Positions 1 to 64,000 of a DNA stretch of 64,000 nt are shown one piece after another. The notes beneath the pieces are model-generated. The model did no database searches. It worked only from the letters and a program-made list of their open reading frames with translations, and was not told the origin of the DNA. Source of the stretch: Mesorhizobium jarvisii (GTDB lineage: Bacteria; Pseudomonadota; Alphaproteobacteria; Rhizobiales; Rhizobiaceae); NCBI RefSeq assembly GCF_003601985.1, contig NZ_QZXA01000003.1:496001-560000 (forward strand). Direction: 5' to 3'. The position numbers were made by a program, and so were the translations under genes. Every line of letters begins with the position of its first letter. Position 1 is the stretch's first letter.

Positions 1-338
1 GCATCCAGGCGGTCGTGCGCCCCTTGCGCAGCGATGTCGGCATCGCTGCCATTGTTGGGTTCGACGTCGACCGCGAGCACATCATCAGCGTCGCCCGGAA
101 ACTGTCGGAATACTCGTTCGTCGACAGCGTCTACGCCATGACCGGGCCGTTCGACATCATCATCCAACTCACTTTGCCATCGACGACCAGCCTGCACGAC
201 TTCCTCGTCAGCGAACTGGCGAACGTTCCCGGAATCAAGGATTCCGAGAGCTACATGATCGGCCGCGTGTTCAAGCACTCAGGCCGGGCCTACCAGCGCA
301 GCAAAACCGAAGAAAAAAAAGAGGGTAACAATGGGTGA
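1..338 (+). CDS. Lrp/AsnC family transcriptional regulator, C-terminal part (cut by window edge)
   Basis: The reading frame is open to the first base, so the true start lies upstream; the first GTG at base 15 falls inside the domain and is unlikely to be a start. What is visible is the effector-binding RAM domain of Lrp/AsnC regulators: beta strands around GIAAIVGFDV, a helix, then YAMTGPFDIIIQL and a final helix, with a charged tail. These proteins bind DNA through an N-terminal HTH (missing here) and sense amino acids. The stop overlaps the start of the next gene by 8 bases, so it is probably co-transcribed with, and likely regulates, the amino-acid importer that follows. Confidence 0.85.
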   Translation, partial: IQAVVRPLRSDVGIAAIVGFDVDREHIISVARKLSEYSFVDSVYAMTGPFDIIIQLTLPSTTSLHDFLVSELANVPGIKDSESYMIGRVFKHSGRAYQRSKTEEKKEGNNG

Positions 339-1188
339 GTTCCTGTCCGCATCGCGCCGCCGCGTCCTGTCTCTGCTTGCCGCCGCGCCGCTCTTCCTGT
401 CCTTCGCATCCGCCGCTCATGCCGATGGGCTGTTCGACCAGATCAAGCAGCGCGGCACAATCGTCGTCGGCACCGAGGCTGCCTTCGAACCGTTCGAGTT
501 CGTCCGTGACGGCCAGATCGTCGGCTACAACAAGGACATTCTTGACTACGTCGTCAGCCAGCTCGGCGTGAAGCTCGACCAGCTCAATCTGCCCTTCCAG
601 GGCCTGCTGCCGGGCCTGCTGGCCAAGAAGTTCGACCTGATGGCGACGTCGACCGGCATCAACGCCGAGCGGGCGGCGAAATACGCCTATACAAGGCCGA
701 CGGGCTCGTTCGAGAACGTCATCGTCGTTCGTGCCGACGAGGAGCGCATAAAGAAACCCGAAGACATCAACGGCATGGTGGTGGCGACGCAGCTTGCTTC
801 TTCAGTGCAGCCGGTCATCGAGGCCTATGACAAGGAGCTCAAGGACAAGGGCGGCAAGGGGGTCGGCGAGCTGAAGCTGTTCACCTCCTTCCCCGAGACG
901 CATGTCGCTCTCGCCTCCGGCCAGGTCGATGCAATCGTCATCGCCTCGCCTTCGGCGGCGGTGCTGATGAAGAACGTCCCGGACACCTACAAGGTGGTCG
1001 GCTCGATCGGCGAGTTCTCCTACCTGTCCTGGGTGGTACGGCCGGAGGACAAGGACCTGCGTGAATTCATCAACGCCAAGATCGGCGAGCTGAAGGACAG
1101 CGGCAAGTTGAAGGAGCTGCAGCTGAAATGGTTCGGCTTCGAAATGAAGACGCCAGACCAGGGCTATCTTCCGCCCGGCGCGCTCTGA
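331..1188 (+). CDS. Amino-acid ABC transporter substrate-binding protein (SBP family 3)
   Basis: 285 aa, normal for a periplasmic family 3 binding protein. An N-terminal signal peptide (Arg pair, hydrophobic core, AHA cleavage region near residue 31) precedes the mature start. The opening KQRGTIVVGTEAAFEPFEF and the later GQVDAIVIASPSA region are typical of the two-lobed polar amino-acid binders. The frame starts inside the stop region of the AsnC gene and is followed by two permease genes, so it delivers ligand to that importer. The ligand cannot be read from sequence; the downstream ureohydrolase makes arginine, agmatine or another guanidino compound plausible. Confidence 0.9.
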   Translation: MGEFLSASRRRVLSLLAAAPLFLSFASAAHADGLFDQIKQRGTIVVGTEAAFEPFEFVRDGQIVGYNKDILDYVVSQLGVKLDQLNLPFQGLLPGLLAKKFDLMATSTGINAERAAKYAYTRPTGSFENVIVVRADEERIKKPEDINGMVVATQLASSVQPVIEAYDKELKDKGGKGVGELKLFTSFPETHVALASGQVDAIVIASPSAAVLMKNVPDTYKVVGSIGEFSYLSWVVRPEDKDLREFINAKIGELKDSGKLKELQLKWFGFEMKTPDQGYLPPGAL

Positions 1189-1279
1189 GCTCTCGCGACC
1201 CCTGAACTTGTCTGGCGCGGCGCAAGCGATGGGCTGTCGTGGCCATCGACGGCGCCAGGCGGTGCTCCTCCGTTCGAGC

Positions 1280-1300
1280 TGAAAAATGCTTCATTTTTCA
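1280..1300 (+). promoter_or_regulatory. Perfect inverted repeat covering the permease start codon
   Basis: TGAAAAATG, three bases, then CATTTTTCA: 9-bp perfect arms, with the ATG at 1286 as the end of the left arm. In mRNA this would fold the start codon into a stem. It could tune translation of the first permease relative to the abundant binding protein. The arms are AU-rich, so the helix would be weak; the effect is inference. Confidence 0.5.
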
Positions 1301-1945
1301 AAGACGCTGACCTTCCTGCCGCAATTCTTCACCGGCGCCGGCATCACGCTCGGCGTCTCGGCGCTGGGGTTCATCGTCGGCACAGTGATCGGCTTCGGCC
1401 TGCTCGCCTGCGGCCGGTCGCGCTGGCGGGTGGTCCGCTGGATCGGCGCGCTCTACACCAGCTTCATCCGTGGCACGCCACTGATCGTGCAGATTTTCGT
1501 CGTCTACTACGTGCTGCCGGGCCTGGTCGGCATCGACTTGCCGCCGCTTCTGGCGGGCGTTCTGGCGCTCAGCTTCAACAGCGCGGCCTTCGTCGCCGAA
1601 ATCCTGCGTGCCGGGCTGACCCGCATTCCCGCCGGCCAGTATGAGGCGGCCAAGGCGCTCGGCCTGAAGCCTGTCGTGACCTGGTTCAAGATCATCATGC
1701 CGCAGCTGTTCCGCGCCATCATTCCGCCGATGGTCAACGAGTTCACCATGCTGGTGAAGGCCTCGTCCATCCTGTCGGTGATCGCGGTGGTCGAGCTGAC
1801 CCGCACCGCGCAAAACATCATGAATGTCACCTATCGGCCGGTCGAAGCGTTCTGCGTGGCGGCGGTGTTGTATTTCATCGTGCTGTTCTCCTGCAGCCTT
1901 TTGACCCGGCATCTGGAGCGCAAGGCGGAGGGAGCGCGCGCATGA
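1286..1945 (+). CDS. Amino-acid ABC transporter permease (HisM/GlnP type)
   Basis: 219 aa with about five hydrophobic segments, the usual size for polar amino-acid uptake permeases. The EAA loop that contacts the ATPase is clear (EAAKALGLKPVVTWFKIIMP, about residues 119-138), as is the family motif FIRGTPLIVQIF (about residues 61-72). It acts in the inner membrane as one half of the channel, with the next gene as the other half. The start ATG has only a weak ribosome-binding site and lies in an inverted repeat. Its stop overlaps the next start by 4 bases. Confidence 0.9.
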   Translation: MLHFSKTLTFLPQFFTGAGITLGVSALGFIVGTVIGFGLLACGRSRWRVVRWIGALYTSFIRGTPLIVQIFVVYYVLPGLVGIDLPPLLAGVLALSFNSAAFVAEILRAGLTRIPAGQYEAAKALGLKPVVTWFKIIMPQLFRAIIPPMVNEFTMLVKASSILSVIAVVELTRTAQNIMNVTYRPVEAFCVAAVLYFIVLFSCSLLTRHLERKAEGARA

Positions 1946-2616
1946 CGTTCGACTTCTCCGTCATCGCGGGCAATTGGCAGATCCTAGCCAAGGGCTTTGG
2001 CACCACGGTGCTGATGTGCACCGTGTCGCTGCCGCTCGGCTTCGCGCTCGGGGTCGTGCTGGCGCTGGTCAAGTTGAGGGGCTGGCGGCTGCCGGCTGCC
2101 GTCGTCTCGGCCTACGTCGAAATCTTCCGCAACATCCCGTTCCTGATCCAGATCTTCCTCCTGTTCTATGCCCTGCCGATGTTCGGCATCCGGCTTTCGC
2201 CGGTAGTGGTTTCGATCGGCGCGCTGTCGGCCTATGCCAGCGCCTATTCCGCTGAGATCATCAGAGGCGCGATCCAGTCCATCTCTTATGGCCAGGTCGA
2301 AGCCGGCTATGCGTTGGGGCTGCGCTACCTCACCATCTTCCGCAAGATACTGATACCGCAGGTGCTCGGCTACATCCTGCCGGCCGCCACCAATCTCACC
2401 ATCACGCTGATCAAGGAATCGGCAATCCTGTCGGCGATCACGGTTCCCGAACTCACCTACATGGCCCAGAACATCATCGGCCGCACCTTCTCGCCGGTGG
2501 AGATCTTCACCGCCATCGCATTGCTGTACTGGGGTTTGACCGCCCTCGTCGCGGCAGTCTCTCGCGGCCTGGAGCACAGGCTGCAGCCGCATCTCGCAGC
2601 CCGCCGTGGCGCCTGA
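1942..2616 (+). CDS. Amino-acid ABC transporter permease, second subunit
   Basis: 224 aa. Start and stop overlap (ATGA) with the preceding permease, indicating translational coupling. It has the same family features: EIFRNIPFLIQIFLLFYALP in the third segment and an EAA-type loop around VEAGYALGLRYLTIFRKIL. Together the two permeases form the heterodimeric membrane channel. No ATP-binding subunit is encoded between here and the following ureohydrolase, so the nucleotide-binding protein must come from elsewhere, possibly upstream of the window. Confidence 0.9.
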   Translation: MTFDFSVIAGNWQILAKGFGTTVLMCTVSLPLGFALGVVLALVKLRGWRLPAAVVSAYVEIFRNIPFLIQIFLLFYALPMFGIRLSPVVVSIGALSAYASAYSAEIIRGAIQSISYGQVEAGYALGLRYLTIFRKILIPQVLGYILPAATNLTITLIKESAILSAITVPELTYMAQNIIGRTFSPVEIFTAIALLYWGLTALVAAVSRGLEHRLQPHLAARRGA

Positions 2617-2646
2617 TCCAAAAGCCTTCAATGCAGAGGAGACCCC

Positions 2647-3600
2647 ATGTCCAAACTCACCACCTCGCCTCGCGATGTCTTCCAGACATTCCTGAACTTC
2701 CCGCTGGTCGAGGATCTCGACACGCTGAAGGCCGATGTAGCCATCATTGGCATGCCCTATGGCGATCCCTATACGATCGACGAGCTGATCAACGACCAGA
2801 CCAACGCGCCGACGGCGGTGCGGCGCGCCTCGCAGCGCATCAGCCAGGGGCTCGACCGCTATGATTTCGACATTGGCGGGCCGGTCTTCGCCGGCCAGGA
2901 CATCAAGGTGGTCGATGTCGGCGACGTGCCCGGCAATGCCGCGGATCATGTCGGGCACTACAAGAGAGCTGAGGCGGCGATCCGAAAGATCCGCGCCGCC
3001 GGCGCCCTGCCGATAACCATTGGCGGCGACCATGGCATTCCGATCCCGATCTTCCGTGCGTTCGACGGCGAAGGCCCGATCACGCTGGTGCAGCTCGACG
3101 CCCATCTCGACTGGCGCGACAATGTCAACGGCGTTAAGGAGGGTTATTCCAGCACCATCCGCCGGGCCTCGGAGATGGCGCATATCAAGCACATCTTTCA
3201 GGTCGGCATTCGTGGCCAGGGCAGCGCACGCACCGAAGAGGTTGAGGCGGCCCGCGCCTACGGCGCCAACATCATCACCACCAATGAATGGCAGGATATC
3301 GGTACAGCAGCGCTGCTCAAACGCATTCCAGACGGCGGCCGCTACTACCTCACCATCGATGCCGACGGACTTGACCCGGCGGTTATGCCGGCGGTTGAGG
3401 GGCCGCAGCCGGGCGGCATCAGCTACCGCCAGACGATCGAGCTGATCCAGGGGCTGGTCGGCAAGGGCCGTCTCGTCGGCATGGATATCGTCGAAATCGC
3501 CCCGGCGCGCGATGTCAACGAGATCACCTCGATGACGGCGGGCCATATCATCCTCAATGTCATCGGGGCCGCCGTGCGCGCCGGTTACTTCAAGCGCTGA
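2647..3600 (+). CDS. Agmatinase / arginase-family ureohydrolase
   Basis: 317 aa. The manganese-binding motifs of the ureohydrolase family are all present: GGDHGI (about residue 127), DAHLDWRD (about residue 151) and TIDADGLDP (about residue 237). Members hydrolyse agmatine, arginine or other guanidino acids to urea plus an amine. A good ribosome-binding site (GAGGAG) precedes the ATG. It directly follows the importer genes, so import and breakdown of a guanidino compound is the likely job. Agmatinase is the usual annotation, but guanidinobutyrase or guanidinopropionase activity cannot be excluded. Confidence 0.85.
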   Translation: MSKLTTSPRDVFQTFLNFPLVEDLDTLKADVAIIGMPYGDPYTIDELINDQTNAPTAVRRASQRISQGLDRYDFDIGGPVFAGQDIKVVDVGDVPGNAADHVGHYKRAEAAIRKIRAAGALPITIGGDHGIPIPIFRAFDGEGPITLVQLDAHLDWRDNVNGVKEGYSSTIRRASEMAHIKHIFQVGIRGQGSARTEEVEAARAYGANIITTNEWQDIGTAALLKRIPDGGRYYLTIDADGLDPAVMPAVEGPQPGGISYRQTIELIQGLVGKGRLVGMDIVEIAPARDVNEITSMTAGHIILNVIGAAVRAGYFKR

Positions 3601-3620
3601 GCCTCTGGCTCAAGCTTGCA

Positions 3621-3657
3621 CCATGTCGGCCGGGCAACCGGCTGACATGGTTGTTGC
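3621..3657 (+). terminator. Hairpin terminator after the importer-ureohydrolase operon
   Basis: A 13-bp stem (CCATGTCGGCCGG with CCGGCTGACATGG, one G:U pair) and a GCAA tetraloop, followed by TTGTTGC. It lies 20 bases after the ureohydrolase stop. Confidence 0.75.
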
Positions 3658-3754
3658 ATCCGGTCTTCGACCGTGTTTGCGGCTTCGCACGAAAAATCTT
3701 GACGGCGTGGCTGTGGCGCATTCTACAGAAGGTGCCCCCATATGGAGACGCCAG

Positions 3755-4156
3755 ATGTTCGGTGCCGTCCCGCTCTTGATCGTGCCTTTCATTCTCTACA
3801 ATCTTGGCCTGCTCGGAATTTTCGGCGGCGGCGACGACCCGTGGGCGAGCGAGATCTTCTCGTTCCGCATGATGTCGGGCGGGGTGTTCTCGATGACACT
3901 CGGCGACCTGATGATACTGATCGGGCTGATCTTCCTGTTCCTCGAAATGGTGAAGTCGGCGCGCACGACCAGCGCCTCGATCATGGACCATCTCCTGTCG
4001 ACACTGGTCTTCGTCGCCTTCCTGGTCGAATTCCTGCTGGTCAAGGGCGCGGCGCATTCGATCTTCTTCACGCTGATGATCATCGCGCTGTTCGACGTGA
4101 TGGCCGGTTTCGCGGTGTCGATGCGGTCGGCGAGCCGCGACATCAATTTGAATTAG
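3755..4156 (+). CDS. Conserved small membrane protein of unknown function
   Basis: 133 aa from the ATG at 3755, chosen because GGAGA lies 6 bases upstream; an open frame continues upstream into the ureohydrolase gene but is not needed. Three or four hydrophobic segments are visible (near residues 1-25, 45-65, 80-100 and 103-122), with a mixed-charge loop KSARTTSAS between. The C-terminal tail SASRDINLN is likely cytoplasmic. I do not recognise a named family. It stands alone between a terminator and a repeat element, so context gives no function. Confidence 0.7.
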   Translation: MFGAVPLLIVPFILYNLGLLGIFGGGDDPWASEIFSFRMMSGGVFSMTLGDLMILIGLIFLFLEMVKSARTTSASIMDHLLSTLVFVAFLVEFLLVKGAAHSIFFTLMIIALFDVMAGFAVSMRSASRDINLN

Positions 4157-4218
4157 GTCCTCAGCGCAGACGTTTGGCCGGCGCTTGCGCTGACAGTCGG
4201 CGGAAACGTCCAACGGGT

Positions 4219-4400
4219 CGTCATCCTGGGGCGTAGCAAGGAGCGTAGCGACGCAGCGCAGACCCCAGGATCCATGCCGGGACTCCGAAGCGTCGCCACG
4301 GTCCAGAATTCTTCTCCGTTGTACCCGTCAGCAAGGTCGCGGAATGGATCCTCGGGTCTCCGCGACGGAGCTTCGCTCCAGCTCCGCCCGTGGATGACGA
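4219..4400. repeat. Rhizobial intergenic palindromic repeat
   Basis: Nested inverted segments: TCATCCTGGGG pairs with CCCCAGGATCCAT about 40 bases later, and a second arm ATGGATCCTCGGGTCT, with CCCGTGGATGACGA closing the outer palindrome. GC-rich interior segments such as CGTAGCAAGGAGCGTAGCG form further hairpins. The layout matches the long dispersed palindromes I know from Mesorhizobium intergenic regions. It fills the gap between convergent genes. Confidence 0.65.
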
Positions 4401-4404
4401 AGTT

Positions 4405-4836
4405 TCAGCCCGGATCTGCGGTGAAACCGGCGGCCTCGATGCCGGCGATGGCCGCGGCCTCGTCATTGTCCGACGTGTCGCCCGAAATGCCAACGGCGCC
4501 GATGATAGTGCCGGCCTTGTCACGGATCAGCACGCCGCCGACGACCGGCAGCACACGTCCACCCGACACATCCGAGATGCCGGCGACCAGATGCGGGCGC
4601 TCCTTGGCGAAGGCCTCGACCTTGCGCGAGCCCATGCCGATGGCCAGCGCGCCATAGGCCTTGCCCGCCGACATTTGCGGGCGCAGGAACGAGGCGCCGT
4701 CCTGGCGCTCGAAGGCGACCAGATGGCCGCCGGCGTCAAGGACTGAGACGCCGAGCGGCTTGAGCTTGAGTTCAGCGCCCTTGGCGAAGGCGGCATCGAT
4801 GATTTGCCGGGCTTTTTCGAGCGGCAGTGCGGTCAT
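4405..4836 (-). CDS. GlcG/HbpS-like heme-binding family protein
   Basis: 143 aa when started at the ATG at 4836, which has AGGAGA 7 bases upstream; a longer frame to 4863 lacks such a site. The pattern is that of the GlcG/HbpS (DUF336) family: a KARQIIDAAFAKG opening helix, LDAGGHLVAFERQDGA, a KAYGALA segment and a C-terminal GAVGISGDTSDNDE. Members are small alpha/beta proteins, some binding heme, often near glycolate or oxidoreductase genes. No signal peptide is present. Function here is not established. Confidence 0.8.
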   Translation of the reverse strand: MTALPLEKARQIIDAAFAKGAELKLKPLGVSVLDAGGHLVAFERQDGASFLRPQMSAGKAYGALAIGMGSRKVEAFAKERPHLVAGISDVSGGRVLPVVGGVLIRDKAGTIIGAVGISGDTSDNDEAAAIAGIEAAGFTADPG

Positions 4837-5028
4837 GGCAATCTCCTGTTGGGAAGGGGACAATCATCGACGGCCAGCCGGCCGAAGCAATCCCGGTTTC
4901 GGTTGAAATTGCTTCTTGTGAAGCGGCGGGATGAGGGGCCGCTGCCGCCAGGGCGGTGCCGGCGAGCGACTGGATCGACAGGCGAACGGTGTCGGCGGGT
5001 CAAGCCGGGTTGCCGAAGGGCCGTGCGG

Positions 5029-5274
5029 CTATTTCTTTTTGGCGCGGGCAGGCTTCTTGGCGGGCGCCGCCGGCGCGTTGGCTAGGTCTTCGGCTTCCTT
5101 GGCCAGGCGCAGAGCCCGCAGCTTGTCGGTCTTGGCCTTGCGGGCGTCGCTCTCGGCGGCATATTCCGCCATCGCCTTCTGGCGGACGGTGGCCGCCTCT
5201 TCCTGCTTCTTGAAGCGCAAATCGGCGCGCGCGCGGGCGGCATCCCGAGAGTTCTCAACCAAGACCTTATCCAA
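5029..5274 (-). CDS. Small charged Ala/Lys-rich protein, unknown function
   Basis: 81 aa, apparently starting at a TTG (5274). Almost entirely helical composition with heptad-like A, K, E and R residues, and a basic C-terminal tail PAAPAKKPARAKKK that could bind nucleic acid. Similar short proteins are common in rhizobial genomes, but I cannot name a family. The start is uncertain because only a weak GGGA precedes it and no in-frame ATG lies upstream before a stop. Confidence 0.5.
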   Translation of the reverse strand: MDKVLVENSRDAARARADLRFKKQEEAATVRQKAMAEYAAESDARKAKTDKLRALRLAKEAEDLANAPAAPAKKPARAKKK

Positions 5275-5339
5275 TCCCGTGAATTGTGGTTTCTGCTTCT
5301 TCTAGCAGAGCCGGCCTCGAAACGGGGGAAAATAGTTGG

Positions 5340-5861
5340 TTAGGCGGCCGGGCTGGCGCCGAGAGCTTTGCCGGCGACCACGGCTTGATAGGCGGCCTGC
5401 AGGGTCGCACGGACAGAAGGACCGGATGCCGTGTCGAGCGCCATACCCAGATGCTCATGGCGCAACTCGTCCATGAATTTCTCCCACATTGGCGGTCCGC
5501 CCTTTTCCAGCAGTTCGGCGCGGATCGAGAGTTCCTCGCTGGTTGGCAGCCAGACGCGGCCCCAAGCGCCGAGATGGGCCAGGATCGGCACCAGCGTGAT
5601 GGCCATCTCGGTCAGGCTGTAGATCGCCTTCTGCTTGTGACTAGGATCGTCGGCCTTGGTCAGCATGCCCAACTCCATCAGCCGCTTCAGCCGGTCGGCG
5701 AGGATGTTGGAGGCGATGCCTTCTATCGATCCGTTGAGCAGTTCGCGGAAATGCCGCCTACCGCCAAAAATCATGTCGCGAAGGATGATCAGGCTCCAGC
5801 GGTCGCCGAACACTTCCAGCGACAGGTTGATCGGGCAGCCGGACCGGCGATCGAGGCTCAT
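5340..5861 (-). CDS. HxlR-family winged-helix transcriptional regulator
   Basis: 173 aa from the ATG at 5861, chosen for the GGAGAGA ribosome-binding site; the frame can be extended to 5927. The HxlR core is clear: GCPINLSLEVFGDRWSLIIL, FRELLNGSIEGIASNILADRL and LTEMAITLVPIL. The Cys near the N-terminus (SGCP) is the conserved redox- or electrophile-sensing position of several HxlR proteins. It is transcribed divergently from the alpha/beta hydrolase at 5955 with a short gap, so it probably controls that gene and itself. Confidence 0.85.
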   Translation of the reverse strand: MSLDRRSGCPINLSLEVFGDRWSLIILRDMIFGGRRHFRELLNGSIEGIASNILADRLKRLMELGMLTKADDPSHKQKAIYSLTEMAITLVPILAHLGAWGRVWLPTSEELSIRAELLEKGGPPMWEKFMDELRHEHLGMALDTASGPSVRATLQAAYQAVVAGKALGASPAA

Positions 5862-5954
5862 TCGATTCTCTCCACGCAAAACCAGTTGCATTATCGTATC
5901 AGTTTTATTATGTGCAACCGATTGCAAAATGCAATCAGATTAGGAGACTGAGTG

Positions 5955-6791
5955 ATGACGACGATCAATCGCCCCGAGATCAAATCCGAAGTCTTCGGCG
6001 ATCCCGAAAATCCCGCGCTGCTTTTGATCATGGGCGCGATGGCCTCGATGCTGTGGTGGCCGGAGGCGTTTTGCCGGGAGCTGGCGGATGCCGGCTTGTA
6101 TGTGATCCGCTACGACAATCGCGATACCGGCCGTTCGACCAAATATCCGCCCGGCAAGCCGCCCTACACATTCGACGACATGGCGGACGATGCGATTGGT
6201 GTGCTCGACAGCCATGGCATCGGGAAGGCCCATGTCGCCGGCATGTCGATGGGCGGCATGATCGCGCAACTCGTGGCGCTCAAGCACCCCTCCCGTGTCG
6301 CGTCGCTGACGGTGATCAGCAGTTCGCCGGTAGGGATGGACACTTCGCATCTGCCGCAGACAACCGACGCCTATATCGAGCACTCGGCCGCGGGCGCCGA
6401 TGTCGACTGGTCGGACTGCGGCCAGGTGATCGATTTCGTGGTCAAGGATGCGCGGGCGATCGCCAGCACCATACATCCGTTCGACGAAGCCCGAATGAGA
6501 GCCTTCATCGAACAGGACTACGACCGCTCCGGCGGGTTCCTGAGCGCAACCAATCATTTTTCACTCAAGGGTGGCGATGCGTGGAAGGGGCGGTTGCCGG
6601 GGATGGCGGTGCCACTGCTGATCATCCATGGCACTTCAGATCCGATCTTTCCGGTCGAACATGGCGAGGCGCTGGCCAAAACGGTCGCCGGCGCGAAACT
6701 CCTTCGTATCGCGGGCGGCGGCCATGAGCTTCATCCGCAAGACTGGCCCGACATAGAAGCCGCCATCGTCGCCCATATCAGGTCCAACTGA
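5955..6791 (+). CDS. Alpha/beta hydrolase
   Basis: 278 aa. The ATG at 5955 is preferred over the GTG just before it because AGGAG sits 8 bases upstream. The nucleophile elbow is GMSMGG (Ser near residue 98), the acid is in HGTSDPIFP and the catalytic His in GGGHELHP. The YDNRDTGRS motif near the oxyanion hole resembles the AclR/aromatic-ester and lactone hydrolase subgroup. Cytoplasmic, no signal peptide. Substrate unknown; control by the adjacent HxlR regulator is likely. Confidence 0.85.
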   Translation: MTTINRPEIKSEVFGDPENPALLLIMGAMASMLWWPEAFCRELADAGLYVIRYDNRDTGRSTKYPPGKPPYTFDDMADDAIGVLDSHGIGKAHVAGMSMGGMIAQLVALKHPSRVASLTVISSSPVGMDTSHLPQTTDAYIEHSAAGADVDWSDCGQVIDFVVKDARAIASTIHPFDEARMRAFIEQDYDRSGGFLSATNHFSLKGGDAWKGRLPGMAVPLLIIHGTSDPIFPVEHGEALAKTVAGAKLLRIAGGGHELHPQDWPDIEAAIVAHIRSN

Positions 6792-6894
6792 ACCATCGCA
6801 GGCGGTCTTGACGGGCAAGGCATGTCGCAATAGTTAAGTAAATGCTTCAGTGTTGATCTCCCGATCGACGAACCACGAAACAGAAGAGCAAAGA

Positions 6895-7551
6895 ATGTCC
6901 CTGACGCTGCATTTCCATCCGCTGGCCTCTTTCTGCTGGAAGCCGCTGATCGCGCTCTACGAGAACGCCACCGCCTTCAACCCGGTCATCGTCGATCTCG
7001 GCGACGAGCACTCGCGAGCGGCTTTCCTGAAGATATCGCCGAGCGGCAAGATGCCGGCGCTGCGCGACGATGCGCGCGGCCGCACGGTGCTGGAATCGAC
7101 CATCGTCGTGGAATATCTAGCCGCGCACTACCCGGGGCCGGTCGAACTCGTTCCCGCCGACATTGACCTGGCGCTGGCGGTCCGCCAGGCCGACCGCTTC
7201 TATGATTTCTATGTGCAGGAGCCGATGCAGAAGATCGTTGGCGACCGGTTGCGACCGCAAGACAAAACCGATCCGTTCGGCGTCGAGCAGGCGCGCGGCC
7301 AGCTGCGCAATTCCTACGCCATCGTCGAGCAGGAGATGCAGTCCAAGACCTGGGCGGTGGGCGACGCCTTCAGCCTGGCCGATTGCGCGGCGTCTCCGGC
7401 ACTCTTCTATGCCAACAAGGTCGAGCCGTTCGGTGACAAATATCCCGCCGTGAAGCGCTATCACGACCGCCTGCTGCAGCGCCCTGCCTTTGCCAGGGTG
7501 ATCGAGGAGGCGCAGCCCTACTTCAAGTTCTTCCCCTACAATGACGGCTGA
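6895..7551 (+). CDS. Glutathione S-transferase family protein
   Basis: 218 aa from the ATG at 6895 (upstream AGAGCAAAG). The N-terminal thioredoxin-like half reads LHFHPLASFCWKPLIALYEN, then SPSGKMPALRDD and VLESTIVVEYLAAHYPG, which holds the glutathione-contacting ES pair. The helical C-terminal half includes FSLADCAASPALFYAN. The Ser/Cys positions near residues 10-12 are candidates for the catalytic thiol or hydroxyl. Its stop is 5 bases before an ArsR regulator gene, so the two are probably in one transcript. Confidence 0.85.
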   Translation: MSLTLHFHPLASFCWKPLIALYENATAFNPVIVDLGDEHSRAAFLKISPSGKMPALRDDARGRTVLESTIVVEYLAAHYPGPVELVPADIDLALAVRQADRFYDFYVQEPMQKIVGDRLRPQDKTDPFGVEQARGQLRNSYAIVEQEMQSKTWAVGDAFSLADCAASPALFYANKVEPFGDKYPAVKRYHDRLLQRPAFARVIEEAQPYFKFFPYNDG

Positions 7552-7556
7552 CCGCG

Positions 7557-7892
7557 ATGCTGCACGATCCCGCCCAGCTCGACCTGATGTTCCAGGCGCT
7601 TGCCGATCCGGCGCGGCGGCAAATGGTCGACCGGCTGTCGCGCGGTCCGGCCTCGGTCACCCAGCTGGCCGAGCCGCTGGAAATGTCGCTATCGGCTGTC
7701 GTCCAGCATCTCAATCTTCTGGAAGCAAGCGGCCTGGTGCGCACGCAGAAGGTTGGACGGGTGCGGACTTGCCAGATCGAGCCCAAGGCGCTGAGGGCGG
7801 CCGAGCACTGGATCAACGAGCGGCGCCTCTCCTGGGAACGCCGGCTGGATCGGCTCGGCGATTTTCTGGCGGAAACCAAAGACGAAAACTGA
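7557..7892 (+). CDS. ArsR-family regulator (SRPBCC-linked type)
   Basis: 111 aa winged helix: FQALADPARRQMVDRL, then VTQLAEPLEMSLSAVVQHLNLLEASGLV as the recognition region, then a short C-terminal tail. No metal-binding cysteines are visible, so it is not an arsenic or metal sensor. It is followed 11 bases later by an SRPBCC (AHSA1) protein, a gene pair repeated widely in bacteria in which the regulator and lipid/ligand-binding partner are co-expressed. Confidence 0.85.
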   Translation: MLHDPAQLDLMFQALADPARRQMVDRLSRGPASVTQLAEPLEMSLSAVVQHLNLLEASGLVRTQKVGRVRTCQIEPKALRAAEHWINERRLSWERRLDRLGDFLAETKDEN

Positions 7893-7903
7893 AGGAGGCC
7901 ATC

Positions 7904-8377
7904 ATGACCGAACCATCGGTGACCCACGCAACAATCGTGCTGGAGCGCGTCTACGAAGCCTCGCCGGCGCGGGTGTTCCAGGCCCTTGCCGACCCACAGG
8001 CGCGCGCCCGCTGGGGAACGCTGTCGAAAAATGTCGACCTGGTCTACGACAAGGCCGAATTCCGTGTCGGCGGGCTGGATATCAGCCGCTGCGGGCCGCG
8101 CGGCAGCCTGATTTACCGCGTCGAGACCCGCTACATCGATATCGAGCCTGAGCAACGCATCGTTTCGACCGAGCTCGTTTGCGAGGGTTGGAACCGGCTT
8201 TCCGTCTCGCTGATCACGGTCGAGCTTCAGCCAGTGGGGACGTCAACGCGGCTAGTGCTGACCGACCAGATCGCGGCCTTTGGCGGCAAGGACATGATCG
8301 CCGGCAGCCAGGCAGGGTTTGGCGCTGCGCTGGACAATCTGGCGGTGGAACTCCGGCATCAGCCGGTTGATGCCTGA
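7904..8377 (+). CDS. SRPBCC (AHSA1-like) protein
   Basis: 157 aa starting at the ATG at 7904 behind GGAGG. The START-like helix-grip fold is recognisable from [20 protein letters not shown] at the start, a [12 protein letters not shown] segment, [20 protein letters not shown] and a final amphipathic helix. Such proteins bind hydrophobic ligands in a cavity; catalytic roles are rarely known. It partners the ArsR regulator immediately upstream and a paralogue immediately downstream. Confidence 0.8.
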
Positions 8378-8436
8378 AGCCTAAGGGCCGGCAGGACCTA
8401 TTTCGGCAAACCAGTTTACCAACAAGGACCCAGATC

Positions 8437-8901
8437 ATGACCGAACGATCCGTCGTCCATTCCACCTTCATCATAGAGCGTCTCTATCCGGCGGCGCCGT
8501 CGAAAGTCTTCTTCGCGCTCAGCAACGCGGACGCCAAGCGGCGCTGGTTCACCGATCCCGACAATCCGATGCCGGGCCGTTTTCAAATGGACTTTCGCAT
8601 CGGCGGCAAGGAGGTCAATGCCGGCGGGCCGAAAGATGGCCCGATCCACGTCTACACAGCCACCTATCAGGACATCGTGCCGGACCAGCGCATCGTCTAC
8701 AGCTATGACATGCTGTTCGGCGAAACCCGCATCTCCGTGTCGCTGGCCACGATCGAACTTTTTGCCGACGGCAAGGGCACGCGGCTGGTGCTGACCGAGC
8801 AGGGCGCTTTCCTCGATGGTCACGACACATCGTCGTCGCGCGAGCACGGGACCGGAGTGTTGCTCGATTTGCTCGGCGCTTTTCTGAACGAGAAGACCTG
8901 A
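8437..8901 (+). CDS. SRPBCC (AHSA1-like) protein, paralogue of the preceding gene
   Basis: 154 aa. Same fold pattern: [50 protein letters not shown] and [16 protein letters not shown]. The similarity to the neighbour at 7904 suggests tandem duplication. It lies between one ArsR gene upstream and another convergent ArsR gene downstream, so either may regulate it. Ligand unknown. Confidence 0.8.
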
Positions 8902-8932
8902 AAGTGGCTGATCGCTCGCCCGCCAGAAACGG

Positions 8933-9196
8933 TCAGGCTTCCCAGAATTGATCGAGCCAGATGTTGAGTCTCAGGAAGCCGGCATTGCTTACCGTGTAAA
9001 CGCGCCGCGTGCCTTCAGCCTTGGCGTTGACCAGTCCGGCGTCGAGCAACACTTTCAGATGCTGTGACACGGCCGGGCGTGAGACTGGAAGTCCGGACGC
9101 CAACTCGTTGACGGTCTTCGGACCGCGTCGAAGTTCTTCCAGAAGGTGGCGCCGATTGGGGTCGGCGATCGCCATGAAGGCGTCGGAAAACATCAT
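8933..9196 (-). CDS. Small ArsR-family regulator
   Basis: 87 aa, a minimal winged-helix domain: FSDAFMAIADPNRRHLLEEL, then VNELASGLPVSRPAVSQHLKVL as helix-turn-helix and GTRRVYTVSN as wing. It lacks metal-ligand cysteines. Two adjacent ATG codons open the frame, and a perfect inverted repeat overlaps its translation start. It converges on the SRPBCC gene at 8437 and is likely its regulator; autoregulation is also possible. Confidence 0.8.
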   Translation of the reverse strand: MMFSDAFMAIADPNRRHLLEELRRGPKTVNELASGLPVSRPAVSQHLKVLLDAGLVNAKAEGTRRVYTVSNAGFLRLNIWLDQFWEA

Positions 9197-9213
9197 GCCT
9201 CATTTGTGAGGCA
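9196..9213 (-). promoter_or_regulatory. Inverted repeat over the ribosome-binding site of the small ArsR gene
   Basis: TGCCTCA, TTTG, TGAGGCA: 7-bp perfect arms. The strand carrying the ArsR gene has its GAGG ribosome-binding site in one arm. It could be an operator for the dimeric regulator or an RNA hairpin that hides the site. Confidence 0.45.
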
Positions 9214-9227
9214 AAGTTTTTCGAATC

Positions 9228-10475
9228 TCAACTGTCTGCTTCTGCTTTTCTTCTTGGATCAAGCCGCAATGCTTCCGGCGTCACCGAGCGGTCGGCCGGC
9301 TGCGTCTTGAAGGCGTCGCGATCGCCGATCGGCACCGGGGCGCGGCGGCTGATGCGCAGCAGCGTGTAGCCTGCCAACGACAGATGTGCGAAGGCGGTCG
9401 CCAGGAACAGGCCCTCCGGGCGCATCCAGCCCATCAGCGCCGCCGCCAGCAAAGGCCCGATCATGGTGCCGAAGCCGTAAAGCAGCAGCAGTCCGCCGGA
9501 CACCTTGACGAAGTCCTCGGCACGGGCGTGGTCGTTGGCATGCGCTACGGCGATCGAATAGAGCGTATAGGCGAAAGCGCCGTAAGCGGCGGTGAAGACG
9601 ATGACGAAGATGCCGGAGCGCGGTTGAAACAGGAAGATCAGGAGCGCGAACAGCGCCGCGCCGAAAGCAGCACCGGCCAATACGAAACGCCGGTCGGTCT
9701 TGTCGGAGAGACGCCCGGCCGGCAGCTGCATGGCGGCACCGGCGACGACGACAAGGCTCATCATCAAGGCGATCTCGGCGGTGGAAATGCCGATGCGGGC
9801 GCCATAGACCGCACCCAGCGTGCCCCAGGCACCGTTGGCGATGCCGATCAAAACGCAGGCGATGGCCGATACCGGCGAGTTGGCGTAGAGCCCCTTGACG
9901 TCGAGCTTGACGTCCTGCAGCGGCTTGGGGTGCGACGCCGTCGAAACCGCGGTCGGGATCAGCGACAGGCAGAACAGTATGCCGGTGATCATGAACAGTG
10001 ACGCCGATTTCACGTCGCCGCCGGCGACGATCATCTGGCCGCCCATGATCGAGGCATAGGTGACCATCATATAGAGGCCGAAGACGGTGCCGCGGTTCTC
10101 GTTGGTGGCCTTCTCGTTCAGCCAGCTTTCGATGACCATGAAGGCGCCGGCCATGGTGAAGCCGGTAAAGGCACGCAGCAGGATCCAGACATATTCATCG
10201 ATGATCAGGCCTGTGAGCAGGGCCACGATGGCGCCGGACGCGGCGAAGGCGCCGAAGGCGCGTACATGCCCGGCGCGGCGCACGATGCGCGGGGCAAAGA
10301 AGCAGCCGGTGACGAAGCCGCCGGCCCAGGCCGTGCCCATCAGGCCGAGCGATGCGGTGGAGAACCCTTCCACCTGGCCGCGCAGGGGAAGCAGCAGCCC
10401 ATGCAGACCCGATGCCGCCAGCAGGAAGGCAGTGCCGCGAAGCAGGGAGAGGATCGGTCGGTAGGATGCGAGCAT
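9228..10475 (-). CDS. MFS transporter (YcaD-like)
   Basis: 415 aa with about twelve hydrophobic segments. The set FTGFTMAGAFMVIESWLNE in the middle of the first half and GRLSDKTDRRFVL between segments match the YcaD/MFS_1 exporters of proteobacteria. It sits in the inner membrane and probably exports a small molecule by proton exchange. The C-terminal 40 residues are hydrophilic and basic. The substrate is not known. The gene ends just before the ArsR gene and is read in the same direction. Confidence 0.85.
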   Translation of the reverse strand: MLASYRPILSLLRGTAFLLAASGLHGLLLPLRGQVEGFSTASLGLMGTAWAGGFVTGCFFAPRIVRRAGHVRAFGAFAASGAIVALLTGLIIDEYVWILLRAFTGFTMAGAFMVIESWLNEKATNENRGTVFGLYMMVTYASIMGGQMIVAGGDVKSASLFMITGILFCLSLIPTAVSTASHPKPLQDVKLDVKGLYANSPVSAIACVLIGIANGAWGTLGAVYGARIGISTAEIALMMSLVVVAGAAMQLPAGRLSDKTDRRFVLAGAAFGAALFALLIFLFQPRSGIFVIVFTAAYGAFAYTLYSIAVAHANDHARAEDFVKVSGGLLLLYGFGTMIGPLLAAALMGWMRPEGLFLATAFAHLSLAGYTLLRISRRAPVPIGDRDAFKTQPADRSVTPEALRLDPRRKAEADS

Positions 10476-10565
10476 TTATTGATCCGGCTGGACTCTGGAG
10501 GGACTCAAGGTCTGAAGACAGTCGCATTCGGGCTTTTCGGCGGCGGGGCTGTTCCACCGGTCTGC

Positions 10566-10760
10566 CTATCCGCGGCGGAACAGTGCCTCGGCGGCCGATT
10601 TGGTGTTGTCCTTGGCCTTGAGCTCCGCCTCCAGCCTGGCGATTTCGTCGCGAAGGATGCCGATGCGCTCCGACAGTTCACCGACGGAAAGCAGCGACAG
10701 GTCCTGCCCGATCTCGTGCGGGCGCGCCTTCTTCTTGGGTTCGTCGTCGAAGATCGCCAT
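10566..10760 (-). CDS. DUF1192-family small protein
   Basis: 64 aa from the ATG at 10760, which follows a strong GGAGGAG site; the frame is open further upstream, but without such a site. The sequence MAIFDDEPKKKARPHEIGQD followed by LSVGELSERIGILRDEIARLEAEL is the DUF1192 pattern, a short alphaproteobacterial protein with a coiled coil. No function is established. It is divergent from the oxidoreductase gene that begins about 120 bases to its right. Confidence 0.85.
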   Translation of the reverse strand: MAIFDDEPKKKARPHEIGQDLSLLSVGELSERIGILRDEIARLEAELKAKDNTKSAAEALFRRG

Positions 10761-10882
10761 CGTTGCTCCTCCTCCGCCACACCAGATTGGCCATTTGCCT
10801 GATTTGGCAATCAGCATACATAGGGCAAGGGCGTCGATGCAAACAGCCGGTAGGAATGCGGCGAGGAAAGACGGGAAACTTC

Positions 10883-11893
10883 ATGGCGAGCGGACAAAGA
10901 ATTCCGGCAAGGATGACGGCAATCGCGATCTCAGAACCGGGTGGCCCACGGGTGCTGAAACCGGAAACGCGCGATGTGCCGCAGCCCGGCCCGGGCGAGA
11001 TCCTGATCAAGGTTCATGCCGCCGGCGTCAACCGGCCCGATGTGCAGCAGCGCAAGGGCGCCTATCCACCGCCGCCCGGCGCATCGGACCTTCCGGGCCT
11101 CGAAGTGTCGGGCGAAGTGGCTGCCCTTGGCGACGAGATATCGCGCTGGCGCATCGGCGACCGGGTGTGCGCGCTCACCCCCGGCGGCGGCTATGCCGAA
11201 TATGTCAAGGTTCATACCGGCAGCGTGCTGCCGCTGCCCGCCGGTTTCACCCACACGGAAGCAGCGGCCGTGCCGGAAAACTATTTCACCGTCTGGCACA
11301 ATGTGTTCGAACGCGGCGGCCTGACGAAGGGCGAGACGCTGCTGGTGCATGGCGGCTCGTCGGGCATCGGCACGACGGCGATCCAACTGGCCTCGGCCTT
11401 CGGCGCCTATGTCATCACCACCGCCGGATCCAGGGAGAAATGCGACGCCTGCCTGAAGCTCGGCGCCGACCGGGCGATCAACTACCGCGAGGAGGATTTC
11501 GTCACGGCGGTCAAGGAGGCCACGGAAGGCAAGGGCGCCAATGTCATCCTCGACATGGTCGGTGGCGACTATGTCCAGCGAAACTACGAGGCGGCGGCGG
11601 TCGAGGGCCGCATCGTCCAGATCGCCGTGCAGGCGGGTGCCGTCGCCAGCGCCGATTTTTCCAAGATCATGGTCAAGCGGCTGACCCATACGGGGTCGAC
11701 GCTCAGGCCGCGCACCGTCGAGTTCAAGGCGGCGATCGCGGCGGCACTGGAGGCACAGGTGTGGCCACTGCTCGGCACGCGCAAGGTCGCACCCGTCATG
11801 GACATGATCTACCCGCTGACCGATGCCTGGCGCGCGCATGAGCGGATGGAAGAGGGCGAGCATATCGGCAAGATCGTGCTCGACGTCGGCTAG
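10883..11893 (+). CDS. NAD(P)H quinone oxidoreductase, PIG3 family (zinc-free MDR)
   Basis: 336 aa from the ATG at 10883; a second ATG at 10913 would give 326 aa and is nearly as likely. Medium-chain reductase layout: an N-terminal GroES-like domain with HAAGVNRPDVQQRKGAYPPP and a Rossmann domain with VHGGSSGIGTTAIQLA. The cysteines of zinc-dependent alcohol dehydrogenases are absent. The family reduces quinones with NADPH. The stop codon overlaps the first bases of a palindromic repeat. Confidence 0.85.
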   Translation: MASGQRIPARMTAIAISEPGGPRVLKPETRDVPQPGPGEILIKVHAAGVNRPDVQQRKGAYPPPPGASDLPGLEVSGEVAALGDEISRWRIGDRVCALTPGGGYAEYVKVHTGSVLPLPAGFTHTEAAAVPENYFTVWHNVFERGGLTKGETLLVHGGSSGIGTTAIQLASAFGAYVITTAGSREKCDACLKLGADRAINYREEDFVTAVKEATEGKGANVILDMVGGDYVQRNYEAAAVEGRIVQIAVQAGAVASADFSKIMVKRLTHTGSTLRPRTVEFKAAIAAALEAQVWPLLGTRKVAPVMDMIYPLTDAWRAHERMEEGEHIGKIVLDVG

Positions 11894-12034
11894 GACGTAT
11901 CGATATTCCGGTCAGGCCGGCCTGCAAATGGCTAATAGCTGCGCTTCCGGTGCTCGCGTACGAAAAGTACGCTCCGCTCCGGTTCTCGGTACCAACCATT
12001 TTCGACTCGGCCTGACCGGAATCTCGACACGTCC
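11893..12034. repeat. Long imperfect palindrome (rhizobial intergenic element)
   Basis: Outer arms GGACGT and ACGTCC, then perfect 14-bp arms TTCCGGTCAGGCCG (11906-11919) and CGGCCTGACCGGAA (12008-12021), then AAATGG/CCATTT, and a central hairpin GCGTAC-GAAAA-GTACGC. The whole unit folds on itself. It begins at the last base of the oxidoreductase stop codon and may serve as its transcription terminator. The form matches dispersed Mesorhizobium repeats. Confidence 0.7.
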
Positions 12035-12192
12035 TGGGACAGCGCCCTTCGCCCCTGCCTACAAGATGAACAGAGGCTTAATGGTGCAATGCAGCATTTG
12101 CATCATTGCTATGCAAAATCGGCCGTTCAAGTCCTCATCGATGATCACTATCTGTGCAGCATCGAAACGAACACCCCATCAGGAGGACTACC

Positions 12193-12333
12193 ATGAACCC
12201 GATCCGCGCTTACCGTAACTGGCGCATGTACAACGAGACCGTGCGCGAGCTGAACCGTCTCAACGCCCGTCAGCTCAGCGATCTCGGCATCAACCGCGCC
12301 GACATCGAACGGATCGCCCGCCAGGCGATCTGA
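12193..12333 (+). CDS. DUF1127 small protein
   Basis: 46 aa with a strong AGGAGG site 5 bases upstream. The C-terminal half LNRLNARQLSDLGINRADIE is the DUF1127 signature, where an Arg-rich helix precedes L-x-D-IG-x-x-R-x-D-I. The N-terminal YRNWRMYNETVREL helix is basic. In other alphaproteobacteria, DUF1127 proteins bind RNA and affect phosphate and carbon metabolism and small-RNA turnover; the role here is inferred only. A hairpin follows the stop. Confidence 0.85.
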   Translation: MNPIRAYRNWRMYNETVRELNRLNARQLSDLGINRADIERIARQAI

Positions 12334-12340
12334 TATCAAG

Positions 12341-12369
12341 CATGACCCGGCCGCAGGGCCGGGCTCATG
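12341..12369 (+). terminator. GC-rich hairpin after the DUF1127 gene
   Basis: CATGA-CCCGGCC-GCAG-GGCCGGG-C-TCATG, immediately downstream of the stop codon. There is no T tract, so it may protect the 3' end rather than terminate by itself; a full terminator lies 50 bases further. Confidence 0.5.
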
Positions 12370-12415
12370 TCGAGAAGTAGAGCCGTCGCAGACGTTCCCC
12401 GTTTCCGGTTCCGAG

Positions 12416-12450
12416 CCCGCTGGACCTTGTCCAGCGGGTTTTGTCTTTTT
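12416..12450 (+). terminator. Intrinsic terminator
   Basis: CCCGCTGGAC-CTT-GTCCAGCGGG, a perfect 10-bp stem, followed by TTTTGTCTTTTT. It probably ends the DUF1127 transcript. Confidence 0.85.
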
Positions 12451-12716
12451 GGGGCCAGTGAAATTGCCTGGCGATTCCAGGAGCGCGCGCGGCACTTGCG
12501 CGGCCTGCCCAAAAGTGCGGGTCCCCTTGGCTAATGTCGCTGGCGGCCCAGCCATCCGAACGTGCTTGCCTGCTCCCGAACCCATCGGAGCGGCCGCGCT
12601 TCCAAAAACATTGCGAAACGGCAAGGGAACGGTTATACAGGCCGCGAATTTCCCATTTTGGTGGCTCTAAACCACCGCCCGCGCGGGAACGCGGGCGAAC
12701 GAGAAGGATTTTTCTA
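12451..12716. other. Intergenic region upstream of trcR
   Basis: No convincing gene. The last 50 bases contain a GC-rich inverted segment (CCGCCCGCGCGGGAACGCGGGCG) directly before the trcR ribosome-binding region GAGAAGGA. A promoter for trcR must lie here, but no consensus could be assigned. Confidence 0.4.
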
Positions 12717-13409
12717 ATGGCCAATACGCTGTTGATGCCCAAGGCGACCGCCGTCTGGCTGGTCGACAACACCGCGCTCTCCTTCGAGCAGATCGCGCAG
12801 TTCTGTGGGCTGCATCCGCTCGAGGTCAAGGCGATCGCCGACGGCGAATCGGCGCAAGGCATCAAGGGCATGGACCCGATCATGACCGGCCAGCTGACTC
12901 GCGACGAGATCGCGCGCGCCGAGAAGGACCCGAACCAGCGCCTGAAGCTTTCCGACCCTAAGGTGCGGGTGCCGGAATCCAAGCGCAAAGGCCCGCGCTA
13001 CACGCCGCTGTCGAAGCGCCAGGACCGGCCGAACGCCATCCTGTGGCTGGTGCGCAATCATCCCGAACTCAAGGACGCACAGATTTCGCGTCTCGTCGGC
13101 ACCACCAAGTCGACGATCGAGCAGATCCGCGAACGCAAGCACTGGAATTCGGCCAATCTGCAGCCGATGGATCCTGTGACGCTGGGTCTCGCCTCGCAGA
13201 TCGACCTCGACATGGAAGTCAACCGCGCCTCGCGCGGCCGCGAACAGGCGCAGCCGGTCGGCGACACGCTGCTGCCGGCGGCCCTGACCGAGCGGCTGGT
13301 TCCGGCCCCCGAAAAGCCGAAGGACGAGGATGCCGAACTCGACGCCAGCGCCGTGTTCGCCAAGCTCTCGGCGCTGAAGTCGAAGAACGAAGACGCTGAC
13401 GACGAGTAA
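12717..13409 (+). CDS. trcR: TrcR-type cell cycle transcriptional regulator (DUF1013)
   Basis: 230 aa from the ATG at 12717. The opening PKATAVWLVDNTALSFEQIA and the repeated LWLVRNHPELKDAQISRLVG (about residue 107) each contain a helix-turn-helix-like unit; KSTIEQIRERKHWN follows the second. This is the DUF1013 family, conserved across alphaproteobacteria and annotated as a cell cycle regulator. The C-terminus is acidic (KPKDEDAELDAS), which is unusual for a DNA-binding protein and may contact partners. A strong bidirectional terminator follows. Confidence 0.85.
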   Translation: MANTLLMPKATAVWLVDNTALSFEQIAQFCGLHPLEVKAIADGESAQGIKGMDPIMTGQLTRDEIARAEKDPNQRLKLSDPKVRVPESKRKGPRYTPLSKRQDRPNAILWLVRNHPELKDAQISRLVGTTKSTIEQIRERKHWNSANLQPMDPVTLGLASQIDLDMEVNRASRGREQAQPVGDTLLPAALTERLVPAPEKPKDEDAELDASAVFAKLSALKSKNEDADDE

Positions 13410-13424
13410 GGTCTGCGACAGTCC

Positions 13425-13455
13425 AAAAAAAAGCCCGCTTCGAGCGGGCTTTTTT
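13425..13455. terminator. Bidirectional terminator between trcR and the WYL regulator
   Basis: A run of eight A, the stem AGCCCGCT-TCG-AGCGGGCT and then a run of T. It works for the trcR transcript on the plus strand and for the convergent WYL gene on the minus strand. Confidence 0.9.
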
Positions 13456-13470
13456 ATTCCATATGCAATC

Positions 13471-14190
13471 TCAGTTTCGCGCCACGCGGTCCGGCGCCAT
13501 ACCGTAATCCTCGCTGCGCTCCACGGCCCGGTAGAAGTCGGCAAGCTGCTTGCCGCGCTCCGGCTTGAAGATGCGGCCGGCGATCACCACCGAGGCGATG
13601 CGGTCGATGCGGAAGGCGCGGAAGTCGTCGCGCATCTCGCACCAGGCGACCAACGTCCACACCTTGCCCCAGAACCACAGGCCGAGCGGCCTGATGTCGC
13701 GCGCGGTGCCGCGCCCGGCCTCGTCGCAATAGTCGATGGTCAGCACCTGGCGCTTTTCGACAGCACGCTCGATCAGATCGATCGCCTCGCGGGCGGCGTC
13801 GCTGACCACCCACATCGGCGTGTGGATCTCGGTACGGGCGATGCGGTCCTTCTCGGCATCGGGCAGCACCGCGCCGATCTTGACCAGCGCCTCGTCGGCG
13901 GCCCGTGCCATGGCGGCGCCGCCAAAGGCGCGCACCATGCGCGCACCGGCAACCAGCGCCACGATCTCGTCACGCGTGAACATCAGCGGCGGAAGATCGA
14001 AACCCTCCCTCATCATGTAGCCGACGCCGGCCTCGCCGTCGATCGGCACTCCCGTCGACTGCAGGTCGGCAATGTCGCGATAGATCGTTCGCTCGGAAAC
14101 CTCGAGCCACGTGCCGAGCTTCTGGGCGGTGACCAGACGGCCACCCCGCAGATGCTGCACGATCTGAAAAAGCCTGTCGGCGCGGCGCAT
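13471..14190 (-). CDS. YafY-type HTH/WYL-domain transcriptional regulator
   Basis: 239 aa from the ATG at 14190; upstream codons to 14253 are possible but less family-like. The N-terminal winged helix is MRRADRLFQIVQHLRGGRLV, with SERTIYRDIADLQSTGVPI as recognition helix. A WYL-domain C-terminus follows (LTIDYCDEAGRGTARDIRPL, then WTLVAWCEMRDDFRAFRIDRI). WYL domains bind nucleic-acid or nucleotide ligands. Proteins of this subtype usually regulate an adjacent gene; the MGMT-like gene upstream in the same direction is a candidate target. Confidence 0.85.
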   Translation of the reverse strand: MRRADRLFQIVQHLRGGRLVTAQKLGTWLEVSERTIYRDIADLQSTGVPIDGEAGVGYMMREGFDLPPLMFTRDEIVALVAGARMVRAFGGAAMARAADEALVKIGAVLPDAEKDRIARTEIHTPMWVVSDAAREAIDLIERAVEKRQVLTIDYCDEAGRGTARDIRPLGLWFWGKVWTLVAWCEMRDDFRAFRIDRIASVVIAGRIFKPERGKQLADFYRAVERSEDYGMAPDRVARN

Positions 14191-14256
14191 CGTTTGCTTC
14201 CCCAGTGTTGTTGCTGGAGCGTCTCCTGGACCGGAGCCGCTTCCAGACGGCATTCA

Positions 14257-14664
14257 TTACGGTTTCAGTCCTTCGCGCTTGCGCTGCGCGGCGACGAATT
14301 CCGCGCCAAAGGACAGTTTCTTCGTTGTCGGCGTCTTCGCATCGAGTACGCGCCAGAAGGGCGCGATGTCGCTCATCCTCATGCCGCGCTCAAGGTCTTC
14401 CTTGGCGGCCTCGGCAACCGTGCGCAGATGATAGCCAATAGTCACCGGACATGTCACTTCGGCGCCGTGTTCGATGGCAAGGGCCGTGCGCAACGCGCGG
14501 ACATCCATCTCGACGCCTTTCGGAATCGAACGGATGAAAGTGTCGACCTGGCGCGCGGTAGGCACCAACATCGGCTGGCCTTCGACCACGTCACCCACCG
14601 TGCGTGGCGTCGGTTTCACGCCGTGGATGCCAGGCGTGTTCAGCCTGTCGTTCCAGCTCTTCAT
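14257..14664 (-). CDS. MGMT/ATL-like DNA-binding-domain protein lacking the PCHR cysteine
   Basis: 135 aa from the ATG at 14664 (GAGAGAAAG upstream). The order of elements resembles the DNA-binding domain of O6-alkylguanine transferases: IPKGVEMDVRALRTALA as the winged start, VTCPVTIGYHLRTVAEAA, then IAPFWRVLDA where active enzymes carry PCHRV. A C-terminal KLSFGAEFVAAQRKREGL matches the GG-x-x-x-K-x-x-L-L-E-x-E region. The family recognition is by eye. If right, it would flag alkylated bases rather than repair them. It sits next to a WYL regulator. Confidence 0.5.
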   Translation of the reverse strand: MKSWNDRLNTPGIHGVKPTPRTVGDVVEGQPMLVPTARQVDTFIRSIPKGVEMDVRALRTALAIEHGAEVTCPVTIGYHLRTVAEAAKEDLERGMRMSDIAPFWRVLDAKTPTTKKLSFGAEFVAAQRKREGLKP

Positions 14665-14730
14665 CGATCTTTCTCTCGGCCGGCCATGCGCATTATCCCA
14701 CCATCGCACGTCTCTCCTGACAGCATACTG

Positions 14731-15321
14731 TCAGGAGGCTTCAGCATATTCCCTGGCAAACAACGTCCGCATCTGCGCGAGATCGCCGCCTCGTTCGGGA
14801 TAGAGCGTCTTCAGAAAGGCAAGGGCAAAGGTGCCAGGCGCCAAACCCGGCGCGGACACGATCTTGCCATCGGCGACCGCATGCGGCACGTCCTGATAGT
14901 TGCTGTCGCCGGCATAACCGGCTTCGTGTCCGTTGATCCAGTCGCGGCGATTGCTGGTATGTTTGGCTTGTTCGAACATGCCAGCCCGGGCCAGTGCCAG
15001 CGTACCGGCGCAGATGCCGCCGACGACGCCGCCGCGCGTTGCAACGGCATTGAGCAGTTGAGCGACATCCGGCGGCGTCTTGCCCGCCCATTGGTCGGAA
15101 CCGATGACGGCGACTGCGTCGAGATCGGCATTCTCGTCGACGCCGGCCGAACGGTCGGGCGTCAGCCGAAAGCCGCTGATCCCGGTCACCGGCTTGCCTC
15201 CAGGGGTCAATGACACGGCACGAGCACCGAACCACTCAACCGCCGAGGCTGCCAGCAAGCCGTATTCCCAGTCGGCAAAACCTTCGATGAAGACGAAGCC
15301 GATTGTCTTCTGATCAGGCAT
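14731..15321 (-). CDS. DJ-1/PfpI family protein
   Basis: 196 aa from the ATG at 15321. Class I amidotransferase-like fold with the nucleophile elbow VVGGICAGTLALARAG (Cys near residue 100) and an N-terminal GFVFIEGFADWEYGL segment. Similar proteins act as glyoxalases, deglycases, chaperones or proteases; substrate cannot be read from sequence. No HTH domain is attached, so it is not an AraC-type fusion. It lies alone, with a REP-like palindrome upstream. Confidence 0.8.
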   Translation of the reverse strand: MPDQKTIGFVFIEGFADWEYGLLAASAVEWFGARAVSLTPGGKPVTGISGFRLTPDRSAGVDENADLDAVAVIGSDQWAGKTPPDVAQLLNAVATRGGVVGGICAGTLALARAGMFEQAKHTSNRRDWINGHEAGYAGDSNYQDVPHAVADGKIVSAPGLAPGTFALAFLKTLYPERGGDLAQMRTLFAREYAEAS

Positions 15322-15361
15322 AAGCTCGCTCCGTCCCCCAACGCGCCGCGTCTTTGTTTTC

Positions 15362-15410
15362 ATGCATGTCGCACCCCCAAAACCGGAGGCCACTTTTGGG
15401 CGACATGCAT
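15362..15410. repeat. REP-like palindrome, copy 1
   Basis: ATGCATGTCG ... CGACATGCAT outer arms with CCCAAAA and TTTTGGG as inner arms. A second copy of the same design lies at 24766-24814. This is a frequent short palindrome in Mesorhizobium intergenic DNA. Confidence 0.75.
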
Positions 15411-15465
15411 TGATATCTGGGCATTGGCGCGCCCCATGTCCAATATCGATGTCGAAAAATTCGCC

Positions 15466-15633
15466 TCAATTGCCGCGGGAGCGACGTTCCGCATACATAT
15501 CGGGCCAGCCGATATCCTTGCGGATGTCCGCGGGCAGCGCGTTCATGAAACGCTGCGTGCGAATTTCGTTGCGCATGGTGCGAACCTTGCCGACATAGTG
15601 CTGCATGCCGCGCAGGATGGTGAAACCGTTCAT
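15466..15633 (-). CDS. DUF1127-like small protein
   Basis: 55 aa; GAGGAGA lies 6 bases before the ATG at 15633. The N-terminal part (FTILRGMQHYVGKVRTMRNE) is basic and helical, and the C-terminal LPADIRKDIGWPDMYAERR is the variant DUF1127 ending found in rhizobia. It is too short to be noticed by usual length filters but has good codon structure. It may be an RNA-binding accessory protein like the copy at 12193. Confidence 0.75.
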   Translation of the reverse strand: MNGFTILRGMQHYVGKVRTMRNEIRTQRFMNALPADIRKDIGWPDMYAERRSRGN

Positions 15634-15920
15634 GGCTATTCTCCTCTCTTTAACTGGAGGCAGTATCGCACACCCCTCCTGACAGCAGTCTGTCAGGAGG
15701 GTGGCAGGGCGCGCGGCGATCGTTCCGGCTGGTGGAAATTGTCCTCAGCCCATGATCTTCGGCCCAGTTGCGAATGGAGGATTGTTCACCGCGAGGCTGC
15801 CTACGGAGCATCATTGTTCAGTTGGAGACGACGGACTGTCGGGATAGGCGACCTTCAGCGAGGTGACCGGAGTTCTGATATGAAGGGAGAAAATTCTTCC
15901 CCAAAACCAGGGAGACGACC

Positions 15921-16874
15921 ATGAGCCTGCAACTGACAGGAATCCACCATCTGACCGCCATCACCGCCAACGCTCCTGGCAATCTTCATTTCTATACGAA
16001 GGTGCTGGGCTTGCGGCTGGTTAAGAAGACGGTGAACCAGGACGACACGTCGGCCTATCACCTTTTCTATGCCGACGGCGAAGCGACGCCAGGCACCGAC
16101 CTGACCTTCTTCGACTGGCCGGTTGGCCGCGAACGGCGCGGTACCCACAGCATCGCGCGGACCAGCCTAAGGGTCGGCAGCCCGGAGAGCCTGGCCTGGT
16201 GGAAGCAGCACCTGGCCGGCGAAGACATCGTGACAGGAGAGATTGCCGACATCGGCGGCTATCCGTCGTTCGATTTCGAGGATCCCGAAGGCCAGCGCCT
16301 GCGGCTCGTTAGCGATGGTGGCAAGGGTGGCAGCCATCCCTGGGCGCAAAGCCCGGTGCCGGCCGATTATCAGATCCGCGGGCTCGGGCCGATCGTCATC
16401 AGCGTCCCCGACATCACAAACACCGAGGCGGTGCTCACCAGGGTGATGAACATGCGCAAGGGCCGCGACTATGCTTCGCCGGATGGCGAAGGCCAGGTCC
16501 ATGTCTTCGAAATGGGCGCTGGCGGGCCGGCGGCGGAGCTTCATGTCGCCGTGCAGCCCGGGCAGGCTCCCGCAAGGCAAGGCGCCGGTGCGGTTCACCA
16601 TGTCGCCTTCAGGGCGCCGGACCAGGAGACGCTGCATCAATGGACCGCCCGTCTGGCCGAATTCCGCCTGCCGTCTAGCGGCGAGGTCGAGCGCTATTAC
16701 TTCCGCTCACTCTATTTCCGCGAGCCCAACGGCATCCTGTTCGAGATCGCCACAGACGGGCCGGGTTTCACCGCCGACGAGCCGCTGGAAACGCTGGGCG
16801 AAAGCCTGGCCCTGCCGCCGTTCCTCGAACCGAAGCGCGCCTCGATCGAAGCCGGCCTTAAGCCGCTGAAGTAG
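15921..16874 (+). CDS. Ring-cleaving dioxygenase of the VOC superfamily (MhqO/LinE-like)
   Basis: 317 aa made of two vicinal-oxygen-chelate modules. Metal ligands are likely His in GIHHLTAITANAP (residue about 9) and His in GAVHHVAFRAPD (about 225), with Glu in ILFEIATDGPG (about 276). GLRLVKKTVNQDD and DLTFFDWP are strongly conserved in the hydroquinone/catechol dioxygenase subgroup. It likely opens an aromatic diol with ferrous iron. GGAGACGACC precedes the ATG. It is a monocistronic gene without an obvious regulator beside it. Confidence 0.85.
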   Translation: MSLQLTGIHHLTAITANAPGNLHFYTKVLGLRLVKKTVNQDDTSAYHLFYADGEATPGTDLTFFDWPVGRERRGTHSIARTSLRVGSPESLAWWKQHLAGEDIVTGEIADIGGYPSFDFEDPEGQRLRLVSDGGKGGSHPWAQSPVPADYQIRGLGPIVISVPDITNTEAVLTRVMNMRKGRDYASPDGEGQVHVFEMGAGGPAAELHVAVQPGQAPARQGAGAVHHVAFRAPDQETLHQWTARLAEFRLPSSGEVERYYFRSLYFREPNGILFEIATDGPGFTADEPLETLGESLALPPFLEPKRASIEAGLKPLK

Positions 16875-16988
16875 ATCGCCGCCTGAAAGGTGGGCGCCGC
16901 GTTTCCGGTTCGGGACGCGGCCCCTGTTCTTTCCCAGAGATCGAACAAGGCGCTTTGACAGCCGGCAACGTTGCTGATCAAAAGCGGC

Positions 16989-17150
16989 ATGACGAAACTC
17001 CTCGCCCTTGTCATCATCGGCTTCATGGTGATCCAGCTGATCAAACCGATCGGCTGGCCAGGGCTCAAGCGCCGCGGCGATTTCTGGAAGCTGGCGCTGC
17101 TGGCCATGGCCGCAATCTCGCTGGCGGCCGTGCTCGGGCATTTGACATAG
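16989..17150 (+). CDS. Short two-segment membrane protein
   Basis: 53 aa, below usual cut-offs. Two hydrophobic segments (LLALVIIGFMVIQLI and LALLAMAAISLAAVLGHL) flank a basic loop PGLKRRGDFW, giving a helical hairpin with both ends on one side. There is no clear ribosome-binding site. It resembles small conserved rhizobial membrane peptides; function unknown. Confidence 0.5.
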   Translation: MTKLLALVIIGFMVIQLIKPIGWPGLKRRGDFWKLALLAMAAISLAAVLGHLT

Positions 17151-17178
17151 GTCTGCAGGCCGCATCGGCCGTCGGTGT

Positions 17179-17892
17179 TCAGCTGGCGAGCACCAGGCCG
17201 ACGAGATGCTCGGCCCAGGCGCGGTAGCCCGCCTCCGAGGCGTGGAAGCCGTCCGAGGCGAAACCCTGTTCGGGATTGGTGATCGGCAGGCGCGGGGCCG
17301 GCACCGCGCCGCGCTCCAGGCAAAGCCGTTCACCCATCCGGTTCATCGCGGTGGCGCGGATTTCGAGGATCTTGCCGAGCAGCGGCGGCATGGCCGGCGC
17401 CCGCGTGAACTCCAGCACCGGCGACCACACGACGCGTGCCTCCGGCCATTTGGCGCGCAGGCCATAGAGCAAGCCGCCGAACTCCTTCTTGAAGCGCGGC
17501 ACCGAATGAAAATTCTTGGTGTCGTTGGTGCCGATGGCCAGCACGATATGCGTCCATGGGTCGGCCGACAGGTTGGGCAGGACATGGTCGCGGATCTGGC
17601 CCGATGTCGCCGAATTGAAGCCGGCGGCGCGCCAGCGCACGGCGCGGCCGGTGCGCTGCGCAATCAGCATGGCGAGCTGCGCGGCAAGCCCGTCCTCGGA
17701 ATTGCCGATGCCGACCGAGGCAGCCGAGGAGTCGCCCAGCACCAGAAGCGAGATATCAGGCGCCTTGCCAGCGAGTTCGTGCATGACCGGTCCCTGTGCC
17801 GGCAGCATGCGCGTGGTGCGGCGGCGCACGCCGAGCCCTTGCCAGACATAGACGGGGAAGGCGAGCCAGGTGAGAGAGGCCGGGAAGCGCAT
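17179..17892 (-). CDS. SGNH/GDSL hydrolase
   Basis: 237 aa. Block I is LLVLGDSSAASVGIG (catalytic Ser near residue 55), block III IVLAIGTNDTKNF and block V DGFHASEAGYRAWA (Asp-x-x-His). The first 20 residues are hydrophobic (SLTWLAFPVYVWQG) and probably anchor the enzyme to the membrane, with the catalytic domain in the periplasm. Likely an esterase or lipase acting on lipid or polysaccharide esters. Confidence 0.85.
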   Translation of the reverse strand: MRFPASLTWLAFPVYVWQGLGVRRRTTRMLPAQGPVMHELAGKAPDISLLVLGDSSAASVGIGNSEDGLAAQLAMLIAQRTGRAVRWRAAGFNSATSGQIRDHVLPNLSADPWTHIVLAIGTNDTKNFHSVPRFKKEFGGLLYGLRAKWPEARVVWSPVLEFTRAPAMPPLLGKILEIRATAMNRMGERLCLERGAVPAPRLPITNPEQGFASDGFHASEAGYRAWAEHLVGLVLAS

Positions 17893-17975
17893 GGCGGAAC
17901 CGTGGAATGATCTGCGGCAGGCTTAGCGCATGTTTGGGCCGAGGTGAACGGATCCTTGCATGGCCGGCCGGTGCC

Positions 17976-18713
17976 CTAAGGGTATATGTCGTCCTGTTGC
18001 GACCTGTTCCCATATTCATCGTGCAGCCGCACCCAGTCCATGAAGGTCCCGTAAGGACCGGTCTCGTCACGACCTTTCGGAGCGATGTCGAGATACTGAT
18101 AGGCGCCGATGAACTGCTCGCTGCCGCGGGCGCGCGACATGAAGGTCAGGAAGATGTCACCGGTTTCGCCCTTGTAGAAGACAGTGGTGCCGGGCAAGTC
18201 CTTCGACGTCAGCACCGGTGTTTCGAAATTGTAGACCGCTTCGCCGGATGCGATCTGTTTGTCGGTGAAGGACACCTGCATATCGAAGTTGAAGTCGGAC
18301 GCATAGGAAGACACCCAGTCGAATGTCCAGCCCATGCGCTGCTTGTAAGGCAGCAGCTCGGCCAGCGGCGCCCGCGATATGGTGACAAGCGACACGTCAT
18401 GATGCCTGAGATGCCGGTTGGCGCCATCGATATGGTCGGCGACGAAGGCACAGCTTTCGCAGTGATGGGTGGAACCTGGCGCGAACACGAAGTGGTAGAC
18501 GATCAACTGGCTGCGGTTGGCGAAAAGCTCGGCCAGTTTCTTCGGCCCTTGCTCCGTCTCAAAGACGTAGTCCTTCCTTAGTTTCAGCCAGGGCAGTTCC
18601 CGCCGCTCGGCCGCAACACGTTCCCGCAACCGCGTCAGTTCCTTTTCACGCGCCAGATGCCCCTTGTGCGCCTGGAACCAGTCCTCGCGTGAAACGACCT
18701 TGTTGCGATGCAT
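17976..18713 (-). CDS. DUF899 thioredoxin-like protein
   Basis: 245 aa from the ATG at 18713 behind GGGAGAGG. DUF899 pattern: VSREDWFQAHKGHLAREKEL, LPWLKLRKDYVFET, and FVFAPGSTHHCESCAFVADH, where CESC sits at the thioredoxin-fold active-site position. The C-terminal FLTFMSRARGSEQFIGAYQY is also typical. It is thought to be a redox protein of the AhpC/thioredoxin superfamily, but its substrate is unknown. Confidence 0.85.
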   Translation of the reverse strand: MHRNKVVSREDWFQAHKGHLAREKELTRLRERVAAERRELPWLKLRKDYVFETEQGPKKLAELFANRSQLIVYHFVFAPGSTHHCESCAFVADHIDGANRHLRHHDVSLVTISRAPLAELLPYKQRMGWTFDWVSSYASDFNFDMQVSFTDKQIASGEAVYNFETPVLTSKDLPGTTVFYKGETGDIFLTFMSRARGSEQFIGAYQYLDIAPKGRDETGPYGTFMDWVRLHDEYGNRSQQDDIYP

Positions 18714-18828
18714 GAACCTCTCCCTGTCTCTCATCCCAAGGACGTTCGGGACGAGCGCAAACCGACATCGCCGGCAACGCCCAGAGGAAATAAGGATGAG
18801 GAGGTCTTCCCCCAAATCGCAGACAACG

Positions 18829-18855
18829 AAAACCCGGGCGCGTTGGCCCGGGTTT
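18829..18855 (-). terminator. Terminator of the aldolase gene
   Basis: On the minus strand: AAACCCGGGC, a six-base loop, GCCCGGGTTT, then TCGTTG. It lies about 25 bases after the aldolase stop codon. Confidence 0.8.
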
Positions 18856-18878
18856 GAACGGTGACGGAAGCGGTGTGC

Positions 18879-19904
18879 TCAGGCGGCCTGTTCGAGGCTC
18901 GCCTTCCATTTTCCGAGTGCGGCCAGATAGTTCATGTGGGCGCGATGGGTGAAGGCGGCCTGGCCGGCGGCGACGTTCGACGCCTTGCCGCTCCATGCCT
19001 TCTGCGGGGCAGCCTGCAGCGCGCGGCCATAGGAGAAGGTCAGCTTCCACGGATGCGGCCCGATGGCATTGATGGCGTTGAGGTTGGCGGTTGCCTCCTC
19101 GTCCTCCTGGCCGCCGGAGAGGAAGGCGATGCCCGGGACCGCCGCCGGCACCGTCTCGCGGAACAGTTTTATGGTCATCTCGGCGACCTTTTCGGGACTG
19201 TCCACCGTGCCCGACGTCTTGCCCGACAGCACCATGTTGGGCTTGAGGATCGTGCCTTCCAGCACGACGCGCGCCGCATGGAGTTCATCATAGAGCTTGA
19301 TCAGCGTCGCCTTCGAGACCTCGTAGCAGGTGCCGATGTCGTGGGCGCCGTCCATCAGCACTTCCGGCTCGACGATCGGCACGATGCCGGCTTCCTGGCA
19401 AAGGGCGGCATAGCGGGCGAGCGCATGGGTATTCGCGCTGATCGAATTGGTCGAAGGCACGCCCTTGCCGGTATCGATGTCGATCACCGCGCGCCATTTG
19501 GCGAAGCGGGCGCCGAGCTTGTAGTAGTCGGCAAGGCGCTCACGCAGGCCGTCGAGGCCCTCGGTGACGGTGTCGCCGGGAAAGCCGGCCAGCGGTTTGG
19601 CGCCGGCATCGACCTTGATGCCGGGGATGGCGCCTGATGCCTTGATGATGTCGACCAGAGGCGTGCCATCGGCAGCCTTCTGGCGGATGGTTTCGTCATA
19701 GAGGATGACGCCGGAAATGTATTTGGTCATCGCGTCCTTGGCGCGGAACATCATCTCGCGATAGTCGCGGCGACTGTCGGCTGTCGATTCAACGCCGATG
19801 ACATCGAAGCGCTTCTTGATGGTGCCGGAACTTTCGTCAGCGGCCAGCAGGCCCTTGCCGTTGGCCACGATCGCGGCGGCTATGTCTTCGAGACGTTCGC
19901 TCAT
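18879..19904 (-). CDS. fbaB: Class I fructose-bisphosphate aldolase
   Basis: 341 aa from the ATG at 19904 (AGGAGAAG upstream). It is the eukaryote-like class I enzyme: GLLAADESSGTIKKRF at the start, PIVEPEVLMDG, and LEGTILKPNMVLSGK with the Schiff-base Lys. It cleaves fructose 1,6-bisphosphate to triose phosphates, or runs in reverse in gluconeogenesis, without a metal. It is the last gene of a minus-strand set tkt, gap, pgk, aldolase. The symbol follows S. meliloti usage and is not certain. Confidence 0.9.
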   Translation of the reverse strand: MSERLEDIAAAIVANGKGLLAADESSGTIKKRFDVIGVESTADSRRDYREMMFRAKDAMTKYISGVILYDETIRQKAADGTPLVDIIKASGAIPGIKVDAGAKPLAGFPGDTVTEGLDGLRERLADYYKLGARFAKWRAVIDIDTGKGVPSTNSISANTHALARYAALCQEAGIVPIVEPEVLMDGAHDIGTCYEVSKATLIKLYDELHAARVVLEGTILKPNMVLSGKTSGTVDSPEKVAEMTIKLFRETVPAAVPGIAFLSGGQEDEEATANLNAINAIGPHPWKLTFSYGRALQAAPQKAWSGKASNVAAGQAAFTHRAHMNYLAALGKWKASLEQAA

Positions 19905-20049
19905 TATGCTTCTCCTGAAAGGGGTTCGTTCCGCGCTTAGCGGAAGTCTACCGCCAAAGGAATGGCATCGGAAAGCTCGAATCGATTGAAAGTCCCGGGC
20001 GCCTCTTTGTGTTGATTGCCTTGCTTGTTCCAGCCGCATTTCTGTGGCG

Positions 20050-20067
20050 CCAGGCGTTTCCGCCTGG
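20050..20067. other. Short perfect hairpin between pgk and the aldolase gene
   Basis: CCAGGCG-TTTC-CGCCTGG (7-bp stem). No T tract on either side. It precedes a dispersed repeat and may slow transcription leaving pgk. Confidence 0.4.
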
Positions 20068-20087
20068 CTGCAAAATGCGCTTCAGTC

Positions 20088-20160
20088 TTGACGCAATTCC
20101 CAAGGGAAAGCGCTACGCGCTTTTCCCGGGAAAACCGTCTCACACTTTTCCCGGAACTGC
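20088..20160. repeat. Dispersed rhizobial repeat (TTGACGCAATTCC family), copy 1
   Basis: TTGACGCAATTCCC, a central palindrome GGGAAAGCG-CTA-CGCGCTTTTCCC and then TCACACTTTTCCCGGAACTGC. Copies 2 and 3 lie at 58014-58139 and 61406-61511. This one abuts the pgk stop codon. Confidence 0.8.
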
Positions 20161-21357
20161 TTACCGCTTCAGCACGTCGACGCCGGGCAGCGGCTTGCCT
20201 TCCATCCACTCCAGGAAGGCGCCGCCGGCGGTCGAGACATAGGTGAAGTCGTCGGCGACGCCAGCGTGGTTGAGGGCCGCCACCGTATCGCCGCCGCCGG
20301 CGACGGAGACCAGCTTGCCGGCCTTGGTGCGCGCGGCCGCGTGTTTTGCCGCCGCCACCGTGGCGTGATCGAACGGCTCGATCTCGAAGGCGCCGAGTGG
20401 GCCGTTCCAGACCAGCGTCGCGGCGCGCTCGATCCATTCGCCGATCGTCTTCACGGTCTTCTCGCCGACATCGAGGATCATGCCATCGGCCGGGACTTCG
20501 GAGATGGCGACGGTCTCGCAGGCGGCGCCCGCCTTGAATTCCTTGGCGACGACACCGTCGACCGGCAGGATGATGGCGCAGCCGGCTTCGGCAGCCTCGA
20601 TCATGATCTGCTTGGCAGTGGCGGCAAGGTCATGCTCGCACAGCGACTTGCCGACATTGGTGCCGCGCGCGGCAAGGAAGGTGTTGGCCATGCCGCCGCC
20701 GATGACCAGCGCGTCGACCTTCTTCACCAGGTTCATCAAAAGGTCGATCTTGGTCGAGACCTTGGCGCCGCCGACGATGGCGACGACCGGGCGGACCGGG
20801 TTGCCCAGGCCCTTCTCCAGCGCTTCGAGCTCGGCCTGCATGGTGCGGCCGGCAAAGGAAGGCAACAGACGCGCCAGCCCTTCTGTGGAAGAGTGGGCGC
20901 GGTGCGCCGCGGAAAAGGCGTCGTTGACGAAAATGTCGCCATTGGCCGCGAGCCGCTCGCTGAAGGCCGGGTCGTTCTTTTCCTCGGCCTTGTAGAAGCG
21001 GGTGTTTTCGAAGAGCAGCACGTCGCCCTTGTTCATGGCCGCGACGGCACTTCCCGCTGTGTCGCCGACGCAATCCGAGGCAAAGCCGACGGGGCGGCCG
21101 AGTACCTCGGCGGTTGCCCTGGCGATCGGCTCCAGCGAGAATTCCGGCGATGGCCCATCCTTAGGCCGGCCGAAATGGGCAAGCAGGATGACCTTGGCGC
21201 CCTTGCCCGACAGTTCGGCGATGGTCGGCGCGATGCGTTCGATGCGGGTGGCGTCGGTGACCTTGCCGTCGGCGACGGGAACGTTGAGGTCGACGCGCAC
21301 CAGCACGCGCTTGCCGCTGATGTTGCCGATATCGTCCAGTGTCTTGAAGGCGGCCAT
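20161..21357 (-). CDS. pgk: Phosphoglycerate kinase
   Basis: 398 aa from the ATG at 21357. All landmarks are present: [12 protein letters not shown] (substrate-binding start), [25 protein letters not shown] in the hinge, [11 protein letters not shown] and GGGDTVAAL of the nucleotide domain. It transfers phosphate from 1,3-bisphosphoglycerate to ADP. It lies downstream of the K+/H+ antiporter in the same direction and upstream of the aldolase, in the glycolytic/gluconeogenic cluster. Confidence 0.97.
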
Positions 21358-21514
21358 GCAGGTTCCTTTCCTCGGGAAATCGCCGGGACCATACCCCGCA
21401 TCGGTGCCGATGCAAGGCTCTGGCCGCGATGCGGCGCGAAATTTTGAGGCGGGCGGGAACATAGTCCGTGAAGATCGCCCGGTGATGAAGGGGCAGGGCC
21501 AGCGGTCGCCCTTC

Positions 21515-23398
21515 TCAGCTCCCGGTCGTGGCTTTTTCAACCGGCGGCTTGGGGGCGTCCTCGGCCTGTGCTGCCGCTTCCTGCGTCTCGGTCGGCTTGC
21601 GCCAATTGCGGATGAAGGCGCCGAGGCGGTCGCCCATCTCGCCGGCACTCAGGAACACCGGCACCCGCGCCACCGGCGCGGTCGGCTCGAAGGAAAGACC
21701 GAGACCCGTGATCCTGCCCTTGTCGTCGACATCCCTGACGATCAGCTCGATCGAGCCGATCAGCACGCGATCGGCATATTCGGCATGGCCGCCGAGCCGC
21801 GCCGTGACCAGAGCGCCGACGGTGAGCTTCTGCTCCGCCTCGGTCAGGCCCGGTGCGTAGGCGGCTTCCAGTTCGGCGCCGGAGCGTGCCGGGTCGACGG
21901 CGAAGGCGCCGAAGAAATCGGCATCTTCCGGGTCGACCACCGCGCGGCTGGCGAACAGCTTGTCGAGCAGGCGCGGATAGCGGTCCGGCACGAAAATGTA
22001 GACCTGGTCGCCGGCGGCGAGGCGGCCCATGTCCTGGAAACGCATCGAGCGGCCGTCGCGCAGTACCAGGGAGGGCCGCGCCCAGCGCGGAATGCGCTCG
22101 CCGCGCGCCACCGGGCTGCCATGCGCCACGCGATAGGCAAGGAGCTCGTGGTGGGCGGAGCCGGGGAGTTCGAGTTCGACCTTGTCGAGTGGGCCAAGGC
22201 GGGCCGGCACGATGAGGCCAAGGCGACGCGCCAGCGGGCCGACCGTCCAGCCCTGGATGACAAGCGACACCAGCACGATGATGAAGGCGGCGTTGAAAAT
22301 GGTGCGGCCGTTTTCCAGCCCGCCGAGCAATGGGGTGATGGCGAGCAGGATCGAAACCGCGCCGCGCAGGCCGACCCAGGAGACGAAGGCGACTTCGGGG
22401 CGCGGCAGGCGGAAAGGGATCAGGCAGAGCCAGACAGCGATCGGGCGGGCGATAAACATCAGGAAAAGGCCAAGCGCTATCGCCGGCACCATGATCGCCG
22501 GAAATTGCGAAGGGGTGGCGAACAGGCCGAGGATCAGGAACATGATGATCTGGGCCAGCCATGACATGCCGTCCTGGAAACGCTTGAGGATGGTGACGGC
22601 GCGGATGTCGGAATTACCGGCAATGAGGCCGGCGATATAGACCGCCAAGAAACCGGAGCCGCCGATGGCGCCGGCGGCGGCGAAGACCATCAGCGACAGC
22701 GTCAGCACGAAGATCGGCAGCAGGCCGTGGTCGAGATTGAGCCGGTCGACGAGACGCACGATGGCAAGGCCGCCGAGTGCGCCGACGACGGCGCCAAGGC
22801 CCATATTGACGAGGAAGCCGAGGATCAGGCTGGTGACCAGGACATTGGTTTCGGGGTTGGCATGGGCGGCGATGACCTCGACCAGGGTGATGGTCAGGAA
22901 GATGGCGATCGGGTCGTTGGTGCCGGATTCCACTTCGAGCGTCGAGCGCACGCGCTCACGCAGATTGATCTCGCCGGCGCGCAGCAGGAAGAACACCGCC
23001 GCGGCGTCGGTCGAAGCGACGGCGGCGCCGAGCAGGAAGGATTCCAGCCAGGTAAGGTCAAGCAGATAGTAGGCCGCGGCGCCGAACAGGCCGGTGGTGA
23101 GAAGCACGCCGAAGGTCGCCAGCGACAACGCCGGGCCGGCCGCTTGCCGCAAGGCGTTGAGCGGTGTGCCGAAGCCGGAATCGAACAGGATGACCGCCAG
23201 CGCCAGTGAGCCGGCAAAATAGGCGATACGGGCATTGTCGAATTCGATGCCGAGGCCGTCGGTTCCGGTGGCGAGCCCGATGCAAAGAAAGAGCAGCAGG
23301 AGGGGGGCGCCGAAGCGGAAGGCGATCAGGCTCGAAAACGCGGCGGCGACAACGAGCGCCGTGCCGACCAGCGTGACGAGATAGATCGCATGCTCCAT
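21515..23398 (-). CDS. K+/H+ antiporter, CPA1 family (CvrA/NhaP2-like)
   Basis: 627 aa. About twelve membrane segments fill residues 1-390, with the ion-site motif [13 protein letters not shown] and then [13 protein letters not shown], both typical of NhaP2-type exchangers. A TrkA-C/RCK-C domain follows (around [19 protein letters not shown]) and then a CorC_HlyC-type domain toward the C-terminus. It exports K+ for protons to control cytosolic ion and pH balance. It separates gap from pgk although functionally unrelated. Confidence 0.88.
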
Positions 23399-23541
23399 CC
23401 GTGATTTGCCCCTCGAATTCCTTTGTCTTCTCGCTTTACGGGAGAGTGGGGCGAAGGCATGGCCAGTGCAAGGCGCGGGGGTGGTTTTTTGGGGCGAGCC
23501 GTTGATTTTCCGGTGGTTCGGCGTTGCTGCTCAGGCAAATG

Positions 23542-23569
23542 AAAAACGCCCGGACGAAGCCGGGCGTTT
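23542..23569 (-). terminator. Terminator of gap
   Basis: AAACGCCCGG-ACGAAG-CCGGGCGTTT, a perfect 10-bp stem; on the minus strand it is followed by TTC. It lies between gap and the antiporter gene, about 27 bases after the gap stop. Confidence 0.85.
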
Positions 23570-23595
23570 CAGGTGTCGAGAAGACGGGTCCGCGA

Positions 23596-24606
23596 TCAGG
23601 CGATGGTCTTGCCGAAGGCGACGGCGGTGTCGCCCATGCGGTTGGAGAAGCCCCACTCATTGTCGTACCAGGACAGCACCGAAACGAAGTTGCCGTCCAT
23701 CACCTTGGTCTGGTCGAGCGCCATGATCGAGGAACGCGGATCATGGTTGAAGTCGATCGAGACATTCGGGTGATGGGTGACGCCGAGAATGCCCTTCAGC
23801 TTGCCGTTGGAGGCGGCGATGACCGCTTCGTTGATTTCCTGCACCGTGGTGGCGCGCTTGGCGATGAACTTGAAGTCGACGACCGAAACGTTCGGGGTCG
23901 GCACGCGGATCGAGATGCCGTCGAGCTTGCCCTTGAGGTCGGGGAGCACGAGGCCGATCGCCTTGGCCGCACCGGTCGAGGTCGGAATCTGCGACAGGGC
24001 CGCTGCACGGGCGCGGTAGAGATCCTTGTGCATGGTGTCCAGCGTCGGCTGGTCGCCGGTGTAGGAATGGATGGTCGTCATCATGCCTTTTTCGATGCCG
24101 ACCGTCTCGTGCAGCACGGCGGCCAGCGGCGCCAGGCAGTTGGTGGTGCAGGACGCGTTCGAGATGACGATATGGTCCTTGCTCAGCTTGTCGTGGTTGA
24201 TGCCGTAGACCACGGTCAGGTCGGCGCCATCGGCAGGTGCGGAGACCAGCACGCGCTTGGCGCCGGCGGTCAGGTGCGCGGCGGCCTTGTCGCGGGCGGT
24301 GAAGATGCCGGTGCATTCGAGCGCGATGTCGACGCCGAGCTCCTTCCACGGCAGCTGCGTCGGATCCTTGATGGCGGTGACCTTGAACTTTTCCTTGCCG
24401 ACGGTGATCTGATCGCCGGACACCGACACTTCATGCGGGAAACGGCCGTGCACGCTGTCGTAGCGCAGCAGGTGGGCATTGGTCTCGACTGGGCCGAGAT
24501 CGTTGACGGCGACGACGTCGATGTCCTTGCGGCCGGATTCATGGATGGCGCGCAGGATGTTGCGGCCGATGCGGCCGAATCCGTTGATGGCAACTCTGAC
24601 GGTCAT
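23596..24606 (-). CDS. gap: Glyceraldehyde-3-phosphate dehydrogenase, type I
   Basis: 336 aa. NAD-binding [18 protein letters not shown] at the start, the catalytic motif [12 protein letters not shown] (Cys near residue 154), and [12 protein letters not shown] near the end. It oxidises glyceraldehyde 3-phosphate to 1,3-bisphosphoglycerate. It follows tkt on the minus strand, separated by a REP-like palindrome, and has its own terminator. Confidence 0.97.
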
Positions 24607-24765
24607 TTTTCTCTCCCTGGGAGCTGGAAGGCTGACGATGGGTCCGCAGCTTCATAGCGGCGGACGGCCAAAGAATCCAGCCAAAGCGACGCAGATTTAA
24701 ATCGATTAGGTTGGGCCAGCCCGGCGAAATCGCTTTGCGCGGCTTCGCCGGGGCATTTTTGTTTT

Positions 24766-24814
24766 GTGCATGCCGTTACCCCAAAACCGCACCACGATTT
24801 TGGGCGGCGTGCAC
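24766..24814. repeat. REP-like palindrome, copy 2
   Basis: GTGCATGCCG ... CGGCGTGCAC (imperfect) with CCCCAAAA and TTTTGGG inside. The same plan as the copy at 15362-15410. It starts five bases after the tkt stop and could stabilise the tkt mRNA end. Confidence 0.75.
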
Positions 24815-24818
24815 GGCC

Positions 24819-26810
24819 TTACTTGGCGTGCAGGCGGGCTTCCGCCGCCTTGGCCGCCGCCTCGGCGGTGATGCCGAAATGCGGGTAAAGCTGTTCGATC
24901 GTGCCCGAGGCGCCGAAGCCGGTCATGCCGACGAAGATGCCGTCCGAGCCGATGAGATGATCCCAGCCCTGGCGGATGCCGGCTTCGATCGCCATCTTGA
25001 TCGGCGCGTTGCCGATCGTCTTCTTGCGGTAGTCGTCGCTCTGCTTGTCGAACAGTTCGAAGCAAGGCACCGACACGACGCGGGTCGGGTGGCCGTGCTT
25101 CTCGAGCAGGTCGCGGGCGCCGAGCGCGATCTCGACCTCGGAGCCGGTGGCGAAGATCGTCACCGCCGCCTCGCCGCTGGCCGCGGCCAGTTCGTAAGCG
25201 CCCTGGCTGCTGAGGTTCTTGGCCGAATGCTCGGTGCGCACGGTCGGCAGGTTCTGTCGGGTCAGCGCCAGCGTCGACGGCGTCTTTTCGGATTCGAGCG
25301 CGATCTGCCAGCATTCCGCGGTCTCCACCGCGTCGGCGGGGCGGAAGACATTGTGGTTGGGAATGGCGCGCAGGGCCGCCAGGTGCTCGACCGGCTGGTG
25401 GGTCGGGCCGTCTTCGCCCAGACCAATGGAATCATGGGTCATGACGAAGATCGAGCGGATGCCCATCAGCGAGGACAGCCGCATCGACGGGCGGGCATAG
25501 TCGGAGAAGCACATGAAGGTGCCGCCATAGGCGATGAGGCCGCCATGCAGCGTCAGGCCGTTGATGGCCGCCGCCATGCCGTGCTCGCGGATGCCGTAGT
25601 GGACATAGCGCTGGCCGTAATCGTCCGGCGTGATGTTCTTGGTCTGGCTGGTCTTGGTGTTGTTGGAGCCGGTCAGGTCGGCGGAGCCGCCGATGGTCTC
25701 CGGCACGGCGCCGTTGATGACCTCAAGCGCCATTTCCGACGATTTGCGGGTGGCGACCTTCGGCTTGTCGGCCGAGAGCTTCTTCTTGTAGTCGGCGATG
25801 ACGGCGTCGAAATTGGACGGCAGCTTGCCGGCGAGGCGGCGCTCGAACTCGGCCTTCAGCTTCGGCTCTGCCTTGGCGAGACGGCCTTCCCAGTCGGCGC
25901 GCGGCTTGGCACCGGCCTTGCCGGCGGCGCGCCAGGCATCGAGGATGTCGGCCGGAATCTCGAAGGGCGGCGACTCCCAGTTGAAGAACTTGCGCGCGCC
26001 GGCGATCTCGTCGGCACCGAGCGGCGAGCCGTGCGCCTTGTTGGTGCCGGCCTTGGTCGGGGCGCCGAAGCCGATGGTCGTCTTGCAGGCGATCATCGTC
26101 GGCTTGTCGGAATGGCGGGCCGCCTCGATGGCATAGGCGATGGCTTCCGGATCGGTGCCGTCGATATGGCTGGCGTTCCAGCCGGAGGCCTGGAAGCGAG
26201 CGACCTGGTCGGTGTTGTCGGCGAGCGAAACCGGGCCGTCGATCGAGATGTTATTGTTGTCCCAGAAGACGATCAGCTTGTTGAGCTTGAGATGCCCCGC
26301 CAACGCGATGGCTTCCTGGGAAACGCCTTCCATCAGGCAGCCGTCGCCGGCCAGCACATAGGTGTAATGGCTGACCAGGTCGTTGCCGAAGGCAGCGTTC
26401 ATGATGCGCTCGCCGAGCGCGAAGCCGACCGAATTGGCGAGGCCCTGGCCGAGCGGGCCGGTCGTCGTCTCGATGCCGGTGGCGTGGCCGTATTCGGGAT
26501 GGCCGGCGGTCTTGGAGCCGAGTTGGCGGAAGTGCTTGATCTGGTCGAGGGTCATGTCCTCGTAACCGGTCAGATGCAGCAGCGAATAGAGCAGCATCGA
26601 GCCATGGCCCGCCGACAGGATGAAGCGGTCGCGGTCGGGCCAGTGCGGGGCCTTGGGATCGTACTTCAGGAAGCGGGTGAACAGCACCGTGGCAATGTCG
26701 GCGCAGCCCATGGGCAGGCCGGGATGGCCGGAATTGGCCTTCTCGACGGCATCCATGGAGAGAAAGCGGATCGCATTGGCCATCCGGTCATGTTGTTCAC
26801 GCGACGTCAT
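24819..26810 (-). CDS. tkt: Transketolase
   Basis: 663 aa from the ATG at 26810, preceded by GGAGG. Thiamine diphosphate and metal sites: [24 protein letters not shown] and [10 protein letters not shown]; the pyrimidine-domain region holds [17 protein letters not shown]. Full length for a bacterial transketolase. It links the pentose phosphate pathway with triose phosphates and opens the minus-strand cluster tkt, gap, (antiporter), pgk, aldolase. The divergent DUF4164-zapA genes start 262 bases away. Confidence 0.97.
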
Positions 26811-27072
26811 GGTTCCTCCAAAGGTGGGGGTTTGGGGGCTTGGGAGCGCCCTTGAAAAGGTGCGCGACACATAGCAGGCGCGGGCTTTTAGTCAACAAAT
26901 CGGGCGCAGATTTGCCGGTCTTGTGATGCTGACTGTGGCCCTACATTAGCGTTAGCAGGGGACAGTCGCGAGAGCTTTGTTGACGTTGCCTTCACCCGGT
27001 GCCTAATGTTTCAGGGATAACGCGTTCTGAACGCGAACGATTCGGTGATGGGCAGGGCACAGGACGAAGGCC

Positions 27073-27345
27073 ATGACCGGGGAAACCACACTCAAGGAAG
27101 TCATCGCCAGGCTGGGCAAGGCCATCGAGGGGCTGGAAAACGCCGTCGCGGCCAAGCTGGAGCATGAACGCGATTACTCGGAAGCCGAGGCCGAGGTGCA
27201 GCGGATGAATGCCGACCGCTCCAGGCTGGCGCAGGAACTCGACAATTCCGAAGCGCGCGCCGAACGGCTGGAGGACGCCAACAAGGAAGTATCGCGACGG
27301 CTGGTGACCGCCATGGAAACCATCCGCGCCGTGTTGGACAGATAG
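27073..27345 (+). CDS. DUF4164 coiled-coil protein
   Basis: 90 aa, predicted to be one long coiled coil: LKEVIARLGKAIEGLENAVA, then heptads through AEAEVQRMNADRSRLAQELD and a basic helix. This matches DUF4164, found in rhizobia just before zapA. The stop is 10 bases from the zapA start, so the two are one operon. A role in cell division or as a ZapA partner is inference from context. Confidence 0.8.
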   Translation: MTGETTLKEVIARLGKAIEGLENAVAAKLEHERDYSEAEAEVQRMNADRSRLAQELDNSEARAERLEDANKEVSRRLVTAMETIRAVLDR

Positions 27346-27355
27346 GAGCTGGCCC

Positions 27356-27718
27356 ATGGCACAGGTCACGGTTTCAATCGACGGCAAACAGTATCGGATG
27401 GCCTGCGACGAAGGCCAGGAAGATCATCTGATCGACCTCGCCGAACGCTTCGACCGTTATGTCTCGCATCTGAAGGATTCTTTCGGCGAGATCGGCGACC
27501 AGCGGCTGACCGTCATGGCCGGCATCATGGTGATGGACGAACTCTCGGAACTGCAGAAGCGCGTCAAGGGCATGGAAAGCGAGGTGCTGACCTTGCGCAA
27601 GACGCGCGACGAGGCGCTGACCAAGGCCGACAAGAGCGACAGCGTGCTGACCAACGCGCTTGGTGCGCTGGCGCAGCGGATGGAAGACCTCGCCACGTCG
27701 CTGGCCGTGAAATCCTAG
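27356..27718 (+). CDS. zapA: Cell division protein ZapA
   Basis: 120 aa. The ZapA head VTVSIDGKQYRMACDEGQEDHLIDLAERFD is followed by a helical dimerisation tail. It binds FtsZ filaments and promotes Z-ring bundling in the cytoplasm. AGGAG precedes the ATG by 7 bases. It is downstream of the DUF4164 gene and divergent from tkt. Confidence 0.92.
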   Translation: MAQVTVSIDGKQYRMACDEGQEDHLIDLAERFDRYVSHLKDSFGEIGDQRLTVMAGIMVMDELSELQKRVKGMESEVLTLRKTRDEALTKADKSDSVLTNALGALAQRMEDLATSLAVKS

Positions 27719-27881
27719 ACTTTCGCGACGCCGACAGCGAAATTTCCATATTCCCCCAGAAATGGCGAAAATTTTTCGCGGCCTGCATCACTGCCGGCGA
27801 CCGCACCGTTTTGAAGGTCGCAGATGGAGTGGTAAAAGGGTGGCCGCCCGCCAACGAGCGGCATTCACAGGGGTAGGAACC

Positions 27882-28541
27882 ATGAGCCTTCGTATCAACG
27901 ACATCGCGCCGGATTTCACGGCCGAGACCACGCAGGGGACGATCAGCTTTCACGACTGGATCGGTGACGGTTGGGCAATCCTCTTCAGCCACCCGAAGAA
28001 TTTCACACCGGTCTGCACCACCGAGCTCGGCACGATGGCCGGGCTGGAAGGCGAGTTCAAGAAACGCAACGTCAAGATCATCGGCATCTCCGTCGATCCG
28101 GTTGCGAGCCACGACAAATGGCAGGCCGACATCAAGACGGCGACCGGCCAGACGGTGCACTATCCGCTGATCGGCGACAAGGACCTCAAGGTCGCCAAGC
28201 TCTACGACATGCTGCCCGCCGGCGCCGGTGAGACCTCCGAAGGCCGCACGCCGGCCGACAACGCCACCGTGCGCTCGGTCTATGTCATCGGGCCGGACAA
28301 GAAGATCAAGCTGGTGCTGACCTATCCGATGACCACGGGCCGCAACTTCGACGAGATCCTGCGCGCGGTCGATTCCATGCAGCTCACCGCCAAGCATCAG
28401 GTGGCGACGCCGGCAAACTGGAAGCAGGGTGAGGACGTCATCATCACCGCTGCCGTTTCCAACGAAGATGCGATCAAGCGTTTCGGCGCCTTTGAGACCA
28501 TCCTGCCTTATCTCAGGAAGACCAAACAGCCGTCCGCCTGA
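27882..28541 (+). CDS. 1-Cys peroxiredoxin (Prx6 type)
   Basis: 219 aa from the ATG at 27882 (GTAGGAACC upstream); the frame opens earlier, without a good site. The peroxidatic Cys is in FTPVCTTELG (about residue 45), with the Arg of the active site in DNATVRSVYVIG. The long C-terminal extension (about residues 160-219) is the Prx6 feature, and no resolving Cys is present in the usual place. It reduces peroxides in the cytoplasm. Confidence 0.9.
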   Translation: MSLRINDIAPDFTAETTQGTISFHDWIGDGWAILFSHPKNFTPVCTTELGTMAGLEGEFKKRNVKIIGISVDPVASHDKWQADIKTATGQTVHYPLIGDKDLKVAKLYDMLPAGAGETSEGRTPADNATVRSVYVIGPDKKIKLVLTYPMTTGRNFDEILRAVDSMQLTAKHQVATPANWKQGEDVIITAAVSNEDAIKRFGAFETILPYLRKTKQPSA

Positions 28542-28573
28542 AGCGGACGCCGGAACGGTTTTTGCCTTTTCCG

Positions 28574-28612
28574 CCCTTGCGGGCCAAGTCATGCTTGACT
28601 GGCCCGCAAGGG
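28574..28612. terminator. Perfect 13-bp hairpin between the peroxiredoxin and MBL genes
   Basis: CCCTTGCGGGCCA and TGGCCCGCAAGGG, separated by 13 bases that can pair further (AGTCA/TTGACT). There is no T tract. It starts 33 bases after the peroxiredoxin stop. Confidence 0.6.
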
Positions 28613-28682
28613 TGGACAACCATACTCCTGTTGGAGCCTGGCGGAGAAAAACGTTCCTGCTGGCTGGGTTGGGGAGTTCGGT

Positions 28683-29555
28683 TTGGACTTGGCTTTGGCA
28701 AAACCTGAGGTCAGGGGCTTTTACGACAAGCCGACCGGTGCCATTCAGTATGTCGTCACCGATCCGGCGACAAGGCGATGCGCCATCATCGATCCGATCC
28801 TCGACTTCGACGAGAAATCCGGCGCGACGGGTACGAAGAGCGCGGATGCCCTGCTCGATTTCGTCGGGGAGAACGGGCTGAAGCCCGAGTGGATCCTCGA
28901 CACCCATCCGCATGCCGATCATTTCTCGGCCGCGCACTATCTGAAACGCAAGACCGGGGCGCGGACGGCGATCGGTAACAGGATCGTCGACGTCCAGAAC
29001 CTGTGGAAGGCGATCTACAACTGGCCGGATTTTCCCGCCGACGGTTCGCAGTGGGACAGGCTGTTCAGGGAAGGCGAGACGTTTCGGATCGGCAGCCTAC
29101 CGGTCCATGTGCTGTTCTCGCCGGGACATACGCTGGCCTCGATCACCTATGTGGCTGGCGACGCCGCCTTCGTGCACGACACGCTGTTCATGCCCGACAG
29201 CGGCACGGCGCGAGCTGATTTCCCCGGCGGCAGTGCCGCGCGGCTGTGGCGCTCGATCCAGGACATACTGGCGCTGCCCGATGAGACGCGCGTCTTCGTC
29301 GGCCATGACTATCAGGCCGGTGGCCGCGAGCCCTTGTGGGAGAGCACGGTTGGCCTGCAGAAGGCCAAGAACATCCATCTTGTCGCCGCGCACAGCGAGG
29401 CCGAATTCGTGGCGCTGCGCGAGGCTCGCGACAGAACATTGCCGATGCCGCGGCTGATCCTGCACGCGCTGCAGGTCAACATGAATGGCGGCCGGCTGCC
29501 GGAGCCGGAAGCCAATGGCCGACGGTATCTGAAGTTTCCGCTGGATGCGCTGTGA
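28683..29555 (+). CDS. MBL-fold metallo-hydrolase (GloB/ETHE1-like, Blh type)
   Basis: 290 aa. The metal-binding motif THPHADHF (about residue 77) is complete; further ligands are in SPGHTLASITYV and VFVGHDYQAGGRE. The start DKPTGAIQYVVTDPATRRCA resembles the beta-lactamase-like hydrolases (Blh) that oxidise persulfides in rhizobia and Agrobacterium. The apparent start is TTG behind GGGGAG; no in-frame ATG lies near. A persulfide dioxygenase or glyoxalase II activity is likely. No BigR-type regulator is beside it. Confidence 0.8.
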   Translation: MDLALAKPEVRGFYDKPTGAIQYVVTDPATRRCAIIDPILDFDEKSGATGTKSADALLDFVGENGLKPEWILDTHPHADHFSAAHYLKRKTGARTAIGNRIVDVQNLWKAIYNWPDFPADGSQWDRLFREGETFRIGSLPVHVLFSPGHTLASITYVAGDAAFVHDTLFMPDSGTARADFPGGSAARLWRSIQDILALPDETRVFVGHDYQAGGREPLWESTVGLQKAKNIHLVAAHSEAEFVALREARDRTLPMPRLILHALQVNMNGGRLPEPEANGRRYLKFPLDAL

Positions 29556-29579
29556 AAGTGATGCGCCGCGCGGGTAGTC

Positions 29580-29750
29580 CCTTCTCCCCGTCATTATACG
29601 GGGAGAAGGTGGCGGCAGCCGGATGAGGGGCGGCGCCAACGTCCGTTATGATCGCGCCGCTGGCTCTGTGGCGGTAAACCCGCAATCCCGGCGCTGCCCC
29701 TCATTGTCCTGCCGGACATTTCTCCCCGTATAGTGACGGGGAGAAATGTC
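29580..29750. repeat. Composite rhizobial repeat with two large hairpins
   Basis: Left hairpin CCTTCTCCCCG/CGGGGAGAAGG (29580-29609); right hairpin GACATTTCTCCCCG/CGGGGAGAAATGTC (29715-29750). Between them, GGATGAGGGGCGGCGCC and GGCGCTGCCCCTCAT are also inverted. The unit is a known form of dispersed Mesorhizobium repeat and fills the convergent gap between the MBL gene and rpoH. Confidence 0.75.
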
Positions 29751-29783
29751 GGCCGCGCCGGTTTCGCCAAATCGCTGGCGTCA

Positions 29784-29812
29784 CAAAAAACGGCGTCAGT
29801 TTCCTGACGCCG
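29784..29812 (-). terminator. Terminator of rpoH
   Basis: On the minus strand: CGGCGTCAG-GAAA-CTGACGCCG followed by a T run (TTTTTTG). It lies about 30 bases after the rpoH stop. Confidence 0.9.
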
Positions 29813-29840
29813 CCTTGATGTTTTGTCGCCGAAGCTGGGC

Positions 29841-30752
29841 TTAAGCCGCCGGCTGAGCCTCGATGGTGCGCAGCGCCTGGGTCTGGCGCTTGGCGGCGGC
29901 CTTGACCGCATCCTGCACCTTCTCGAAGGCACGCACCTCGATCTGGCGCACGCGCTCGCGGCTGATGTCGAACTCGGCCGACAGCTCTTCCAGCGTCAGC
30001 GGCTCCTCGGCGAGGCGACGCGCCTCGAAGATGCGCCGCTCGCGCTCGTTGAGCACGGCAAGAGCGCCCGACAGCATGCCGCGCCGGTTTTCCAGCTCGT
30101 CCTGCTCGATCAGCATCTCTTCCTGGCTTTCGTGGTCGTCGACCAGCCAGTCCTGCCATTCGCCGGATTCGCCTTCCGTCGCCCGGATCGGCGCGTTGAG
30201 CGAAGCATCACCGGACAGGCGGCGGTTCATCGACACCACCTCGGCTTCGGAAACGTTCAGCCGCGTGGCGATCTCGGCGATCTGGTCGGGCTTGAGGTCA
30301 CCGTCATCCAGCGCCTGGATCTTGCCCTTCACCTTGCGCAGGTTGAAGAACAGACGCTTCTGGTTGGCGGTCGTGCCCATCTTGACCAGGCTCCACGAGC
30401 GCAGGATATACTCCTGGATCGAGGCCTTGATCCACCACATGGCGTAGGTCGCCAGGCGGAAACCGCGCTCGGGTTCGAATTTCTTGACGGCCTGCATCAG
30501 GCCGACATTGCCTTCCGAGATCACCTCGCCGATCGGCAGGCCGTAGCCGCGATAGCCCATGGCGATCTTGGCGACGAGCCGCAAATGGCTGGTGACGAGC
30601 TTGTGCGCGGCGGACGTGTCTTCATGCTCGGCATAACGCTTGGCGAGCATGTACTCTTCCTGCGGCTGAAGCATGGGAAAGCGGCGAATTTCTTCCAGGT
30701 AGCGGCTGAGGCCGCCTTCGCCGGAAACAATACTAGGTAGTGACTGGGCCAT
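29841..30752 (-). CDS. rpoH: RNA polymerase sigma-32 (heat shock) factor
   Basis: 303 aa. Region 2: EGNVGLMQAVKKFEPERGFR and FRLATYAMWWIKASIQEYIL. The RpoH box NQKRLFFNLRKVK follows, separating it from RpoD and other sigma factors. Region 4 contains LEELSAEFDISRERVRQIEV. It directs transcription of chaperone and protease genes after heat or envelope stress. It has a long leader to its left neighbour rluD (about 210 bases) and its own terminator. Rhizobia often carry two rpoH paralogues; only one is in the window. Confidence 0.95.
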   Translation of the reverse strand: MAQSLPSIVSGEGGLSRYLEEIRRFPMLQPQEEYMLAKRYAEHEDTSAAHKLVTSHLRLVAKIAMGYRGYGLPIGEVISEGNVGLMQAVKKFEPERGFRLATYAMWWIKASIQEYILRSWSLVKMGTTANQKRLFFNLRKVKGKIQALDDGDLKPDQIAEIATRLNVSEAEVVSMNRRLSGDASLNAPIRATEGESGEWQDWLVDDHESQEEMLIEQDELENRRGMLSGALAVLNERERRIFEARRLAEEPLTLEELSAEFDISRERVRQIEVRAFEKVQDAVKAAAKRQTQALRTIEAQPAA

Positions 30753-30965
30753 GATAGCGCCCCCTCTCTATTGGAGTGATGCCCCCGAAACGCGGCGGGC
30801 ATGTGACGCGAACACCAAAGGGCTCGCTCGCGGCATAAGGTCTTATACAGGAACAAAACCAGAAAAGACAGGCATTTGTTCAACACGAAACAGTGTGTCA
30901 CGCTGAAGTGAACAATGCCAGTCAGGTTTTTTGATGGATGGTTTCCAGCTTGTTGATGGCGGGGT

Positions 30966-32021
30966 TTAGAGATTGCGAAAGCCGCTGACGAGTTCCTCCA
31001 TGTCCCCCGGGATCGGCGCCTCGAACCTCACCAGTAGATGGGTATCGGGATGGCGAAATGCAAGGAGCCAGGCATGCAAAGCTTGCCGTGAAAATGCCTT
31101 GACCTGACTTTTCAGGGGTTCCGGCAGCCGGTTGGCCTTGGTGCGGAAGGCCTGGCCGTAGTCGGGGTCGCCGATGACCGGGTGGCCGATATGGGCCATA
31201 TGGACACGGATCTGGTGGGTCCGGCCGGTTTCCAGCCGGCATTCGACCAGGCTGGCGGTGGCGAATTCCTGCTGTTTTTCGCCGAAACGCTCCTGAACGG
31301 CAAAGTGGGTGACGGCATGGCGGGCATCGTCGCGGCCTTCCGGCACCACGGCGCGGCGCACCCGGTCGGCGGCGCGGCCAAGCGGCGCGTCGACCGTTCC
31401 GGTCGGCCGCTGCGGTATGCCCCAGACCAGCGCCAGATAGGCCCGTTCGAGATCGCCGGTCCGGCCGTGATCGGCGAAGGCCTCCGACAGCGCCTTGTGG
31501 GCGCGGTCGGTCTTGGCCACCACCATGACGCCGCTGGTCTCCTTGTCGAGGCGGTGGACGATGCCCGGCCGGCGCACCCCGCCAATGCCAGACAGGCTGT
31601 CGCCGCAGTGATGGATCAGAGCGTTGACCAGCGTGCCGGTCCAGTTGCCGGCGCCGGGGTGCACGACCAGCCCCGCCGGCTTGTTGATGACGATCAGCGC
31701 GTCGTCCTCATAGAGCACCTCGAGCGCGATGGCCTCGCCCTGCGGCGCGGCCGGCTCCGGTTCCGGCATGGCGACCGACACGCTTTCGCCCGCGATCATC
31801 TTGCGCTTGGTCTCGTCGGCCGGCTTGCCGTCGATGCTCACAGCGCCTTGCCTGATCAGCATCTGCACGCGGCTGCGCGACATATCAGGGCCGAGGCTGG
31901 CCGCCAGCCATTGGTCGAGGCGCTGGCCGGCCGCATCCGCGCCCACCACCAGCACCGTCGGTTCGGCCGCGATGAATCGATCCTCTATCAATTCGGGGGC
32001 CTCTTCGTTATGAGCGCTCAT
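30966..32021 (-). CDS. rluD: Ribosomal large-subunit pseudouridine synthase, RluA family (RluD-like)
   Basis: 351 aa from the ATG at 32021. An N-terminal S4 domain (RLDQWLAASLGPDMSRSRVQ) precedes the synthase domain with the catalytic HRLDKETSGVMVVAKTDR and EYLA-type segment. RTHQIRVHMAHIGHPVIGD is the conserved C-terminal loop. It isomerises uridines in helix 69 of 23S rRNA if it is RluD; other RluA members share the pattern. A longer start at 32048 would overlap the start of the divergent gene at 32047. Confidence 0.88.
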   Translation of the reverse strand: MSAHNEEAPELIEDRFIAAEPTVLVVGADAAGQRLDQWLAASLGPDMSRSRVQMLIRQGAVSIDGKPADETKRKMIAGESVSVAMPEPEPAAPQGEAIALEVLYEDDALIVINKPAGLVVHPGAGNWTGTLVNALIHHCGDSLSGIGGVRRPGIVHRLDKETSGVMVVAKTDRAHKALSEAFADHGRTGDLERAYLALVWGIPQRPTGTVDAPLGRAADRVRRAVVPEGRDDARHAVTHFAVQERFGEKQQEFATASLVECRLETGRTHQIRVHMAHIGHPVIGDPDYGQAFRTKANRLPEPLKSQVKAFSRQALHAWLLAFRHPDTHLLVRFEAPIPGDMEELVSGFRNL

Positions 32022-32046
32022 CGAAAACCGTTCCGGAATATTCGCC

Positions 32047-32448
32047 ATGGCCCGGCCCGATGCCGACGAAGACTCTTTTGCTGCCAAAGGCGGGGAAAAG
32101 CCACTCGACCCCGAGGTCGAAAAGATGCGTGGCAAGCTCGTCCGCTTCATGGCCATCAATCTCGGCCTGCTGTTGCTGGCTCTTATGGTGGTGATCGCGG
32201 CGATTGTCTACAAAGCCCGCAAGGCACCGCCGGCAAGCCCGCCGCTGGCCGGTGACATCCAGGTGCCGGCCGACGAGCCGCTCAGCGGCGACATCGTGCT
32301 GCCGGTCGGGGCGAAAGTGGTCAGCCAGTCGCTGTCCGGCAATCGCATCTCCATCGACGCCGAGCTTGCCGACGGCGGCCGTGCGATCTTCGTCTATGAT
32401 ATCGCCGAGCGCCGCCTGATTGGGCAGTTCGCAATTCGCAGCAAATGA
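32047..32448 (+). CDS. Conserved single-pass membrane protein
   Basis: 133 aa. One membrane helix (ITNLGLLLLALMVVIAAIVY region, about residues 37-56) divides a charged cytoplasmic N-terminus from a periplasmic part rich in proline, then a beta-like domain LPVGAKVVSQSLSGNRISID and FVYDIAERRLIGQF. It resembles DUF6476-type proteins found next to rluD in rhizobia. It is divergent from rluD with the two start regions touching. Function unknown. Confidence 0.65.
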   Translation: MARPDADEDSFAAKGGEKPLDPEVEKMRGKLVRFMAINLGLLLLALMVVIAAIVYKARKAPPASPPLAGDIQVPADEPLSGDIVLPVGAKVVSQSLSGNRISIDAELADGGRAIFVYDIAERRLIGQFAIRSK

Positions 32449-32500
32449 CCGGCGGCAATGCAACAAGCAAGTTTGCCGCAGAAATGAACAGGCCTCAGTC

Positions 32501-32908
32501 ATGACAGGCTTCGCCGGACATCGTCGTGTCGCGACCGTGGCGCTGGTCGTCGCCAATTATGACGAGGCGATCGCCTGGTATGTCGGGCGGTTGGGTTTCC
32601 TGCTCCTCGAGGACGTCGATCTCGGCGGCGGCAAGCGCTGGGTCACGGTCGCGCCGGCCAACGGGCAGGGCGCCAGGCTGCTGCTGGCGGAGGCGTCCGA
32701 CGAGGCGCAAAGGAAAAGTATCGGCAACCAGACAGTCGGCCGGGTCTTCCTGTTCCTCGAAACCGACGACTTTGCGCGCGACCATGCGGCGATGCTGGAC
32801 AACGGTGTCGAATTCCGCGAGGCGCCGCGTTTCGAACCCTATGGCACGGTCGCGGTTTTCGCCGATCTGCACGGCAATCTCTGGGACCTGATCGAACCGA
32901 AACGCTAG
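32501..32908 (+). CDS. VOC-family protein (glyoxalase/bleomycin-resistance fold)
   Basis: 135 aa from the ATG at 32501. A single pair of beta-alpha-beta-beta-beta modules: RVATVALVVANYDEAIAWYV and later EFREAPRFEPYGTVAVFADL, with NLWDLIEP as the last metal-ligand strand (Glu). The predicted first metal ligand is not the usual His, so it may bind ligands without catalysis. Substrate unknown; it stands beside the tRNA gene and is not in an operon. Confidence 0.75.
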   Translation: MTGFAGHRRVATVALVVANYDEAIAWYVGRLGFLLLEDVDLGGGKRWVTVAPANGQGARLLLAEASDEAQRKSIGNQTVGRVFLFLETDDFARDHAAMLDNGVEFREAPRFEPYGTVAVFADLHGNLWDLIEPKR

Positions 32909-32998
32909 GCTTGCGGCCAGCTTTTCTTCGATGTGGTAAAGCTGGCCAACCCCAGTTGCTTTTTCCCAGCCGTCAGCCTATATCGCCGGTTCTTGAGC

Positions 32999-33073
32999 GC
33001 GCCCATCGTCTAGCGGTCAGGACACCGCCCTCTCACGGCGGGAACAGGGGTTCGATTCCCCTTGGGCGTACCA
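32999..33073 (+). tRNA. tRNA-Glu (CTC anticodon)
   Basis: 75 bases folding into a full cloverleaf, with CCA encoded. Acceptor GCGCCCA pairs with TGGGCGT (G:U at the first pair). The anticodon stem is CCGCC/GGCGG with loop CTCTCAC, giving CTC. The T arm is CAGGGGTTCGATTCCCC. It is flanked by ordinary genes and no integrase, so it is not an occupied attachment site here. Confidence 0.95.
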
Positions 33074-33276
33074 AGCTTCCTTCTGGCTACATTGGCAACT
33101 TTTATGGCTCGGCTCCCGCCGAGCATGCGCCTGACCGGACGCTGACTGTCAATGGCATCGCTCACCTTGCGCGAGGAAGGTACAGGGATGATGATGACAG
33201 CCCGCAGGCCCAGTCGTATCGATCGACCAAGACCTGCGCCGACTTCCAGGGGCCTGTCAAAATAGATGTTGCCTTC

Positions 33277-33666
33277 ATGATCGACACACCCAAGCGTCAG
33301 GACCCCGATGAGACCAACGAGCGGGGTTTGCAGGCGATTGAGGCGCGTAGAGTTCCCTTGCCCGTCGGCTACCGACAGGGTGTGATCTCCGCGATCACCG
33401 TGTTGCTCGGGTTTTCGCTTCTTTTCCTGCGGTATTGGAATTTCGAAGCTGATGGCGGATGGACGACGGCCTCGATCCTGGCGACGCTGCTGCTCGCGCT
33501 GTCCATCGTCCTCCAACTCGTCGCACTGTGGCGTTCGCTGCTCCCGCGCGACGACGACGAGCCGGTCTATCAGGTCACGCTGCGCTGGTTCCTCGCCTCG
33601 ATCATCGCTCTCCTTGCGGGCGTGCTGCTGGCCGGGCTGATCGCTTCGCACGTCTTCAATTTTTGA
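33277..33666 (+). CDS. Small membrane protein with two helices, unknown function
   Basis: 129 aa from the ATG at 33277; the open frame extends back over the tRNA, but that part is not coding. A charged N-terminus (DTPKRQDPDETNERGLQAIE) precedes several hydrophobic segments: ISAITVLLGFSLLFL, ILATLLLALSIVLQLVALW and WFLASIIALLAGVLLAGLI. I do not recognise a family. It may be a small ion or stress related membrane protein; context gives no clue. Confidence 0.6.
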   Translation: MIDTPKRQDPDETNERGLQAIEARRVPLPVGYRQGVISAITVLLGFSLLFLRYWNFEADGGWTTASILATLLLALSIVLQLVALWRSLLPRDDDEPVYQVTLRWFLASIIALLAGVLLAGLIASHVFNF

Positions 33667-33730
33667 TCGGCGCAATGCCGGGCCGGTCGACCATCGGCTA
33701 TGCGCCGTAAGGTTGTCGTGTCGACTGCAC

Positions 33731-33836
33731 GGAAAAGCCCCGCCGACCGGGAGTCAAGCGGGGCCCTTGGAGTAGCCGCAAAGGGGACTAGCTTCGGACT
33801 ACTCATTGATCCGTAGGATCATCTTCAATGTAGTCC
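33731..33836 (-). ncRNA. Candidate small RNA (two hairpins, terminator-like end)
   Basis: Read on the minus strand, GGACTAC/GTAGTCC encloses TGATCC/GGATCA (33796-33836), followed by GCCCCGC and GCGGGGC (33737-33764) and TTTTCC. That is a compact fold followed by an intrinsic-terminator-like stem. The surrounding interval (33667-34125) has no gene. No promoter consensus was found, so this is only a candidate. Confidence 0.3.
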
Positions 33837-34125
33837 ACACGGAGAGATGCCGCATCGCTCGAATAAATGAAGGAAACAACCCTTTCCACATTTCAAGGCC
33901 ATTCTTTCTACGAATTAGATGGCCTGCACAATATTCGAGGACGCAGCTTTGCGACCAGGAGCGGTTTCACCGTCCTGCAAAGATGGGACTTGCCGCTTCT
34001 GGCGCGGCGAGGCCGATTGCATTAGCATCAGGTGATGGATCTTAGAGGCACGGTTCAAACGGCGCGCAGAACGCCGGGTGCCAGGCAGATCCTGACGACC
34101 AATCGATGCCGCGGGGAGAAGGCCA

Positions 34126-34707
34126 ATGCAGAAACTGCAAGCGCAAGGCGTCCACCACATCACGCTGGTCGGCGCCGGGCGCCAGACCTCGATCGATTTC
34201 TGGGAAGGCGTGCTCGGCATGCCTTTCATCTTCGAGCAGCCCAACCTCGACAAGGCCAGCGAGAGCCATCTCTATTTCGATCCGGGCGACGGCCGGCTGA
34301 TCACCATCTTCACCGATGAGAGCCGCGTGCCGCAGAAGCGACGCACGCCGACCGACCCGGGCTGCGTCCACCACATCGCGTTCGCGGTGTCGCGGGTCAC
34401 CTTCCTGCAGGCGGTCGCCCGGCTCGACGAGCGCGGCATCAAGCACAGCGGCGTCAAGGATCGCGGCTTCATGGATTCGATCTATTTCGAGGATCCACTC
34501 GGCCTGCTGATCGAACTCGCTTCCTACCGCTTCGAGCCGCCGGCGGGTTTCACCCATGCCGATGTGCTGATGCAGGCGCACAGGCTGCGTGTCGGGCGCG
34601 GCGACTACAACATCGCCGAGGTGCATCTTGCGGACGCGATCCAGGCGCTTGTCGAGAGCTCCCGTGCGACCTTGTCGGACGACCGGGCGCCGAAGAATCC
34701 ATACTGA
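34126..34707 (+). CDS. VOC-family dioxygenase-like protein
   Basis: 193 aa; GGGGAGAAGG precedes the ATG. Two-module glyoxalase fold: QGVHHITLVGAGRQTSIDFW with His as the likely first metal ligand, HLYFDPGDGRLITIFT, then PGCVHHIAFAVSRVTFLQAV and DSIYFEDPLGLLIELASYRF. The His and Glu set suggests a metal-dependent enzyme of the ring-cleaving or fosfomycin-resistance kind. It is followed 28 bases later by an unusual GST gene in the same direction. Confidence 0.75.
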   Translation: MQKLQAQGVHHITLVGAGRQTSIDFWEGVLGMPFIFEQPNLDKASESHLYFDPGDGRLITIFTDESRVPQKRRTPTDPGCVHHIAFAVSRVTFLQAVARLDERGIKHSGVKDRGFMDSIYFEDPLGLLIELASYRFEPPAGFTHADVLMQAHRLRVGRGDYNIAEVHLADAIQALVESSRATLSDDRAPKNPY

Positions 34708-34735
34708 CGGCCAACAAAACAAAGGGAGGACAAAC

Positions 34736-35617
34736 ATGGCAAAGACAGTGACCAAGAGTGCTGGGAAATCGGCTGCCAAGGCAAAGGCAAAAGCAGCCGC
34801 GAAGCCCGCAGTGAAGGCAGCCGCAAAGGCCGCACCGAAGGTGGCCGCGAAAGCCGCAGCAAAACCGGCGGCGCAAAAGCCGGCGCCCAAGACCGCCAAG
34901 GCCAAGCCGGCGAAAAAGCCGGCGTTGAAGCTCAGCATGCTGAAGCCGAGCGTCAACAACATGACAGTGCGGGTGTTTGCTCGCGCGGCCGGGTTCGACG
35001 CCGCCGAGACCGACGCCTGGGGCCACACGCGTTCGCCCGAATATCTGGCGCGCAATCCGGCGCATCTGACGCCGATGATCGAGGACAAGGGGTTGCCCAG
35101 GGGCGTGCTCTGGGAAAGCTGCGCCATCATGCAGTATCTCGCCAACAAGCACGGGCTGGAGAAATTCTATCCCAAGGCGCCGGCCAAGCGGGCGATGATC
35201 GACAGCGCCATGTTCTATCTGATCGGTACGCTCTACCCCTATGTGGCGCGCGCCACCTATCCGGCGCTGGGTTTCCCGCAATATGCCGGCGAGGTCGGCC
35301 ACAGCGATGCCCATCCCGACAAGAAGTCGGAAGCACAGAAGGCCGCGATGGCGGCGATCGCCGAGCCGCTGGAGGTCTTCCATAGCTTCTTCAGGGACGG
35401 CAAGCCGTTCATCGGCGGCGCGAACCCGTCGATCGCCGACATAAGGCTGGCGGCGACGCTCGAATTCCTGGCGGTCATCGACTATCCGCTGCCCAAATGG
35501 GCGCAGGAGTACATGGCGGCCATCGAGAAGAAGCTCGGCAAGGCCTATGCCGAGCCGGCCGGCGACGTGCGCGGCTATATCGCCTATGTGCGGTCGCAGG
35601 CGAAGGCTTCAGCTTAA
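34736..35617 (+). CDS. Glutathione S-transferase with a histone-H1-like Lys/Ala/Pro-rich N-terminal tail
   Basis: 293 aa. Residues 1 to about 75 are almost only Lys, Ala and Pro (for example KSAAKAKAKAAAKPAVKAAA), like the C-terminal domain of histone H1. The rest is a GST: RVFARAAGFDAAETDAWGHT, RNPAHLTPMIEDKG, GVLWESCAIMQYLANKH (glutathione loop) and NPSIADIRLAATLEFLA (helical domain). A GGGAGGA site precedes the ATG at 34736. The tail is fused in frame. It could target the enzyme to DNA or RNA, but this is inference. Confidence 0.75.
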   Translation: MAKTVTKSAGKSAAKAKAKAAAKPAVKAAAKAAPKVAAKAAAKPAAQKPAPKTAKAKPAKKPALKLSMLKPSVNNMTVRVFARAAGFDAAETDAWGHTRSPEYLARNPAHLTPMIEDKGLPRGVLWESCAIMQYLANKHGLEKFYPKAPAKRAMIDSAMFYLIGTLYPYVARATYPALGFPQYAGEVGHSDAHPDKKSEAQKAAMAAIAEPLEVFHSFFRDGKPFIGGANPSIADIRLAATLEFLAVIDYPLPKWAQEYMAAIEKKLGKAYAEPAGDVRGYIAYVRSQAKASA

Positions 35618-35698
35618 GGATTCGTTAACCAAAGCCCTGTCTACTGGCGGGAATTCACCGCGCGACCACGGATGTACTGGCGCATATCGGTGTAAGGA

Positions 35699-35730
35699 AA
35701 GGTCGGCTCAGTGCCGGCCTTTTTGCTTTT
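35699..35730 (+). terminator. Terminator after the tailed GST gene
   Basis: AAGGTCGGC-TCAGT-GCCGGCCTT (one G:U pair) followed by TTTGCTTTTT. Confidence 0.8.
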
Positions 35731-35886
35731 TCGGACCCGATGCCGGGACATCGCGCGACGGTGACAAGGCAATGCCGGAGCATCAACTTTTCGCGTCGGG
35801 ATATTGTCATCGCCGACGTTGCCTCTAACATTCCGTTCAGCGGATCCGGCTTGGAACGCCGGCCTGGAGTGAGATGAGGGCTTGCG

Positions 35887-36255
35887 ATGAAATGCGTGGC
35901 AATGCTGACGGTCGCCGGTGGAATGCTGGCCGGGACGCTCCTCCCGTCTCAGGCAGCAGTGCTCAATACGATGGATGATGTCGGGGATGCGATCCAGGCC
36001 TGCTGGACGCCGCCGGCGGATGCCGGAAATTCGACCGTAACCTTGAGTTTCAGCTTTAAGCGCGACGGCTCGCTGATCGGTCCGCCGCGGCCGACCGCCG
36101 CCAAAGTGGCCGGCGATGACAAGGCGCGAAAGGCGTTCATCGACGCGGCCATCGCCGCCGTCAAGAATTGCACGCCTCTGAGTTTGTCACCGGCTTTGGC
36201 GCAAGGCATTGGTGGCAACGTCTTCACGTTGCAACTGGTTTCCCCAAAGAAATAG
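35887..36255 (+). CDS. Secreted protein with TonB-C-like fold
   Basis: 122 aa with a signal peptide (LTVAGGMLAGTLLPSQAA). The mature part MDDVGDAIQACWTPPADAG, STVTLSFSFKRDGSLIGPPR and a closing VFTLQLVSPKK resembles the TonB C-terminal domain used for envelope proteins in rhizobia. Two Cys (AIQACW and VKNCTP) could form a disulfide. Function is unknown. It stands alone after the GST terminator. Confidence 0.65.
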   Translation: MKCVAMLTVAGGMLAGTLLPSQAAVLNTMDDVGDAIQACWTPPADAGNSTVTLSFSFKRDGSLIGPPRPTAAKVAGDDKARKAFIDAAIAAVKNCTPLSLSPALAQGIGGNVFTLQLVSPKK

Positions 36256-36286
36256 CGGCTGGCGCCGCCGCTTCGGAGCCAATTGC

Positions 36287-36502
36287 TCAGTGGCTCAGGC
36301 GCCGTGCCTTGGCATGCCGGGCCAGATCCGGGGTCTCGAAGGCATAGTCGCTCCACGCCGATTCCGGGATGTGCCCGGCCAGATAGCACTCAAGCAACAG
36401 GCTTTCCTCGGGATTGAGCGGTCGTGGCGCGCGCTCGTGATCCAGCCCGAGAGAATGAAAAAGGTTTCTTGTCAGTTCCGACACCGTGAAGTGGATCGAC
36501 AT
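36287..36502 (-). CDS. Short hypothetical protein
   Basis: 71 aa from the ATG at 36502 (GGGAG 8 bases upstream). No signal peptide or membrane helix: FTVSELTRNLFHSLGLDHER, then LNPEESLLLECYLAGHIPES and a basic end. I do not recognise the family. Near-match GAAAC-16-CGTT (36517-36541, minus strand) differs by one base from an EcfG promoter. A low-GC region lies upstream. Confidence 0.5.
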   Translation of the reverse strand: MSIHFTVSELTRNLFHSLGLDHERAPRPLNPEESLLLECYLAGHIPESAWSDYAFETPDLARHAKARRLSH

Positions 36503-36826
36503 CTGCGTTCTCCCTATGCCTTCAACGCGGCAGTCAGGCAAAGGTTTCAGCGTCAAGCGTCGGTAACGTCGGATTGATCGTTCGCCCCGAGAGCCACGCC
36601 CCGGTGATTCCGATAGTCGCCGGCATGGCTGCTTGGTTTTGTGGTTCGTCTCAATCTTGAAATAAAAATGTAATATCGAATTTACAGGAGCCATTCTACT
36701 ACACTAAATGAAAGTCTTTTCGATCATGAAAGCTTCAATTATTAGGTATTGCTCATTTATCTGAAGCTTATCCAAGTCGAAAGAATGTGATTCCAGGCTA
36801 TCAGCAGTAAGGACCATGTCGTCCCG
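36503..36826. other. AT-rich intergenic region
   Basis: No gene seen. The stretch at about 36645-36790 is clearly AT-rich compared with its surroundings and contains an inverted repeat AAGCTTCA/TGAAGCTT (36730-36769). Likely a regulatory region for one of the flanking genes. Confidence 0.4.
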
Positions 36827-37741
36827 ATGATCCGTTTCTGGCTTCTCATGATGATCGCGCTGGTGACGGTGGCCGCCCTTGTGCTCGGCACGACGTCTTC
36901 CTACGCGGATAGTTGCAGCGCGATCAGAAGTCAGTTGCTTTCTGGCGGCCGCAGCAGCGGCGTGAGCCCCGAACTGGCGCAGTTGCGCCGTCAGCTTGCG
37001 GCGATCCAGGGCCTGGAGAGGCAGCGTCGGTGCACGGCGCAAAGTGCCGCGGGTGGCTTCTTCAATGCATGCGCCGACCTTGGCAGAAACCGGACGGAAG
37101 TGCAGCGCCGGATGGCCGCCGCGTCCAATTCCGGCCGGGACCTTTCAGGCCTGCAGGCACGCCTCGCGGCGCTTGGCTGCGGGGCAAAGGAGCAGCGCCA
37201 GGCGCCGAAAAGCCAATCCGCGCAGGCAGCGGCGGGGCCAACATATGCCGGCAATACGATGCTGTTTTGCGTGCGCCTGTCGGATGGATACTTTTTTCCC
37301 GCGCCCAAATCGCAATTCGCCGGCAGCGACGATGTCAGGGACATGGCCGATCAGTGCCGTTACATCTGCGATGACCCGGCCGTCGATCTCTACACGCTCA
37401 GCGACGCCAGTCTGGAAACCGAAAAGATGGTCGCGCTCGATACGCGCAAACCCTATATCGAACTGCCTTCGGCTTTTCGCTACCGTGACGATGCCAATTT
37501 CAAGGCCTGCGACGTCAAGCGCTATTACCGGCGGGTAGCCGAATTGAGGGCAAGGACGGTGACGCCCACAAACATGACCAATGCCATCATTCCGTTGCCG
37601 CAGCCTAAGCCGGATTTCGACAGTGTCGCGGCAATCCCGCAATCCGGCACCGAGGCCTCTGGGGCCGCTCAGTTGCAGTCGATCGAAGCCGGTACGCGGC
37701 CGGTGCGTGTGGTCGGCCCGGCCTTCTTTCCGGCTGAATGA
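36827..37741 (+). CDS. DUF2865-family secreted protein
   Basis: 304 aa with a signal peptide or anchor (WLLMMIALVTVAALVLGTTS). The DUF2865 pattern shows as a Cys-containing helical part (SCSAIRSQLL, then QGLERQRRCTAQSAAGGFFN) and a C-terminal CVRLSDGYFFPAPKSQF with DQCRYICDDPAVDLYTL. Six or more Cys suggest disulfides in the periplasm. Rhizobial DUF2865 proteins have no established function. The start ATG lacks a good ribosome-binding site; the start a few codons later is possible. Confidence 0.75.
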   Translation: MIRFWLLMMIALVTVAALVLGTTSSYADSCSAIRSQLLSGGRSSGVSPELAQLRRQLAAIQGLERQRRCTAQSAAGGFFNACADLGRNRTEVQRRMAAASNSGRDLSGLQARLAALGCGAKEQRQAPKSQSAQAAAGPTYAGNTMLFCVRLSDGYFFPAPKSQFAGSDDVRDMADQCRYICDDPAVDLYTLSDASLETEKMVALDTRKPYIELPSAFRYRDDANFKACDVKRYYRRVAELRARTVTPTNMTNAIIPLPQPKPDFDSVAAIPQSGTEASGAAQLQSIEAGTRPVRVVGPAFFPAE

Positions 37742-37807
37742 CCTCTCCTCTCTGGAATAACCGCCTGCAGCGTGCCGTCATGATGAAGCCGGCTATGGGA
37801 CCCGTCT

Positions 37808-37832
37808 GGAACGGAGGGGCGCTCACGGCGTT
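37808..37832 (+). promoter_or_regulatory. EcfG-type (GSR) promoter upstream of the 78-aa gene
   Basis: GGAAC, 16 bases, CGTT on the plus strand. The -10 ends 28 bases before the ATG at 37861, so the leader would be about 20 bases. The sequence is an exact match to the alphaproteobacterial general stress response consensus. Confidence 0.75.
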
Positions 37833-37860
37833 GTGATCGACAACAGCCGGGAGAAACGCC

Positions 37861-38097
37861 ATGGCTACGTTCAGGGAAATGCGGGTTCTGGAGATCGTCG
37901 AAAACGGCTCCCTGACCCATGACGAGAAGGTCGCGGAACTGCGCGAGATCGAATCCGAGGCCCGCGGCCTGCAACGAGCCGCGTCGGAGAGTTCCATGGG
38001 TGATGATGACGGCTGGCAGGACGATCTGCGCCAGGTTCGCCTTGCGCTCGACAAGCTTGGCGCGAAGGAACCGAAGAAGGGCGCGGCATCGCTGTAA
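37861..38097 (+). CDS. Small acidic protein of unknown function under an EcfG-type promoter
   Basis: 78 aa; GGGAG precedes the ATG. Mostly helical and charged, with LREIESEARGLQRAASESSM in the middle and a lysine-rich end KEPKKGAAS. No signal peptide or membrane helix is visible. I do not recognise a family. The promoter upstream (GGAAC-16-CGTT) suggests stress induction. The lipoprotein gene at 38127 converges on it. Confidence 0.7.
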   Translation: MATFREMRVLEIVENGSLTHDEKVAELREIESEARGLQRAASESSMGDDDGWQDDLRQVRLALDKLGAKEPKKGAASL

Positions 38098-38126
38098 GGC
38101 TGCGGGGAACTCTCCCCGAATTGAGC

Positions 38127-38480
38127 CTATTCGCAGACCATGCGAACGCGCTCGCCTGGTGCGCTCACGTTCCTGCATGCCAGTTGCTTTTCCGGGCCTG
38201 GCGGCGGGGGAGGCGGCGGTGAATATCGCGTCTGATGCCGTCTGTGCCCGGCAGGTTTCGAAACCCTGCGTTCGGCAAACTGTCCGGGCGGCTGCGGCGA
38301 CGCCGGAAAGGCGCCGTTGTCGGCCGGCGGCACGTAGTCGACATTGGGTGGCGGCCGGTCCCAGAAGCGCCTGGCGTCGAGCGGCCGCGGGATGATGACC
38401 GTGCCGTCATAGCTGCGCGCACAGCCGCTGCCGAAAAGCAGCGCTACGCCCAGCAAGAAAGGCCCTATCCGTCGATACAT
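38127..38480 (-). CDS. Proline-rich lipoprotein
   Basis: 117 aa from the ATG at 38480 (a longer start to 38489 is possible). Signal sequence with a lipobox LLFGSGC: cleavage before Cys gives a lipid-anchored protein. The mature part has DGTVIIPRPLDARRFWDRPP and a stretch of eight or more Pro near the C-terminus. It is likely located in the outer membrane or periplasm; function unknown. Confidence 0.65.
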   Translation of the reverse strand: MYRRIGPFLLGVALLFGSGCARSYDGTVIIPRPLDARRFWDRPPPNVDYVPPADNGAFPASPQPPGQFAERRVSKPAGHRRHQTRYSPPPPPPPGPEKQLACRNVSAPGERVRMVCE

Positions 38481-38662
38481 TAGCAACACCCCCTGCGCGG
38501 CTTATAACGCGGGCTTGGCCCGCCCGACAACCCGACGGATTAACGCAGAAAGAGCATGCCGGTTGCGCCGTTAAGGTTAGCGGATCGTTAATGCTTCTCG
38601 GGCACATTCCGCCGACGAACCGCGGAGGGAGGGTTCGGCCTTGATTTTCGGGTGGGGACAGG

Positions 38663-41600
38663 ATGGCGGAAGCGGACGAAGCAACCGGCGCGCGCGGCAA
38701 GCGTAGGCCTGAAAAGCCGGTGCATCGCGGCGACGCGCCGCTATGCGCGGACATGGATTCGCCCGACGCGCTTCGCCAACTGCTCGAGGCAGGCTCGGAC
38801 TGGGTCTGGGAGACCGACGCCGAACTGCGCTTCTCCTGGCTCTCACCCACCTACCAGGCGGCCACAGGCATCGATCCGGCTGATGTGCTGGGCCGGTTCC
38901 GCTTCGATTTCCTCAACCAGGTCCTGAAGGGTAATCACAGCGCCACGGCGCATCTGGAGGATCTGCAGGCGCGCCGGCCGTTCCGCGACTTCGTCTATGA
39001 ACTGAAGGGTGGCGGCGCCGACTGCCGCTGGGTGCTGACGTCAGGCTTCCCACGGTTCGACAACGAAGGAAAATTCGCCGGCTACCGCGGCATAGGCCGC
39101 AACGTCACCGCACTGGCCGGCGCCTTCGAAACCATGGAGCAAAACCCGTTGTCGGGCAGCGATCCCGACCGGCATCTTGCCGATCTCGAACGGACGATGG
39201 ACGCCATGCACATGGGCGTCGTGCTGCTCGATGGCAAGCTCGACACGCTGATCGTCAACAAGGCCTATCGCGACCTGTCCAGCATTCCGGACGGCGCTGT
39301 GACCGTTGGCGCTCCGTTCAGCCAGTTGATGGAACTGAACCGCCGCAACGGCATCTATGGCGATATCGACGAACAGCAGTGGCAGCGCTACCTCGCCAGC
39401 CGTATCGAGGAGATTCGCGCCGGCTCCGTCGCGCCTCGCGAATTTGTCCATGCCAGCGGCAGGACGATGATGTTCTCGGTGACGGCGCTGTCCGGCGGCA
39501 AGCGGCTCTTGACCTACTATGAGGTCACCGAACTAAAGCGTCGCGATGCCGAGATCGAAGGCGCCAACGCCAAAATCGCCGAGACCTTCGTCAATCTCCG
39601 CACCATGGTCGATGAGATGCCGATCGGTGTTCTCGTGCTGGATGCCGATATGCGCGCCGAAGTCATCAATCGCGCCTTCTATGACTTCTGGAGGATCGAT
39701 CCAGGCCGCGCCGGGATCGGCTCGGCCTTTCGCGAACTCATGGAAGCCAGCCGCGCCATTGATCCTTACGGCGCCGATGACGTCGCCTGGCAACGCCATA
39801 CCGCCGAGCGCGAAGCCGAAATCAGGGCCGGTGTCGCCGGCTCAAGACAATTGCCGCACAATGACGGGCGCACACTTGTCGCATCGCTGGCGCCGCTGCA
39901 CGGCGGCAAGCGGCTCATCTCCTATGTCGACGTCACCGACATGAAGGGGCGCGAGACCGAGGCACAAGATGCGCGCAAGCACCTCGCCAGCGTGCTGGAA
40001 TCGCTGCCGGCCGGCGTCATCATCTACGACCGCGACGACAAGTTCGTCTTCGCCAACCGCAAGCTGCAGGACACGCTGCCGGCGCTGAAGCCCTTCTGGC
40101 AGCCTGGCTGCAGCTTCCGCGAGGCGTTGGAATTCGGCCAGTCGATCGGCTATTTCCGCTCGAGCGGCGATGCCGAGATCGACAAGCTGTACGGGGTCGA
40201 ACCCGAACGCTGGCTCGACGGCATACTGGCCCGCTACCACCTGCCGAATTCTTCCTACGAGCGCCTCAATGCCGATGGGCGCTGGTACCAAGTCTACGAC
40301 ATGCGCACCGATGACGGGACGTTCATTGGCGTGCGCGTCGACATCACCGACATCAAGAGCCGCGAGGCGGCGCTGCGCGACTCGATGCGCCAGATCGATC
40401 TCTTCCGCCACGTCATGGACGAGTTGCCGGTGGCCGCCTTCATCAAGGCGCAGGACCTGAGTATCGAATTCGTCAACAAGGCCTGGTGCGCGCTGACAGG
40501 CATCGCCAAGGAAGACGTCATCGGCCGGACCGACCGTGAGCTGTTCGGCACACAAGACGCGGAAAGCTACAGCAATGACGACACCGAGGTCGTCGTAACC
40601 GGCAAGGGCCTCGAGGTCGAAGAGCCCGTCACCCATCGTGACGGCACCGTGCGACAGTTGATGACGCGCAAGAGCCGCCTGGTGGCGACCGACGGATCGG
40701 TGCATCTGGTCGGCTCCAGCACCGACATCACCGACGTCAAGGCGCGCGAGAAGGCTCTGGAAGAGAGCATGCGCGAGAACGAGGTGTTCCGCAGCCTGAT
40801 CGACAATGTACCGGTGTCGATCTACGCCAAGCGTTCCGATCTCAGGCAGTTCTATGTCAACAAGGGCTGGTGCGATCTGACCGGCCTCAGCAGGGAAGAC
40901 GCGATCGGCAAGACCGACATCGAGATTTTCGGGGAGGACGGCGAGGCTTTCGTGGCCGGCGATCTGGCCGTGCTGCGCACCGGCGACACCCAGGAGGTCG
41001 AGGAGACGGTGCGGCTTGCCGACGGCACCGTCAGGCATCAGTTCGCGCGCAAGGGTGCAATGATTGCGTCGGACGGTTCGCTCTACCTGATCGGATCGAC
41101 CACCGACATCACGGAACTGAAGATGCGCGAGGCGGAGCTCAGCGAGGCGCGCCAGCGTGCCGTGCTCGCCGACCGCGCCAAGTCGGAATTCCTCGCCAAT
41201 ATGAGCCATGAGATCCGCACGCCGATGAACGGTGTGCTGGGCATGGCGGAACTTCTGGCCAAATCCAATCTCGATCCCAAGCAGAAGACGTTCACCGACA
41301 TCATCGTCAAGTCGGGCAACGCGCTGTTGACCATCATCAACGACATCCTGGATTTTTCCAAGATCGATGCCGGCCAGATGGTGCTCGATCCGGCGCCCTT
41401 CAACCTTGCCGAGGCGATCGAGGACGTGGCGACGCTGGTGTCGACACGCGCCAAGGAAAAGGATCTCGAACTCATCGTGCGTGTCGAGCCGAGGCTCGAA
41501 AACCTGTTCGTCGGCGATGTCGGCCGCATCCGGCAGATCGTCACCAACCTGGTCGGCAATGCGGTGAAATTCACCGACGAAGGCCATGTGCTGGTCGACG

Positions 41601-42835
41601 TGACCGGTGAGAGGGTTCCGACCGGAACCAGGCTGACGATCTCGGTCACCGACACCGGGATCGGCATCCCCGAGGAAAAACTGAAGCTGGTGTTCGAAAA
41701 ATTCAGCCAGGTCGACACCTCCTCGACACGGCGGCATGAGGGCACCGGGCTTGGCCTTGCCATCACCTCACGGCTGGTCGAACTGATGGGCGGCACCATC
41801 GGCGTCGAGAGCGCCGAGGGCAAGGGCTCGACCTTCTGGTTCACCGTGACGCTGCCCAGGGCCGGACAGAGCGGGCAGCGCATCATGCCGGTGGACGTGA
41901 CGGGCGCACGCGTGCTGATTGTCGACGACAATGCCGTCAACCGGGCCATCCTGACCGAGCAGATGACTTCGTGGACGTTCGATTCCTGCGCGGCCGAAAG
42001 CGGCGCGGAGGGCCTCAAGGTGCTGATCGCGGCCGCCGCCTATGGCGTGCGTGTGGATTGCGTCGTGCTCGACTACCAGATGCCCGAGATGAGCGGCGCC
42101 GAAATGGCGCGCATCGTGCGCAGCACCGAAGGCCTCGCGGACACGCCCATCATCATGCTGACCTCGGTCGACCAGTCGCTCGCCAACACAAGCTACCGCG
42201 ATCTCGGCATCGATGCCCAGCTGATCAAGCCGGCACGCTCCTCGGTGCTCCTGGAGACGCTGGTGGCGACCATCCAGCGCCATCGCCACGCCACGGACAG
42301 CCAGGCCGTCCAACCGCTTGCAGCCGAAAGGCCTGATGCTCCCCAGCCGCAGCCGCTGGCGCTGTCCGAACAACGCGCGCAATTGCAGCCGCCGCCGGTT
42401 CGGCCCCGGCTGCCCGCCACTGGCGGTGATGGACACAGGCTGGACATACTGGTGGCCGAGGACAATGAGGTGAACCAGATGGTCTTCACCCAGATCCTTG
42501 GCGAGACCGGCCATAGTTTCGAGATCGTCGGCAATGGCCGTAAGGCGCTCGACGCATTCGGCAAGCTCAATCCGTGCATGATCCTGATGGATGTCTCGAT
42601 GCCGGAGATGAGCGGGCTCGAGGCGACCGCCGCCATCCGCCAGCTGGAGCAGGAAACAGGCATGCATGTGCCGATCGTTGGCGTGACCGCGCATGCGCTC
42701 AAGGGCGATCGCGAACGCTGCCTGGAGGCGGGCATGGACGACTATCTGCCCAAGCCGATCAGCCCCAGGGCCCTGCTGGAGAAAGTCGAGCGCTGGCTCG
42801 GCGCCGGGCGCCAGGTCCAGCGCAACGCGGGATAG
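38663..42835 (+). CDS. Hybrid histidine kinase with six PAS domains and two receiver domains
   Basis: 1390 aa, no membrane segments, so likely cytoplasmic. Six PAS modules are visible at about 32-150, 170-295, 310-430, 440-575, 580-700 and 705-825; the last two are clearly duplicated (FRHVMDELPVAAFIKAQDLS, FRSLIDNVPVSIYAKRSDLR). Then the dimerisation helix with phospho-acceptor MSHEIRTPMNG (about residue 850), an ATPase domain with NLVGNAVKFTDEG, DTGIGI and GTGLGLAI, REC1 (DYQMPEMSG, about 1135) and REC2 (DVSMPEMSG, about 1310). No Hpt domain is present. It precedes the pst operon, where phoR is often found. Confidence 0.85.
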   Translation: MAEADEATGARGKRRPEKPVHRGDAPLCADMDSPDALRQLLEAGSDWVWETDAELRFSWLSPTYQAATGIDPADVLGRFRFDFLNQVLKGNHSATAHLEDLQARRPFRDFVYELKGGGADCRWVLTSGFPRFDNEGKFAGYRGIGRNVTALAGAFETMEQNPLSGSDPDRHLADLERTMDAMHMGVVLLDGKLDTLIVNKAYRDLSSIPDGAVTVGAPFSQLMELNRRNGIYGDIDEQQWQRYLASRIEEIRAGSVAPREFVHASGRTMMFSVTALSGGKRLLTYYEVTELKRRDAEIEGANAKIAETFVNLRTMVDEMPIGVLVLDADMRAEVINRAFYDFWRIDPGRAGIGSAFRELMEASRAIDPYGADDVAWQRHTAEREAEIRAGVAGSRQLPHNDGRTLVASLAPLHGGKRLISYVDVTDMKGRETEAQDARKHLASVLESLPAGVIIYDRDDKFVFANRKLQDTLPALKPFWQPGCSFREALEFGQSIGYFRSSGDAEIDKLYGVEPERWLDGILARYHLPNSSYERLNADGRWYQVYDMRTDDGTFIGVRVDITDIKSREAALRDSMRQIDLFRHVMDELPVAAFIKAQDLSIEFVNKAWCALTGIAKEDVIGRTDRELFGTQDAESYSNDDTEVVVTGKGLEVEEPVTHRDGTVRQLMTRKSRLVATDGSVHLVGSSTDITDVKAREKALEESMRENEVFRSLIDNVPVSIYAKRSDLRQFYVNKGWCDLTGLSREDAIGKTDIEIFGEDGEAFVAGDLAVLRTGDTQEVEETVRLADGTVRHQFARKGAMIASDGSLYLIGSTTDITELKMREAELSEARQRAVLADRAKSEFLANMSHEIRTPMNGVLGMAELLAKSNLDPKQKTFTDIIVKSGNALLTIINDILDFSKIDAGQMVLDPAPFNLAEAIEDVATLVSTRAKEKDLELIVRVEPRLENLFVGDVGRIRQIVTNLVGNAVKFTDEGHVLVDVTGERVPTGTRLTISVTDTGIGIPEEKLKLVFEKFSQVDTSSTRRHEGTGLGLAITSRLVELMGGTIGVESAEGKGSTFWFTVTLPRAGQSGQRIMPVDVTGARVLIVDDNAVNRAILTEQMTSWTFDSCAAESGAEGLKVLIAAAAYGVRVDCVVLDYQMPEMSGAEMARIVRSTEGLADTPIIMLTSVDQSLANTSYRDLGIDAQLIKPARSSVLLETLVATIQRHRHATDSQAVQPLAAERPDAPQPQPLALSEQRAQLQPPPVRPRLPATGGDGHRLDILVAEDNEVNQMVFTQILGETGHSFEIVGNGRKALDAFGKLNPCMILMDVSMPEMSGLEATAAIRQLEQETGMHVPIVGVTAHALKGDRERCLEAGMDDYLPKPISPRALLEKVERWLGAGRQVQRNAG

Positions 42836-42912
42836 CAGGGCGTCGCCCGGTTCCAAGAGGCAAGCCGAGGGAATCAATCGCGGATTCTGCTGCTACCCCT
42901 GCGTGCAATGCC

Positions 42913-42932
42913 TATGGTGCGATCGCACCATA
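42913..42932. promoter_or_regulatory. Perfect 20-bp palindrome (operator candidate)
   Basis: TATGGTGCGATCGCACCATA is identical to its own reverse complement. It lies in a 524-base gene-free interval between the hybrid kinase and pstS, about 330 bases before the Pho box. It contains GCGATCGC. Symmetry of this kind suits a dimeric repressor, but no regulator gene is adjacent. Confidence 0.5.
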
Positions 42933-43252
42933 CCAAAGGCGGCGCCGACCCGGGACAATGGCAAAATCGAATTCCGCCCTTGCAGTTACGGGCGGGAGCA
43001 GCGACCGCCGGCAACAAACAGCGTCAACCTACCCCAACGGACCTGTTTTTGGCGATGGCCCGGCCATGACACGCTCTGGCCTTGAGCAACGCGCTCCCGT
43101 CCGGATTTTCTTCATCCGACAAAGCCCCGTCGAATTCGGCGGCGGCTCCGGCCGGTGGATGGCTCAAGTCCCTGATTCCGGGCGCAAACTCGGATCAGGC
43201 CACGGCCATCCGACGCGACTACTTTTTGCAGTGCCGGCGACGCGTTACCGGG

Positions 43253-43281
43253 CTGACACGAAACTGTCATGCGACTGTAAT
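43253..43281 (+). promoter_or_regulatory. Pho box (three PhoB half-sites) upstream of pstS
   Basis: CTGACAC, CTGTCAT and CTGTAAT start at 43253, 43264 and 43275, an exact 11-base period as PhoB dimers bind. It lies 79 bases before pstS. phoB itself is the last gene of the operon, so this is a feedback site. Confidence 0.85.
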
Positions 43282-43359
43282 AATCCAAGGCTATTGGCCT
43301 CAGCGGGCGCTGGTTAGCAGTGGCGCCGAGAGACCATCTTCCGAACAGGAGCAGGCCAC

Positions 43360-44415
43360 ATGAGACATTTCATCCGCTCGGCGGCCGTTGCGATCGCAAT
43401 GGCTACAGCGTCTACCTTCACCCTTTCCGCAGCCGTCGCAGCTGACCTTTCCGGCGCTGGTTCGACCTTCATCTATCCGGTGTTCGCCAAGTGGGCCGAC
43501 ACCTACAAGAAGGACACCGGCATCGGCCTCAACTATCAGTCGATCGGTTCGGGCGGCGGCATCAAGCAGGTCATCGCCAAGACCGTGACCTTCGGCGCCA
43601 CCGACAAGCCGATGTCCGACGCCGATCTGGAAAAGAACGGCCTCGTGCAGTTCCCGATGGTGATGGGCGGCATCGTGCCGATCGTCAACCTGACCGGCGT
43701 CAAGCCGGGCGAACTCGTCCTCGACGGCAAGACGCTCGCCCAGATCTATCTCGGCGCCATCACCACCTGGGACGATGCCGCGATCAAGGCGCTGAACCCC
43801 GGCCTCACCCTGCCGTCGACCGCGATCGCCGTCGTGCATCGTTCGGACGGCTCGGGCACCACCTTCAACTTCACCAACTATCTGGTGAAGCTCTCGCCCG
43901 ACTGGAAGGACAAGGTCGGTTCGGACACGGCCGTCGAATGGCCGACGGGCGTCGGCGCCAAGGGCAGCGAAGGCGTTGCCAACACCGTCAAGCAGACGGA
44001 CGGCGGCATCGGCTACGTCGAATATGCCTATGCCAAGCAGAACAACCTGTCCTATTCCAAGATGCTGAATGCAGCCGGCAAGGTCGTCGAGCCGTCGCTC
44101 GAATCCTTCGGCGCGGCCGCTTCGAATGCGGACTTCAAGGGCGCCAAGAACTTCAACGTCATCATCACCAACGAGCCCGGCGACACCACCTGGCCGATCG
44201 CGGCCTCGACCTGGGTCCTGATCCACAAGGCTCCGGATGATGCCGCTGCCACTGGCGAAGCCCTGAAGTTCTTTGCCTGGGCCTACAAGGACGGCAAGGA
44301 AACCGCCAAGGCGCTCGACTATGTCTCGATCCCCGACAGCGTCGTCGACCTGATCAAGGCTTCGTGGAAGGCCGACATCCAGGCAGGCGGCAAGCCCGTC
44401 TACGTTGGCGAGTAA
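43360..44415 (+). CDS. pstS: Phosphate-binding protein PstS
   Basis: 351 aa with a cleavable signal peptide ([14 protein letters not shown]). The phosphate-binding motifs are [20 protein letters not shown] at the mature start, [13 protein letters not shown], and [17 protein letters not shown]. It catches inorganic phosphate in the periplasm and delivers it to PstCA. A three-repeat Pho box precedes it and a strong hairpin follows, so pstS is likely expressed above the rest of the operon. Confidence 0.96.
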
Positions 44416-44423
44416 CATCCTCC

Positions 44424-44454
44424 AAAGGAGCGCCGCGCCCGCGGCGCTCCTTTT
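44424..44454 (+). terminator. Hairpin between pstS and pstC
   Basis: AAAGGAGCGCCGCG-CCC-GCGGCGCTCCTTTT, a nearly perfect long stem. It would act as an attenuator or mRNA-stabilising structure, giving more PstS than PstCAB. It lies 10 bases after the pstS stop. Confidence 0.75.
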
Positions 44455-44481
44455 CCTTCAACTGAAAGAGCCGAGCTTGAC

Positions 44482-45465
44482 ATGAGCGCTGTCCAGGAAG
44501 CCTTGCCAGCCGTTAGAAGTTCGCGCGATGCCACCGTTCGACGGTTCGCGCTGACCGACGCAATCTTCCATGCGACAACCCGCGCCGCCGCGATATTGGT
44601 GCTGGTTCTGCTCGGCGGCGTTGCGATCTCGCTGTTTGCCGGTTCCTGGCAAGCCCTGTCGACCTTCGGCTTTTCCTTTCTGACCAGCGAAAGCTGGAAC
44701 CCGGTGACGGAGAAGTTCGGCGCCCTGGCACCGATCTACGGCACCATCATTACCTCGGCCATCGCCATCCTGATCGCCGTGCCGCTCGGTATCGGCATTG
44801 CCATCTTCCTCACCGAGCTTTGCCCACGCCCGCTGCGGCGTCCGATCGGCATGGCGGTTGAACTGCTGGCCGGCATCCCTTCGATCATCTACGGCATCTG
44901 GGGCCTGTTCGTGCTGGCGCCGTTCCTGCAGACGACGGTGCAGCCCTTCATCATCAGCGTGTTCCACGGCATTCCCGGCCTCAACGGCCTGTTCGCGGGC
45001 CCTCCTTATGGCATCGGCCTGCTGACCTCGGCGATGATCCTGGCCATCATGATCCTGCCGTTCATCACCTCGATCACCAAGGACGTCTTCGATACGGTGC
45101 CGTCGGTGCTGAAGGAATCGGCCTATGGCATCGGCTGCACGACCTGGGAGGTCACGCGCCGGGTCGTCATTCCCTACACTCGCATCGGCATCATGGGCGG
45201 CATCATGCTCGCTCTCGGCCGCGCGCTCGGTGAAACGATGGCGGTGACCTTCGTCATCGGCAACGCGCACCGCATCTCGACGTCGCTGTTTGCGCCGGCA
45301 ACGACCATCTCGGCGACCATCGCCAACGAATTCACCGAAGCGGTCGGCGATCTCTACACCTCCTCGCTGGTCGCGCTCGGCCTTATCCTGTTCGTTATCA
45401 CCTTCCTGATCCTTGCCATCGCCCGCTACATGCTGATGCGCATCGATGCCCGCACGGGAGCCTGA
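44482..45465 (+). CDS. pstC: Phosphate ABC transporter permease PstC
   Basis: 327 aa, close to the E. coli length; rhizobial homologues are sometimes longer. Six membrane segments are visible. The loop contacting PstB is near ALGRALGETMAVTFVIGNAH, and the central AVELLAGIPSIIYGIWGLFV is a PstC hallmark. It works with PstA in the inner membrane. The stop is 3 bases before the pstA start. Confidence 0.95.
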   Translation: MSAVQEALPAVRSSRDATVRRFALTDAIFHATTRAAAILVLVLLGGVAISLFAGSWQALSTFGFSFLTSESWNPVTEKFGALAPIYGTIITSAIAILIAVPLGIGIAIFLTELCPRPLRRPIGMAVELLAGIPSIIYGIWGLFVLAPFLQTTVQPFIISVFHGIPGLNGLFAGPPYGIGLLTSAMILAIMILPFITSITKDVFDTVPSVLKESAYGIGCTTWEVTRRVVIPYTRIGIMGGIMLALGRALGETMAVTFVIGNAHRISTSLFAPATTISATIANEFTEAVGDLYTSSLVALGLILFVITFLILAIARYMLMRIDARTGA

Positions 45466-45468
45466 CCG

Positions 45469-46320
45469 ATGTCGACAGCCGCATCGCTTCACCAAAGCCG
45501 CAAGCGCAAGAATGGCGTGATGATGACGCTGTGCGTCATCTCTGCCGGCATCGGCCTTGCCTGGCTGGCGCTGATCCTTGGCGCCTTGCTCTACAAGGGC
45601 CTGGCCGGCGTCTCCCTCTCGGTCTTCACGGAAATGACGCCGCCGCCCGGCGACGCCGGCGGCCTGCTCAACGCCATCTACGGCAGCATCGTGATGACCA
45701 TCATCGGCATCATCGTCGGCACGCCGATCGGCGTGCTGGCCGGTACCTATATGGCCGAATATGGCCGCTTCTCGAAGCTCACCACGGTGGTGCGCTTCAT
45801 CAACGACATCCTGCTGTCGGCGCCGTCGATCATCATCGGCCTGTTCGTCTATGAGCTTATGGTGCGGCCGATGGGGCATTTCTCGGCGATCGCCGGTGCC
45901 GTAGCACTCGCCATCCTGGTCATCCCCGTCGTCGTGCGCACCACCGAGGACATGCTCAACCTGGTGCCCAACGCCTTGCGCGAAGCCGGCACCGCGATCG
46001 GCGCGCCGCGCTGGGTGGTCATCCGCTCGGTTGCCTATCGCGCCGCGCTTTCGGGCATCGTCACCGGCATATTGCTGGCCATCGCCCGCATCTCCGGCGA
46101 GACCGCACCGCTTCTTTTCACGGCGCTGAACAACCAGTTCTGGTCGAGCAATCTCAACGCGCCGATGGCCAGCCTGCCTGTCACCATCTTCCAGTTCGCT
46201 CTCAGCCCCTATGAGGAATGGCAGCAGCTGGCCTGGACCGGTGCACTCATAATCACATTGACGGTTCTCGCGCTCAGCATCTTTGCGCGCAGCCTGACCG
46301 GACGCAGAGAGGACAAATGA
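45469..46320 (+). CDS. pstA: Phosphate ABC transporter permease PstA
   Basis: 283 aa with six membrane segments and a short basic N-terminus. Key motifs are [20 protein letters not shown] and [16 protein letters not shown]. It forms the phosphate channel with PstC. Its stop codon overlaps the pstB start (ATGA), so the two are translationally coupled. Confidence 0.95.
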
Positions 46321-47120
46321 GCCAGATGTTGTCTCCAGACATGACGATCGCCGCCGAGGCGGTGACCAAGGCCAAGATCGAGGTCAAGAACCTCAACTTC
46401 TACTACGGCCAGTCGAAGGCGCTGAAGGATATCACGCTGTCGCTGCCCGAGCGCAGCGTCACCGCCTTCATCGGCCCGTCGGGTTGCGGAAAGTCGACGC
46501 TGCTGCGCGTCTTCAACCGCATCTACGAGCTTTATCCCAAGCAGACCGCCGAGGGCCAGGTGCTGCTCGACGGCCAGAACATCCTCGACCGTTCGCAGGA
46601 TCTCAACCTGCTGCGCACCAAGATCGGCATGGTGTTCCAGAAGCCGACGCCGTTCCCGATGTCGATCTACGAGAACATCGCTTTCGGCGTCAGGCTCTAC
46701 GAGAAGATCAGCAAGGCCGAGATGGACGGCCGTGTCGAGCAGGCGCTCAAGCGCGCGGCGCTGTGGACCGAGGTCAAGGACAAGCTCAATGCCAGCGGCC
46801 TCAGCCTGTCGGGCGGCCAGCAGCAGCGGCTGTGCATCGCCCGCACCGTGGCGGTGAAGCCGGAGGTGATCCTGCTCGACGAGCCGGCCTCGGCGCTTGA
46901 CCCGCTGTCGACCGCCAAGATCGAGGAGCTGATCGACGAGTTGCAGGCCGACTACACGATCGTCATCGTCACCCACAACATGCAGCAGGCGGCGCGCGTC
47001 TCGAAGCAGACCGCCTTCATGTATCTGGGCGAACTGGTCGAGTTCGACCGCACCGAGAAGATCTTCACGTCGCCTCGCGAGAAGCGCACGCAAGACTACA
47101 TCACCGGCCGCTTCGGCTGA
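46317..47120 (+). CDS. pstB: Phosphate ABC transporter ATPase PstB
   Basis: 267 aa from the ATG at 46317. Walker A is [12 protein letters not shown], the signature motif [13 protein letters not shown], Walker [13 protein letters not shown], and the switch His in [13 protein letters not shown]. The PstB-specific FNRIYELYP and [16 protein letters not shown] are present. It hydrolyses ATP to drive phosphate import and also participates in phosphate signalling with PhoU. Confidence 0.97.
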
Positions 47121-47145
47121 TCGCACGCATACGAGGACCAGGATC

Positions 47146-47853
47146 ATGGCCGAACACACAGTCGCAGCCTTCGACGAGGATCTCGGACAGATCAGCAGGC
47201 TGATCAGCGACATGGGCGATCTCGCCGGCTCGATGGTCGGCGGCGCCACCAAGGCACTGCTGAACTCCGACAATGCTCTCGCTCAGCGCGTCGTCTCCGA
47301 CGACGCCATCATGGATGCGCGCCAGCGCGAACTCGACGACCGCGCCATCACGCTGATCGCCAAGCGCCAGCCGATGGCCGACGACCTGCGCCATGTCGTC
47401 GGCTCGATCCGCATGGCCGGCGACCTCGAACGCATCGGCGACCTTGCCAAGAACATCGCCAAGCGCGTCGGCACTGTCGGCCTCAGCGCCACGCCGCGCG
47501 AACTGTCGCATTCCATCGACGCCATGGCGCAGCTGGTGTTGATCCAGGTGCAGGGTGTGATCGAGGAGTATGCGGCGCGCGATGCCGCGGCACTGGCGAA
47601 GCTGCGCGCCGACGACGAGCGCATCGACGTCAAATACACCTCCGTCTTCCGCGAATTGCTGACCTATATGATGGAAGACCCGCGCAACATCACGGCTTGC
47701 ACGCATTTGTTGTTTTGCGCCAAGAATCTCGAACGCATCGGCGACCATGTGACCAACATCGCCGAGAATGCGTACTATGTCCTGACCGGCACGCAACTGC
47801 CCGCCAATCGTCCAAAACAGGACGAGACGGCGATGTCGGCGCCGGCGGCCTGA
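47146..47853 (+). CDS. phoU: Phosphate signalling protein PhoU
   Basis: 235 aa, two three-helix bundles. The motif LERIGDLAKNIAKRV and the repeat LERIGDHVTNIAENAYY are the metal-contact helices of PhoU. It transmits the state of the Pst transporter to the sensor kinase and keeps the Pho regulon off when phosphate is plentiful. It is followed by phoB; no phoR is seen nearby. Confidence 0.96.
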   Translation: MAEHTVAAFDEDLGQISRLISDMGDLAGSMVGGATKALLNSDNALAQRVVSDDAIMDARQRELDDRAITLIAKRQPMADDLRHVVGSIRMAGDLERIGDLAKNIAKRVGTVGLSATPRELSHSIDAMAQLVLIQVQGVIEEYAARDAAALAKLRADDERIDVKYTSVFRELLTYMMEDPRNITACTHLLFCAKNLERIGDHVTNIAENAYYVLTGTQLPANRPKQDETAMSAPAA

Positions 47854-47872
47854 GCGCAGGGGTAATCAATCG

Positions 47873-48562
47873 ATGATCGCACCACGCATCATGGTGGTGG
47901 AGGACGAGGAGCCGCTCGGCGTGCTCCTCCGCTACAATCTGGAATCGGAGGGTTACCAGGTCGAGGTGGTGACCCGCGGCGACGAAGCCGAAATCCGCCT
48001 GCAGGAGAACGTGCCCGACCTCCTTGTGCTCGACTGGATGGTGCCGGCGGTGTCCGGCATCGAACTCTGCCGGCGCCTGCGAATGCGGCCCGAGACCGAG
48101 CGGCTGCCGATCATCATGCTGACCGCCCGGGGCGAGGAAAGCGACCGTGTACGTGGGCTCTCCACCGGCGCCGACGACTATCTGGTCAAGCCGTTCTCGA
48201 CGCCGGAATTCATGGCCCGCGTCAAGGCGCTGCTGCGCCGCGCCAAGCCGGAAGTGCTGTCCAGCGTGCTCAAGGTCGGCGATATCGTGCTCGACCGTGA
48301 ATCGCACCGGGTCTACCGCAAGAAGAGCGAGATCCGGCTCGGGCCGACCGAATTCCGCCTGCTCGAATTCATGATGCGGCACCCCGGGCGCGTGTTCTCG
48401 CGCAGCCAACTGCTCGACAATGTCTGGGGCGAGACGATCTACATCGACGAGCGCACCGTGGACGTGCATGTCGGCCGGTTGCGCAAGGCGGTCAACAATG
48501 GCCGCATGCCGGATGTCATCCGCACCATCCGTGGGGCGGGCTACGCGATCCGCGAGGATTGA
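47873..48562 (+). CDS. phoB: Phosphate regulon response regulator PhoB
   Basis: 229 aa. Receiver domain with phospho-acceptor LLVLDWMVPAVSGIELC (Asp near 53) and Lys in DYLVKPFSTPEF, then an OmpR-type winged helix with GPTEFRLLEFMMRHPGRVFS and DVHVGRLRKAVNNG. It binds Pho boxes such as that at 43253 and activates pst. Its kinase PhoR is not in the window. Confidence 0.95.
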   Translation: MIAPRIMVVEDEEPLGVLLRYNLESEGYQVEVVTRGDEAEIRLQENVPDLLVLDWMVPAVSGIELCRRLRMRPETERLPIIMLTARGEESDRVRGLSTGADDYLVKPFSTPEFMARVKALLRRAKPEVLSSVLKVGDIVLDRESHRVYRKKSEIRLGPTEFRLLEFMMRHPGRVFSRSQLLDNVWGETIYIDERTVDVHVGRLRKAVNNGRMPDVIRTIRGAGYAIRED

Positions 48563-48574
48563 GCACGAACTGAC

Positions 48575-49825
48575 TCAGGCGACGTTTTTCTTCGCGGCAG
48601 GGCCTGCTTTCGTTTGCACGCCGGGCGCGAAAATCTCCTGGTCGACGAAGGTCAGCGCGCGCATGGCACAGCCTTCGCGGATCAGCGGCAGTTCGTTCGG
48701 CTCGGTGTCGAAGGAGATCGATTTCGAGTGCTGGCCGCCGGCGGTCTGGGCGATGGCCTCGCGCAATGCCGGCTCGATCAGGTCGAAGGCAGCGGCGCTG
48801 ACGCCGACCATGGCGACGGGCGCGGGATCGATCAGCGCAAACAGGCTGCCGAGGCCGTAGCCGAGTGCCTCCCCGGCCTTGCGGTAGGCTTCGCGCTCGG
48901 GCCCGTCCCGTTCCCGTGCCGTCGCGGCCAGCGCCCGCATCTGCGCGTCGCTGACATCGGCCACCGGCTCGGTGTCCTCGCTGAGCTGCCTGGCGTTGCG
49001 CCAGATGGCGTAATTGCCGGCATAGGCCTCGACACAGCCGCGCCGCCCGCAGCGGCAGAGCGCGCCGCCCGGCCGGTGGATCATGTGGCCGAATTCGCCG
49101 CCTGAGGAATGGGTGCCAGTGAACAGCTCGCCCTTCAGCACCAGCCCCATGCCGATGCCGTGCGAAAGCAGGATGGCGATGAAGTCGTCGCGGTAGCGCT
49201 CGGGATCGCGCCAGCGCAGCGCCACCGCCATCATGTTGCAGTCGTTTTCCATGGTGGCGGGGATACCGAACTCTGCTTCGAGTATGTCTGCGAAGGCGAT
49301 GTCGGTCTGCGGTGTGATCGGCGACCACAGCATCGCCCGGGCCTCGGTGTCGGTGATGCCCTGGATCGCCAGCGCGATGCGGGCGACGCTGCGTACGTCG
49401 ATGTCGGAATCCTCGAGGCGCCGCCGCACTATGGCCACGCACTCGCCGATCAGCGCCTCGCGCGACATGGTCAGCGTGTCCAGCCGGCGCTGTTCCTCCG
49501 ATATCACCTGGCCGGCATAGTCGATGACTGCGACCGACAGGAAATTCAGCGACAGCACCACGGTCATCACAGCCGCAGCCTCCGGATTGAGGCCGAGGCC
49601 GACCTGCGGCCTGCCGCGTTTCAGCGCGCCGGCCTCGCTCGGCTTGCCCTCGGCCAGGATGCCTTCACCGATCAGGTCGGAGGAAATCGCCGATATGGTC
49701 GAATGGCTGAGGCCGGTGGTCGCTGCGATCTCGGTGCGCGAGGGCCGGCCGGCCCGGCGCACGGCCGCGATCACCATGGCGCGGTTGCGCCGGCGCAGAT
49801 CGTCGTGGCGGATTCCGACCGACAT
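48575..49825 (-). CDS. ROK-family transcriptional regulator (XylR-like)
   Basis: 416 aa. N-terminal winged helix PSRTEIAATTGLSHSTISAI, then a ROK sugar-kinase-like domain: SHGIGMGLVLKGELFTG (sugar/nucleotide site) and GALCRCGRRGCVEAYAG (zinc site, Cys3). The effector is probably a sugar such as xylose or xylulose. It is divergent from xylF, and two palindromic operator candidates lie between them. Its stop lies 12 bases from the convergent phoB stop. Confidence 0.88.
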   Translation of the reverse strand: MSVGIRHDDLRRRNRAMVIAAVRRAGRPSRTEIAATTGLSHSTISAISSDLIGEGILAEGKPSEAGALKRGRPQVGLGLNPEAAAVMTVVLSLNFLSVAVIDYAGQVISEEQRRLDTLTMSREALIGECVAIVRRRLEDSDIDVRSVARIALAIQGITDTEARAMLWSPITPQTDIAFADILEAEFGIPATMENDCNMMAVALRWRDPERYRDDFIAILLSHGIGMGLVLKGELFTGTHSSGGEFGHMIHRPGGALCRCGRRGCVEAYAGNYAIWRNARQLSEDTEPVADVSDAQMRALAATARERDGPEREAYRKAGEALGYGLGSLFALIDPAPVAMVGVSAAAFDLIEPALREAIAQTAGGQHSKSISFDTEPNELPLIREGCAMRALTFVDQEIFAPGVQTKAGPAAKKNVA

Positions 49826-49934
49826 GTTTTTTCACATCCTCCCGGTCGCCGCGGTTCTTCCGGTCCTCCCTCGAACGCTGCCGGCGATACGGTCAAATAC
49901 TGGCAGAAGCGGCCTGTGCTGTCATTTATTTATT

Positions 49935-49950
49935 GCGAAGCTCGAAAAAA
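49935..49950. promoter_or_regulatory. Operator candidate 1 for the ROK regulator
   Basis: GCGAAGCTCGAAAAAA, 14 of 16 bases the same as the second site at 50019-50034. The symmetric left half is degenerate here. It is 110 bases from the regulator start. Confidence 0.5.
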
Positions 49951-50013
49951 AGTCAGAGGGACATCAAAATCCATCAGAATCGTTGTTGACAGCGTTCCGG
50001 TGTTGGATCAGTG

Positions 50014-50034
50014 TTTTTTCGAGGCTCGAAAAAA
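50014..50034. promoter_or_regulatory. Operator candidate 2 for the ROK regulator (perfect palindrome)
   Basis: TTTTTTCGAG-G-CTCGAAAAAA, 10-bp perfect arms around one central base. It lies 66 bases upstream of xylF and just downstream of a possible -35 (TTGACA, 49986-49991), well placed for repression. ROK regulators typically bind such AT-flanked dyads. Confidence 0.7.
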
Positions 50035-50099
50035 TAGGGCCTTTGTGCCGGCCTTAGGGCCAGTTTGGTCGCGCCATACGCGGCGCAGGGAGGAATATC

Positions 50100-51140
50100 A
50101 TGAAGAGATTCACAGCCGCCATCCTGGCGGGTGTCGCCATGTCGCTGACGCTTGCGTCGGTCGCGCAGGCGAAGGACAAGGTCATCGGCGTTTCGTGGTC
50201 CAACTTCCAGGAAGAGCGCTGGAAGACCGACGAGGCCGCCATGAAGAAGGCGATCGAGGCCGCCGGCGACAAGTACATTTCCGCCGATGCGCAGTCCAAT
50301 CCCGGCAAGCAGCTTACCGATGTCGAGAGCCTGATCTCGCAGGGCGCCAATTCGCTGATCATCCTGGCCCAGGATGCCTCGGCCATCGGCCCGGCCGTGC
50401 AGAAGGCGCTGGACGAAGGCATTCCGGTCGTCGGCTATGACCGCCTGATCGAGAACAAGGACGTCTTCTACCTGACCTTCGACAACAAGGAAGTCGGCCG
50501 TTTGCAGGCCAGCGCGGTGTTCAAGGCCAAGCCGGAAGGCAACTATGTCTTCATCAAGGGCTCGGGCGCCGATCCGAACGCCGACTTCCTGTTCGCGGGC
50601 TCGATGGAAGTGCTCAAGGCTGCCATCGACAGCGGCAAGATCAAGAATGTCGGCGAGGCCTATACAGATGGCTGGCTGCCCGCCAACGCCCAGAAGAACA
50701 TGGAGCAGTTCCTGACCGCCAACGACAACAAGGTCGACGCGGTCGTCGCGGCCAATGACGGCACCGCCGGCGGCGTCGTCGCGGCGCTGACGGCGCAGGG
50801 TCTTGCCGGCACCGTGCCGGTTTCGGGTCAGGACGGCGACCATGCCGCGCTGAACCGCATCGCGCTTGGCACCCAGACCGTGTCGGTGTGGAAGGACGCG
50901 CGCGAACTCGGCAAGAACGCCGCCGAGATCGCCTCGCAGCTGGCCGACGGCAAGAAGATGACCGACATCGCCGGTGTTAAGGACTTCACGACGCCTGGCG
51001 GCAACACCGTCAAGTCGCTGTTCCTGACCCCGGTGGCCATCACCAAGGACAATCTCAACGTCGTCATCGACGCCGGCTGGATCAAGAAGGACGAAGTCTG
51101 CGCGGGCGTCGCCGCCGGCAGCGTCGCCGCCTGCAACTAA
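50100..51140 (+). CDS. xylF: D-xylose ABC transporter, substrate-binding protein XylF
   Basis: 346 aa with a signal peptide ([16 protein letters not shown]). Mature motifs: [47 protein letters not shown] and [16 protein letters not shown], all typical of XylF. It binds xylose in the periplasm. GGGAGG precedes the ATG. It is the first gene of xylFHG under the divergent ROK regulator, and is followed by a strong hairpin. Confidence 0.92.
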
Positions 51141-51165
51141 AACGGCGCAATACCGTTCGATATCG

Positions 51166-51196
51166 ACGCCGCGGCCCAAAAGCCGCGGCGTTTCTC
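51166..51196 (+). terminator. Hairpin between xylF and xylH
   Basis: ACGCCGCGGC-CCAAAA-GCCGCGGCGT followed by TTCTC. Likely raises xylF relative to xylHG, as for other binding-protein genes. Confidence 0.75.
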
Positions 51197-51285
51197 AAGG
51201 GGCTTCCCGCTTCAAATGACCGCGGAAAGCAAATAGCATCCATGTTCGGTACCCGCGCCAGACGGTAAACCGGTGGGAGGATAGC

Positions 51286-52617
51286 ATGACCGACACGACC
51301 TCTAATCAACCGGTCGGCAGCACTGCAACGGACAAGGCGCGTGCATCCGAACTCAGCGCCGTCGGACGGTTCCTCAAGGCTACCGAGCTCGATACGCGCA
51401 TGCTCGGCATGGTCGGTGCACTGCTGGTCATCTGGGTCGGCATCCATATCCTGTCGGGCGGGCTTTTCCTGACACCGCGCAATCTGTGGAACCTGTCGGT
51501 GCAAACCTCGTCGGTCGCGATCATGGCGACCGGCATGGTGCTGGTCATCGTCATGCGCAACATCGACCTCTCGGTTGGATCCGTCGAAGGCGTGATCGGC
51601 ATGATCATGGGCGTGGCGCAGGCTGAATTCCTCATCCGCGTCGTCGGTTTCCAGCTTGGAAACCCCTGGCTCTGGATCATCGCGCTGGCGGCTGGCGTGG
51701 CGCTTGGTCTCCTGATCGGCGCGTTCCAGGGCTTCATCATCGCCTATATGGAGGTTCCGGCCTTCATCGTGACGCTGGGCGGCCTGCTGGTCTGGCGCGG
51801 CATGGCATGGCTGATTACCAGCGGGCGCACGGTCGCGCCGCTCGACACGACTTTCCAGCTGATGGGCGGCGGACCACGCGGCTCGATCGGCGCCACCGCC
51901 AGCTGGATCGTCGGTGTCGTCGCCTGCGTGGCGGTCGCCTTCATGCTGCTCAACGGCAGGTCGCAGCGCAAGCGGTTCCACTTTCCGCTGCGCCCTGTCT
52001 GGGCCGAGACCTTGCTTGGCGTGGTTGCCTGCGCCGCTATCCTAGGCGCCGTCTGGATCGCCAATTCCTATCCATGGCCGATCGGCATCGTGCGCCAGTA
52101 TGCCCAGCAGAACGGCATTACCGTTCCCGAAGGCGGGCTGTACATCGCGCATGGCATTGCCATACCGGTGCTGATGGCGGTGGCCGTGGGCATCATCATG
52201 ACCTTCATCACCAAGCGTACGCGTTTCGGCCGCTACGTCTTCGCTATTGGCGGCAATCCGGAGGCGGCCGAACTTGCCGGCATCAACACCCGCTGGGTGA
52301 CCATGAAGGTGTTCATGATCATGGGCGTGCTGGCGGCGGTCAGCGCGGCGATCTCGTCGGCCCGGCTCAACGCGTCGACCAATGCGCTGGGCACGCTGGA
52401 CGAGCTTCTGGTCATCGCCGCCGCCGTAATCGGCGGCACGTCGCTCGCCGGCGGTTCCGGCACCGTGATGGGCGCCATGCTGGGCGCGCTTCTGATGCAG
52501 TCATTGCAGTCGGGCATGGTGCTGCTCGGCATCGACTCGCCGCTGCAGAGCATCGTCGTCGGCGCCGTGCTGGTCATCGCGGTGTGGCTCGACACCGTCT
52601 ATCGCAAGCGGGTTTAG
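51286..52617 (+). CDS. xylH: Xylose ABC transporter permease XylH
   Basis: 443 aa with about ten membrane segments and a charged N-terminus. The core motif VMRNIDLSVGSVEGVIG and the carboxyl NPEAAELAGINTRWV and LGTLDELLVIAAAVIGGTSL match the sugar permease family of XylH/RbsC. It forms the channel in the inner membrane with the XylG ATPase encoded next. Confidence 0.92.
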   Translation: MTDTTSNQPVGSTATDKARASELSAVGRFLKATELDTRMLGMVGALLVIWVGIHILSGGLFLTPRNLWNLSVQTSSVAIMATGMVLVIVMRNIDLSVGSVEGVIGMIMGVAQAEFLIRVVGFQLGNPWLWIIALAAGVALGLLIGAFQGFIIAYMEVPAFIVTLGGLLVWRGMAWLITSGRTVAPLDTTFQLMGGGPRGSIGATASWIVGVVACVAVAFMLLNGRSQRKRFHFPLRPVWAETLLGVVACAAILGAVWIANSYPWPIGIVRQYAQQNGITVPEGGLYIAHGIAIPVLMAVAVGIIMTFITKRTRFGRYVFAIGGNPEAAELAGINTRWVTMKVFMIMGVLAAVSAAISSARLNASTNALGTLDELLVIAAAVIGGTSLAGGSGTVMGAMLGALLMQSLQSGMVLLGIDSPLQSIVVGAVLVIAVWLDTVYRKRV

Positions 52618-52632
52618 GGGAGAAAAACGATC

Positions 52633-53457
<825 letters not shown>

Positions 53458-53607
53458 GGCCTGCCGACCGCCCGAGATGCGCTGATCGGCATGGCCGGTT
53501 GCCGCTCACGTGATATGCCAGTGATCGCGATGGCTTGGCCTTGCCATTGTGTTGGCCTGACGACTTGCCCATAAAGGTCCGGTATTGCTCATGGACCGCA
53601 TCATCCG

Positions 53608-55248
53608 TTGAAGAAACTTTTTCCAATCGTTGCGTTCATCGCCGTAGCGCTGATCAGCATGACCATGGCGGGGTTCGCCTATTTCGCGACGCAGGAAGCC
53701 TCCCGCATCAAGTTCGAAGCGGCGGCCGACGACGCGCTCAACCGGATCGAGAGCCGTATCGATCTGCATTTGTCGCTGCTGCGGTCGACACAGGCCCTGT
53801 TCGACGCCCGCAATGGAGATATCTCCCACAGCGAGTTCAAGGCGTTTTTCAACGCGCTGGACATCGACAACAATTTCGCCGGCCTGCGGGGCATCGGATT
53901 CCTCAGGCTCGTCAAGACGGGGGACGAGGCGGCGGCCGAACGAGACATCCTGCACGATTTCGGCGCCAGCCATCCGATCTATCCGGAGACGACGCAGCCC
54001 TGGCGCACGCCCATCATGCTCTTCGAGCCGCTGGATCCGTCCAACCAGACGGGCATCGGCTACGACATGTTCAGCGAACGAGTGCGGCGCGCGGCGATCG
54101 AGCAGGCGATGGCCGACGACAAGCAGCACGCGAGCGGGCTGGTGCAACTGGGCCAGGGCACAGGCGCGACACAGACCTTCCCCGGCTTCCTGGTTTTCGT
54201 GCGGCTCAACGTCGAAACCGCGCCAGAGGTCATCAACGCATCGCGATCCTCGACCGCGGGCTTTCTCTATGCGGCCTTCCGGGCGCGGGACCTGTTCCAG
54301 ATCGCGCTCAGTCGCGCGCCGCTGCTGCCGGTCAACACCGAGATCTATGACGGCGCGGTGAGCGGCGACAATCTCTTGTTCCGGTCGGAGACCCCACCGG
54401 CCTCCGCCTTTGGCGACCGGCTGCTGGTCACCCGCAAGCTCACGGTAGCCGGCCGCCGGTGGACGGTGCTGTTTCGGCCGACCAGCGCCTTCTCGCAGCC
54501 GTCGTCGCGCGCCATCCCTGTGATGCTGGGGCTGTTCGGCCTGCTCGCGGCGGGCGCCATCGCGCTGGTGGCGCGCTATCAGGAGCGCGCCTATGAGGCG
54601 GCCTCGCGCCTGCACGAGACGACCGAAAAGAGCCTGCTCGAAAAGGACCTGATGCTGCAGGAGATGAAGCATCGCATCAAGAATTCGATCACCCGGGTGC
54701 TGGCGATCGCGCGGCAGACGGCGTCGCGGGCGACCGACGTCAACGAGTTTTCGGCGTCTTTTTCGGCCAGGCTGCAGGCGATGGCAGCCTCCCAGGACAT
54801 GCTGACGCGCTCGCGCTGGCAGAAGGCCGATCTCGCAGACCTCCTGCGCATCGAGCTTGGCCAGGTATTCGGCAAGGACCTCCCCGAGGGGTTGTTGTCG
54901 GGGCCGGAGGTGCTGCTCGACGAGACCACGACGCAGGCGCTTGGCCTGACCTTCCATGAGCTGGCGACCAATGCGCTCAAATATGGCGAAGCCGGCAATT
55001 CCGCCAATTCGCTCAGGAGCGACTGGGCGCTCAAAGTCGAGTGGTCGGTGGAAGGGCGCGGGCGGGAGCGGACACTGGCGCTGAACTGGCGGGAGGCCGG
55101 GAAGAAAAAAGTCGAGGCGCCGGCCGAGACCGGATTCGGCACCAAGCTGATCGACCTCAACGTCACGCGCGAACTGCGCGGCACGATCAAGCGCGATTTT
55201 CAGGCCGACGGTCTGAAGGTGGAAATCAAAATTCCGCTGACAGGCTGA
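53608..55248 (+). CDS. CHASE-domain HWE-family histidine kinase
   Basis: 546 aa starting at a TTG at 53608, as an upstream ATG (53591) opens a 6-codon frame that ends over this start. A membrane helix at 4-27, then a periplasmic CHASE domain (about 40-240), a second helix (about 305-330) and the HWE kinase: EMKHRIKNSITRVLAIARQT, TFHELATNALKYGEAG and LNWREAG, the H, W and E residues that define the family. It senses an external signal. Its response regulator is not adjacent, but the GSR genes lie close by. Confidence 0.85.
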   Translation: MKKLFPIVAFIAVALISMTMAGFAYFATQEASRIKFEAAADDALNRIESRIDLHLSLLRSTQALFDARNGDISHSEFKAFFNALDIDNNFAGLRGIGFLRLVKTGDEAAAERDILHDFGASHPIYPETTQPWRTPIMLFEPLDPSNQTGIGYDMFSERVRRAAIEQAMADDKQHASGLVQLGQGTGATQTFPGFLVFVRLNVETAPEVINASRSSTAGFLYAAFRARDLFQIALSRAPLLPVNTEIYDGAVSGDNLLFRSETPPASAFGDRLLVTRKLTVAGRRWTVLFRPTSAFSQPSSRAIPVMLGLFGLLAAGAIALVARYQERAYEAASRLHETTEKSLLEKDLMLQEMKHRIKNSITRVLAIARQTASRATDVNEFSASFSARLQAMAASQDMLTRSRWQKADLADLLRIELGQVFGKDLPEGLLSGPEVLLDETTTQALGLTFHELATNALKYGEAGNSANSLRSDWALKVEWSVEGRGRERTLALNWREAGKKKVEAPAETGFGTKLIDLNVTRELRGTIKRDFQADGLKVEIKIPLTG

Positions 55249-55346
55249 GACGAATATTCAGGCCGACAGCAAATGGCACGCCCATACGTGCAAAATCCGG
55301 AGGCCGGCGAACCGGCCTCCGGATCGAAGTTTCGACTATCGCCGAA

Positions 55347-55592
55347 TCAGTTGCAGCGGGCCGTGTAGATCCGGCCGCGATGATCGCGATACTGGCAATA
55401 ACCATTGCGCAGGTTGCGCACCAGCAGGCCGGACCCGGCACCGACAGCTGCACCGATCAGCGCGCCCTTGCCGCCGCCGACCAGACCGCCGATACCGGCG
55501 CCAATCAAGCCGCCGCCAACCACGTCCTGCTCGGTCGAGGTGCAGCCGCTGAGAGCGGCAACCGCAACCATGGCAATAATCATCTTCCGCAT
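55347..55592 (-). CDS. Glycine-zipper outer-membrane lipoprotein
   Basis: 81 aa from the ATG at 55592 (GAGGAG upstream). Lipobox LSGC near residue 16, then a glycine-zipper (GAGIGGLVGGGKGALIGAAV) of the YMGG or 17-kDa antigen type and a C-terminal YCQYRDHRGRIYTARC with two Cys. It is probably a small envelope lipoprotein that inserts or associates with membrane. Expression under stress is likely but no EcfG promoter was found here. Confidence 0.75.
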   Translation of the reverse strand: MRKMIIAMVAVAALSGCTSTEQDVVGGGLIGAGIGGLVGGGKGALIGAAVGAGSGLLVRNLRNGYCQYRDHRGRIYTARCN

Positions 55593-55675
55593 AGAGTCAC
55601 TCCTCACTTTGTGTCCACACTTTGGTAAGCTCCAGCAGCCATTTAGCATGAAATGACGGCCTTTGCTGCGCGAAT

Positions 55676-56002
55676 TTATTCTTGGCTAAGATAGTCTTTT
55701 TCTGGGCGCGCCGCATTCGATGCCATGACAAGGCTGGAAATGGCAAGAGAGGCGTCGAGGCTGCCGTCGGGAAGCACCTTCCAGACGACCTGGTCGTAGT
55801 CATCCTCAAGTGCTGGATCGACAGCGAGACATCTGGCGACGATGTGCTGCGCCTGCCCCTGCACGTCGCCCATGGCAAACGGCCGTTCGGCGGTGCATTC
55901 GTCGGCGTTTTCGAAAATGCTCACCGGCACCTGCAGCTCACGACAATCGGTCATCGAGTTGCTGCAGCCGATGACAAGCAACAATGCAGCGATGTGTTCC
56001 AT
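55676..56002 (-). CDS. Small secreted protein under an EcfG-type promoter (unknown function)
   Basis: 108 aa from the ATG at 56002, chosen by the GAGAGGAC site and the promoter only 25 bases upstream. A short hydrophobic start (IAALLLVIGCSNSMTDCREL), possibly a lipobox-like LVIGC, is followed by CTAERPFAMGDVQGQAQHIV and a charged end. Three or four Cys. I do not recognise a family. Longer frames upstream to 56194 are less likely because the promoter would lie inside. Confidence 0.65.
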   Translation of the reverse strand: MEHIAALLLVIGCSNSMTDCRELQVPVSIFENADECTAERPFAMGDVQGQAQHIVARCLAVDPALEDDYDQVVWKVLPDGSLDASLAISSLVMASNAARPEKDYLSQE

Positions 56003-56026
56003 GGCGACATGTCCTCTCGCCTCAAC

Positions 56027-56052
56027 AACGGCCCGTATCGGCCAAAAGTTCC
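56027..56052 (-). promoter_or_regulatory. EcfG-type promoter (17-base spacer) for the 108-aa gene
   Basis: On the minus strand GGAAC, 17 bases, CGTT. The spacer is one base longer than in the other matches but within the known 16/17 range. The start codon is 25 bases from the -10. Confidence 0.6.
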
Positions 56053-56130
56053 TGAGCGGTCGGGGTGACATGCGAATAATGCCGGCGCTGAACCGGTTAA
56101 CAGCGCGCACTGTTGCCAGCAGGGGTTCGG

Positions 56131-56520
56131 TCAGGTCAGCTGGAACATAGCGATGAGGAGAATTGTCGAGGCCGCCGCCAGGACGATGCCCCACAGCAAT
56201 GTGTGATGCGGCGAGCTAAGCGGTTCCGCGGATGCTTCATGATCCTGGAATTCGCCCATCGAAACACGGGCAGCCTGTTCCAGTCTGTTCATGTCGGCGA
56301 CCGCCAAGCATTCCTCCCACACCGTGCCGCAACCCAGCGGATTGCAGCGGCATCTGGGAAAAACAGCATCCGCCCTTATGGTGAACAGCCGGTTAAGGAT
56401 CGTTGATTGCGGCCAGAGCCGGATGATTTCTGGTCGGATCGACCTGAAATCTGAATCCGCCTCTAAATCAAAGAGATAGCGCAAGATCTCTGGGCAAACG
56501 GTCTCCCTTTGTCCAGACAT
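56131..56520 (-). CDS. Hypothetical protein with C-terminal membrane helix (uncertain)
   Basis: 129 aa from the ATG at 56520. The C-terminal 20 residues LLWGIVLAAASTILLIAMFQ form a clear membrane helix. The N-terminal half has several Cys (FPRCRCNPLGC) and mixed charge, and no homology that I recognise. An internal ATG near 56292 would give a 53-aa tail-anchored protein instead. Whether the gene is real is not certain. Confidence 0.35.
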   Translation of the reverse strand: MSGQRETVCPEILRYLFDLEADSDFRSIRPEIIRLWPQSTILNRLFTIRADAVFPRCRCNPLGCGTVWEECLAVADMNRLEQAARVSMGEFQDHEASAEPLSSPHHTLLWGIVLAAASTILLIAMFQLT

Positions 56521-56534
56521 CACGCTCTAGTCGT

Positions 56535-57569
56535 TCACTGCGTCTCGAAATTGCTGTGTGGGACGACAAGACGGTATTCAAGGCGGCCGTCCGCGATGTC
56601 GAGGCTTGCGGTTCCGCTCAGGGATGCCGGCACCACCCGCTCCAGCGCGACGCTGCCGAAACGCTTTTGGCTCCCTCGGCCGCCATTGGTTCCTATGGCT
56701 TCGGCCCATGTCAGCGAGAGTGTGACCTCGCCAGGGGCGATGATCTCGAGATTGGCGGTCACCTCGACGAATCCATCCCGTCGGGACAGGGCGCCGTAGC
56801 TGACCGAGTTGACTGCGAGTTCATGCATCGCCAGGCCGATATGCAGTGCGGCATTGGGATTGAGATAGGGGTTGGCGCCCCGGAGGCGAAGGCTATGCGA
56901 TGTGTTCGTGCCATAGCGGCCGACCTGGCTCGTCACCAATTCATGAAGCGCCGCACCTCGCCAGTTGGAAGATGTCACCAGATCCTGGGAGGAGGAAAGC
57001 GACTGCAGCCGGCCGCGAAAGCGCGTGAGGAAGTCGCCGATGCCGTCGGAATAGCGACCGGTCTGCGTCGCGATGCTCTGGATGATCGCCAGCAGATTCT
57101 TCGAGCGGTGGCTGACCTCGCGCAGCAGCGTCGTCAGCGTCTGTTCGCGCCGCTTCTGCTCGGTCGTCTCGACCATGGTGGTGACGACACCTTGCACGTC
57201 GCCGGCGTCGCCGCGGTCGGCATCGACCCAGACCTGGAACCAGCGTACGCCGTTTTCGACAGGAACACTGATCTCAAGGCGCTCCGGGTTGCCGGTGGCG
57301 ACCACTTCGCGCTTGGCGGTGCTGATGCGGTCGGCCTGCGCCATAGGCAGGATGCCATTGCCGTCGGAGTTGTCTGAAATCCAGGGCGCGCGCATGTTGC
57401 GGGCCCAGACGGTTTTCATGTCGCGATCCTGATAGAGGACGGAAATGCCGGCATTGTGCAGTGCGTGAAGAAGAGCCCGGCCAAGCTGCATGCCACTTTC
57501 GGCCGGATGCATGGCGATGACTTCGTCGCTCCGTGCGCCTTCCGTCTTATCTGCAGTCCTGGAACGCAT
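56535..57569 (-). CDS. HWE-family histidine kinase with one PAS-like domain, EcfG-controlled
   Basis: 344 aa from the ATG at 57569, the best fit to the promoter 30 bases upstream. A PAS-like sensory region (LLHALHNAGISVLYQDRDMK to MVETTEQKRR) precedes the HWE core: LREVSHRSKNLLAIIQSIAT, LAMHELAVNSVSYGALS and LTWAEAIG. No membrane helix is seen, so it senses internally. Lying 1.5 kb from phyR and bearing an EcfG promoter, it is a good candidate for a PhyK-like kinase feeding the stress response. Confidence 0.8.
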   Translation of the reverse strand: MRSRTADKTEGARSDEVIAMHPAESGMQLGRALLHALHNAGISVLYQDRDMKTVWARNMRAPWISDNSDGNGILPMAQADRISTAKREVVATGNPERLEISVPVENGVRWFQVWVDADRGDAGDVQGVVTTMVETTEQKRREQTLTTLLREVSHRSKNLLAIIQSIATQTGRYSDGIGDFLTRFRGRLQSLSSSQDLVTSSNWRGAALHELVTSQVGRYGTNTSHSLRLRGANPYLNPNAALHIGLAMHELAVNSVSYGALSRRDGFVEVTANLEIIAPGEVTLSLTWAEAIGTNGGRGSQKRFGSVALERVVPASLSGTASLDIADGRLEYRLVVPHSNFETQ

Positions 57570-57598
57570 CGGTCGATCTGTCCACCCAACGCACGCTG

Positions 57599-57623
57599 AA
57601 CGGCTCACTATGAAATGGGTTCC
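57599..57623 (-). promoter_or_regulatory. EcfG-type promoter for the HWE kinase
   Basis: On the minus strand GGAAC-16-CGTT. The -10 lies 30 bases before the ATG at 57569. Confidence 0.7.
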
Positions 57624-57758
57624 CAAATGAAGTTTCCGAGGAGCCATCCCCCCAAAAACGGTCCGCCGGACGGTCTCCTTTGAAGGATACCGCCCGGCGG
57701 TGGCTGGAAACCGTTTGAGGGGTGCGGCTTCCAGTGTTCGCTCGGAGAAGCGCTCGCC

Positions 57759-57923
57759 TCACGCCCGTCTGAACAGGCCGGCCAGGAGCGAAATGACCAG
57801 GAAGGCGAGAAAGATGAAGAACAATATCTGCGCTATGCCGGCGGATGTACCGGCGATGCCGCCGAAACCAAGCGCGCCGGCGATAATCGCCACAACGAGA
57901 AATACGAGCGCCCAGTAAAGCAT
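57759..57923 (-). CDS. DUF1328 small membrane protein
   Basis: 54 aa with AAGGAGAT upstream. The family start [20 protein letters not shown] and the [19 protein letters not shown] segment are clear, with a basic C-terminus. DUF1328 proteins are short two-helix membrane proteins in many proteobacteria, often stress-induced; function unknown. An EcfG-type promoter precedes it. It is too short for usual length filters. Confidence 0.88.
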
Positions 57924-57953
57924 GGTTCATCTCCTTCCGAATGCTGCAGGGAA

Positions 57954-57978
57954 AACGTGGGTGGGTGCGGTTTGTTCC
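57954..57978 (-). promoter_or_regulatory. EcfG-type promoter for DUF1328
   Basis: On the minus strand GGAAC-16-CGTT, 31 bases before the ATG at 57923. Confidence 0.75.
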
Positions 57979-58013
57979 ACCCTTTGCCGAAAAAGGCGAT
58001 GCTTGCAAACCGT

Positions 58014-58139
58014 TAGAGCAACTCCAGGAAAAGTGTGAACGATTTTCCCGGGAAAGCGCGTAGCGCGTTCCTTTGGGAATTGCGTCAAAACAACAACTTA
58101 GAGCAGCTCGACGTTTCCCTGACACGGTGAACTGCTCGA
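58014..58139. repeat. Dispersed rhizobial repeat (TTGACGCAATTCC family), copy 2
   Basis: Reverse of copy 1: AGAGCAACTCCAGGAAAAGTG, a palindrome CCCGGGAAAGCGCG-TAGCGCGTTCCTTTGGG, GGAATTGCGTCAA and an end hairpin (GAGCAG/CTGCTC). It occupies the gap between the phyR terminator and the DUF1328 promoter. Confidence 0.8.
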
Positions 58140-58182
58140 GGCAAAGCGCCTCGAAATTCGCGACGGATGGGTCCGGTTTGGC

Positions 58183-58215
58183 AAAAAAACCGCCCGACGC
58201 ATTCGCATCGGGCGG
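58183..58215 (-). terminator. Terminator of phyR
   Basis: On the minus strand: CCGCCCGATGC-GAAT-GCGTCGGGCGG followed by seven T. One G:U pair. It lies about 40 bases after the phyR stop. Confidence 0.9.
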
Positions 58216-58253
58216 CCTTTGGGTTTGGCTTTCCCGGCTGGAAAGGCAGCGAC

Positions 58254-59048
58254 TTATGCGGCGGCCTTCGCCTGACGATCGAAGAACAGCGCCTGGCTGA
58301 TCAGTGCCTTGACCATGTCGGGATTGAACGGCTTGGTCACCAGGAAGGCCGGTTCGGGGCGTTCGCCGGTCAGGAGGCGTTCGGGAAAGGCAGTGATGAA
58401 GATCACCGGCACGGAGGTTGACGACAGGATCTCGTTGACCGCCTCGATGCCCGAACTGCCGTCGGCGAGCTGGATGTCGGCCAGGACCATCTTCGGCCGC
58501 GTCTTGCCGAACATCGTCACCGCTTCGGCGTGCGTGCGCGCGGTTCCAACGACACGATGGCCGAGGCTCTCGACCATCTCCTCTATGTCCATGGCGATCA
58601 GCGGTTCGTCCTCGATGATGAGCACATCGGTCGCCACCTGGCGGGAAATCTCGTTGCTTGCCTGGGCAAGCAGCTCGGAGAATTGCTGGTCGCCGACGTC
58701 GAGGATCTCGGCTGCCTCGTCCTCGCTGAAACCCTCGACGGCAACCAGCAGGAAGGCCTGGCGCGGAAGGGGCGCGATGGCGTTGAGATTGGCGGCGGCG
58801 CGCTGTTCCCACGCCGATTGGGCCTGCTCCTGCGGCACGCGGATGGCGACGGACGTGAAAAGTTTGGCGAAGACCTTGTACAGAGCGATACGGTCGCTCG
58901 ATGCATCGGGGAAGATGTCGACATCGGCGATGATGGCCTCAAGCATCGCAGCGACCAGCGCGTCGCCGCTCTCTTGCGATCCCGAGACGGCGCGCGAGAA
59001 GCGGCGCAGGAACGGCAGGTGCGGTGCGATGGTAGCGGATAAACTCAT
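58254..59048 (-). CDS. phyR: General stress response regulator PhyR
   Basis: 264 aa: an N-terminal ECF-sigma-like domain (about 1-135, with LPRQAFLLVAVEGFSEDEAA as sigma-4 mimic) and a C-terminal receiver domain (VLIIEDEPLIAMDIEEMVES, phospho-acceptor VLADIQLADGSSG, switch ITAFPERLL, KPF). When phosphorylated it binds NepR and frees EcfG. It is divergent from nepR-ecfG and has its own EcfG-type promoter, forming a positive loop. Confidence 0.96.
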   Translation of the reverse strand: MSLSATIAPHLPFLRRFSRAVSGSQESGDALVAAMLEAIIADVDIFPDASSDRIALYKVFAKLFTSVAIRVPQEQAQSAWEQRAAANLNAIAPLPRQAFLLVAVEGFSEDEAAEILDVGDQQFSELLAQASNEISRQVATDVLIIEDEPLIAMDIEEMVESLGHRVVGTARTHAEAVTMFGKTRPKMVLADIQLADGSSGIEAVNEILSSTSVPVIFITAFPERLLTGERPEPAFLVTKPFNPDMVKALISQALFFDRQAKAAA

Positions 59049-59121
59049 GATAAGACGTCTCCCTCAGTATGACGCGATTGCCCGGATTGCAGGTCAAGCT
59101 GATTGCAAGCCCCGCTAATAC

Positions 59122-59146
59122 AACGCGGGTTTTCTCAAAAAGTTCC
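59122..59146 (-). promoter_or_regulatory. EcfG-type promoter for phyR
   Basis: On the minus strand GGAAC-16-CGTT. The -10 is 74 bases from the phyR start. It is back-to-back with the nepR promoter, only 9 bases apart. Confidence 0.85.
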
Positions 59147-59155
59147 GGCCGATAT

Positions 59156-59180
59156 GGAACGAAAAGCCGATAACGGCGTT
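59156..59180 (+). promoter_or_regulatory. EcfG-type promoter for nepR-ecfG
   Basis: GGAAC-16-CGTT on the plus strand. The -10 lies 91 bases before the nepR start. Autoregulation of the operon is expected. Confidence 0.85.
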
Positions 59181-59271
59181 TTGCGGTCGGGATGGGCAAC
59201 CAGACGAGGGAGCCGCTTGCCTTGTGCCGAGTTGAGTATGAGCGGCCTAGTGCTGGGAATATAAGGGCGAA

Positions 59272-59475
59272 ATGAAGGATATGACGAAAGATATTTTGGC
59301 TGGCGCCGAGGGCAGGCGCCGGAACGGCGTCGGTGACCCGCTCGGGGCCAACTCCGAAATCGGGCGCAAACTCAAACAATATTATGACGAGCTGGTCTCT
59401 GACGATGTGCCGGATCGCTTTGCCCAGCTGCTCAGCCAGCTGGAACAGGCCGAACCCGCACAGAAGAAGGACTGA
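59272..59475 (+). CDS. nepR: Anti-sigma factor NepR
   Basis: 67 aa. The core IGRKLKQYYDELVSDDVPDR is the NepR signature of two helices that wrap around EcfG; the N-terminus is flexible and basic. It holds EcfG inactive until phosphorylated PhyR takes it. The stop is 3 bases before the ecfG start, typical of tight stoichiometric pairing. Confidence 0.95.
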   Translation: MKDMTKDILAGAEGRRRNGVGDPLGANSEIGRKLKQYYDELVSDDVPDRFAQLLSQLEQAEPAQKKD

Positions 59476-59478
59476 GCC

Positions 59479-60030
59479 ATGGCAGCGGTCTCCCAAGGCT
59501 TCAAGACCGATCTGCTTGGGGCAATCCCGAGCTTGCGGGCCTTTGCCGTGTCGTTGACGCAGAATGCCGACAAGGCCGACGACCTCGTTCAGGAAACGCT
59601 GGTCAAGGCCTGGGACAAGCATGAGAGCTTCCAGCCGGGCACCAACCTCAAGGCATGGCTTTTCACCATCCTGCGCAATGAATTCTATTCGCAGATGCGC
59701 AAACGCGGCCGCGAAGTGCAGGACAGCGACGGCATCATGACGGCCAGGCTCGCGGTGCATCCGGCCCAGCACGGCCAACTCGATCTCAAGGACTTTCGTG
59801 GCGCTCTCGAGCAGTTGCCAGAAGACCAGCGCGAGGCCATCATCCTCATCGGCGCATCGGGCTTTTCCTATGAGGAGGCCGCTGAAATCTGCGGTTGCGC
59901 GGTCGGAACGATCAAGAGCCGCGTCAGCAGGGCGCGCACGCGCCTGCAGGAGATTCTCAAGATTTCCGGCGAGGACGAATACGGTCCCGATGCGATCTCG
60001 GCCCAGGTCACGGGGACTGCGGCGCATTGA
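59479..60030 (+). CDS. ecfG: ECF sigma factor EcfG (general stress sigma)
   Basis: 183 aa. Sigma-2 region: LRAFAVSLTQNADKADDLVQ, ETLVKAWDKHESFQPGTNL and AWLFTILRNEFYSQMRKRGR; sigma-4 region: ALEQLPEDQREAIILIGASG and SYEEAAEICGCAVGTIKSRV. It recognises GGAAC-CGTT promoters, of which eight occur in this window. It is encoded with its anti-sigma NepR, facing phyR. Confidence 0.95.
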   Translation: MAAVSQGFKTDLLGAIPSLRAFAVSLTQNADKADDLVQETLVKAWDKHESFQPGTNLKAWLFTILRNEFYSQMRKRGREVQDSDGIMTARLAVHPAQHGQLDLKDFRGALEQLPEDQREAIILIGASGFSYEEAAEICGCAVGTIKSRVSRARTRLQEILKISGEDEYGPDAISAQVTGTAAH

Positions 60031-60031
60031 C

Positions 60032-60066
60032 GTGAGATCCGGGTAGCGGACCCGGATCGATCTCAC
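60032..60066. terminator. Hairpin between ecfG and the convergent response regulator
   Basis: GTGAGATCCGGGT-AGCGG-ACCCGGATC then TCTCAC after two extra bases. No T run. It starts two bases after the ecfG stop and touches the other gene's stop, so it serves both. Confidence 0.55.
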
Positions 60067-60443
60067 CCCGGAGATCCGCGTCCATAGGCCAGCGCCACCG
60101 CTTCGACGAGATCTTCGCCCGAATAAGGCTTGGTGACGAGCTTCACCCCTGGAAAGGATGCCTTGATCTCGTCCGCATCGGAATAGCCGGAGGCAAACAC
60201 GAAAGGCACGCCTGTCTCACGCAGGCCGGCGGCGAATTCGAGCGTCGAGGTGCCGCCCAGCATCAGATCGACGATGGCCGCGTCGAATTGCGTTGCCACC
60301 TTTCGGCCATCGATCTCGGCCAGGTCGCGGGCAACCACCACCTCGCCGGCGCCGTGGTCGCGGCAGAGCTGCTCGACATCCATGGCGATGAGGAATTCGT
60401 CCTCGAGGACGAGAATTCGCAATCCGTCAAGCAAATTGGGCAC
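60063..60443 (-). CDS. Single-domain response regulator (FATGUY-like)
   Basis: 126 aa, only a receiver domain: LRILVLEDEFLIAMDVEQLC, phospho-acceptor IVDLMLGG, and PFVFASGYSDADEI, close to the FATGUY motif (PFxFATGY) of the alphaproteobacterial GSR single-domain regulators such as SdrG and MrrA; here Ser replaces Thr. Lys in KPYSGEDLVEAV completes the site. It is convergent with ecfG and probably passes phosphate in the stress phosphorelay. Confidence 0.8.
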   Translation of the reverse strand: MPNLLDGLRILVLEDEFLIAMDVEQLCRDHGAGEVVVARDLAEIDGRKVATQFDAAIVDLMLGGTSTLEFAAGLRETGVPFVFASGYSDADEIKASFPGVKLVTKPYSGEDLVEAVALAYGRGSPG

Positions 60444-60522
60444 GGTAGTGGCTCCTTGAAACGCCGGGAGTCATGATCGCAATTCGGCGCGCTGTCATTT
60501 AAAAAAGACATGGCCCTAGCGC

Positions 60523-60547
60523 GGAACTCCGATCCTGGCAAAACGTT
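60523..60547 (+). promoter_or_regulatory. EcfG-type promoter for the Crp/Fnr-like regulator
   Basis: GGAAC-16-CGTT on the plus strand. The -10 ends 44 bases before the ATG at 60592. Confidence 0.75.
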
Positions 60548-60591
60548 TTAGACATACCTGCTGACCGGCAGGCTTTCGAAGAGGGGTCGAA

Positions 60592-61353
60592 ATGCCAGGC
60601 CAGAATGGGCGCTCCCTATCCAGTCGACAATATCCTTGCGAGAAGTGCCCTTTGCGGCCATTGCCGGTTTTCCGCGAGTTCGAAAAGCAGGAGCTGGCCT
60701 TCATCAGTACCTTCAAGAAAGGGGAACTGGCGGTCGACAAGTGCGCCACGGTCATCGTGGAAGGAAGCCACAGCGCTCATCTCTACACGGTACTGTCCGG
60801 CTGGGCGTTCCGCTACAAGCTGTTGCCGGACGGTCGCCGGCAGATCCTCAACTACCTCATGCCCGGCGATCTCATCGGCCTGCAAGGCAGCGTCATGGGG
60901 GAAATGCAGCATTCCGTCGAGGCCCTGTCGCCAATGCTGCTTTGCGTCTTCGAGCGCGACAGTCTGCATGAACTTTACCGCAACCATCCTGGTCTCGCCT
61001 ACGACATCACCTGGATCGCGTCACGCGAGGAACGCATGCTGGACGAGAACCTGCTCAGTGTCGGCCGCCGCAGCGCGATCGAGCGCGCCGCCTATCTGAT
61101 TGCCTTCATCGGCAGCCGTGCCAAGGTCGTGGGGCTGAACGGCAAGCAATCCATCCAGATTCCGATTACGCAACAACATATCGCCGACACGCTCGGCCTT
61201 TCGCTGGTTCACACCAACAAGACGATCCGCAAACTGATGGATCGCAAGCTGATTCTCTGGCGCGATGGTGGTTGCGAGGTGGTCGATGCGGAAGGGCTCA
61301 AGCAACTCGCCGGCTGGGAAGGGCTGGGCGAGGGGCGTCGCCCGCTGATCTGA
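60592..61353 (+). CDS. Crp/Fnr-family transcriptional regulator
   Basis: 253 aa. An N-terminal cysteine pair PCEKCPLRPL, then a cyclic-nucleotide-like beta roll (LYTVLSGWAFRYKLLPDGRR, ILNYLMPGDLIGLQG), a dimer helix and an HTH with ITQQHIADTLGLSLVHTNKT. It has only the two N-terminal Cys instead of the four of FNR, so an iron-sulfur cluster is unlikely. It is under an EcfG-type promoter and so may extend the stress cascade. The target genes are unknown. Confidence 0.82.
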   Translation: MPGQNGRSLSSRQYPCEKCPLRPLPVFREFEKQELAFISTFKKGELAVDKCATVIVEGSHSAHLYTVLSGWAFRYKLLPDGRRQILNYLMPGDLIGLQGSVMGEMQHSVEALSPMLLCVFERDSLHELYRNHPGLAYDITWIASREERMLDENLLSVGRRSAIERAAYLIAFIGSRAKVVGLNGKQSIQIPITQQHIADTLGLSLVHTNKTIRKLMDRKLILWRDGGCEVVDAEGLKQLAGWEGLGEGRRPLI

Positions 61354-61405
61354 GACGCGTTTCTGGCCATGGATTGGCGATTGGTGCGCATGCGTATGTT
61401 TTCGG

Positions 61406-61511
61406 CTAGAGCAGTTCACTGTTTCACGGAAATAGCGAACTGCTCTATCTCTTTGTTTTGACGCAACTCCGGACGGAAAACCGTTTCACACTTTTCCTAG
61501 AGTTGCTCTAG
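61406..61511. repeat. Dispersed rhizobial repeat (TTGACGCAATTCC family), copy 3
   Basis: The first part is a perfect 11-bp hairpin TAGAGCAGTTC/GAACTGCTCTA (61407-61447); then TTGACGCAACTCCGGACGG and a closing TTTTCCTAGAGTTGCTCTAG. It ends 14 bases before the EcfG promoter of the next gene. Confidence 0.8.
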
Positions 61512-61525
61512 TTTGTCCCAATGCC

Positions 61526-61550
61526 GGAACCTTGAGGCGCAAGGCGCGTT
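61526..61550 (+). promoter_or_regulatory. EcfG-type promoter for the YqjD/YqjE-like pair
   Basis: GGAAC-16-CGTT on the plus strand. The -10 ends 30 bases before the ATG at 61581. Confidence 0.75.
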
Positions 61551-61580
61551 TGAAATCGAGCAATCACAAGGAGTTAAGCA

Positions 61581-61907
61581 ATGGCAACCGCCGCAGGAAA
61601 GAGCGCCAACGAGGCGCGGGCGAATTCGGACCTCGAAGCCGACATCAGGCAGTTGAAGGCGGATATCGACAAGCTCACCAAGCAGTTGGCCAAAACCGGC
61701 GAACACGGCTATGGCACTGCCCGCCGCGCGGCCACCGAAGGCGTCGAGCAATTGCGTGCGCAGGGCGAAGCGGCGTTCGACAGCCTGCGCGGCAGTGCCA
61801 AGGACATCGAGGCGCAGTTGCTGGCAAATGTCCGCGAGAAGCCGGTGACGTCGCTGGCGATCGCCGCCGGCGTCGGCTTCCTCTTCGCGCTGCTCGCACG
61901 TCGCTAG
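61581..61907 (+). CDS. DUF883 protein (YqjD/ElaB-like)
   Basis: 108 aa. Coiled-coil N-terminus (SDLEADIRQLKADIDKLTKQ), helical middle, and one membrane helix at the C-terminus (PVTSLAIAAGVGFLFALLAR) ending in Arg. That is the YqjD/ElaB layout, proteins that in E. coli tether ribosomes to the inner membrane in stationary phase. AAGGAG precedes the ATG and an EcfG-type promoter lies upstream. The partner gene follows 8 bases later. Confidence 0.88.
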   Translation: MATAAGKSANEARANSDLEADIRQLKADIDKLTKQLAKTGEHGYGTARRAATEGVEQLRAQGEAAFDSLRGSAKDIEAQLLANVREKPVTSLAIAAGVGFLFALLARR

Positions 61908-61915
61908 TTCCCCAA

Positions 61916-62374
61916 ATGGGACTGTTGGCATCCCTGCTCTCGGGTTTCGCCTCGGGTGAAACCGTGGCCGCCATACGTCGCGCACGTACGGCGGCCATCG
62001 TCTATGCGATTGCCGCTTTGGCGGCATTGTGCGGTCTCGGCTTCCTGGTCGGGGCAGGCTATATCTGGGCCGCCGTCCGCTATGGATCGTTCGCCGCCGC
62101 GCTTGGCTTCGGTGTCGGTTTTCTGGTGATCGCCGGGCTCGTTCTCCTGGTCCATCGTTTGATGTCGGGCGCCCGTGCCCGCCGCGAGGCAAGGCGGCGC
62201 AGTGCTGACATGAAGGCGATCGGCATCACGGCCGCCCTCGCCGTGCTGCCGACCTTGCTCAAGGGAAAAGGTGGCCTCGGTGTCATTCTGGGCCCGGCCG
62301 TGGCGCTCGCCGCCTATGCCATCTACCGCGAGAACGTGAAGCCCGACGATCCGGATGCCGGGGAGGGGAAATAA
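61916..62374 (+). CDS. YqjE-like (DUF1469/phage-holin-superfamily) membrane protein
   Basis: 152 aa from the ATG at 61916. Two hydrophobic segments (TAAIVYAIAALAALCGLGFL and FAAALGFGVGFLVIAGLVLL) after a short amphipathic start, then a basic loop ARARREARRRSADMK and a third hydrophobic part ending DDPDAGEGK. It resembles E. coli YqjE, encoded after YqjD. The pairing with the DUF883 gene is the main support. Function unknown. Confidence 0.7.
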   Translation: MGLLASLLSGFASGETVAAIRRARTAAIVYAIAALAALCGLGFLVGAGYIWAAVRYGSFAAALGFGVGFLVIAGLVLLVHRLMSGARARREARRRSADMKAIGITAALAVLPTLLKGKGGLGVILGPAVALAAYAIYRENVKPDDPDAGEGK

Positions 62375-62400
62375 CGCCCCGGCCTGGGATCAAAGATCCG

Positions 62401-63981
62401 TCACTTGGACAGATCTTCCAGCGGCATCGATATTTCGGCGAACACGCCTTCCGGCCGGAATTCATGGGTCACTTCGCTTGAAATGACCTTGGCCAGGCTG
62501 CGGCGGATGAGGATCGAGCCGAAGCCGTGGCGCTCCGGCGGGGCGACTTCGGGGCCGCCGCTTTCGCGCCAGGTCAGCACCAGGCGGCGGTTGCCCTTCC
62601 TGCCTTGCGTCTTCCAGCCGAGATCGACCTTGCCCGATGCAATCGACAGCGATCCATGTTGCAGCGCGTTGTTGGCCAGTTCGTGCAGGATAAGCCCGAG
62701 CCCGACGGCTTGGTCCGGCGACAGCAAGAGATCGGCGCCGGAGATCGTGATACGCGGCTGGTCAGCGGTGTCGAACGGCCTGATCTCGATCTGGACGAGT
62801 TCGCGGATGCCGATGCCGCGCCACTCGCGGTCGGACAAAAGGTTGTGGGCGATGCCCAGCGCCTGAAGCCGGGCGCCGAAGGCATCGAGGAATTCGCTGG
62901 GCTGGCGGGCATGACGCACGGTCTGCGTCGCCAGCGCCTGGACGGTCGCCAGCGTGTTCTTGACGCGATGGTTAAGCTCGCGCAGCAGAAGCCGCTGCCG
63001 CTCCTCGCCGAGCTTGCGTTCGGAGATGTCGTAGTTGACGCCGAAGATCAGCGTCGGCTTGCCATCGCCGTCGCGCTCGATGACGCGGCCGCGCGTGGCC
63101 ACCCAGCGCGGCGGATGAAAGCCCTTCACCCGGTATTCGCCGAAATAGTCGTCGCTGCCGGACAGGGCATCGCGAAAGCGGGTTTCGGTCTGGTAGACAT
63201 CGCGCGGGTCGATGGCGGTCAGGATGTCGCGCGCCCGCAGCCGGGTGGAGCGCGGCAGGTTGAACAGTTCCGATAGCCGGACATCGCATTCGATCATGTC
63301 GGTGCGGATGTCCCATGCCCAGCTGGCGAGCGAAGCCGCGTCGAGCGCGATGGCGCGCCGCTTTTCCTCGCGCGCCAGGGCTGCTTCGGCAATGGCGCCG
63401 CTGCGGGTGGCGTCCTTCAAGGTGAACAGGCTGGCGGCGAGGCCGGCCAGCGTCTTCAACTGGTCGAGCTTTGCCCCGGAAGGATAGGCGTGCGGTTTGC
63501 GGTCGAGCACGCACAGCGTGCCGATCCTGGCGCCTGCCACCACCATCGGCGCGCCGGCATAAAAGCGCACATGATGTTTGCCGGTGACCAGCGGGTTGGT
63601 TCTGAAGCGCGGGTCCGTCGTTGCGTCCGTCACCACCATGGGCTCGTCGCCGGCGGCGATGGCATGGGCGCAGAAAGAGATGCCGGTCGCGGTTTCGGTC
63701 TCGTCGAGGCCAAAGCACGACTTGAACCATTGCCGCTCGATGTCGACGAGTGTGACAAGGGCGGTGGGCGCCTGCATCACGGCCGCGGCAAGGCTGGTGA
63801 TGCGGTCGAAATCCGGGTCAGCCGCCGTATCGAGCATCTCCAGCCCGTGCAGCACGGCCAGCCGGTCTTCGGCATTGACCGCCAGCGCCACCTCGGCCGG
63901 CAGGCTCGCTCGTATTTCTACCTTGTTATCCACCCCAAACCCCAAATGCCCATGCCGGTCTTCGCAGTCCTGCCGACGCAC
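62401..63981 (-). CDS. GAF-PAS HWE-family histidine kinase
   Basis: 526 aa; the start is not settled (ATG at 63981 or GTG at 63933), and a GTG start gives 510 aa. A GAF domain (about 40-190: LVDIERQWFKSCFGLDETET, ISFCAHAIAAGDEPMVV, GTLCVLDRKPH), a PAS domain (about 215-340) and the HWE core LRELNHRVKNTLATVQALAT, ILHELANNALQHGSL and LTWRESGG. No membrane helix, so it is a soluble sensor that may bind light or small molecules. No cognate regulator lies next to it. Confidence 0.85.
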   Translation of the reverse strand: MRRQDCEDRHGHLGFGVDNKVEIRASLPAEVALAVNAEDRLAVLHGLEMLDTAADPDFDRITSLAAAVMQAPTALVTLVDIERQWFKSCFGLDETETATGISFCAHAIAAGDEPMVVTDATTDPRFRTNPLVTGKHHVRFYAGAPMVVAGARIGTLCVLDRKPHAYPSGAKLDQLKTLAGLAASLFTLKDATRSGAIAEAALAREEKRRAIALDAASLASWAWDIRTDMIECDVRLSELFNLPRSTRLRARDILTAIDPRDVYQTETRFRDALSGSDDYFGEYRVKGFHPPRWVATRGRVIERDGDGKPTLIFGVNYDISERKLGEERQRLLLRELNHRVKNTLATVQALATQTVRHARQPSEFLDAFGARLQALGIAHNLLSDREWRGIGIRELVQIEIRPFDTADQPRITISGADLLLSPDQAVGLGLILHELANNALQHGSLSIASGKVDLGWKTQGRKGNRRLVLTWRESGGPEVAPPERHGFGSILIRRSLAKVISSEVTHEFRPEGVFAEISMPLEDLSK

Positions 63982-64000
63982 CGGCCCGTGACAAGCTTGC

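Follow-up and report, generated by a model that had tools for sequence, protein, structure and literature searches.

Clustered EcfG-type promoters around phyR-nepR-ecfG in Mesorhizobium and the limited spacing of the divergent pair

Genes and promoter matches at the locus

Our window, the whole 64-kb stretch of Mesorhizobium jarvisii DNA that was analysed, carries the genes of a three-protein stress switch and a group of promoter matches around them. The product of phyR (58254..59048, minus strand), an anti-anti-sigma response regulator, joins a sigma-like domain to a receiver, as the PhyR-NepR-EcfG system requires (Pfam PhyR_sigma2, PhyR_sigma-like and Response_reg; NCBIfam PhyR family at 3e-116, over cut-off). 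Divergent from it run nepR (59272..59475, plus strand), for the anti-sigma factor, whose Pfam NepR match (9e-17, over cut-off) is the only one in the genome, and ecfG (59479..60030, plus strand), for the ECF sigma factor of the general stress response (Pfam Sigma70_r2 and r4_2; NCBIfam PRK12547 at 2e-107, over cut-off). The end of nepR at 59475 and the start of ecfG at 59479 make these one apparent operon; the name of the EcfG-type sigma group we take to be ECF15.

On the phyR side, all on the minus strand, lie genes for a 108-aa secreted protein, probably a lipoprotein to judge by eye from LLLVIGC near its N-terminus (55676..56002; no Pfam or NCBIfam match at E 0.001), a 344-aa HWE histidine kinase (56535..57569; Pfam HWE_HK at 3e-23, computed on a protein with one extra codon) and the 54-aa small membrane protein DUF1328 (57759..57923; Pfam DUF1328 at 8e-16). 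Beyond ecfG come a single-domain response regulator (60063..60443, minus strand; Pfam Response_reg at 3e-8), a 253-aa Crp/Fnr-family regulator (60592..61353, plus strand; Pfam cNMP_binding and HTH_Crp_2) whose best NCBIfam match, FnrL, is far under cut-off, and a 108-aa YqjD/ElaB-like (DUF883) protein (61581..61907, plus strand; Pfam DUF883_C at E 1.6e-5, under cut-off at 24.9 of 27 bits). The open reading frame adjoining this last gene (61916..62374, plus strand) looks by eye like a membrane-type protein; it had been labelled YqjE, a name that Pfam and NCBIfam, searched at E 0.001, do not back. Two further HWE kinases (53608-55248 and 62401-63981) bring the number within 10.4 kb around phyR to three, each a putative actor on PhyR. 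Between 53000 and 64000 of the window, no known RNA family reached its gathering threshold.

Scanning both strands for exact matches to the EcfG-type pattern GGAAC-N16/17-CGTT, we re-found all seven matches that the first-pass annotation had placed around phyR-nepR-ecfG. Four lie on the minus strand, before the 108-aa gene (56027-56052, spacer 17, 24 nt to the start), the HWE kinase (57599-57623, 29 nt to the ATG at 57569), DUF1328 (57954-57978, 30 nt) and phyR (59122-59146, 73 nt, with a T-tract behind the -35 box), and three on the plus strand, before nepR-ecfG (59156-59180, 91 nt), the Crp/Fnr regulator (60523-60547, 44 nt) and the YqjD-like gene (61526-61550, 30 nt). The divergent phyR and nepR-ecfG units thus both stand behind the pattern. 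Motif-to-start distances, given earlier as 25-91, measure 24-91 nt, the upper end standing and the lower one not. The limits once set to the cluster (56027-61550) proved too narrow, since three matches continue past the window's end, at contig positions C32:560006(+), 561269(-) and 561383(+), equivalent to 64006, 65269 and 65383; they precede, respectively, a 57-aa protein, a DAG-kinase/YegS-type lipid kinase and a PRC-barrel protein. The whole cluster comprises ten exact matches in 9.4 kb; an eighth match in the window, at 37808(+), lies outside it.

Density and conservation of the promoters

The window holds 8 exact matches, a number that not one of 100 shuffles attained (mean 0.83). Across the genome the pattern shows no excess (145 exact matches versus 189 for a reversed-pattern control), so that an exact match alone means little; we take the cluster matches as real because of their position and conservation. 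The local density that the first-pass annotation had remarked on held up against the rest of the genome: when all 145 matches are considered, the next-best separate 9.4-kb interval contains 5 (C6:90056-97501), and when 145 sites were placed uniformly at random 3000 times, no interval of this length ever held more than 6. Sixty of the 145 matches lie at most 150 nt from a same-strand start, compared with 0 of 14 control matches, the only controls in the same DNA, which amounts to 0.63 Mb with overlaps counted and was picked around motif matches. Eight of the ten cluster sites are among these 60, because the crude home-made gene finder behind the count overlooked the 108-aa gene and gave the PRC gene a wrong start.

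The promoters are selectively conserved among relatives. In 80 named relatives' loci we counted 584 motifs versus 41 reversed-pattern controls, and the interval between -4 and +7 kb, counted from where ecfG starts, holds 556 of the former and 31 of the latter (positions relative to ecfG leave out L031). We set apart 32 Mesorhizobium loci (L043-L072, L091 and L096; 94-100% ecfG identity) from a group of 48 that takes in L073 (94%) and every more remote locus. Within the 32, all but one of the ten promoters are present nearly without exception. Exact matches occur in 32/32 at DUF1328, phyR, nepR-ecfG and the YqjD-like gene, in 25/25 of the loci that have the 108-aa gene, in 22/24 of those that have the Crp/Fnr gene, and in 30/31, 32/32 and 31/31 at the three promoters past the window's end; the exception, least conserved of the ten, is the HWE kinase (24/32). 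Per promoter, core identity is 0.91-1.00 versus 0.26-0.83 in the flanks, reaching 1.00 at nepR-ecfG and, at the 108-aa gene, 0.99 versus 0.38 in the upstream flank. A homologue of this gene occurs in 41 of the 80 loci, and in 40 of the 41 an exact motif precedes it. In the phyR promoter, spacer positions 1-5 are T in 97-100% of the 32.

Clustering of this kind could come from conserved gene order without selection on promoter density itself, and we give that explanation somewhat less than an even chance. Promoters and genes do keep a constant order across Mesorhizobium, but order alone is insufficient to yield promoters, since five neighbours inside or beside the stretch never have an exact one in the Mesorhizobium set (0/32, 0/24, 0/31, 0/31 and 0/32). 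The five comprise the single-domain response regulator, a CHASE-HWE kinase, a GAF-HWE kinase, a glyoxalase-like gene and a glycine-zipper gene. Among them, the response regulator at 60063-60443 has even a loose motif in only 1/32, and the HWE kinases at 53608-55248 and 62401-63981 account for 0/31 and 0/24. Co-regulation may simply have followed neighbourhood, which is compatible with promoter-free neighbours. Outside the Mesorhizobium set, the GAF-HWE kinase has an exact promoter in 10 loci and the glycine-zipper gene in 1.

Away from the genus the clustering fades, which makes promoter density no general feature of the switch: the median best 9.5-kb count falls from 9 in the 32 Mesorhizobium loci to 5 in the other group of 48 named loci. 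It stands at 4 for a family sample of 40 genera, drawn from among the higher NepR scores (101 genomes searched, 88 with a match), and at 2 for a class sample of 20 loci, for which 144 genomes were searched, 25 matched and 19 of these supplied the loci. We reject as scarcely credible the idea of chance matches to a short consensus in GC-rich DNA, grouped by accident: the pattern is no commoner genome-wide than its reversed control, but the local density lies beyond every random placement, the matches stand in front of genes, core bases are kept better than spacer and flanks, the promoter is at the orthologous gene in 32/32 relatives for five of the ten, and conservation counts against chance for nine of the ten, with the HWE-kinase site weakest.

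The gap between the back-to-back -35 boxes

The -35 boxes of phyR and nepR-ecfG stand back-to-back across a gap of 9 bp (59147..59155) that is limited in length and free in sequence. Of the 33 sampled family genera that have the pair, 32 show a gap of 6-11 bp; this survey of 141 loci gave 112 with a pair, 21 with none, 6 with phyR and ecfG on the same strand and 2 without a usable match. A wider survey of 256 loci found 198 with a usable phyR start and 171 with a pair; eight loci duplicate others, which leaves 190 loci and 164 pairs. Both surveys chose the best-matching pair, allowing no more than one mismatch in either site, and settled ties by the smaller gap (141 loci) or the gap nearest 9 (256 loci). 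Among the 164 distinct phyR-linked pairs, the gap is 5-11 bp in 143 and 12-17 bp in none, a count in which 53 pairs come from loci fetched by patterns restricted to gaps of 0-30 or 2-32 (56 of 115 such loci, some with gaps of 12-17 bp, were dropped for want of a usable adjoining phyR). Rarer pairs have gaps of 18-32 bp with A/T tracts inside, in a test that takes in related sequences, and all eight gaps of 25-32 bp are among the 53 pattern-fetched pairs.

We no longer take a constant length within Mesorhizobium to prove that the gap is constrained, because the short leaders of the 108-aa gene, yqjD and DUF1328 vary just as little in the genus; we rely instead on the broader survey and its lack of gaps of 12-17 bp. 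It is possible, though we hold the idea tentatively, that, with the boxes placed back-to-back, polymerases on the two promoters hinder or position one another and thereby couple the output of sigma and anti-sigma factor to that of the anti-anti-sigma factor. Put more broadly, and with the same low confidence, the spacing might be a selected regulatory part across several alphaproteobacterial families. Two EcfG-polymerases would share one DNA stretch on a preferred helical face; by competing or assisting they would link how much anti-anti-sigma factor is supplied to how much sigma and anti-sigma factor is supplied, and this link could damp noise in the decision for the stress state. Lengthened gaps would then have added about one or two turns with an A/T tract, a possible site for the polymerase alpha subunit, and other lineages would have superimposed the two promoters completely. 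Thirteen hand-grouped, genus-level long gaps give p about 0.007 for a period of 10.5, a post hoc signal that rests on few clades and is only suggestive because the tree described below has just 10 gap-class changes in all. In three distant relatives (L233, L242 and L244) antiparallel EcfG sites are superimposed, one side with one mismatch. Against coupling count the length-stable leaders and the rarity of exact pairs in the class at large (16/386 genomes), with phyR adjoining in only 4 of the 16 fetched loci.

The gap could instead be an ancestral arrangement without function of its own, inherited from a common ancestor of all, and to this we assign a fairly substantial probability that still falls short of one half. 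The length-stable leaders speak for it, as they are about as constant as the gap not only in the genus but also in most sampled genera of the family. Simple inheritance sits less easily with the drift seen in the gap itself. Its sequence takes 29 forms in 32 Mesorhizobium, and its length is altered often: on a PhyR tree (FastTree only; 170 of 171 fragments, one being too short) exact length changes at least 73 times versus 10 changes of gap class, and no tip has a gap of 12-17 bp. In 31 of these Mesorhizobium genomes the dagk/prc pair, also divergent, has spacings of 25 to 120 bp, and similar short gaps recur at other divergent EcfG pairs, linked to yqjD and HWE526 (13/66). An improbable further alternative makes the inverted repeat GTTCC-N8/9-GGAAC, with its preferred spacing, the site of a dimeric regulator that fixes the distance; gaps of 5 to 11 bp plus 18-32 bp would be loose for one dimer, and the half-sites are the -35 consensus, found singly at other promoters.

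The stress switch and its known counterparts

The locus is very probably the core PhyR-NepR-EcfG general stress response of Mesorhizobium, together with surrounding EcfG-driven genes, to judge from the sequence. We infer EcfG dependence of the ten promoters because the consensus is established in relatives. Under stress, HWE kinases would phosphorylate PhyR, which would then withdraw NepR from EcfG, and EcfG-RNA polymerase would fire the ten cluster promoters. Firing of phyR and nepR-ecfG among them would reset the amounts of the switch proteins, giving positive and negative feedback together, while other predicted outputs would be a kinase, the Crp/Fnr regulator and small proteins. The compact, self-amplifying stress island of the first-pass annotation survives as a cluster that is real, conserved and the densest in the genome, and in its contents (an HWE kinase, PhyR, NepR, EcfG, the Crp/Fnr regulator and small effector-like proteins); its putative self-amplification needs qualifying, since NepR lies in the same EcfG-driven operon as EcfG and induction would strengthen the brake too.

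The cluster provides about ten well-supported candidate EcfG targets in a legume-symbiont genus; among the titles listed for Mesorhizobium with EcfG and the general stress response, none concerned this. The spacing question is a general one, of whether the distance between divergent promoters determines the ratio and noise of the parts of a sigma-factor switch.

With Rhizobium etli EcfG1, Sinorhizobium meliloti RpoE2 and Sphingomonas melonis Fr1 the locus has in common the three switch proteins, the divergent layout and the promoter consensus. As far as the available parts of these papers go, R. etli uses GGAAC-N16-CGTT for EcfG1 targets and autoregulates ecfG1 (PMC3892343), rsiA1 and rsiB1 of S. 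meliloti are RpoE2-dependent with mapped starts (PMC3616915), and the S. melonis table of EcfG-dependent genes with motifs lists a small secreted protein, a Crp-type protein and one with a PRC barrel, as here (PMC6599016). The ten promoters in 9.4 kb differ from alphaproteobacterial PhyR-NepR-EcfG systems at large (medians of 4 in the family and 2 in the class).

Bidirectional promoters of Escherichia coli offer a looser parallel. According to the portions consulted of Warman et al. 2026 (PMC12825309), polymerases of the two orientations can compete there, so that strong activity one way lowers the other transcript and its cell-to-cell variation, without competition at basal activity. Those promoters share a pseudo-symmetrical core, whereas the two 25-bp sites here have separate cores, do not overlap and meet only at their upstream ends, 9 bp apart. 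Divergent, autoregulated EcfG promoters at phyR/nepR-ecfG have already been described (PMC4814048 and PMC3892343, in the sections available), and the former, in the same partial compass, presents the divergent pair as the usual arrangement, both transcription units being EcfG-driven as they would be here. Those sections of PMC4814048 make no mention of the -35-to--35 distance, which here is mostly 5-11 bp and more rarely 18-32 bp. The PhyR-NepR-EcfG switch is well known; the limited spacing of its two back-to-back promoters may be new.

The cluster of EcfG-type promoters and its density

Our pattern scan of the window found the seven exact matches to the EcfG-type promoter pattern, GGAAC-N16/17-CGTT, where the first-pass annotation had placed them: at 56027 (-) ahead of a 108-aa secreted protein, 57599 (-) ahead of an HWE kinase, 57954 (-) ahead of DUF1328, 59122 (-) ahead of phyR, 59156 (+) ahead of nepR-ecfG, 60523 (+) ahead of a Crp/Fnr regulator and 61526 (+) ahead of what was annotated as a YqjD/YqjE pair. 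The motif-to-start distances reach the 91 nt originally given, with a lower end of 24 rather than 25 nt. Three further exact matches follow right after the window end, upstream of a 57-aa protein, a DAG-kinase/YegS-like lipid kinase and a PRC-barrel protein, so the cluster comprises ten promoters in 9.4 kb, seven of them visible in the window. The window as a whole holds 8 exact matches, against a shuffle mean of 0.83. The eighth, at 37808–37832 (+), is intergenic according to a simple gene finder and lies 28 nt upstream of a called gene start at 37861, making it a candidate EcfG target outside the cluster.

Across the whole genome (6.6 Mb, 48 contigs) the pattern occurs 145 times and its reversed control 189 times, and a bare exact match therefore carries little meaning. 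Position and density are more informative. The same gene finder places 60 of the 145 pattern matches no more than 150 nt upstream of a same-strand gene start; none of the 14 control matches in that DNA (about 0.63 Mb, overlaps counted) is so placed. This implies about 60 promoter-like sites in the genome, roughly one in six of them in the cluster. The earlier suggestion of unusual density is borne out by the genome-wide count: the best 9.4-kb window, with 10 matches, is the one here, the next separate window has 5 (C6:90056–97501, on another contig), and in 3,000 random placements the densest 9.4-kb window held at most 6. Taking the highest count in any 9.5 kb of each locus, we obtained 8–10 (median 9) in 32 Mesorhizobium loci, a median of 5 (range 2–12) in the other 48 named loci, 4 (0–10) in 40 family genomes chosen one per genus and 2 (0–7) in 20 class loci. 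A handful of EcfG promoters close to the switch is common; the packed form belongs to Mesorhizobium and some relatives. The highest count for any locus, 12 exact motifs around ecfG, comes from an uncultured Rhizobiaceae (L084). The cluster is real, conserved and larger than first described.

Conservation and content of the locus

Mesorhizobium huakuii NBRC 15243 has an identical EcfG protein, and those of many other Mesorhizobium share 96–99% identity with it. The loci of 80 named relatives, taken up to 10 kb either side of ecfG, contain 584 matches and 41 controls, of which 556 and 31, respectively, fall between -4 and +7 kb of the ecfG start. Among the 32 close Mesorhizobium loci (L043–L072, L091, L096), counting only those where the orthologous gene was found, the exact motif stands upstream of DUF1328, phyR, nepR, yqjD and the lipid kinase in 32/32 each, the PRC protein in 31/31, the 108-aa protein in 25/25, the 57-aa protein in 30/31, crp in 22/24 and the HWE kinase in 24/32; five tested neighbor genes had it in none of their 24–32 orthologs each, with one loose match. 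Averaged per promoter, the window's base is kept at the nine core positions in 91–100% of aligned relatives (lowest single position 84%, in the HWE kinase promoter), compared with 41–78% in spacers and 26–83% in 40-bp flanks. By this conservation the sites bear the signature of working promoters.

Some details vary. In three Mesorhizobium loci (L061, L063, L071) the next motif lies about 0.23 kb past the crp-promoter position, about 1.05 kb past the ecfG start, a spacing that would fit loss of crp with its promoter retained. The phyR promoter spacer (59122–59146) has a T run right behind the -35 box in 97–100% of 32 relatives; in the DUF1328 promoter that place is taken by an almost invariant AAAC. 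The difference may tune sigma-factor preference between EcfG paralogs.

Domain matches clearly identify PhyR, NepR and EcfG. Contig C6 encodes another EcfG-like sigma factor (within C6:76336–79986) that shares 46% identity with this EcfG and has three exact motifs 1.2–3.2 kb upstream (C6:76336, 76488 and 78286); the genome's sole NepR match is at the locus studied here, away from that factor. Three HWE kinases occur in 10.4 kb, one with a CHASE domain (53608–55248), one with a GAF domain and a PAS domain just below cut-off (62401–63981) and one without other Pfam domains (56535–57569), the only one with the EcfG-type promoter in Mesorhizobium. The single-domain response regulator of the locus has a PFVFASGY stretch, which we take to resemble the FAT GUY motif. 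The phyR-ecfG-crp core is bracketed by two inverted copies (58014–58145 and 61401–61510) of a dispersed repeat, palindromic and about 100 bp long, that resembles rhizobial intergenic mosaic elements and is found in at least 40 genome places at 71–100% identity; the copies end 35 bp from the DUF1328 promoter and 15 bp from the yqjD promoter.

The gap between the phyR and nepR promoters

The promoters of phyR and nepR are divergent, their -35 boxes back-to-back as GTTCC, 9 bp (59147–59155) and GGAAC. Allowing one mismatch per site, we found such a pair in 112 of 141 loci, with gaps of 6–11 bp in 103, 19–22 bp in seven, and 40 and 65 bp in one each. In the family sample, one per genus, 33 of 40 have the pair (6–11 bp in 32, 19 in one); of the 20 class loci, 8 do (6–8 bp in six). 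When loci retrieved with a gap-tolerant pattern and confirmed by an adjoining phyR were included, the total came to 171 pairs, 164 without repeats, of which 143 have gaps of 5–11 bp, 10 of 18–23, 8 of 25–32 and 3 longer; none of these 164 phyR-linked pairs has a gap of 12–17 bp. The gap sequence is free (29 distinct in 32 Mesorhizobium). Mapped onto a PhyR tree (170 loci), exact gap length requires at least 73 changes and the gap class only 10, so the length moves, but within bounds. Long gaps are AT-richer (0.60 and 0.53 versus 0.41), and their A/T runs exceed same-letter shuffles, 0 of 2,000 reaching the observed mean of 7.3–7.4. Compared with the short class, the long ones are longer by approximately one and two turns of the helix, a hint of helical phasing (p about 0.007 with genera grouped by hand). 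Three genomes of the class, with two family codes between them (L233, L242, L244), lack the back-to-back pair and have superimposed antiparallel EcfG sites between phyR and nepR, offset by 6–7 bp, one of the two sites carrying one mismatch.

Other results speak against a special gap. Its length stability in Mesorhizobium (sd/sqrt(mean) 0.17) compares with 0.14–0.18 for the yqjD, DUF1328 and 108-aa-gene leaders, which in the family sample measure 21–32 nt in 11/18, 14/19 and 12/14, respectively; the divergent pair of the lipid kinase and PRC-barrel genes, in contrast to those leaders, spans 25–120 bp among 31 Mesorhizobium. Of 66 other divergent exact pairs, 13 have gaps of 4–10 bp and the remainder 16–80, so not every divergent EcfG pair needs a short one; seven of the 13 adjoin yqjD and six a GAF-HWE kinase, five of these six from Phyllobacterium. 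Exact pairs with gaps of 0–30 bp occur in 116 of 394 family genomes versus only 16 of 386 class genomes. Of the 16 loci fetched from the class, only 4, among them the window's own, had phyR next to the pair, as judged by comparison with the PhyR of the window. A looser pattern matches in 134 of 397 genomes of the order, in a number of which the reversed control also matches.

Possible coupling and relation to known systems

With 9 bp between boxes, the sigma-4 and alpha domains of one polymerase would, judging from the usual promoter footprint, sit on or beside the other's -35 box. In E. coli, polymerases have been shown to compete at bidirectional promoters: when transcription in one direction is strong, the opposing transcript declines and so does its noise, an effect not seen at basal activity (Warman et al. 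2026, PMC12825309). A stress switch with sigma, anti-sigma and anti-anti-sigma all made under EcfG would benefit from a fixed ratio; we offer such coupling through promoter geometry as a proposal, not a result, and the geometry of the cluster merits experiment.

By title or abstract opening, we found no paper on the spacing or the cluster in a search that left subscription journals mostly outside, and the available passages of general stress response papers mention neither; this is weak evidence of novelty. The system itself is already known, and the first observation of the cluster was correct. In the parts of the literature available to us, ecfG-nepR is described as mostly divergent from phyR, with EcfG promoters on both units (PMC4814048); rsiA1 and rsiB1 of S. 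meliloti are RpoE2-dependent with mapped starts (PMC3616915); ecfG1 of R. etli is autoregulated, with the consensus GGAAC-N16-CGTT (PMC3892343); and Sphingopyxis granuli has the same promoter consensus (PMC7083833). For S. melonis, the tabulated EcfG-dependent genes encode, among others, a Crp-type protein and a PRC-barrel protein; genes 1442, 1444 and 1446, which adjoin phyR (1445) and ecfG (1447), are listed there too (PMC6599016).
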